NCBI GenBank assembly: GCA_015057875.1
Contig: SVDG01000004.1
Coordinates: 1-32,331 of the forward strand
Direction: 5' to 3'
From: Lachnospiraceae bacterium
GTDB taxonomy: Bacteria; Bacillota; Clostridia; Lachnospirales; Anaerotignaceae
Length of the DNA: 32,331 bases
Part shown: piece by piece, positions 1-32,331 of the stretch
Numbering within the stretch: position 1 is the stretch's first letter
Layout of the letters: each line of letters begins with the position of its first letter
Notes under the pieces: model-generated
What the model was told of the DNA's origin: nothing
What the model saw: the letters and a program-made list of their open reading frames with translations, nothing else
Databases searched by the model: none
Position numbers and translations under genes: made by a program

Positions 1-1
1 T

Positions 2-514
2 TTCTCCTATATAGTAAGAGTTGCTGTTATAACAGCAAGTGACAGCGGCTATAAAGGAGAAAGAGCCACAGATATATCAGGAGATGTTATATGCGAAATG
101 TGCAAGGAAGCAGGAATGGAGATAACCCATAGAGTAATGCTTCCAGACGACAGAAAAATGCTTGCAGATGAAATGGCAAGGATATGCGATGAAGGATTGG
201 CAGACCTTTGCCTTACAACAGGCGGAACAGGCTTTTCACCCCGCGACTGGACACCGGAGGCAACAACAGACATAGCAGAAAGGATGGTAAACGGTATCCC
301 TGCCGCTATGGTTTATAATTCCCTTAAAATAACACCAAGGGCAATGCTTACAAGGGCAGTTGCGGCTATACGCAAAAAGACCCTTATCGTAAACCTTCCC
401 GGAAGTCCCAAAGCAGTAAGGGAAAATCTTGAATTTATACTTCCTTCTTTAGGCCATGGCCTTGAGATGCTTTTAGACCTTTCTCACGACTGTGCAAATA
501 CAGCTGATAAATAA
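2..514 (+). CDS. MogA/MoaB family molybdenum cofactor biosynthesis protein (5' truncated by window edge)
   Basis: The listed ORF starts at 98, but the same frame is open to base 2 (FSYIVRVAVITASDSGYKGERATDISGDVI...). Motifs ITASD, LTTGGTGFSPRDWTPEAT and NLPGSPKAVRENLEFILPSLGHGLEML are typical of MogA/MoaB. Confidence 0.9.
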   Translation, partial: FSYIVRVAVITASDSGYKGERATDISGDVICEMCKEAGMEITHRVMLPDDRKMLADEMARICDEGLADLCLTTGGTGFSPRDWTPEATTDIAERMVNGIPAAMVYNSLKITPRAMLTRAVAAIRKKTLIVNLPGSPKAVRENLEFILPSLGHGLEMLLDLSHDCANTADK

Positions 515-539
515 AAAATCCCCGTTTGGGGATTTTTTT
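513..539. terminator. Bidirectional intrinsic terminator between convergent mogA-like gene and ATPase
   Basis: aaaaaatccccgtttggggatttttt: short perfect stem flanked by A-run and T-run. Confidence 0.85.
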
Positions 540-3128
540 ATTTTCTGAAGGATTTGAAAATCTGTATGACCAGTGTAGGCATAAAGGCTAAAAGATAGAC
601 TGTACCCAGCTGGCTTAAACTGAGTGGAGTTACCTCAAAAAGCTTCTGCAGGAAGGGTATAAACATAACAAGGCTTATAAGCACCAAACCTGAGCCGAAA
701 GCGAGTAAGCTTGCGGGGTTTTTGGATAAACCGCTTTTAAAGATATTGTATCTGCTGCGGCAGTTAAAGCCGTGGAAGAGCCTTGCAATCGTAAGGGTCG
801 CAAAAGCCATTGTGCTTGCAAGGACACTTCCGCCTATATCAAGACCGATGTAGAAGGCACAAAGTGTTGCAGCCGCTATAAGGGCACCCTGACTTAATAC
901 AGAGAATAAAAAGTCCTTTGTAAGTATGCCTGTTTTGGGGTCTCTTGGTCTGTCATTTAAAAGGTCTTTTTCAGCAGGCTCCATACCTATTGCAATAGCA
1001 GGCAGAGAGTCTGTTAAAAGGTTTATAAATAACAGATGCACAGGTGCAAAGGGAACGGGCAGGGCAAGGAGAGAGCAGTAAAGCACGCTTATTATACCCG
1101 CCATATTACCTGAAAGAAGGAACTTGATGGCATTTTTAATGTTTTTATAAACATTCCTTCCGTTTGCAACGGCTTTTATTATTGTGGCAAAGTTGTCATC
1201 TGTAAGTATCATAGCGGCGGCATCTTTTGAAACTGCTGTTCCTGTTATGCCCATTGCAACGCCTATGTCGGCCTTTTTAAGGGCAGGGGCATCATTTACT
1301 CCGTCACCTGTCATTGATACTATAAAGCCTTTTTTCTGCCATGCATCAACTATACGTATTTTGTTTTCGGGAGAAACACGTGCATAAACTGATATTTTTG
1401 TTATCACGCTGTCAAGCTCATCGTCTGTCATAGCGTCAAGCTCAGGGCCTGTTACAGCAATGTCACCGTCTTCAAAAATGCCTATCTGACGGGCTATTGC
1501 TGTTGCTGTGACCTTGTGGTCACCTGTTATCATAACAGGGCGTATACCGGCACGTTTTGCATCCTCAACAGCCTCCTTGGACTCTTCTCTTGGAGGATCT
1601 ATCATGGATATAAGGCCGAGGAAGGTGAAACCGTCCTCTTCCTCAAGGGTAAGTTCGTGTTCATCATGAACTTCTTTGTAAGCAAAGGCAAGTACTCTTA
1701 AGCCTTCGTTTGAAAATTCCGTATTTTTATCGAGGATAGTCTTTTTATCTTCTTCTGTTAGGGGGCGTATGTCATCGTTTATCCTTATATTTTCAACTCT
1801 GTCAAGCAGAACATCAACAGCACCCTTTGTAAGCACCGTAGGTACTCCGTGAAGATGGTATTTTGTGCTCATAAGCTTTCGGTCAGAGTCAAAGGGAAGT
1901 TCCTCAAGGCGGGGCATAAGCTCCCTTATAAACACATCGTCAAGACCGATCTTTCTCGCCATTTCAACAAGGGCAAATTCTGTAGGGTCTCCGATACCTT
2001 TACCATCAACGATAGTGGAATCATTACTTAATATGGCATCATATAAAAGATAGCGGTGAAGCTGGCTTGAAAGGTCTATATGCTCTATGTTGAGGGTCTT
2101 GCCGCCTATATATACCTGCTGAACTGTCATCTTGTTCTGTGTCAGTGTACCTGTTTTATCAGAGCAGATAACAGATACCGAGCCAAGACTTTCAACAGCC
2201 TTAAGCTCTTTTATTATGGCATTTCCTTTGCCATTTTCTGTGTGCCGAGAGCCTGAACTATTGTTACGATAGAGCTTAAAGCCTCCGGTATTGCCGCAAC
2301 AGCAAGGGCCACGGCAAACATAAGGGAATCAAGTACGGGCATATCCCGATAAAGACTTAATACAAAAACAAGGGCACAAACAGCCATTATGGCTATAGCA
2401 AGCTTTTTGCTGAATTCATCAAGGCTTATCTGCAAGGGGGTTCGCTTTTCCTTTGTTTCATTCATAAGGCCTGCAATTTTTCCAATCTCGGTATCCATTC
2501 CCGTGCCTGTTACAACAACGGCCGCACGGCCATAGGTAACGAGGGATCCTGAAAACACCATATTTATTCTGTCCCCCAAGGGCACATCTTCGGTTATATC
2601 GCTTGCGTATTTATCTACGTTTGTAGATTCACCTGTAAGCGAGCTTTCATTTACCTGAAGGGAGAAGTTATCTATGATCCTTCCGTCTGCAACAACAAGG
2701 TCACCTGCTTCAAGCATTATTATGTCGCCGGGAACAACTTCTTTTGATGGTATCTCCGTTTTTTGTCCGTTTCGCATGACCTTTGCAACAGGGGCTGATA
2801 ATGACTTTAAGCTGTCAAGGCTCTTTTCAGCCTTTATGTGCTGAATAGTGCCTAATACAGCGTTAAGTATTATAACGGCAAGTATAACTATCGTACTTTC
2901 GGTGTTGCCCGAAAAAAAAGATATTATAGCGGCTATGATAAGTATGATAACAAGTAGGTCCTTAAACTGTTCAAAAAATACCTGAACAGTACTTTTCTTT
3001 TTGCCTTCCGAAAGGGCATTTTCACCGTGCTTTTCAAGCCTTATTTTTGCCTCTTCGTCCGTAAGACCATTTTTTGTTGTATTTTTTTCTTTAAGCACTT
3101 CCTGTGCGGATAAACGATAATATTCCAT
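538..3128 (-). pseudogene. Cation-translocating P-type ATPase (P2/SERCA-like), split by an apparent -1 nt frameshift near 2221
   Basis: ORF 3128..2214 carries the actuator TGES motif (SSLTGES) and TM4 IPEAL, ending ...TQKMAKEMP*. ORF 2130..538 carries the N- and P-domains (TGDGVNDAPALKKADIGVAMG). The 2131-2220 gap, in the frame of the second ORF, encodes [30 protein letters not shown], so the protein is continuous except for one missing base (gaaatgcc where gaaaatgcc is expected). Confidence 0.85.
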
Positions 3129-3154
3129 TTTTCTCCTCCTGATAAATTGACCTA

Positions 3155-3310
3155 TAAAAAAAGACTTTCAGCATATCTCATACAAGGCACAGCTTAAGTA
3201 TTGCCTTATATCAGATATGTTAAAAGTCTTGTAACCAAATTTATGGCACACATCACCAGACCATGCGGCCGCGTTTGTTGACGATGCGTTTAAACTACTC
3301 CCCTTTAACG
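3155..3310 (-). promoter_or_regulatory. yybP-ykoY (manganese) riboswitch with intrinsic terminator
   Basis: Minus-strand sequence contains aaaggggagtag...gcatcgtcaacaa...gtctggtgatgtgtgccat...ggttacaagactttt...tgccttgtatgagatatgctgaaagtcttttttt. This has the GGGGAGUAG and GCCUUGU..GAG elements expected of the motif. The 3' aagactttt/gaaagtctt stem ends in a U-run just upstream of the ATPase RBS. Confidence 0.88.
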
Positions 3311-3331
3311 AAGCATTTAGTTGTTATTGGT

Positions 3332-3360
3332 ATTATATGATAATAATTATCATTTGTCAA
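3332..3360 (-). promoter_or_regulatory. Sigma-A promoter for the riboswitch/ATPase transcript, with Fur-type box in the spacer
   Basis: Minus strand TTGACA (3355-3360), 17-nt spacer, TATAAT (3332-3337). Spacer contains TGATAATTATTATCA (3338-3352), a perfect 15-nt 7-1-7 palindrome. Confidence 0.85.
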
Positions 3361-3427
3361 ATGTATTTTTTAGCTTGATTTAATGATAATAATATGATAT
3401 TTTTATAATAATATTTATAAAGGCTAT

Positions 3428-3636
3428 GAAAAAGAAGCAGTAGTTTATTGCGGTTACAGCGAAAGAGAGCAGGGCGGTCGGTGAAAGGCCTGCAGCACGC
3501 AGATAAACGAATTACACCTTTGGAGCTTCCCCAAAAAGGGACGGAGGGCGCACGTTAAGCGTAAAGAGGCATATTTTTATGCGAATTAAGGTGGTACCAC
3601 GGCTTGCTCGTCCTTTGGATATGGCAAGCCTTTTTT
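3428..3636 (+). promoter_or_regulatory. T-box leader, predicted tRNA-Tyr specific
   Basis: Canonical T-box aattaAGGTGGTACCACGG (~3584-3602), AG-bulge-like agcgaaagagag, specifier-loop gaatTACacc (TAC at 3513-3515 = Tyr), and terminator stem ggcttgc...gcaagcc plus T-run (3601-3636) just before tyrS. Confidence 0.93.
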
Positions 3637-3658
3637 ATTTTTAACGGAGGGACAAAAA

Positions 3659-4882
3659 ATGCAGATTTATGAAGAACTTGTTGAACGTGGGCTTATAGCT
3701 CAGGTTACAGATGAAAAAGAGATAAGAGAGCTTGTAAATGCGGGAAAAGCAACATTCTATATCGGCTTTGACCCCACAGCGGACAGTTTACACGTTGGCC
3801 ACTTTATGGCTCTTTGCCTTATGAAGAGATTACAGATGGCAGGGAACAAACCCGTTGTACTTATAGGCGGCGGAACAGGACATATCGGCGACCCTTCAGG
3901 CCGTACAGATATGAGAAGTATGATGACAGCAGAAACTATCCAGCATAACTGCGACTGCTTCAAAAAACAGATGGAGCGTTTCATTGAGTTCGGCGAGGAT
4001 AAGGCTATAATGGTAAACAATGCTGACTGGCTTTTAAAGCTCAATTATATCGATATGTTAAGAGAGGTAGGAGCTCATTTCTCAGTTAATAACATGCTCC
4101 GTGCAGAATGTTACAAACAGAGAATGGAAAAAGGTCTTTCATTCCTTGAGTTCAACTATATGATAATGCAGTCTTATGACTTCTATTATCTCTTCCAGAA
4201 ATACGGCTGCAATATGCAGTTTGGCGGAGATGACCAGTGGAGCAATATGCTCGGCGGTACAGAGCTTATCCGCCGTAAGCTTGGCAAGGACGCTTACGCT
4301 ATGACAATAACACTTCTTCTTAACTCAGAGGGTAAAAAGATGGGCAAAACTGCATCAGGTGCAGTTTGGTTAGACCCTGAAAAAACAAGCCCTTACGAGT
4401 TCTATCAGTACTGGAGAAACGTAGGCGATAATGATGTACTTAAATGTATCCGTATGCTTACATTCCTTCCTCTTGAGCAGATAAACGAGATGGACAAATG
4501 GGAAGGTGCAGAGCTTAACAAGGCTAAAGAAATACTTGCCTTTGAACTTACACAGCTTGTTCACGGCACAGAGGAGGCTGAAAAAGCACAGGCTGCTGCA
4601 AAAGCGCTTTTCGGCGGCGGAGCACAGATGGGCTCTATCCCCACAACAGAGCTTGGTACAGACTACTTTGCTCAGGGCAAGGATGCGATTTCTCTCCTCG
4701 TTGATACAAAGCTTGTTCCTTCAAGAGGCGAGGGCAGACGTCTTATCCAGCAGGGCGGACTTAAGCTTAACGGAAACAAGATCGATGATGTGGCTTACAG
4801 CGTAACAACAGCAGACTTTGACGGCGATGAGCTTATGATCCAGAAGGGTAAAAAGACATTCCATAAGGTTAAATTAGTATAA
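3659..4882 (+). CDS. tyrS: Tyrosyl-tRNA synthetase
   Basis: [58 protein letters not shown] and C-terminal S4-like domain. RBS ggagg upstream. Confidence 0.98.
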
Positions 4883-4887
4883 TGATC

Positions 4888-4924
4888 AAAAAAAGGCTTA
4901 CTCGGTCAAGAGTAAGCCTTTTTG
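4888..4924. terminator. Bidirectional terminator between tyrS and pepT
   Basis: aaaaaaaggcttactcggtcaagagtaagccttttt inverted repeat with flanking A/T runs. Confidence 0.85.
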
Positions 4925-4931
4925 TATATGT

Positions 4932-6143
4932 TTATTTTTCTGCACTTAAAGCAATGCCGATGATAACATCCTTTGCCTTTTCCATAGCACTTACGGGAAC
5001 GAACTCATAAAAACCGTGGAAGTTATGGCCGCCTGCAAAAATATTGGGGCAGGGAAGGCCCATAAATGAAAGCCTTGCACCGTCTGTACCTCCGCGGATA
5101 AGCTTTATCTCAGGGGTAACGCCTGCTTTTTCAAAGCCTTTTTTGGCAATATCGAGGATATACATTTTTCCATCAAAGGTATCAAGCATATTAAGATACT
5201 GCTCGCTTATTAAAACCTCCGCCACATCGCCGTAAATGGTATTTATGGCATCCACACATTTTTTAATGTATGTGCATCTTTCCATAAAAGTATCCTTGTC
5301 AAAGTCACGGATTATAAGGGAAACGACAGCCTTTGAAACGGTGGAAGAAATATCTGTAACGTGGAAGAAGCCCTCATGGCCTTCTGTTGTTTCGGGTGTT
5401 TCGTCCTCAGGAAGAAGTGTGAGAAAATCGTTTACGATAAGGTTTGCATTTATCATTATCCCCTTTGCGTAGCCGGGGTGAACGTTTTTGCCTGTTATTG
5501 TAACAACAGCCTTTGCAGCGTTGAAGTTTTCATATTCAAGCTCGCCCATATCTCCGCCGTCCATGGTAAAGGCAAAATCGGCACCAAATTTTTCAACATC
5601 AAACCTGTCTGCACCACAGCCTATCTCTTCATCGGGAGTAAAGCCTATTTTGATTTCGCCGTGAGGCTCATCTGTTTTTAAAAGATACTCTGCCGCTGTA
5701 ACTATCTCTGCAACTCCCGCTTTATCGTCAGCACCGAGAAGTGTTGTGCCGTCAGAAGTGATCAAAGTGTCGCCAATATATTTTTTAAGGGCGGGGAATT
5801 CGTTTACGGATATTACCACATTGTTTTTAAGCACAATATCCTCTCCGCCATAGTTTTCGTGAAGGATGGGACATACGTCTTTTCCGGGTGCATCGGGGGC
5901 TGTATCCATGTGGGCAATAAAGCCTACAGTATGGAAGGGCTTATCGGTGTTTGCGGGAATAGTTGCAAAAACATATCCGTTTTCATCAACTTTCACGTCT
6001 TTAAGACCTATTACATTAAGTTCGTTAGCAAGTTTTTTAGCAAAAGCTATCTGAGTATTGGTGCTTGGAAAAGTGTCAGAGCCTTCAACGGAGGCTGTAT
6101 CTTCTCTTACATATCTTAAAAATCTTTCAACTAAATCACTCAT
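4932..6143 (-). CDS. pepT: Peptidase T (tripeptide aminopeptidase)
   Basis: HTVGFIAHMDTAPDAPGKDVCP, LLGADDKAGVAEI, FTPDEEIGCGADRFDVEKFGADFAFTMDGG, RGGTDGARLSFMGLPCPNIFAGGHNFHG. Start moved from the ORF-track start at 6167 to ATG 6143 (MSDLVERFL), preceded by aaaggatg. Confidence 0.96.
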   Translation of the reverse strand: MSDLVERFLRYVREDTASVEGSDTFPSTNTQIAFAKKLANELNVIGLKDVKVDENGYVFATIPANTDKPFHTVGFIAHMDTAPDAPGKDVCPILHENYGGEDIVLKNNVVISVNEFPALKKYIGDTLITSDGTTLLGADDKAGVAEIVTAAEYLLKTDEPHGEIKIGFTPDEEIGCGADRFDVEKFGADFAFTMDGGDMGELEYENFNAAKAVVTITGKNVHPGYAKGIMINANLIVNDFLTLLPEDETPETTEGHEGFFHVTDISSTVSKAVVSLIIRDFDKDTFMERCTYIKKCVDAINTIYGDVAEVLISEQYLNMLDTFDGKMYILDIAKKGFEKAGVTPEIKLIRGGTDGARLSFMGLPCPNIFAGGHNFHGFYEFVPVSAMEKAKDVIIGIALSAEK

Positions 6144-7053
6144 TTTTATCATCCTTTCTTTCAACACCGCTTAAGTCAAATGATGGGGTATAATCACTTG
6201 TTGCAGAGCTTCTTTTTTGCATATATCCGTTTGTAAGGCCAATATCAAGAAAATGCTCTGTTACCTTTTCGTATTCAAAGGTAGTGATGCGGCGGTTTAT
6301 CTCTTTATATTCCTTTGCTTTAAAAACGGGTGTGTACTGGCTCATAATTGATACATATACATTATCGCCGAAATTTTCTTTTATGGCATCAATGACATTT
6401 AAGGAGTCATTTTTTAACGAAGGCAGTACAAGGTGGCGGATAATAACGCCCTTTGTCATCATTCCGCTTTCGTCAAAGGTGTTTTTGCCCGTTTGTCTGA
6501 ACATTTCCTTAATGGCAGAAAGGGCAGTTTCAAAATATCCGGGTGCTGATGAATATTTAATTGCATATTCATCGCTTACATATTTAAGGTCGGGTATATA
6601 TATATCTATAAGCCCGTCTAATTTTTTTAGTGTATCAACGCTTTCGTAACCGTTGGAGTTATAAACAACGGGTATTTTTAAGCCCGCTTGTCTGGCTTTT
6701 TTTAATGCGTTTATTATATTTGGAACGAAATGTCCGCCTGAAACAAGGTTTATGTTGTGTACGCCTCTTTCCTGCTGTTCGATGAATATTTCCGCAAGGC
6801 GTGTGTCACTTATTTCTATCCCTTTATTGGCGTGGCTTATATCGTGATTCTGACAGAACACACAGCGCATATTGCAGCCTGAGAAGAAAACTGTGCCTGA
6901 GCCGTTTTTTCCGCTTATGGATGGCTCCTCCCAGTTGTGTATGCTTACAAGGGCAACCCTTGCATTTGTTCCACCGCGGCAGTACCCCTTAAAGAGTGAA
7001 CGGTCGATATTGCATTTTCTCGGACATATATTACAGTAATCCTTATTTTCCAT
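6136..7053 (-). CDS. PflA/PflX-like radical SAM protein
   Basis: Radical SAM CxxxCxxC motif in GCNMRCVFCQNHDIS, N-terminal CNICPRKCNIDR cluster, NLVSGGHFVPNI. Stop overlaps pepT start by 8 nt (atgagtga). Confidence 0.88.
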   Translation of the reverse strand: MENKDYCNICPRKCNIDRSLFKGYCRGGTNARVALVSIHNWEEPSISGKNGSGTVFFSGCNMRCVFCQNHDISHANKGIEISDTRLAEIFIEQQERGVHNINLVSGGHFVPNIINALKKARQAGLKIPVVYNSNGYESVDTLKKLDGLIDIYIPDLKYVSDEYAIKYSSAPGYFETALSAIKEMFRQTGKNTFDESGMMTKGVIIRHLVLPSLKNDSLNVIDAIKENFGDNVYVSIMSQYTPVFKAKEYKEINRRITTFEYEKVTEHFLDIGLTNGYMQKRSSATSDYTPSFDLSGVERKDDKNE

Positions 7054-7156
7054 TTTAATCACCTTAAATATTATTTTACCACATTTTTTAAGGGGACTAA
7101 AGCCTGTAATTACCTGTTTATTTTAGTCGTATTATAGTATATAATCGCCTAAAGAG

Positions 7157-7375
7157 GTGATGGATATGAGAATATTTAAAGAAAAGCAGATAAACGAAAA
7201 GGAAGTTGATAAAATTTTCTGTGATGTATGTAAAAAAGAAATTGAAAAAGATAAGTTCGGGTACTTTTTTGACCATATCCACATTGAAAAGACATGGGGA
7301 TACAATTCGGGCAAAGACGGTGAATACACAGAGCTTGATATTTGTGAAGCCTGTTTTGACAAGATAAAAAAATGA
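7157..7375 (+). CDS. Small putative zinc-binding protein with two CxxC motifs
   Basis: 72 aa with FCDVCKKEIEK...DICEACFDKIKK; RBS gaggtg upstream; terminator downstream. Confidence 0.75.
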   Translation: MMDMRIFKEKQINEKEVDKIFCDVCKKEIEKDKFGYFFDHIHIEKTWGYNSGKDGEYTELDICEACFDKIKK

Positions 7376-7383
7376 ATTTTTAT

Positions 7384-7408
7384 ATACCCCGTAAGGGGTA
7401 TTTTTTTA
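7384..7408 (+). terminator. Intrinsic terminator after the small CxxC protein
   Basis: ataccccgtaaggggtattttttt. Confidence 0.85.
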
Positions 7409-7432
7409 TTGCTTTTTAAAACGCGAAAAGGC

Positions 7433-7461
7433 TTTACTTTAAAGTGATAAAATGTTAAAAT
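7433..7461 (+). promoter_or_regulatory. Putative sigma-A promoter for yerC-like/pcrA/ligA
   Basis: TTTACT, 17-nt spacer, TAAAAT. Confidence 0.6.
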
Positions 7462-7510
7462 GCATCTATCAGGTAATTTTCCCAAAACTATGCAGGCGAA
7501 GGAGATAGTT

Positions 7511-7810
7511 ATGGCAAGCAAAATTAAAAATGAACTTACAGATAAACTTTTTGAATGTATTTTAAGTATGAAAGATAAGGACGAGTGCTATAGACTCTTT
7601 GAAGACCTTTGCACTGTGCATGAGATACAGTCAATAGCCCAGAGGCTTGAGGTAGCCCGTATGCTTGATAAAAAATGTACTTATATAGAGATCGCTGAAA
7701 AAACAGGTGCTTCAACAGCAACCATCAGCCGCGTTAACCGTGCCCTTGTTTACGGAAGTGACGGCTACAGATTAGCGATAGACAGACTTAAGGAAACTGA
7801 AGAAGAGTAA
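7511..7810 (+). CDS. YerC/YecD family TrpR-related protein
   Basis: ELTDKLFECILSMKDKDECYRLFEDLCTVHEIQSIAQRLEVARML...GASTATISRVNRAL. Start set at ATG 7511 after gaaggaga rather than the ORF-track start at 7460. Confidence 0.92.
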   Translation: MASKIKNELTDKLFECILSMKDKDECYRLFEDLCTVHEIQSIAQRLEVARMLDKKCTYIEIAEKTGASTATISRVNRALVYGSDGYRLAIDRLKETEEE

Positions 7811-7880
7811 AAATAAAAATAAAACAGGAGGCAACTTAAAAGGTGCTTCCTATTTATTTGCTTAATTAAGAGGTAATATT

Positions 7881-10121
7881 ATGATAGATTTTTCAACACT
7901 TAACCCTATGCAGCAGAAGGCTGTTTTAACAAAGGAGGGTCCTGTGCTTGTGCTTGCGGGTGCGGGCAGCGGCAAAACAGGTGCCCTTACCGTAAGGATC
8001 GCAGAGCTTTTAAAAAGCGGTGTGAGACCGTGGAATATTATGGCCATAACCTTTACAAACAAGGCGGCCAAGGAAATGAAAGAAAGGGTAACAGCCCTTG
8101 TCGGCGAGGATGCCGAAAGGATATGGATAAGCACATTCCATTCCTCATGTGTAAGGATATTAAGAAGAGATATCGAGCATATAGGCTACGATAAAAGCTT
8201 TTCAATTTATGACGAAAGCGATAAGGAAAAGGTAATAAAGGAATGTTATAAAGAGCTTGGTATAAGCATTACCGATAAATATCTTCCTGTTAAAGGCATT
8301 ATGGCGGAGATAAGCAGGCAGAAAGATGAGCTTATCGGCTGGGAGGATTACAGAAAGGGGATCTCCGGCGATTTAAGAAAAGAAAAAATAGCCGATATAT
8401 ATAAGCTTTATCAGCAGAGGATGCATACAAACAATGCCCTCGATTTTGATGACCTTATTTATAAAACAGTTCAGCTTTTTAAAACCAACCCTGATGTACT
8501 TGATCAGTACAGCGAAAAATTCAGATACATAATGGTGGATGAGTATCAGGATACCAACACAGCCCAGTATACTCTTGTAAGGCTCCTTGCCAAAAAATAC
8601 GGAAATATCTGCGTTGTTGGTGATGATGACCAGTCTATCTATGGCTGGAGAGGTGCAAACATAAGGAACATACTTGACTTTGAAAAGGACTTCCCCGGTG
8701 CAGAGGTCATTAAGCTTGAACAGAACTACCGTTCAACAAAGAAGATACTTGATGCCGCAAACGCAGTTATTAAAAACAACGAAAGCAGGAAAGCCAAAGC
8801 CCTCTGGACAACAAATGAGGCTGGCGAGAAAATAACTGTTTACAGGACGGATAACGAATACGAAGAGGCAAGATATATTTCAACAAAAATAGAAAGCCTT
8901 ATAATGAAGGGACAGGACTACAGGGATTTTGCCGTGCTTTACCGTACCAATGCCCAGTCAAGAACGGTTGAGGAGTCATTCATCAAAAACAGCATACCCT
9001 ACCGTTTATACGGCGGTATAAAATTCTATGACAGAAAAGAAATAAAGGATATTATATCTTACCTTAAGGCTATAAATAACCCTAACGATGATGTGGCTGT
9101 TAAAAGGATAATAAACGTGCCTAAAAGAGGCATAGGCGATACTTCCGTGGATAAGGTAGCGACCTTTGCCGCAGGGGAGGGCATAAGCTTTTACTTAGCC
9201 CTTTCACGCCTTGGTATGATAGAAGGACTCGGCACAAGAAGCGGAAAGCTTTCCGCCTTCTATTCGGTCATGGAGACCATGAGAAAGGCTGCAGCAGAAG
9301 GAAGCCTTACAGAACTACTGGATACAGTGCTTGATAAAAGCGGCTATATTGATGCCCTTAAGGCTGAAGGAACTGAAGAAGCCAACATGAGGATTGAAAA
9401 CATAGACGAGTTTGTTTCAAAGGCGGCGGAATATGAAAGAGCAAACCCCGAGGGTGGTCTTGCAGGCTTCCTTGAGGATGTTGCACTTATTGCCGATATA
9501 GATGAGGCATCAAAGGATGACGGGGATAATACCGTTGCGCTTATGACACTTCATTCCGCAAAGGGCCTTGAATTCCCTTATGTTTTTATTGCTGGTATGG
9601 AGGAGGGTATATTCCCCAGTCAGAGGAGCATAATGACAGAAGAGGAGAAGGGTGTTGAGGAGGAAAGACGCCTTTGCTACGTTGGTATAACAAGGGCAAG
9701 GGAGAAGCTTTTCCTTACTATGGCAAAAAGCCGTATGCAGCACGGAATGACAAACTATAACTTACCCTCCAGGTTTATAAAAGAGATCCCTGTGGAGCTT
9801 CTTGATATGCCTGCGGGTGGATACGGTACTGCAAGAAGGCCCGATTATACGGTTTCAAAAACAGTTGTAACTATGGGCAGAAGAAATGATTACGAAAGAC
9901 CTGACCCTTATGGTATGTCAGGCAGAAACGCGGATATATTAAAGCCTAAGAACGTAACGCTGGACTTCGGTGTTGGCGATAAGGTAAGGGCACCTAAATA
10001 TGGTGTTGGTACGGTCAAGGCCGTAAACAATGCAGGCGCCGATTATGAGATAGAGGTAGACTTCGGCGAGAAGGGATCAAAGAAATTTATGTATACCTTC
10101 TCCAAGCTTAAAAAGGTCTGA
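7881..10121 (+). CDS. pcrA: UvrD/PcrA-family ATP-dependent DNA helicase
   Basis: LNPMQQKAVLTKEGPVLVLAGAGSGKTGALTVRI, FRYIMVDEYQDTN, VVGDDDQSIYGWRGANIRN, LEQNYRST, ALMTLHSAKGLEFPYVFIAGMEEGIFP, RRLCYVGITRAR; PcrA-type C-terminal tail. Confidence 0.97.
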   Translation: MIDFSTLNPMQQKAVLTKEGPVLVLAGAGSGKTGALTVRIAELLKSGVRPWNIMAITFTNKAAKEMKERVTALVGEDAERIWISTFHSSCVRILRRDIEHIGYDKSFSIYDESDKEKVIKECYKELGISITDKYLPVKGIMAEISRQKDELIGWEDYRKGISGDLRKEKIADIYKLYQQRMHTNNALDFDDLIYKTVQLFKTNPDVLDQYSEKFRYIMVDEYQDTNTAQYTLVRLLAKKYGNICVVGDDDQSIYGWRGANIRNILDFEKDFPGAEVIKLEQNYRSTKKILDAANAVIKNNESRKAKALWTTNEAGEKITVYRTDNEYEEARYISTKIESLIMKGQDYRDFAVLYRTNAQSRTVEESFIKNSIPYRLYGGIKFYDRKEIKDIISYLKAINNPNDDVAVKRIINVPKRGIGDTSVDKVATFAAGEGISFYLALSRLGMIEGLGTRSGKLSAFYSVMETMRKAAAEGSLTELLDTVLDKSGYIDALKAEGTEEANMRIENIDEFVSKAAEYERANPEGGLAGFLEDVALIADIDEASKDDGDNTVALMTLHSAKGLEFPYVFIAGMEEGIFPSQRSIMTEEEKGVEEERRLCYVGITRAREKLFLTMAKSRMQHGMTNYNLPSRFIKEIPVELLDMPAGGYGTARRPDYTVSKTVVTMGRRNDYERPDPYGMSGRNADILKPKNVTLDFGVGDKVRAPKYGVGTVKAVNNAGADYEIEVDFGEKGSKKFMYTFSKLKKV

Positions 10122-10135
10122 TAAGGAGAAAAACT

Positions 10136-12070
10136 ATGGACAGGATGAGAGAGCTTATCGATATTCTTAATAAAGCGGCAAAAAGCTATTATCAGCTCAG
10201 CCGTGAAATAATGACAGACAGGGAGTATGATACCCTTTATGATGAGCTTGTTGCCCTTGAGGAGAAAACGGGTATTGTTTTATCCGACAGCCCGACACAG
10301 AAGGTGGGCTTTGAGGTTTTAAGCTCCTTAACAAAGGTACGCCATGAAAAAAGGATGCTTTCACTTGATAAGACCAAGGATACCCAAAAGCTTAAAAGCT
10401 TCCTTGGGGATAAGGAGGGCGTGCTTTCATGGAAAATGGACGGACTTACTATCGTCCTTAAATATGAAGACGGGATACTTAAGCAGGCCATAACAAGAGG
10501 TAGCGGCGAGATAGGCGAGGATATTACCCATAACGCAAGGGTATTTAAAAACGTGCCCCTTATGATAAAGGAAAAAGCCCCTGTTACAGTAAGGGGCGAG
10601 GGTATAATCACCTTCCGTGATTTTGAAAAAATAAATGAGACCCTTGCAGATGAGGATAAATATAAAAATCCCCGCAACCTCTGCAGCGGCTCTGTACGTC
10701 AGCTTAACAGTGAAATAGCGGCAAAGAGGAATATACATTTTTATGCCTTTGCACTGGTTGAAGGCGGAGAGCATAAGTTAAGAACGGAGCAGCTTGATTT
10801 TCTTAAAGGGCTTGGTTTCAAGGTTGTGGAGCACGATATAGTTACGGCAGAAAATATAGAAAAAACCGTAAGGGAATATGAGGCAAGGATAGAAAAAAAC
10901 GAGTTTGCATCGGACGGACTTGTTTTATCCTTAAACGATATAGAATACGGAAAAAGCCTTGGCGAAACATCAAAATTCCCCAGGGACTCCATCGCTTTTA
11001 AATGGGCGGACGAGATGGCGGAAACTACCCTTACCGAGATCATATGGAACACATCACGTACGGGACTTATAAATCCCATTGCCGTGTTTGAAAGCGTTGA
11101 ACTTGAGGGAACAACGGTAAATCGTGCAAGTGTGCATAACGTGAGCATACTTAAAGAGCTTGCCCTTGGCATAGGTGACAGGATAAAGGTTTATAAAGCC
11201 AATATGATAATACCGCAGATCGCTGAAAACCTTACAAAAAGCGGCAATGCACCTATACCGGATAAATGTGCCGTATGCGGCGGAGAGACCGAGATACGCT
11301 CTTTAAGAGAGGGCGAGGCGCTTTATTGCACAAACCCCAACTGCAAGGCACAGCTTGTGCGTAGCATAAGTCATTTCTGTTCAAGGGATGCTATGAATAT
11401 AGAGGGTGTTTCCGAGGAGACCATAAGAAAGTTCGTTGACGAGGGCTTCATTGAAAACTATACGGATATGTTTACACTTGAAAGCCATGGCGAAAAAATA
11501 ATGGCTATGGAAGGTTTCGGTGAAAAGTCATTTGGTAACCTTGTAGCTTCTGTTAAAAGATCTTCAGACGTGCATATGTATAACTTTATATATGCCCTTG
11601 GCATAAACCACGTTGGCCTTTCCAATGCAAAGCTTCTTTGTAAGAATTTTGATTTTGACTTTGAAAGGATAACAAAAGCAACAGAGGAAGAACTCCTTGA
11701 GATAGACGGCTTTGGCGCAGTTATCGCCCATAGCCTTAACAGCTATTTTGCAAACGCAGAAAATATGAATCTGCTTGAAAAGGCTCTTGGCTTTATAAGC
11801 TTTGCGGCAGAAGAGGTAAATACAGATGCCGAAAGCTTAAGTGGAAAAACCTTTGTTGTAACAGGTGATGTTTTTGAGTATAAAAACAGAAAAGAGCTGC
11901 AGAAGGATATCGAGCTTCGTGGTGGTAAGGTGACGGGCTCCGTAAGTAAAAATACCGATTACCTTATAAATAACGATGCCCATTCTGCTTCCTCAAAAAA
12001 CAAAAAAGCCAAAGAGCTTGGCATACCCGTTATAACTGAAAAAGAATTTATAGAGATGTTTATAAAATAA
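10136..12070 (+). CDS. ligA: NAD-dependent DNA ligase (divergent LigA)
   Basis: YYQLSREIMTDREYDTLYDEL (Ia-like domain), KMDG nucleotidyltransferase motif in LSWKMDGLTIVLKYEDG, Zn finger CAVCGGETEI...LYCTNPNCKAQ, HhH repeats, C-terminal BRCT (LSGKTFVVTGDVFEYKNRKELQKDIELRGGKVTGSVSKNTDYLI). Confidence 0.93.
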   Translation: MDRMRELIDILNKAAKSYYQLSREIMTDREYDTLYDELVALEEKTGIVLSDSPTQKVGFEVLSSLTKVRHEKRMLSLDKTKDTQKLKSFLGDKEGVLSWKMDGLTIVLKYEDGILKQAITRGSGEIGEDITHNARVFKNVPLMIKEKAPVTVRGEGIITFRDFEKINETLADEDKYKNPRNLCSGSVRQLNSEIAAKRNIHFYAFALVEGGEHKLRTEQLDFLKGLGFKVVEHDIVTAENIEKTVREYEARIEKNEFASDGLVLSLNDIEYGKSLGETSKFPRDSIAFKWADEMAETTLTEIIWNTSRTGLINPIAVFESVELEGTTVNRASVHNVSILKELALGIGDRIKVYKANMIIPQIAENLTKSGNAPIPDKCAVCGGETEIRSLREGEALYCTNPNCKAQLVRSISHFCSRDAMNIEGVSEETIRKFVDEGFIENYTDMFTLESHGEKIMAMEGFGEKSFGNLVASVKRSSDVHMYNFIYALGINHVGLSNAKLLCKNFDFDFERITKATEEELLEIDGFGAVIAHSLNSYFANAENMNLLEKALGFISFAAEEVNTDAESLSGKTFVVTGDVFEYKNRKELQKDIELRGGKVTGSVSKNTDYLINNDAHSASSKNKKAKELGIPVITEKEFIEMFIK

Positions 12071-12072
12071 AG

Positions 12073-12101
12073 AAAAAACCGCGGATTTCCGTGGTTTTTT
12101 T
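12073..12101 (+). terminator. Intrinsic terminator after ligA
   Basis: aaaaaaccgcggatttccgtggttttttt. Confidence 0.85.
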
Positions 12102-12178
12102 ATTTAAAAATAATAATTGTCTATTGTAGTATTTTTTATAAAATTATATAATAATTGTTTAGAAGATCATAAGAAACG

Positions 12179-13471
12179 GTGACAAGAATGAACTATGCAG
12201 AAGCTTTAAAATATATAGAACAGATAGAATACTTTGGCTCAAAGCCGGGACTTGAACGTATAAGTGCCCTTATGGAGGTACTTGGAAATCCTCAGGACGC
12301 GCTTAAGGTCATCCACGTTGCAGGAACAAACGGCAAGGGCTCAACAACGGCTATGCTTACCTATATCCTTAAGGAAAACGGATACAGAGTAGGAACATAT
12401 ACATCACCACACCTTGAAAGCTATAACGAGCGTTTTATGATAAACGGAGAAAACATCTCAGACGAAAAGCTTGCGCGCTATGTAACTCTTATCAAAGAAG
12501 CGTGTGAGGGCCTTGAGGATAAGCCTACGGTTTTTGAGGTTTTAACAGCTGTGGCCTTTAAGTATTTTTTTGACGAAAAGGTCGATTATGTGGTGCTTGA
12601 GGTTGGCCTTGGCGGAAGGTTTGATGCAACAAACCTTATAAATAAGCCGGTTTTAAGCGTTATAACCTCCATAAGCTTTGATCACGTTGAATTTTTAGGT
12701 GACACATTGGAAAAAATAGCCTTTGAAAAGGCGGGGATAATAAAGGAAGGCTGTCCCTGTGTTTTATATCGCCAGAGCGATGAAGTAAGGTCGGTAATAG
12801 AAGCTGTCTGCAAAGAAAAGAACAGTGCTTTTTATTATACAGATGAGCAAGAGGTAACTGTTTTAAAACAGGATATTACAGGAACAGTATTTTCCGTTAA
12901 AAACAGATATGTGGATATAAAAAATGTTTCAATAAAGCTTATAGGCGATTATCAGATAAAAAATGCCTGCCTTGTTCTTCTTGCGGCCGAGGCACTTCGT
13001 TTAAACGGAGTTGAGCTTAAGGATAGCCTTATTTTAAGCGGCGTAGAAAGATCAAAATGGCACGGCAGGATGGAGATCGTAGGCGAAGATCCTACGGTGC
13101 TTCTTGACGGAGCACATAACTTAGACGGGATAGCAATGCTTTCAGATTCCCTTAAAAAGTATTTTGCCGACAGAAAAATAACTCTTCTTGTAGGTATACT
13201 CGGGGATAAGGAATACGGAAAAATGGTTGAAACCATTGCGCCCCTTGCATCAAACATTGTTTTAACCGAGCCCAGAAGTGAGAGGAAATGGCACCTTGAA
13301 AGCCTTGAGGAGTTTGAAAATATGGGCGGGATAAAGGTTTATAAGGAAAGCGATATTAAAAAAGCTCTTGACCTTGCCTTTTCTGTGACTGAAAAAGAAG
13401 ATGTGATATGCTGTGCAGGGTCATTTTATCTTATAGGAGAAATATATAAATTAGTAGGCTATAAATTATAA
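12179..13471 (+). CDS. folC: Bifunctional folylpolyglutamate synthase/dihydrofolate synthase
   Basis: VIHVAGTNGKGSTTAMLTYILKENGYRVGTYTSPHLESYNERFMINGENIS, VLEVGLGGRFDATN, LLDGAHNLDG. Start may be GTG 12179 or ATG 12188. Confidence 0.95.
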   Translation: MTRMNYAEALKYIEQIEYFGSKPGLERISALMEVLGNPQDALKVIHVAGTNGKGSTTAMLTYILKENGYRVGTYTSPHLESYNERFMINGENISDEKLARYVTLIKEACEGLEDKPTVFEVLTAVAFKYFFDEKVDYVVLEVGLGGRFDATNLINKPVLSVITSISFDHVEFLGDTLEKIAFEKAGIIKEGCPCVLYRQSDEVRSVIEAVCKEKNSAFYYTDEQEVTVLKQDITGTVFSVKNRYVDIKNVSIKLIGDYQIKNACLVLLAAEALRLNGVELKDSLILSGVERSKWHGRMEIVGEDPTVLLDGAHNLDGIAMLSDSLKKYFADRKITLLVGILGDKEYGKMVETIAPLASNIVLTEPRSERKWHLESLEEFENMGGIKVYKESDIKKALDLAFSVTEKEDVICCAGSFYLIGEIYKLVGYKL

Positions 13472-13483
13472 AGGGGTATAAAA

Positions 13484-13663
13484 ATGATAAATTTCAAAGA
13501 GGAATTACTTAAATTTGAGCCTGTGCTTGAAATAGAGAATATAGAAAAATCCATCTATGAAAACGAGCTTGTAGATATACTTGATATGCTTAACTATATA
13601 TCGGGAAGAGATAAGAAGCATAAGGAAGAAGTATTTGATAAACAGATGAGAATAGACCGATAA
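13484..13663 (+). CDS. Small conserved-looking hypothetical protein (59 aa), below the ORF-track cutoff
   Basis: ATG 13484 to TAA 13661-13663: MINFKEELLKFEPVLEIENIEKSIYENELVDILDMLNYISGRDKKHKEEVFDKQMRIDR*. Fills the folC-TPR gene gap, preceded by aagggg. Confidence 0.75.
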   Translation: MINFKEELLKFEPVLEIENIEKSIYENELVDILDMLNYISGRDKKHKEEVFDKQMRIDR

Positions 13664-13682
13664 AGGAAAGGGGCAGAAAATA

Positions 13683-15053
13683 ATGATATGTCCTAATTGC
13701 TCAACCATTTTTGCAGACGGCAAAATATGCCCTAAATGCAATATGGATGCAGTTTTATTCAAAAAAACAAAACGTGCTTCTTTAAACCTTTACAACTCGG
13801 GTCTTGCAAAAGCAAAGGATGGCAATATAACGGGTGCTATAGAGGACCTTAAAAGATGCCTTATGTTCGATAAAACAAATAATGTGGCAAGGGATCTCCT
13901 TGGTCTTTGCTATTTCCGTGTGGGAGAGGTAAGCGATGCCCTTAAGCATTGGATAATAAGCGCATCTTATGATTCGGAGGATAAAATGGCCAAGGGCTAC
14001 ATAGATGTGCTTAACCGTAATACCCGTGTGCTTGATAAATATAACGATGCCATAAGGCAGTATAACAGGGCTATGGAATATATGAGCCAGGGAAGTACAG
14101 ATCTTGCCATAATACAGCTTAAAAAGGCGCTGGACTATAATCCCGATTTTGTTAAAGCCCTCTGCCTCTATGCCCTTTGCTGTATTGATGAAAAGAACTA
14201 TGCCGTTGCTATGGACTGCATAGATAAGGCCCTTGAGATTGATAGCGGATGTAGTCTTGCACTCCGTTACAGAAGCGAGATAACAGCACTTCCCGCTTTT
14301 AAAAAGGGAAGGATAAGAGAAGCTGAATATGAAAAGGAAAAGAAAACCGACTACCCCGCAAGGGCAAAAAGCAAAAAGCGCTATGCTCCCGGTGGTCTTG
14401 ATATGCTTATTTTCCTTTCCGGTGCGGTCGTTATGGCAGTTATACTTATGACGCTTATTTTTCCCGGCTGGGTGGAAAGCAAGGACGAAAGGATCAAGGG
14501 GCTATCTGAACAGGTTAAAATGCTTGAGGCTGAAAATGAAAACGGAACAAGCGTTTTTGCGGTCAAATATGCAGAGCTTGAGGCTGAAAACGAAAAGCTC
14601 AAGGCAGAAAACGACAGATATAAATTTGAAGAGCTTAACCGCGAGGCTATCCTTGTTTTTAAGGAAGCAGACCTTCTTGCCGAGCAGGGAAAATACCTTG
14701 AGGCAGGCGAGCTTATAGCGGCACTTGACTATGAAAACCTTAACGATGATATGAAGGCACAATTTGATATTTCAAGTGGCGAGATATATCCTCGGGCGGC
14801 AGATGAAGCGGCCGATCTAGCACATAATGCTTTTAACATAGGCAATAGGGCTGATGCCAAAAAATATTTTGAGTTCTCCTATATGGCAGATGCAGACGGT
14901 GACAGGGCAGACGATTGCCTCTATTACCTCGGACGCATAGCTGAAAATGAGGGAGATAACACAAAAGCCAAGGACTATTATGAAACACTTATAAATGCTT
15001 TCCCTAATTCAGGCTTTGTGGGAGAGGTAAAGAACTTAGTTGTAGGACTTTAA
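13683..15053 (+). CDS. Zinc-ribbon/TPR membrane protein with coiled coil
   Basis: N-terminal CPNCSTIFADGKICPKC; TPR-like repeats; one TM segment (LDMLIFLSGAVVMAVILMTLIFPGW); coiled coil (EAENENG..ELEAENEKLKAENDRYKFEEL); C-terminal TPR-like YYLGRIAENEGDNTKAKDYYETLINAFPNSGF. Confidence 0.85.
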   Translation: MICPNCSTIFADGKICPKCNMDAVLFKKTKRASLNLYNSGLAKAKDGNITGAIEDLKRCLMFDKTNNVARDLLGLCYFRVGEVSDALKHWIISASYDSEDKMAKGYIDVLNRNTRVLDKYNDAIRQYNRAMEYMSQGSTDLAIIQLKKALDYNPDFVKALCLYALCCIDEKNYAVAMDCIDKALEIDSGCSLALRYRSEITALPAFKKGRIREAEYEKEKKTDYPARAKSKKRYAPGGLDMLIFLSGAVVMAVILMTLIFPGWVESKDERIKGLSEQVKMLEAENENGTSVFAVKYAELEAENEKLKAENDRYKFEELNREAILVFKEADLLAEQGKYLEAGELIAALDYENLNDDMKAQFDISSGEIYPRAADEAADLAHNAFNIGNRADAKKYFEFSYMADADGDRADDCLYYLGRIAENEGDNTKAKDYYETLINAFPNSGFVGEVKNLVVGL

Positions 15054-15090
15054 AAAACAACGGTTGGATTTTCCAACCGTTATTTTTTTA
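15053..15090 (+). terminator. Intrinsic terminator
   Basis: aaaaaacaacggttggattttccaaccgttattttttt. Confidence 0.85.
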
Positions 15091-15167
15091 ATTTTTTGGT
15101 GTATTTAACATAGAAAGCCTTATTTGTGTTATACTGTAACAGATGAAAAATAAAGGAGGACAAGGAT

Positions 15168-16766
15168 TTGAAAAAAAGAATTTTTGCCGTTCTGACGGCT
15201 GTCCTTATGGGTATCTCGGCTGTAAATGTGTATGGTGCCAAGAAGGAGAGTATGTCTGCCGCGTGGATAGCTACAGTATATGGATCGGATTTTCCTAAAA
15301 CAAAAACAGCAAAAGAGCAGAAGGCTGAGTTTGAGGATATGCTCGATATTCTTTCAGATAAAGGTATAAACACAGTGATCGTCCAGGTAAGGCCTAAAGG
15401 GGATGCCCTTTATGAGTCTGATATAAACCCGTGGAGCGATGTGCTTACAGGTGTTCAGGGGAAATACCCGGGCTATGACCCTCTTGAATTTATGATAGAT
15501 GAGGCACACGAAAGGGGGATGGAGCTTCACGCGTGGCTTAACCCTTATCGTGTAACAACGAGCGGAACAGATCTTTTAAAGCTTAGTGATGACCATCCCG
15601 CAAGGCTTAATCCTGACTGGGTCATAGAGCATAACAATGCCCTTTATTATGATCCTGGAATGGATGAGGTCAAAAGGCATATAGCGGATACGGTCGAAGA
15701 AATAATTTATAAGTATGATGTTGACGGGATACATTTTGATGACTATTTCTATCCTAACAATTATCCCTTAGGTAAGGGAGAGGGTAAAGACGGAAAAGAA
15801 GCGGATGAAAGAAGAGAGCACGTAAACGACCTTATACAGGATGTAAGCCGTGTTATAAAAAGAAGCGGCAGGGATGTTGTCTTCGGCATAAGTCCTTCAG
15901 GTATATGTGTCAATGATGAAAGTGGAAAATACGGCTCTGTTATAAGGGGAAGTGAAAGCTATTACAGTGTTTATGCAGACCCTCGCGTATGGATAGAAAA
16001 TGAATGGATAGACTACATAACGCCACAGGTTTACTGGGAAACTACCCATAGCACAGCCGCATTTGAAACGGTGGTAAAATGGTGGGTAAACGAGGTCAAG
16101 GGGACGGATGTTGACCTTTATATAGGTCACGGTCTTTATAAAGACATCGTATCGGAGCAGATAGGTGAACAGCTTGAAATACTTGAAAAATATAGCCTCG
16201 TAGGCGGAAGCTTCTTCTACAGCGCAAGGGATATACTTAATAACCGTATGGGCTGTGCAGATGCTATTGAAAAATATTATGACAAAAAAGCCGATAAAAA
16301 AGAGCCTGTTAATAATACACCGCCTGTTACCGTACCTGAGGTCATATTATTTGAGGCCGAGGCGATCTATTCAGCATCAAGCGTGCTTATAGACGGTAAA
16401 AAGGTAAACTTTGAGGCCTATAACATAGGCGGCTATACATACTTTAAGCTGAGGGATGTGGCTATGGCCCTTAACGGAAGTGCCGCACAGTTTGATACCC
16501 TCTGGGATGCAGATAGGCAGAGGATAGATATTGTAACAGGCATATCCTATACTCCTGCGGGAGGCGAGCTTAAAACCGGAAATAGAACAAATAAACACGC
16601 AGTTTTATCTTCCGCATCAACAGGACTTAACGGAGAGGATATCTATCTCCTTGCCTATAACATAAACGGCAACAACTTCTTTAAATTAAGAGATCTTGGT
16701 GATGCCATAGGCTTTAAGGTGGACTGGGATGCCGCAAGCAGTACCATAGTTATAAAAACAAAATAA
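15168..16766 (+). CDS. Secreted GHL10/YngK-type family 10-like glycosyl hydrolase with C-terminal copper-amine-oxidase-N-like (stalk) domain
   Basis: TTG start after aaaggagg; signal peptide MKKRIFAVLTAVLMGISAVNVYGA. AAWIATVYGSDFP, INTVIVQVRPKGDALYESDINPWS, ELHAWLNPYRV, VDGIHFDDYFYP, FGISPSG. C-term has two INGNNFFKLRDLGDAIGF-like units. Confidence 0.92.
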   Translation: MKKRIFAVLTAVLMGISAVNVYGAKKESMSAAWIATVYGSDFPKTKTAKEQKAEFEDMLDILSDKGINTVIVQVRPKGDALYESDINPWSDVLTGVQGKYPGYDPLEFMIDEAHERGMELHAWLNPYRVTTSGTDLLKLSDDHPARLNPDWVIEHNNALYYDPGMDEVKRHIADTVEEIIYKYDVDGIHFDDYFYPNNYPLGKGEGKDGKEADERREHVNDLIQDVSRVIKRSGRDVVFGISPSGICVNDESGKYGSVIRGSESYYSVYADPRVWIENEWIDYITPQVYWETTHSTAAFETVVKWWVNEVKGTDVDLYIGHGLYKDIVSEQIGEQLEILEKYSLVGGSFFYSARDILNNRMGCADAIEKYYDKKADKKEPVNNTPPVTVPEVILFEAEAIYSASSVLIDGKKVNFEAYNIGGYTYFKLRDVAMALNGSAAQFDTLWDADRQRIDIVTGISYTPAGGELKTGNRTNKHAVLSSASTGLNGEDIYLLAYNINGNNFFKLRDLGDAIGFKVDWDAASSTIVIKTK

Positions 16767-16770
16767 AACT

Positions 16771-16802
16771 AAAGCCCTGTTCGTTTGAACAGGGCTTTTT
16801 TA
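16771..16802. terminator. Bidirectional terminator between hydrolase and MATE gene
   Basis: aaagccctgttcgtttgaacagggcttttttat. Confidence 0.85.
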
Positions 16803-16804
16803 TG

Positions 16805-18148
16805 TCAGAATGTAAGTTTCTGTTTGAAAATTTTTCTTAAGAAATAGGTTGAAAGTACGACTGCTGATAACTCTGCAAGAGGGAAGGAAAGCCATACAAG
16901 GTTGAGCCTGCCTGTAAGTGAAAGCAGGAATGCGGCGGGAACAAGGAAAAGTATCTGTCTTGTAAAGGATACTATAAGGCTGTAAACACCGTTTCCGAGT
17001 GCCTGGAAGATAGCTCCGCAGGATATACCGTAGGCCGCAAAAACAAAGCAGAGAGATATTATCCTTAAGGCGGGGATACCGATCTCAAGCATCTGGTCGT
17101 TTGCTTCAAAGAGGCTTAACAGCACGTGAGGAACGGAATTGAAAAGTATCGTTCCGCAAAGCATTATCACTATGGCTGTAACAACACCTGTTTTGTAGGC
17201 CTCAACTATACGGGCACGGTTTTTAGCACCGTAGTTATATGCGATTATGGGTATAATACCGTTTGTAAGACCGAATACGGGCATAAATATGAAGCTCTGA
17301 AGTTTCATATATACGCCGAAGACTGTAGTTGCGATATATGTGAACTGGAAAAGTATTTTGTTAAGAAGGAAGGTCATAACAGAACCTATGGACATCATAA
17401 CGATGGAAGGCAGACCTACTATATATATCTTTTTAACTATATCTATATGAGGACGTATCTGCGATAATCGGAGTTTAATGTCCTTATTGAATTTGATGTT
17501 GAAGATAACACCCATAATGAAGCCTACTATCTGGCCTGCTACGGTTGCCCATGCAGCACCGGCAACACCTAAAGCGGGGAAGCCGAACATACCGAAAATA
17601 AGTATGGGGTCAAAGATTATGTTTATTACGGCACCTGTTGTCTGGGTTATCATTGAAAAGATAGTTCTTCCAGTGGACTGTAAAAGTCTTTCACACATTA
17701 TCTGGCCGAATATACCGAATGAAAGGATGGTACAGATGGAAAGATAGTCATATCCGCCCTGAACGATCTCGGGGATATCTGTCTGTGTAACGAAGAATGC
17801 CCTTGAGAAAAACAGGCCGAAAACTATAAATAAAACAGAGCTTACAGCTGCAAGGAAAAGCGCTGTGTTTGCTGTTTTGTTTGCAGTATCAAAATTCTTT
17901 TCACCAAGGCTTTTTGAAAGCAGTGCATTTACACCTACGGCTGTACCGGAGGCTATGGCTATCATAAGGTTCTGTATAGGGAAAGAAAGGGATACTGCCG
18001 TTAAGGCGTAGTCGCTTAAATGAGATACGTAGATACTGTCTACTACATTATATAAGGCCTGCACCAGCATGCTGAGCATCATTGGCACAGACATTGTGAA
18101 AAGAAGTCTCTTGACGGGAAGGACTCCCATTTTATTTTCCTGTTCCAT
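16805..18148 (-). CDS. MATE family multidrug/polyspecific efflux transporter
   Basis: MGVLPVKRLLFTMSVPMMLSMLVQALYNVVDSIYVSHLSDYALTAVSLSFPIQNLMIAIASGTAVGVNALLSKSLGEKN: typical MATE N-terminus; 12 hydrophobic segments. Confidence 0.95.
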   Translation of the reverse strand: MEQENKMGVLPVKRLLFTMSVPMMLSMLVQALYNVVDSIYVSHLSDYALTAVSLSFPIQNLMIAIASGTAVGVNALLSKSLGEKNFDTANKTANTALFLAAVSSVLFIVFGLFFSRAFFVTQTDIPEIVQGGYDYLSICTILSFGIFGQIMCERLLQSTGRTIFSMITQTTGAVINIIFDPILIFGMFGFPALGVAGAAWATVAGQIVGFIMGVIFNIKFNKDIKLRLSQIRPHIDIVKKIYIVGLPSIVMMSIGSVMTFLLNKILFQFTYIATTVFGVYMKLQSFIFMPVFGLTNGIIPIIAYNYGAKNRARIVEAYKTGVVTAIVIMLCGTILFNSVPHVLLSLFEANDQMLEIGIPALRIISLCFVFAAYGISCGAIFQALGNGVYSLIVSFTRQILFLVPAAFLLSLTGRLNLVWLSFPLAELSAVVLSTYFLRKIFKQKLTF

Positions 18149-18168
18149 TTATATTCCTCCGATAAAGA

Positions 18169-18190
18169 TAGTTAGCTAACTAAATTAGTT
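18169..18190. promoter_or_regulatory. Overlapping palindromic operator (MarR-like) at the MATE promoter
   Basis: TAGTTAGCTAACTA (18169-18182, 14-bp perfect palindrome) overlapping AACTAAATTAGTT (18178-18190). Located immediately after and overlapping a TTGACA-17-TAAACT promoter on the minus strand (18187-18215). Confidence 0.65.
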
Positions 18191-18215
18191 TATTACTTAA
18201 TATAAGCCTTGTCAA
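18187..18215 (-). promoter_or_regulatory. Putative sigma-A promoter of the MATE gene
   Basis: Minus strand TTGACA (18210-18215), 17 nt, TAAACT (18187-18192). Confidence 0.65.
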
Positions 18216-18355
18216 TGCTTTGCTTAAGCGGAGGATGGTTTTTTGGTTTTTAACAGGCTTTTTATAGTTTAAGTAATAATAATGACGGATAAACACCTTT
18301 TTTTATGTGCTTTTTTATCAATGTTCCTAAAATTTGACAAATAAGTTTTTTAGGC

Positions 18356-18384
18356 TTGAATGAAAGGGATTAACGTGTTATCAT
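18356..18384 (+). promoter_or_regulatory. Putative sigma-A promoter for ACT protein/hom/thrB/lysC
   Basis: TTGAAT, 17-nt spacer, TATCAT. Confidence 0.5.
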
Positions 18385-18434
18385 ATTGCTTATCGTAAAC
18401 AAATGTATTTGGAGGAAAAACAAAGGGAGATATT

Positions 18435-18878
18435 ATGAGGCAGGAAAAGGATTTCTTTATAGTAGATAAAAAAGTACTTCCTGAGATCTTTATTAAGGTC
18501 ATGGAGGTCAAAAAGCTTCTTGAAAGCAGAAAAGAAAAGACTGTGCAGGATGCCGTTAACAGAGTAGGCATAAGCAGAAGTGCTTTTTATAAATACAGGG
18601 ATTCGGTTTTCCCGCTTTATGAAAATACCATAGGTAAAACCGTAACTATTGCCATAGTAACAGAGGATACCCCCGGACTTTTATCGGCTATCCTTAACGA
18701 TATAGCTTTTGCGGGTGCAAATGTTCTTACCATAAACCAGAGCGTACCCGTAAACAGTATAGCAAACGTTACCATAACCATTGAGACCAACAATATGAAC
18801 GACAGCCTCGGCGTGCTTATGGACAGACTTGAAGCACATGACAAGGTAAGAGACTTAAGAATAATTGCCAGGGAGTGA
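18435..18878 (+). CDS. ACT domain-containing protein, PheB/UPF0735 type
   Basis: FFIVDKKVLPEIFIKVMEVKKLLES...VNRVGISRSAFYKYRDSVFP, followed by ACT domain TVTIAIVTEDTPGLLSAILNDIAFAGANVLTINQS. Confidence 0.92.
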   Translation: MRQEKDFFIVDKKVLPEIFIKVMEVKKLLESRKEKTVQDAVNRVGISRSAFYKYRDSVFPLYENTIGKTVTIAIVTEDTPGLLSAILNDIAFAGANVLTINQSVPVNSIANVTITIETNNMNDSLGVLMDRLEAHDKVRDLRIIARE

Positions 18879-18883
18879 TACTT

Positions 18884-20104
18884 ATGATAGATATAGCTAT
18901 ACTCGGATACGGAACGGTTGGAAGCGGAGTATATGAAGTAATTAAAAATAACCAGGAAATAGTTGACAGGAAAAGCGGAAAGCACATAAACATAAAATAT
19001 GTACTTGATTTAAGAAAATTTTCCGGGGATCCTGTTGAGGATATACTTACAGATGATTTTGAAAAAATACTTAATGATGAGGATGTAAAGATCGTTGCAG
19101 AGGTAATGGGCGGAGTTGAGCCTGCATATACATTTGCTAAAAAAGCTTTGTTAAAAGGCAAAAGCGTTGTAACAAGCAATAAGGAACTTGTTGCAAGCCA
19201 CGGACAGGAGCTTATAGCCATAGCCGCAACTAAAAAGGCAAACTTCCTTTTTGAGGCAAGCGTTGGCGGAGGCATACCTATAATAAGGCCCTTATGCTCA
19301 TCTCTTACAGCAGACTGCATACTTGAGATAAAAGGTATATTAAACGGAACAACAAACTATATCCTTACAAAAATGGCCTATGAGGGCAGTGGCTTTGACG
19401 AGACCCTTAAAGAGGCACAGGCTCTCGGGTATGCCGAAAAAGACCCTACAAACGATATAGAGGGCTTTGATTCCGTAAGAAAACTTGCTATACTTTCTTC
19501 TCTTGCATATAAAAAGACAGTCGATTTCAGGGATATATATACAGAAGGTATAACAAAGATAACAAAGACAGATATAGAATACGCAAAGGCACTTAATAGC
19601 ACCATCAAGCTTATAGGTGAAAGCAGGCTCAAGGGAGATAAGATAGATGCAAAGGTTGCACCTCTTATGATAAAGAACACTCACCCCATAGCTATGGTAA
19701 ACGGTGTATTCAATGCTATCTTTATAAACGGAGATATGTCAGGCGACACTATGTATTACGGAAGCGGAGCAGGAAAGCTCCCTACAGCGAGTGCGGTCGT
19801 TTCTGACATTATAGATGCGGCAAGACACGTTGGCGTAAATATAAGGATAGACTGGGACGATGAAAAAATGCCCATTATACCTTTAGGTGACACTAAGGTA
19901 TGTGCTATGATACGTTTTGCTAAAAAAGACGCAAAAACAGAGGAAAGATGTGTTGCAGCTTTTGACGGAGCTGATATAATAAGGCTTGAAGGTCACGAAG
20001 GAGAGTTTGCCCTTTTAACAAAGGCCCAGAATGAAAGTGACATAAAAGCTATACTTGAAAAACTTGGTGAAGAAGTTTTAAGCTTCATCAGAATGGAAGG
20101 TTAA
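18884..20104 (+). CDS. hom: Homoserine dehydrogenase
   Basis: MIDIAILGYGTVGSGVYEVI, VTSNKELVASHG, FEASVGGGIPIIRPL, ILNGTTNYILTKM, DPTNDIEGFDSVRKLAILSSLAY; C-terminal ACT-like region. Confidence 0.97.
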   Translation: MIDIAILGYGTVGSGVYEVIKNNQEIVDRKSGKHINIKYVLDLRKFSGDPVEDILTDDFEKILNDEDVKIVAEVMGGVEPAYTFAKKALLKGKSVVTSNKELVASHGQELIAIAATKKANFLFEASVGGGIPIIRPLCSSLTADCILEIKGILNGTTNYILTKMAYEGSGFDETLKEAQALGYAEKDPTNDIEGFDSVRKLAILSSLAYKKTVDFRDIYTEGITKITKTDIEYAKALNSTIKLIGESRLKGDKIDAKVAPLMIKNTHPIAMVNGVFNAIFINGDMSGDTMYYGSGAGKLPTASAVVSDIIDAARHVGVNIRIDWDDEKMPIIPLGDTKVCAMIRFAKKDAKTEERCVAAFDGADIIRLEGHEGEFALLTKAQNESDIKAILEKLGEEVLSFIRMEG

Positions 20105-20108
20105 TAAA

Positions 20109-21005
20109 ATGATACACGTAAAAATACCCGCAACAAGTGCCAATGTAGGCTCTGGCTTTGACAGCGTTGGCTTTGCGCTTAAACTTTATAACGAAATATG
20201 GGTAGAAGAGGCCCCCGCGGGAGTGCTTGAGATAGAGTCCCTTGGCGGAGATAAAAATGTGCCTAAGGATGAAAATAACCTTATCTACTCGACTATAGCG
20301 GATTTCTTCAGGAATGAAAGAAAAGAACTTCCCGGCTTAAGGATAAAACAGAAGGATAATATTCCTTTTACAAGAGGGCTTGGAAGCAGTGCGGCCTGTA
20401 TTGCAGGAGGTCTTCTTATTGCAAACGAGCTTGCAGGAACAAATTATACAAAAAAAGAGCTTGCTGTTATGGCGGCAAGAAAAGAGGGACATCCCGATAA
20501 CACCAACCCTGCCATTTTCGGCGGCGTTGTTTCAGGTGCTATGACAGAGGGCGGCATGGTATATGTAAAAATGAGTATGCCACAGAACCTTATATATGCC
20601 GTTATGGTCCCGGATTATTATGTATCTACCCAGAAGGCGAGAGCAGTTCTTCCCAAAGATGTACCTTTAAGGGATGCAGTTTTTAACTGCCAGAGGGCGG
20701 CTCTTCTTACGGCATCCATTGCCACAGGCAGGTTTGATAATTTAAGGGTAGCGGTAGATGACAGGCTTCATCAGCCCTACAGAAAAGAGCTTATACCGGG
20801 ACTTTATTCCATATTTGATGAGTCCTATCATAAGGGAGCCCTTGCAACGTTTTTAAGCGGTGCCGGACCTACTATAATAAGTCTGCTTGAAAAGAAGGAT
20901 ATGGAAAGCTTTGATAAGGGTATGAAATTATTCTTTGAACACGCTTACGGTAACTGGAAGATAGATTATATTGCACCTGATAACGAGGGTGCGCAAGTTT
21001 TATAA
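20109..21005 (+). CDS. thrB: Homoserine kinase
   Basis: IPATSANVGSGFDSVGFAL, FTRGLGSSAACIAGGL, FLSGAGPTII (GHMP kinase motifs). Confidence 0.97.
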   Translation: MIHVKIPATSANVGSGFDSVGFALKLYNEIWVEEAPAGVLEIESLGGDKNVPKDENNLIYSTIADFFRNERKELPGLRIKQKDNIPFTRGLGSSAACIAGGLLIANELAGTNYTKKELAVMAARKEGHPDNTNPAIFGGVVSGAMTEGGMVYVKMSMPQNLIYAVMVPDYYVSTQKARAVLPKDVPLRDAVFNCQRAALLTASIATGRFDNLRVAVDDRLHQPYRKELIPGLYSIFDESYHKGALATFLSGAGPTIISLLEKKDMESFDKGMKLFFEHAYGNWKIDYIAPDNEGAQVL

Positions 21006-21011
21006 GCAAGG

Positions 21012-22253
21012 ATGGAGGAAACAGGTTTGTTAATTGTTCAGAAATATGGCGGTAGCTCCGTTGCAAATACCGAAAGGATATTTAATGTAGCTAACCGTAT
21101 TATAGATACAGTTAAAGAGGGTAATGAGGTAGTTGTTGTTTTATCAGCCCAGGGTGACACAACAGATGACCTTATAGCAAAGGCGGCAGAAATTGACCCC
21201 AATGCATCACGAAGAGAAATGGATATGCTCCTTTCAACAGGAGAACAGCAGTCAGTTGCGCTTATGGCGATGGCTATAAATAAGCTCGGCTACAGGGCTA
21301 TATCTCTTAATGCGGCACAGGTAGGCATTTCAACATCATCAGCCTACAGCAATGCAAAAATCAGGTCTATCCGCAAATCAAGGATAGAAAGAGAGCTTTC
21401 AAGGGGATACATCGTTATAGTAACAGGCTTCCAGGGCGTAAATAAATACGATGACGTTACTACCCTTGGAAGAGGCGGTTCGGATACATCAGCAGTTGCC
21501 CTTGCGTCGGCACTTCACGCTGATCTTTGCGAGATATACACAGATGTTGAGGGTATTTACACAGCAGACCCCAGAGTAGTTAAAAACGCAAGAAAGCTTG
21601 ATTACATAAGCCACGATGAAATGGTAGAGCTTGCCACATTAGGTGCAAAGGTTCTTCACAACAGGTCTGTTGAGGTTGCAAAAAAATATAACGTAGAGCT
21701 TGTTGTAAGAAGCAGTCTTACAAAAGCAGAGGGTACATTAGTTAAGGGGGATACAAAAATGGAAAAAGTGCTTGTAAGCGGAGTAGCTTCAGATAAGGAT
21801 ATATCACGAATAACAGTTATGGGTCTTTCTGACCAGCCGGGTGAGGCGTTCAAGCTTTTCTCACTCCTTGATAAGGCTGGTATCTGTGTTGATATCATCA
21901 TCCAGTCATTGGGAAGAAAGAGCAAAAAGGATATTTCATTTACAGTAAGCAAACAGGATCTTCCTATGACCCTTGAAACGCTTGAAAAGAATAAAGACAG
22001 ACTTGGCTTTGCCGAAGTTTCACACGATGACAACGTTGCAAAGCTTTCTATCGTAGGTGCAGGCATGGCTACAAACAGTGGTGTTGCAAGCCTTATGTTC
22101 GAGGCACTTTTCGATGCAGGCGTAAACATCAGCATGATATCAACATCAGAGATCAAGATATCTGTTCTTATTGACGAGAAGGATGTTGAAAGAGGTATGA
22201 TAGCCGTTCACGATAAATTTAACCTTGCAGAGTCAAACTATAGAAGAGACTGA
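21012..22253 (+). CDS. lysC: Aspartate kinase
   Basis: LIVQKYGGSSVANTERI, GRGGSDTSAVALASALHADLCEIYTDVEGIYTADPRVV, two ACT domains at C-terminus. Confidence 0.96.
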   Translation: MEETGLLIVQKYGGSSVANTERIFNVANRIIDTVKEGNEVVVVLSAQGDTTDDLIAKAAEIDPNASRREMDMLLSTGEQQSVALMAMAINKLGYRAISLNAAQVGISTSSAYSNAKIRSIRKSRIERELSRGYIVIVTGFQGVNKYDDVTTLGRGGSDTSAVALASALHADLCEIYTDVEGIYTADPRVVKNARKLDYISHDEMVELATLGAKVLHNRSVEVAKKYNVELVVRSSLTKAEGTLVKGDTKMEKVLVSGVASDKDISRITVMGLSDQPGEAFKLFSLLDKAGICVDIIIQSLGRKSKKDISFTVSKQDLPMTLETLEKNKDRLGFAEVSHDDNVAKLSIVGAGMATNSGVASLMFEALFDAGVNISMISTSEIKISVLIDEKDVERGMIAVHDKFNLAESNYRRD

Positions 22254-22254
22254 T

Positions 22255-22286
22255 AAAAAAGCCACTCATATGAGTGGCTTTTTGTT
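22255..22286. terminator. Bidirectional terminator between lysC and htpG
   Basis: aaaaaagccactcatatgagtggctttttgtttt. Confidence 0.85.
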
Positions 22287-24224
22287 TTACATATTTTCCA
22301 TAAGGAGCTCAAGTATTTTGTTGCTTCTATCTATGAAGGCAGACATATCATCGGGTTCGAGTGCTTTCTGACTTATCTGTGCAAGGTCAAAAAGCTGACG
22401 GCAGATAAGCTCTGTAACATCTTTCTTTTCCATATTGTCCTTAAGCTTAAGGAAGCCCTTAACAAGAGAGTTGTTTGAGTTAAGCACAAGTGTAACATCG
22501 GGCTTGATATTGCCGAACATATCGGCTATCTGTCCCTGTCCGCGTTCACGGTATATCTTCTGTATCTCGGCCATACGTCTTGCTTCTTCTGAAACAAGGA
22601 GCATACCTGATACTGAAGAAGCCTTAAGGGGCTCGACCTTAACAAAAAGCTCCTGTTTATCGAGGATACCGCGGAAGAGGTTCTGCACTTCGTCGTTTGT
22701 GCGTGCAGCGGCTTCTTTTTCTGCTTCTGAAGCGTTTTCATCGCTTTCTTTCATATTGTCGGAAAGCTCGCTGTCTACTCTTAAAAGAGTTATGTTTCCG
22801 TCTTCTTTCATCTCAAGGATAGTAACGAAGGGACGGTCTATTTCTGAGTTGAGGATAAAGGCGTCCATACCCTGCTCCTTAAAGAGCTTGATATACTGGC
22901 TCTGCTGGCTTACATCGTTTGCGTAGTAGATGGTGTCACCTGTTATATCCTTGTTATCTGCGATAAACTCATCAAGTGTCTGGTATTTATCGGAGAAAGT
23001 TTTGTAAATAAGGGCAGATTTCATCTTATCGTAGAATTTCTCTTCTTTTACGCAGCCGTATTTGATGAACATACTGATGTCATCCCAGATCTTTTCATAA
23101 TGCTCTCTTTCGTTTTTAAAGAGCTTAACAAGCTTATCCGCAACTTTTTTGGAAACGTAATTGCTCATTTTACCTGAATAGCCATCATTCTGAAGAGTGC
23201 TCCTTGATACGTTAAGGGGCATATCGGGGCAGTCCATAACACCTTTAAGAAGGAGAAGGAACTCGGGGACAACTTCCTTGATGTTATCCGCAATATAAAC
23301 CTGATTGCAGTAAAGCTTAACTTCTCCGTCAAGGGTATCTGTCTGGTTGATGATCTTGGGGAAGTAGAGTATACCCTTAAGTCTGAAAGGATAGTCCATA
23401 TTAAGATGTATCCAGAAAAGAGGGTCGTTCATATCAAAAAATACCTTGTGGTAGAATTTGATATAATCTTCGTCTGTAAGCTCATTAGGCTGTCTGAGCC
23501 AGAGAGGAGTTGTTTCGTTTATAAGCACAGGCTCGTCAGGTGTTGTTTCCTCTTCTTTTTCATTACCCTCAGCAACAGGCTGGGGTTTTCTTATATAATC
23601 GTAGTAGATCTCTACGGGCATAAATGAGCAGTATTTATCTATTGCCGCACGCAGAGTGTATTTATCAAGGAATTCCTTGCCATCTTCACCTATATATAAT
23701 GTTATTGTAGTTCCGCGGTCAGTTTTATCGCTTGCATCCATTTCAAACTCAACGCCGCCTTCGCATATCCATTTGGCAGCCTCGGCACCTTCTTTATAAG
23801 AAAGTGAGTTTATCTCTACTTTATCAGCTACCATATATGCTGAATAGAAGCCAAGACCAAAGTGACCGATTATCTGGCTTCCTTCATCCATTTTGTCCTG
23901 ATATTTTGATATAAAATCAGTTGCACCTGAAAAAGCTATCTGATTTATATATTTTTTTATCTCGTCTGCTGTCATACCGATACCGTTATCGGTTATCTCG
24001 ATCGTTGAGTTTTCCTCATCAACAACAACGCTTATGTAGAATTTTTCATCAGCCTTGATGTGGGGTGCTTCTCCCATACCCATAAGCTTCTGTAATTTGT
24101 TTACAGCATCACAGCCGTTTGAAATAAGCTCACGGATAAAGATGTCCTTATCTGTGTAGAGCCATTTTTTTATGATAGGTAAAAAATTGTCGCTGTTGAT
24201 AGAAAGGTTGCCCTGTTCTTTCAT
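22287..24224 (-). CDS. htpG: Hsp90-family molecular chaperone HtpG
   Basis: FIRELISNGCDAVNKLQ, ITDNGIGMTADEIKKYINQIAFSGA, IGHFGLGFYSAYMVADKV, DRGTTITLYIGEDGKEFL. Confidence 0.97.
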   Translation of the reverse strand: MKEQGNLSINSDNFLPIIKKWLYTDKDIFIRELISNGCDAVNKLQKLMGMGEAPHIKADEKFYISVVVDEENSTIEITDNGIGMTADEIKKYINQIAFSGATDFISKYQDKMDEGSQIIGHFGLGFYSAYMVADKVEINSLSYKEGAEAAKWICEGGVEFEMDASDKTDRGTTITLYIGEDGKEFLDKYTLRAAIDKYCSFMPVEIYYDYIRKPQPVAEGNEKEEETTPDEPVLINETTPLWLRQPNELTDEDYIKFYHKVFFDMNDPLFWIHLNMDYPFRLKGILYFPKIINQTDTLDGEVKLYCNQVYIADNIKEVVPEFLLLLKGVMDCPDMPLNVSRSTLQNDGYSGKMSNYVSKKVADKLVKLFKNEREHYEKIWDDISMFIKYGCVKEEKFYDKMKSALIYKTFSDKYQTLDEFIADNKDITGDTIYYANDVSQQSQYIKLFKEQGMDAFILNSEIDRPFVTILEMKEDGNITLLRVDSELSDNMKESDENASEAEKEAAARTNDEVQNLFRGILDKQELFVKVEPLKASSVSGMLLVSEEARRMAEIQKIYRERGQGQIADMFGNIKPDVTLVLNSNNSLVKGFLKLKDNMEKKDVTELICRQLFDLAQISQKALEPDDMSAFIDRSNKILELLMENM

Positions 24225-24290
24225 TTTGATTCCTCCTTGCCAATTAAAACATTACTTAAAGTAATGATAATATTTTTATCAATGATACTA

Positions 24291-24317
24291 TTGTATCATC
24301 CACAAATAAAAAGTCAA
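24291..24317 (-). promoter_or_regulatory. Putative htpG promoter
   Basis: Minus strand TTGACT (24312-24317), about 16 nt, TACAAT preceded by tga. Confidence 0.55.
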
Positions 24318-24324
24318 TAAAAAT

Positions 24325-24351
24325 TTAGCACTCAATAAGCTTGAGTGCTAA
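24325..24351. promoter_or_regulatory. CIRCE element (HrcA operator)
   Basis: TTAGCACTC-N9-GAGTGCTAA, a perfect match to the canonical CIRCE inverted repeat. Confidence 0.97.
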
Positions 24352-24775
24352 CAGAGATATTATTATTGCTGAAAAAATCGGCTATGTATGCGTCAAATGT
24401 GTATTCCGCACTGCGGTCCAGTGAAAAGTTTTTCATCGAGATCCCCGTAATACAGTTTATGGAGCCATTCTCATAGGTTATGTTTAAAAACAGTGCCGAT
24501 GCACCGTTTACACCGGGAACGCTTCCGGGATCGAGGGAAAAAACTATTTTTATAAGACGGGGAAGACGATTGCCTTTTATGGCCTCAAAGGCGTAAGGCT
24601 TTATTTCCTCCCAAAGGCAGTATTTCGTTTCTTCATCATCATATTTTTTCCCGTTTATGCTGAAAGAAGCAAAGGTGTTTATGTTGATCTCCCTTAATTC
24701 AAATTTATCGAATACGTCACTTTTTAAAAGTGTGTTCATAAAGGCCTTTATATTGAGTGCTTTATAAATCGTCAT
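24332..24775 (-). CDS. Hypothetical protein, possibly DUF5721-like
   Basis: 147-aa ORF filling the gap upstream of htpG on the same strand (MTIYKALNIKAFMNTLLKSDVFDKFELREININTFASFSINGKKY...). Family recognition is tentative. Confidence 0.75.
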   Translation of the reverse strand: MTIYKALNIKAFMNTLLKSDVFDKFELREININTFASFSINGKKYDDEETKYCLWEEIKPYAFEAIKGNRLPRLIKIVFSLDPGSVPGVNGASALFLNITYENGSINCITGISMKNFSLDRSAEYTFDAYIADFFSNNNISVSTQAY

Positions 24776-24838
24776 TGTAACAAACTCCCTTCAGATAAAA
24801 ATTATAATATAAATTAAGGCTTGTTGGAAGTATTTTTA

Positions 24839-24867
24839 TTGTTTGAAGGGCGATTTTATAGTATTAT
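24839..24867 (+). promoter_or_regulatory. Putative promoter for MBOAT/SGNH genes
   Basis: TTGTTT, 17-nt spacer, TATTAT. Confidence 0.45.
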
Positions 24868-24902
24868 CAAAATAGTATGTTCAAGTTTGGGAATGGTGTA
24901 AA

Positions 24903-26354
24903 ATGATATTCAATTCTTACGAGTTTATCGAATTTTTTATAATTTCATCATTGATATATTTCGTTGTGCCACAAAGGGTAAAATGGCTCGTTCTGCTTGT
25001 TGCAAGCTATATTTTTTATATGGCGTGGAGAACAGAGCTTATTGTGCTTATTGTTTTTTCAACGTTTATAAACTACTTCTTTGCGGGGCGTATATATAAG
25101 CAAAAGGACAGGACAAAAAAGAAAAGGAGCCTTATACTTTGCCTTGTTATAAACTTCGGGCTTCTTTTTGTTTTTAAATATCTTACCTTTGCAACAAATA
25201 CCTTTGAGTGGCTTTTCGGCATTTTAGGTATAGGCTATACACACAGGGAGTTTGATATAATCCTTCCTATGGGTATTTCCTTCTATACCTTCCAGGCATC
25301 GGCTTATACCATAGATGTTTACAGGGGAGATATAAAGCCGGAGAGGAACTATCTTAAATTTTCGTTATTTATAAGCTTCTTCCCACAGCTTGTGGCGGGG
25401 CCTATCGAGAGAACAAAAAATCTGCTTCCTCAGTTTTATGAAAAGCATAAGTTTAGTCTGCAGAGGGTCTATTACGGTGTGCAGATAATGCTTTACGGCT
25501 TCTTTAAAAAGGTCGTTATTGCAGACAGGTTGGCAGTTGCTGTAAATACGGTTTATAACAACGCGGGAAGCTATGGCGGACTTTCTTTTGTTGTGGCTAC
25601 TGTGCTTTTTGCTTTCCAGATCTATTGTGACTTTTCGGGCTATTCCGATATAGCAAAGGGTGCGGCTAAGGTGCTTGGTTTTGATCTTATGGATAACTTT
25701 AAAAGCCCTTATCTTTCAACAGGCATCAAGGAATTCTGGAGAAGATGGCACATATCCCTTTCAACATGGTTTATGGATTATGTATATATTCCCTTGGGTG
25801 GAAACAGATGCGGTAAAATAAGGAGCCTTTTTAATCTTTTTGTTACCTTCCTTGTAAGCGGACTGTGGCACGGTGCAAACTGGACATTTGTTTGCTGGGG
25901 CGCTCTGCACGGGATCTATATGGTTATAGGAAGACTTATAGGCGGAAACAGGAAAAATGCAGAAAAGAGAAATTTCGTTTTAAATATTGTAAAATGTGCT
26001 TTCACATTTGCCCTTGTTACCTTTGGCTGGATATTCTTCAGGGCAAATACCGTAAGCGATGCCTTCTATATAATAGCCCATCTTTTTGATGATGTATCGG
26101 GCTGGTCAAGTGTGCAGTATCTTTATGATGTGGCTACAGGAATGGGCCTTAACGTAGCAGAGCTTTTTGTTGTGGCTTTTTCAATAATGCTTCTTATCTT
26201 TATGGAGCTTATAAGCGGCAGGAAGCAGGTTTTTGATTATTTCAGGCAGAAGCCTTATATCATAAATGTAGGTTTTATGGCGGCACTTGCCATAATAATA
26301 CTTACGACAGGAGTGTTCTATAATGCGGGAGAGTTCATCTACTTCCAGTTTTAA
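24903..26354 (+). CDS. MBOAT family O-acyltransferase (AlgI/DltB-like)
   Basis: ILPMGISFYTFQASAYTIDVYRGDIKPERN, FFPQLVAGPIERTKNLLPQF, FCDFSGYSDIAKGAAKVLGFDLMDNFKSPYLSTGIKEFWRRWHISLSTWFMDYVYIPLGGNRCG, SGLWHGANWTFVCWGALHG. Confidence 0.96.
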   Translation: MIFNSYEFIEFFIISSLIYFVVPQRVKWLVLLVASYIFYMAWRTELIVLIVFSTFINYFFAGRIYKQKDRTKKKRSLILCLVINFGLLFVFKYLTFATNTFEWLFGILGIGYTHREFDIILPMGISFYTFQASAYTIDVYRGDIKPERNYLKFSLFISFFPQLVAGPIERTKNLLPQFYEKHKFSLQRVYYGVQIMLYGFFKKVVIADRLAVAVNTVYNNAGSYGGLSFVVATVLFAFQIYCDFSGYSDIAKGAAKVLGFDLMDNFKSPYLSTGIKEFWRRWHISLSTWFMDYVYIPLGGNRCGKIRSLFNLFVTFLVSGLWHGANWTFVCWGALHGIYMVIGRLIGGNRKNAEKRNFVLNIVKCAFTFALVTFGWIFFRANTVSDAFYIIAHLFDDVSGWSSVQYLYDVATGMGLNVAELFVVAFSIMLLIFMELISGRKQVFDYFRQKPYIINVGFMAALAIIILTTGVFYNAGEFIYFQF

Positions 26355-27351
26355 AATAATATTGGCGATAGTCTTCGTTCTTGTTGTAACGGGAGCGGTA
26401 GGCAGATTTGTCGGTAGAAAGTATGAATATGCCGCAAGCCTTAACACGATAAATGCCTTTACGGCCCAAAGATTTGAGGATTTTTATGCTCTTGATGAAG
26501 ATAGCCTTGATATGGTGTTTATAGGCTCAAGCCATTCATACTGCAGCTTTGATCCGGCTAATTTTGATGTGCCTTCTTTCCAGATGGGTACACCCTTACA
26601 GCATCCGGACACAAGCTATTATTCGCTTTTAGAGGTGCTTGATAATCAGGACCCGGAAACAGTAGTTGTTGAGGTCTACTGGGATATGCTCGATGATGAT
26701 TTTGAGCTTAAGCAGGCAACCTCGCTTTTTGAAGTTATGCGTAACGAAAAAAGGATAGAGGACTATATTGAAAACGTGTTCCCCGAGGGAGACAGGGTGA
26801 AGTATGAAACGCCTGTTATACGCTTTCAGCAGGATTTCTTTGCATACGCTTCCTCAAGGCTCGTAAATAAGGCTAAAGCTATGTTTGGTGTAGCAGATGA
26901 GGCAGTTCCTTCATCAGCGGGCGAGGGTGTAGAGTACTATCTTGCTGACGGATATGTTTACTGCGATATAGTTATACCCGAGGCGGAATTTGATGAAACC
27001 AACCAGTTTAAAAACCTTGACGGAAAGGACTGGGAGTTTTCAAAAACGCAGAAAAAATGGCTTGAAAAAATAGTTGAGCTTTGTGATAAAAAGGATAAAA
27101 CCCTTATTTTTGTAACGGCGCCTGTTGCCAATGTGTCTATGGGCTATATAAAAAATTATGAGCTTATCCATAACAAGATAGCAGCCTTTGCACAAAGCAG
27201 AGGCGTGCCTTATATTGATTACAATATTATCAATATGGAGGAGAAAATGTTCAGCCACGAAAACTTCCGTGATGATGCACACCTTAATGACAGCGGAGTT
27301 AAGATACTTGATGCACATTTTAAGGAGTGGTTAAGTGATGTTTGTGGGTAA
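26323..27351 (+). CDS. Membrane-anchored SGNH-hydrolase-like protein, partner of MBOAT
   Basis: N-terminal TM (FKIILAIVFVLVVTGAVGRFVG), MVFIGSSHSYCSFDP (GxSxS-like block), C-terminal DDAHLNDSGVKILDAHF (DxxH-like block). Starts inside the MBOAT 3' end (32-nt overlap). Confidence 0.8.
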   Translation: MRESSSTSSFKIILAIVFVLVVTGAVGRFVGRKYEYAASLNTINAFTAQRFEDFYALDEDSLDMVFIGSSHSYCSFDPANFDVPSFQMGTPLQHPDTSYYSLLEVLDNQDPETVVVEVYWDMLDDDFELKQATSLFEVMRNEKRIEDYIENVFPEGDRVKYETPVIRFQQDFFAYASSRLVNKAKAMFGVADEAVPSSAGEGVEYYLADGYVYCDIVIPEAEFDETNQFKNLDGKDWEFSKTQKKWLEKIVELCDKKDKTLIFVTAPVANVSMGYIKNYELIHNKIAAFAQSRGVPYIDYNIINMEEKMFSHENFRDDAHLNDSGVKILDAHFKEWLSDVCG

Positions 27352-27357
27352 ATATAA

Positions 27358-27386
27358 TTGACGATAAGCGTTGATTATAGTATTAT
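27358..27386 (+). promoter_or_regulatory. Putative sigma-A promoter of glnS
   Basis: TTGACG, 17-nt spacer, TATTAT. Confidence 0.6.
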
Positions 27387-27426
27387 TTATATTGATTTAT
27401 TATTGGAATTTTTAGGGGGCATATAA

Positions 27427-29100
27427 ATGTCAGAAGAGAAAATCAGAGAAAATGATTTAAGTACCACAGGTAATTTTATCCATAGTTATATACAGGAAGA
27501 CCTTGGTGAAAATTTAAGCCATATCAACACAAGGTTCCCTCCCGAACCCAATGGCTATCTTCATATAGGTCATGCAAAATCAATATGCTTAAACTTTGGT
27601 CTTGCCAAGCTTTACGGCGGAAAATGCAACCTCCGTTTTGACGATACCAACCCCACAAAAGAGGATGTTGAGTACGTTGATTCTATTATCGAGGACGTTA
27701 AATGGCTCGGCTTTGACTGGGAGGACAGGCTTTATTTTGCATCAAGCTATTTTGATACCTACTACGATATAGCTGTTAAGCTTATTAAAGAGGGTAAAGC
27801 CTTTGTTTGTGATCTTAACGCAGAGGAAATGCGTGAATACAGAGGTACACTTTCAAAACCCGGCAAAAACAGCCCTTACCGTGACAGAAGCGTTGAGGAA
27901 AACCTTGATTTATTCGAGAGGATGAAAAAAGGCGAATTCCCTGACGGAACAAGAACTTTAAGAGCAAAAATAGATATGGCTTCCCCCAACATCAACATGA
28001 GGGATCCCGTTATTTACAGAATATCACATTCACCTCACCACAAAACAGGAAGCAAATGGTGCATCTATCCTATGTACGACTTTGCTCATCCATTAGAGGA
28101 TACTATCGAGGGTATCACTCATTCAATTTGTACAATGGAGTTTGAGGACCACAGACCTCTTTATGACTGGGTGGTTGAAAACAGCGGTCTTCCCGCAAGA
28201 CCCAGACAGATAGAGTTTGCACGCCTTGGCCTTACAAATACGGTTATGAGCAAAAGAAAGCTCCGTGCCCTTGTTGAGGAGAGCCTTGTTGACGGTTGGG
28301 ATGACCCCAGAATGCCTACTATAAGCGGCCTTCGCCGCAGAGGTGTTACACCCGAGGCTATCAGGGATTTCTGCGAGAGGATCGGTGTTTCAAAGGCAAA
28401 CAGCAAGGTTGATAGTTCACTTCTTGATCACTGTATAAGAGATGACCTTAAGGCTAAAACACCCGTTGTTATGGCTGTTCTTAAACCTCTTAAGCTCGTT
28501 ATAACAAACTATCCTGAGGGACAGATCGAGTTTATGGATATTGAAAACAATCCCGAAACAGAGGAAATGGGCGTAAGAAAAGTTCCTTTCACAAGAGAGC
28601 TTTATATAGAGCAGGATGACTTTATGGAAGAGCCTGTTAAAAAATTCTTCCGTCTTGCTCCCGGTAAAGAGGTACGCTTAAAGGGTGCTTATTATGTTAC
28701 ATGCACAGACTTTGTTAAAGACGAAAACGGCGTTGTGACAGAGGTACACTGTACTTATGACCCTGAAACAAGAAGCGGCTCCGGCTTTGAGGGAAGAAAG
28801 GTAAAAGGAACTCTTCATTGGGTAAGTGCTGATATGGCAGTTAAAGCGGTAGCTAACCTTTATGACAGCATGATGCTTGATAACCCCGATGACCCCAGCG
28901 GAGAGATGATAATGAACCCCAACTCCATAGAGGTTTGCCAGTGCTTTGTTGAGCCCTCCGTTAAGGACGCAAAACCCGGGGACAGATTCCAGTTTATGAG
29001 AAACGGATACTTCTGCGTTGATACAAAAAATACAACAAAGGATAACCTTGTATTCAACAGGATAGTTTCACTTAAAAGCTCATTTAAACCCAAAAACTAA
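27427..29100 (+). CDS. glnS: Glutaminyl-tRNA synthetase
   Basis: [121 protein letters not shown]. Confidence 0.97.
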
Positions 29101-29106
29101 TAATGA

Positions 29107-29140
29107 GGGCGGTGCTGATAAACTTCCGGCACCGCCTTTT
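29107..29140 (+). terminator. Intrinsic terminator after glnS
   Basis: gggcggtgctgataaacttccggcaccgcctttt. Confidence 0.75.
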
Positions 29141-29161
29141 GAAATATGAAGGTGCATAAAA

Positions 29162-29959
29162 ATGGATAACAGGATCAAAATAAAAGAAAGTAAGAGCATA
29201 GCTATTAAGGTCGGAACAAGTACCATTACATATCCTAACGGAAAGCTTAATATGAGGCGCATTGGTATACTGGCAAGAGTGCTTACTGATATAAAAAACA
29301 GAGGTCTTGATGTTGTGCTTGTAACAAGCGGTGCCATAGGTGTTGGCTCAACACGCCTTGGCTTTGAAGAAAGGCCCACTCTTATGAGAGAGAAGCAGGC
29401 GGCAGCCGCAGTTGGTCAGGCTGTGCTTATGCAGATATATCAGAGCCACTTTACCGATTATAACCAGAAAGTTGCCCAGGTGCTTGTTACTAAAGACGAT
29501 ATGAGCGGAGATGAAAGAACTGAAAACATTATAAACACGTTCCACACCCTCTGGGAGATGGGTGTTATCCCTATCGTTAACGCAAACGATACGATATCTA
29601 CCGTTGAGATCGGCTTCAGCGATAACGATACCCTTGCGGCACATCTGGCATCTATTTTAAAAGTGGATACACTTGTGCTTTTTACCGATATTGACGGTAT
29701 GTATAATAAAGACCCCAAGTCAAATCCCGATGCGGTGAAGATAGATGTTATAGAAGAAATAACAGATGAGATACTTGCCATGGCGGGGGATAAGGGAAGT
29801 ACATTCAGCGTAGGCGGGATGAGTGCAAAGCTTACAGCGGCAACGGAGTGTATGGAAAATGGTATTGATATGGTAATTGCCCTTGGCGAGGACCCTGAGC
29901 TTTTATACAGCATCCTTGACGGAGAGGATGTAGGTACACTTTTTGCAGGTAAAAAATAA
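29162..29959 (+). CDS. proB: Glutamate 5-kinase (short form, no C-terminal PUA domain)
   Basis: AIKVGTSTITYPNGKLNMRRI, VTSGAIGVGSTRLGF, QVLVTKDDMSGDERTENIINTFHTLWEMGVIPIVNANDTIS, FTDIDGMYNKDPKSNPDA; 265 aa. Confidence 0.95.
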   Translation: MDNRIKIKESKSIAIKVGTSTITYPNGKLNMRRIGILARVLTDIKNRGLDVVLVTSGAIGVGSTRLGFEERPTLMREKQAAAAVGQAVLMQIYQSHFTDYNQKVAQVLVTKDDMSGDERTENIINTFHTLWEMGVIPIVNANDTISTVEIGFSDNDTLAAHLASILKVDTLVLFTDIDGMYNKDPKSNPDAVKIDVIEEITDEILAMAGDKGSTFSVGGMSAKLTAATECMENGIDMVIALGEDPELLYSILDGEDVGTLFAGKK

Positions 29960-29972
29960 AGGAGGCGTTGAT

Positions 29973-30380
29973 ATGTCATATTGTCCTTTTTGTGGAGAAA
30001 AAGTAAATGATGGAGGAAGATGCACAGGCTGCGGTTACACACCCGACAGCACAAGAAGCAGTGCAGGAAATTCTCCCTTTGGTACAGAAAAATGCAGTTA
30101 TGAAATACCCCTTTGGTTAAAGATAGTTATCATAATAGCTATACTTATGGTGAGCGGAGGCACGATAGTAGGTATTATCGCAGGTGCTGTGCTTTCAACA
30201 AGCAAGGACCCTAAATTTAAGTCTTATGGAAAATGGCTCCTTAAAACAGCGCTTATCGTACTTGTTACTAAAGTCATCCTCACAATAGTTGTGTTCATAT
30301 TTATTACGGTCATTGGTGTAACAGGTGCCGTATTTATGAGCGTGCCTGAATATACAGGTGCTTTAACATGGCTGGCTTAA
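29973..30380 (+). CDS. Small zinc-ribbon membrane protein
   Basis: MSYCPFCGEKVNDGGRCTGCGYTP followed by two hydrophobic segments. ATG 29973 follows aaaggaggcgttg, so the ORF-track start at 29943 is too early. Confidence 0.8.
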   Translation: MSYCPFCGEKVNDGGRCTGCGYTPDSTRSSAGNSPFGTEKCSYEIPLWLKIVIIIAILMVSGGTIVGIIAGAVLSTSKDPKFKSYGKWLLKTALIVLVTKVILTIVVFIFITVIGVTGAVFMSVPEYTGALTWLA

Positions 30381-30925
30381 GGGAAAGGATGCTTTCTGAA
30401 AGGGCTAAGATGGAGCAAAGCCTTAGGGAAGAAGCAAACAAAGCCATATTTGAAAACGTAATAAGTCTTAACACTTTTAAAAATGCGGGAAGCATATTTA
30501 CTTATATAAACACATCATCAGAGGCAGTAACAAAAGCTTTGATAAACCATGCCCTTGATGCAGGTAAAAAAGTGTTTGTCCCGGTCACTCTTAAGGAGAG
30601 GATCTATTTTACAGGGATAAAAAACCTTGAAGGGCTTAAAAAGAGCAAAATGGGTATATACGAGCCTGAAAGCACGGACGAAAAAGAACCGTGCGAGGGA
30701 GATGTATTTATAATACCCGGATCTGTTTTTGATAAAGCAGGACACCGCTACGGCTATGGTGCAGGCTATTATGACAGATTTTTAAGTAAATGTGCCCCTG
30801 TTTTAAAAATAGGCCTGTGCTATGATTTTCAGCTTCTTGAAAGTATTGAAACAAAGGAACACGATATAGATATGGATATTATTGTTACCGATAAAAGGAT
30901 CGTTATATGCAAGGAGGGAAGGTAA
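30368..30925 (+). CDS. 5-formyltetrahydrofolate cyclo-ligase
   Basis: FTYINTSSEAVTKALINHALDAGKKVFVPVTLKERIYF, DVFIIPGSVFDKAGHRYGYGAGYYDRFLSK, HDIDMDIIVTDKR. Confidence 0.93.
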   Translation: MAGLRERMLSERAKMEQSLREEANKAIFENVISLNTFKNAGSIFTYINTSSEAVTKALINHALDAGKKVFVPVTLKERIYFTGIKNLEGLKKSKMGIYEPESTDEKEPCEGDVFIIPGSVFDKAGHRYGYGAGYYDRFLSKCAPVLKIGLCYDFQLLESIETKEHDIDMDIIVTDKRIVICKEGR

Positions 30926-30927
30926 AA

Positions 30928-32172
30928 ATGTCAGAGCTTAAAAAGATGGGAGAAAGGGCGGCAGAGGCCTCTTATGGCTTAAGTGCTATGCTTGCACCTG
31001 AAAAAAATAAGGCATTAAGGCTTGCGGCAGAGGCTCTTTTAAACAATAAGGAAAGCATAATAGAGGCTAACAGAGCGGATATAGAAAATGCCCTTGCAAA
31101 CGGTATAAAGGGTGCCCTTATCGACAGGCTTACCCTTGATGAAAAACGTATAGAGGGCATGGCGGACGGACTTTTGCAGGTGGCCTCACTTCCTGACCCT
31201 GTAGGAGAAACTGTTGAAGGAAAAACTCTTCCTAATGGCCTTGTTATATATAAAAGAAGGGTGCCTATGGGTGTTATAGGCATAATCTATGAGGCAAGAC
31301 CAAACGTAACGGCAGATGCCTTCGGCCTTTGCTTTAAAAGCGGAAACGCCGTTATTTTAAGAGGCGGAAAGGAAGCCATAAACTCCAACAAAATGATAGT
31401 TGATATAATGAGGAAGGCTCTTAAGGAAAACGGATATAACGAGGATTGTTTACAGCTTGTTGAGAATACGGACAGAAGTTCTGCCGAGGAAATGATGCGC
31501 CTTAACGGATATATTGACGTGCTTATACCAAGAGGCGGAGCCGGGCTTATAAGGACGGTCGTTGAAAACAGCACAGTTCCCGTTATAGAAACGGGCACAG
31601 GCAACTGCCATGTTTATGTTGATAAGTCTGCTGATCTTGAAAGTGCTGTTAAAATAGTTATAAATGCAAAAACACAGCGTCCCGGCGTATGTAACGCCTG
31701 CGAAAGCCTGCTTGTGCATAAGGATATCGCAGATTTATTTATACCTATGGTAAGCGAAGCCCTTAAGGAGAAGGATGTTGAGATAAGGGGAGATGAGAAG
31801 GTATGCTCCCTTGTTTCGGGAAGCGTTAAGGCAGATGAGACGGACTGGGGATGCGAATTCCTTGATTACATCATATCCGCAAGGGTGATTGAAAATACCG
31901 ATGAAGCCATAGCCCATATAAGACGCTACGGCACAAAGCATTCCGAGTGCATAGTTACCGAGGACTATCGCGAGGCGCAGAAGTTCCTTGACAGAGTGGA
32001 TGCGGCGGCAGTATATGTAAATGCATCTACAAGGTTCACAGATGGCGGAGAATTTGGTCTTGGTGCGGAGATCGGGATAAGCACGCAGAAGCTCCACGCA
32101 AGAGGCCCTATGGGGCTTAAAGAGCTTACAACAACAAAATATATGATATACGGAAACGGACAGATAAGATAA
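30928..32172 (+). CDS. proA: Glutamate-5-semialdehyde dehydrogenase (gamma-glutamyl phosphate reductase)
   Basis: VPMGVIGIIYEARPNVTADAFGLCFKSGNAVILRGGKEAINSN, DVLIPRGGAGLIRTVVENSTVPVIETGTGNCHVYVDKSADL, QRPGVCNACESLLVH, FTDGGEFGLGAEIGISTQKLHARGPMGLKELTTTKY. ATG 30928 preferred over 30907. Confidence 0.97.
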   Translation: MSELKKMGERAAEASYGLSAMLAPEKNKALRLAAEALLNNKESIIEANRADIENALANGIKGALIDRLTLDEKRIEGMADGLLQVASLPDPVGETVEGKTLPNGLVIYKRRVPMGVIGIIYEARPNVTADAFGLCFKSGNAVILRGGKEAINSNKMIVDIMRKALKENGYNEDCLQLVENTDRSSAEEMMRLNGYIDVLIPRGGAGLIRTVVENSTVPVIETGTGNCHVYVDKSADLESAVKIVINAKTQRPGVCNACESLLVHKDIADLFIPMVSEALKEKDVEIRGDEKVCSLVSGSVKADETDWGCEFLDYIISARVIENTDEAIAHIRRYGTKHSECIVTEDYREAQKFLDRVDAAAVYVNASTRFTDGGEFGLGAEIGISTQKLHARGPMGLKELTTTKYMIYGNGQIR

Positions 32173-32179
32173 CAAAAAA

Positions 32180-32331
32180 AGCCCTGAGCTCTTAGCTACC
32201 CCCTAACAAGAAAACAAAAATTCTGGAAATGCTGATTTTTGCATCTTCTTCCTCAGTTCCCCTTGACGGCCTAAGTCAAAGGACGCCTGCGGGAAACTTC
32301 ATCGAATATGCATAAAATCATCTATTTCAGT
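32180..32331. other. Non-coding-looking tail, possible edge of a repeat/mobile element
   Basis: aaaaaagccctgagctc looks like half a terminator with no matching half. The remaining ~140 nt has no long ORF and a different composition. The minus strand at the extreme end reads ...EIDDFMHIR*. Confidence 0.3.

Follow-up and report, generated by a model that had tools for sequence, protein, structure and literature searches.

A putative PerR-type operator in series with a manganese riboswitch-like leader at a cation ATPase gene of a Lachnospiraceae bacterium

Overview

The window analyzed here is a 32,331-nucleotide stretch from a Lachnospiraceae metagenome-assembled genome (MAG; contig SVDG01000004.1 of assembly GCA_015057875.1). 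On its minus strand, a perfect palindrome fills most of the spacer of a consensus promoter, which is followed by a leader resembling the yybP-ykoY manganese riboswitches and by the gene for a P2-type cation ATPase. The palindrome is probably (we would put it at about 0.68) the operator of the host's PerR-like repressor, predicted to act in series with the riboswitch. This reading is founded on the two Fur-family proteins encoded by the host, one Zur-like and one PerR-like, and on the presence of the same box at flavodiiron and rubrerythrin genes. The arrangement of box, riboswitch and ATPase is a new combination of known parts, seen in one genome.

A perfect operator within a consensus promoter

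The promoter region contains the following elements:

3355–3360, minus strand: -35 hexamer TTGACA (promoter scan, 12/12 together with the -10 hexamer)
3338–3352, minus strand: perfect palindromic operator TGATAATTATTATCA (7-1-7, exact match), predicted, PerR-type by host context
3332–3337, minus strand: -10 hexamer TATAAT (promoter scan)

The TTGACA-17-TATAAT arrangement at 3360–3332 is the top promoter-like match of the region, and the 15-nucleotide palindrome occupies positions 3–17 of its spacer with 0 mismatches, exactly as the original prediction had described it. That prediction also took the palindrome for the 7-1-7 consensus of the Bacillus-type Fur, and by sequence this holds, the operator matching the Bacillus Fur box TGATAATNATTATCA. 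Markov models of order 0–3, for which 109 kb of host DNA served as training data, predict 0.02–0.04 perfect 7-1-7 sites by chance in the 1.46-Mb host MAG, where two are found; moreover, the bases of the 17.5%-GC stretch 3301–3420 were shuffled 20,000 times without a perfect site arising. Hence, the site is real and base composition does not account for it. In the rest of the window, the number of matches with three mismatches is not above chance. An action of the box on the divergent tyrS promoter was considered and set aside: the -10-like TATAAT of tyrS (3404–3409) lies more than 50 bp away, and tyrS (3659–4882, plus strand) has its own T-box.

The company kept by the box

The genes marked by this box elsewhere in the host and its relatives are primarily those of defense against oxygen and peroxide. 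The host's other perfect box, which like the one in the window is located in a promoter region, lies 25 bp before a gene for an acyl-CoA dehydrogenase/rubredoxin protein that is followed by a flavodiiron protein gene, and a box with two mismatches lies 66 bp before the host rubrerythrin gene. Perfect boxes occur in 19 of 58 genomes of the family, several of them 17–32 bp before rubrerythrin, while a reversed control pattern has no perfect match in these 58 genomes. Among the 23 rubrerythrin genes of relatives that were scored (out of 30 loci), the promoter has a box with at most two mismatches in 14 and at most three in 20, and no box in the remaining 3. The host feoB has no box at up to four mismatches. 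Clostridial PerR proteins are known to repress rubrerythrin- and flavodiiron-type genes (PMC3828012, PMC8546684), the Clostridium acetobutylicum PerR in particular repressing fprA and the reverse-rubrerythrin genes (PMC3828012). Given these targets, the absence of the box at feoB and the precedent of the clostridial repressors, the box is best read in the host's family as a putative PerR-type operator. The membership of the PerR regulon does vary, as can be seen from Clostridium difficile, whose PerR does not control the organism's own O2-reductases (PMC11481553). Other perfect boxes of the relatives are situated close to an EamA-type transporter, to a thioredoxin gene and to a NUDIX/GNAT region (loci L143, L144, L146 and L147–L149; box at 1501), and these are possible further members of the regulon.

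Which Fur-family protein may read the box

Two Fur-family proteins are encoded in the host MAG, which is 85% complete. The PerR-like one (contig C83; L130:3068–3493) scores 157.4 bits against the NCBIfam clostridial PerR model versus 91.7 bits against the Bacillus Fur model; as it falls under the PerR cut-off (NF052545, 180 bits), with PerR still its best family by far, it is called PerR-like here. When aligned with the PerR and Fur proteins of Bacillus subtilis, it displays all five metal ligands of PerR (H37, D85, H91, H93 and D104), position 104 being Asp as opposed to the Glu of Bacillus Fur. At position 61 it has Lys, where Bacillus PerR has Asn and Bacillus Fur has Arg, and this Lys is shared without exception by the 18 PerR-like proteins compared, which come from the host and 17 relatives. 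As reported by Caux-Thang et al. 2015, a change of Asn61 to Arg turns the Bacillus PerR toward Fur boxes; a basic residue at this position thus appears compatible with recognition of a Fur-like box by a PerR, with the qualification that the change in the literature is to Arg and the residue here is Lys. The host additionally encodes a regulator of the DtxR/MntR family (G000:C76:17362–17532, L227).

The original prediction took the box to be of the Fur type and gave, as an example of the gate, a gene that is on at low iron and high manganese. On this explanation, a true Fur that is missing from the incomplete MAG would bind the box, such that the gate opens at low Fe and high Mn and senses the Fe:Mn ratio. 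The identity of the box to the B. subtilis Fur consensus speaks for it, as does the 85% completeness of the MAG, so that a Fur could be missing from it, and the Escherichia coli mntP gene, which is controlled by both Fur and a Mn riboswitch (PMC11647493). Against this, the MAG has no Fur ortholog by score, and none of the 30 Fur-family proteins from the host and 17 relatives, comprising PerR-like proteins, Zur-like proteins and one divergent protein, combines Glu104 with His37 and Asp85 as Fur does; furthermore, the box is absent from feoB and its targets are oxygen-defense genes. Fur control is therefore unlikely, even if it fares best among the alternatives, and that part of the original prediction is not borne out.

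A compact manganese riboswitch-like leader

Downstream of the promoter, the transcript would begin with a leader composed of the following elements:

3219–3312, minus strand: compact yybP-ykoY-like (Mn riboswitch) aptamer with cores GGGGAGUAG and CGUCAACA..CUGG (covariance model R1, 71.9 bits)
3303–3309, minus strand: 5' strand of the presumed P1.1 switch helix (GUUAAAG), complementary to CUUUUAAC at 3226–3219
3154–3230, minus strand: intrinsic terminator hairpin with U tract (-33.7 kcal/mol), the 5' arm of which holds the 3' strand of P1.1

That the leader is akin to the yybP-ykoY Mn2+ riboswitches had been proposed from the start, and the proposal withstands scrutiny, although not by the standard model: the Rfam Mn riboswitch model RF00080 gives the leader just 16.9 bits, where the gathering score, which is a detection threshold, is 45. 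None of 20 related ATPase leaders scanned reaches this score either, and the gathering score was accordingly rejected as the sole test for a riboswitch. Since Rfam at this threshold misses the window leader along with the 20 related ones, a separate covariance model (R1) was built from 22 orthologous ATPase leaders, with the window left out of the training. It matches 3312–3219 with 71.9 bits (E of 2.5e-13, a rough value), which is its sole match in the host genome. Across the 22 orthologs, 10 of the 15 predicted pairs show pair-keeping changes on both sides. The leaders upstream of the orthologous ATPases share a common order, in which AAAAGGGAGTAG is followed by one strand of a variable stem, then by CAACA, a short hairpin and CTGG, then by the strand that completes the stem, and lastly by CC...GG and TTACAAGACTTTT. 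In the window, the cores GGGGAGUAG and CGUCAACA lie in paired context and a terminator is present, a combination expected of yybP-ykoY riboswitches.

The terminator fold of -33.7 kcal/mol (z = -6.2), made by the 70 nt that come after the aptamer, is equaled in stability by none of 200 shuffles, and miRNA matches in 3148–3238 were discarded as being this same hairpin. GUUAAAG lies directly 5' of GGGGAGUAG, and CUUUUAAC sits inside the 5' arm of the terminator; the two presumably pair as P1.1. In the Lactococcus lactis switch, Mn2+ stabilizes P1.1 and thereby blocks the terminator (PMC11087558), and as the layout here matches that of the L. lactis switch, the leader is very probably a Mn2+-ON switch.

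Two further observations pertain to the leaders of related genomes. Compact Mn-riboswitch-like leaders at clostridial P2 ATPases (L100–L119, L018–L076) score below the RF00080 gathering threshold and would be detected by a subtype model; the Rfam model thus overlooks a compact leader present before many clostridial ATPases. The same ATPase is preceded in other genera by leaders of a second subtype (GTAGCTT...CGTTCGTCATCACGG; L099, L103, L104, L106, L108, L111–L113).

The ATPase gene and its divergent neighbor

The coding regions and the neighboring leader are as follows:

2217–3128, minus strand: N-terminal part (304 aa) of a P2-type (Ca/Mn-type) cation ATPase, NCBIfam SERCA/PMR1-type (ORF 2214–3128)
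538–2130, minus strand: C-terminal part (530 aa) of a P2-type ATPase in another frame (ORF and family match)
3417–3618, plus strand: T-box leader of the divergent tyrS (RF00230, 104.3 bits)

The gene downstream of the leader does encode a P-type ATPase, as had been anticipated, and family profiles place it in the P2 type. The two ORFs are halves of one such ATPase, split by a one-base frameshift at an A run near 2215–2225 that might be either an assembly error or a genuine lesion; being a fragment, the N-terminal ORF scores below the full-length cut-offs of the SERCA/PMR1-type family. Its closest Lachnospiraceae orthologs are 74–76% identical to it. The named relative that has a Mn riboswitch is C. 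difficile CD2503, an ortholog of L. lactis YoaB (PMC11477304). The ATPase of the window is a probable manganese pump, which would export Mn2+.

A lineage-specific addition

The original prediction had named a lack of conservation of the palindrome in orthologous promoters as one way to refute it, and here it fared badly. Upstream of 109 orthologous ATPases (29 unnamed ones from the family or order and 80 named ones), the best box match nearly always has 4–6 mismatches, the few cases with 2–3 mismatches being scattered. A search for a half-box together with the riboswitch core found the pair of box and riboswitch in no other genome among roughly 700 distinct ones (overlapping samples of 388 genomes of the class and 392 of the order); four other matches to the joint pattern were rejected upon reading their sequences, G428, G668 and G737 resembling coding sequence and G317 a T-box leader. 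As far as these sequences indicate, riboswitch and ATPase form a conserved unit to which the operator was added recently or in this lineage only. Non-conservation at the orthologs points to a lineage-specific site and does not show it to be inert.

The same pattern might nevertheless arise if the palindrome were a coincidence or a remnant within AT-rich promoter DNA on which no repressor acts, with the riboswitch alone regulating the gene. Such a view gains from the lack of conservation at about 109 orthologs, from the restriction of the box-riboswitch pair to a single scanned genome, and from the AT-rich stretch and broken gene in which the site is found; yet a perfect site, of which only 0.02–0.04 are expected per genome, here takes up the spacer of a promoter with 12/12 matches, and both perfect sites of the genome are in promoter regions, making this account improbable and placing it just behind that invoking Fur. 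Least credible by far is a coupling of zinc to the pump through binding of the box by the host Zur-like protein (C11), a member of the Fur family with Arg at position 61 whose gene adjoins znuABC (a zinc ABC transporter), because no close box is found between zur and znu, where its target would be expected, the best match there having four mismatches.

A proposed two-input gate

Returning to the PerR-type operator, we infer repressor binding, repression, Mn2+ binding by the leader and transport by the ATPase, which as a chain would operate as follows. The PerR-like repressor of the Fur superfamily, with Fe2+ or Mn2+ as corepressor, would sit in the promoter spacer and block RNA polymerase on the consensus promoter. 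When H2O2 or O2 oxidizes the Fe-loaded form, the repressor would leave the DNA and transcription could initiate. The leader would then terminate this transcription unless Mn2+ folds the aptamer, whereupon P1.1 would capture the terminator's 5' arm. Production of the pump would thus be confined to conditions that combine oxidative stress (or an unmetallated repressor) with high Mn2+. Of the two-input gate proposed originally, the spacer operator, the strong promoter, the Mn-type leader with its terminator and the cation ATPase all survive, whereas Fur as the repressor and the logic of low Fe with high Mn do not.

PerR binds either Fe or Mn, and H2O2 oxidizes the Fe form only (PMC9993123); Mn overload locks PerR as a repressor and dulls the peroxide response, which is averted in streptococci by Mn efflux (PMC9253540). 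As Mn-loaded PerR remains on DNA, a plausible benefit of Mn2+ export would be to keep PerR Fe-loaded and responsive to peroxide. Tentatively, and with the odds rather against it, the system might be extended to a lineage-specific AND gate with positive feedback, in which expression of a Mn2+ exporter must pass first a PerR-type repressor and then a Mn2+ riboswitch: oxidized PerR would give rise to the pump, which would lower Mn2+, prevent the Mn form from being locked on DNA and leave the peroxide response available.

Several points count against the PerR reading. At high Mn, Mn-PerR would repress the gene while Mn2+ would favor read-through, two effects that oppose each other. To this may be added the lack of a box at orthologous ATPase promoters, the score of the C83 protein (157 versus the cut-off of 180), the 85% completeness of the MAG, the broken frame of the ATPase and the variability of the regulon.

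Parallels in known systems

A Fur-family box on an efflux gene had been thought unusual, a notion that precedents in both B. subtilis and E. coli soften. In the former, the metal-efflux P-type ATPase gene pfeT is under a PerR-type operator and is derepressed by peroxide (PMC9993123); it differs in encoding a P1B4 ATPase and in being also activated by Fur, whereas in the window the ATPase is of the P2 type and its leader resembles a Mn riboswitch. In the latter, mntP is likewise a Mn exporter gene under Fur-superfamily control and a Mn riboswitch (PMC11647493), with the differences that it does not encode a P-type ATPase, that both Fur and MntR act on it and that its riboswitch is translational. 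The closest parallels to the leader are the yybP-ykoY elements of L. lactis YoaB and C. difficile CD2503 (PMC11477304, PMC11087558), which share with the window the kind of ATPase, the aptamer cores and a terminator 5' arm that contains the 3' strand of P1.1; relative to these, the window adds a perfect Fur-superfamily operator in the spacer, and its compact aptamer falls below the Rfam threshold. The PerR regulon of C. acetobutylicum (rbr3 and fprA; PMC3828012) parallels the host in having flavodiiron and rubrerythrin genes with an operator, but no Mn-ATPase member of the clostridial regulon is reported in the cited literature.

Significance

As the PerR-like proteins of the host's bacterial family carry Lys61, these patterns suggest that a Fur-type box in this family is to be read as a PerR site, which calls for caution in motif-based annotation of regulons. 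If the proposed reading is true, a single promoter would link manganese export in an anaerobe directly with its response to peroxide.
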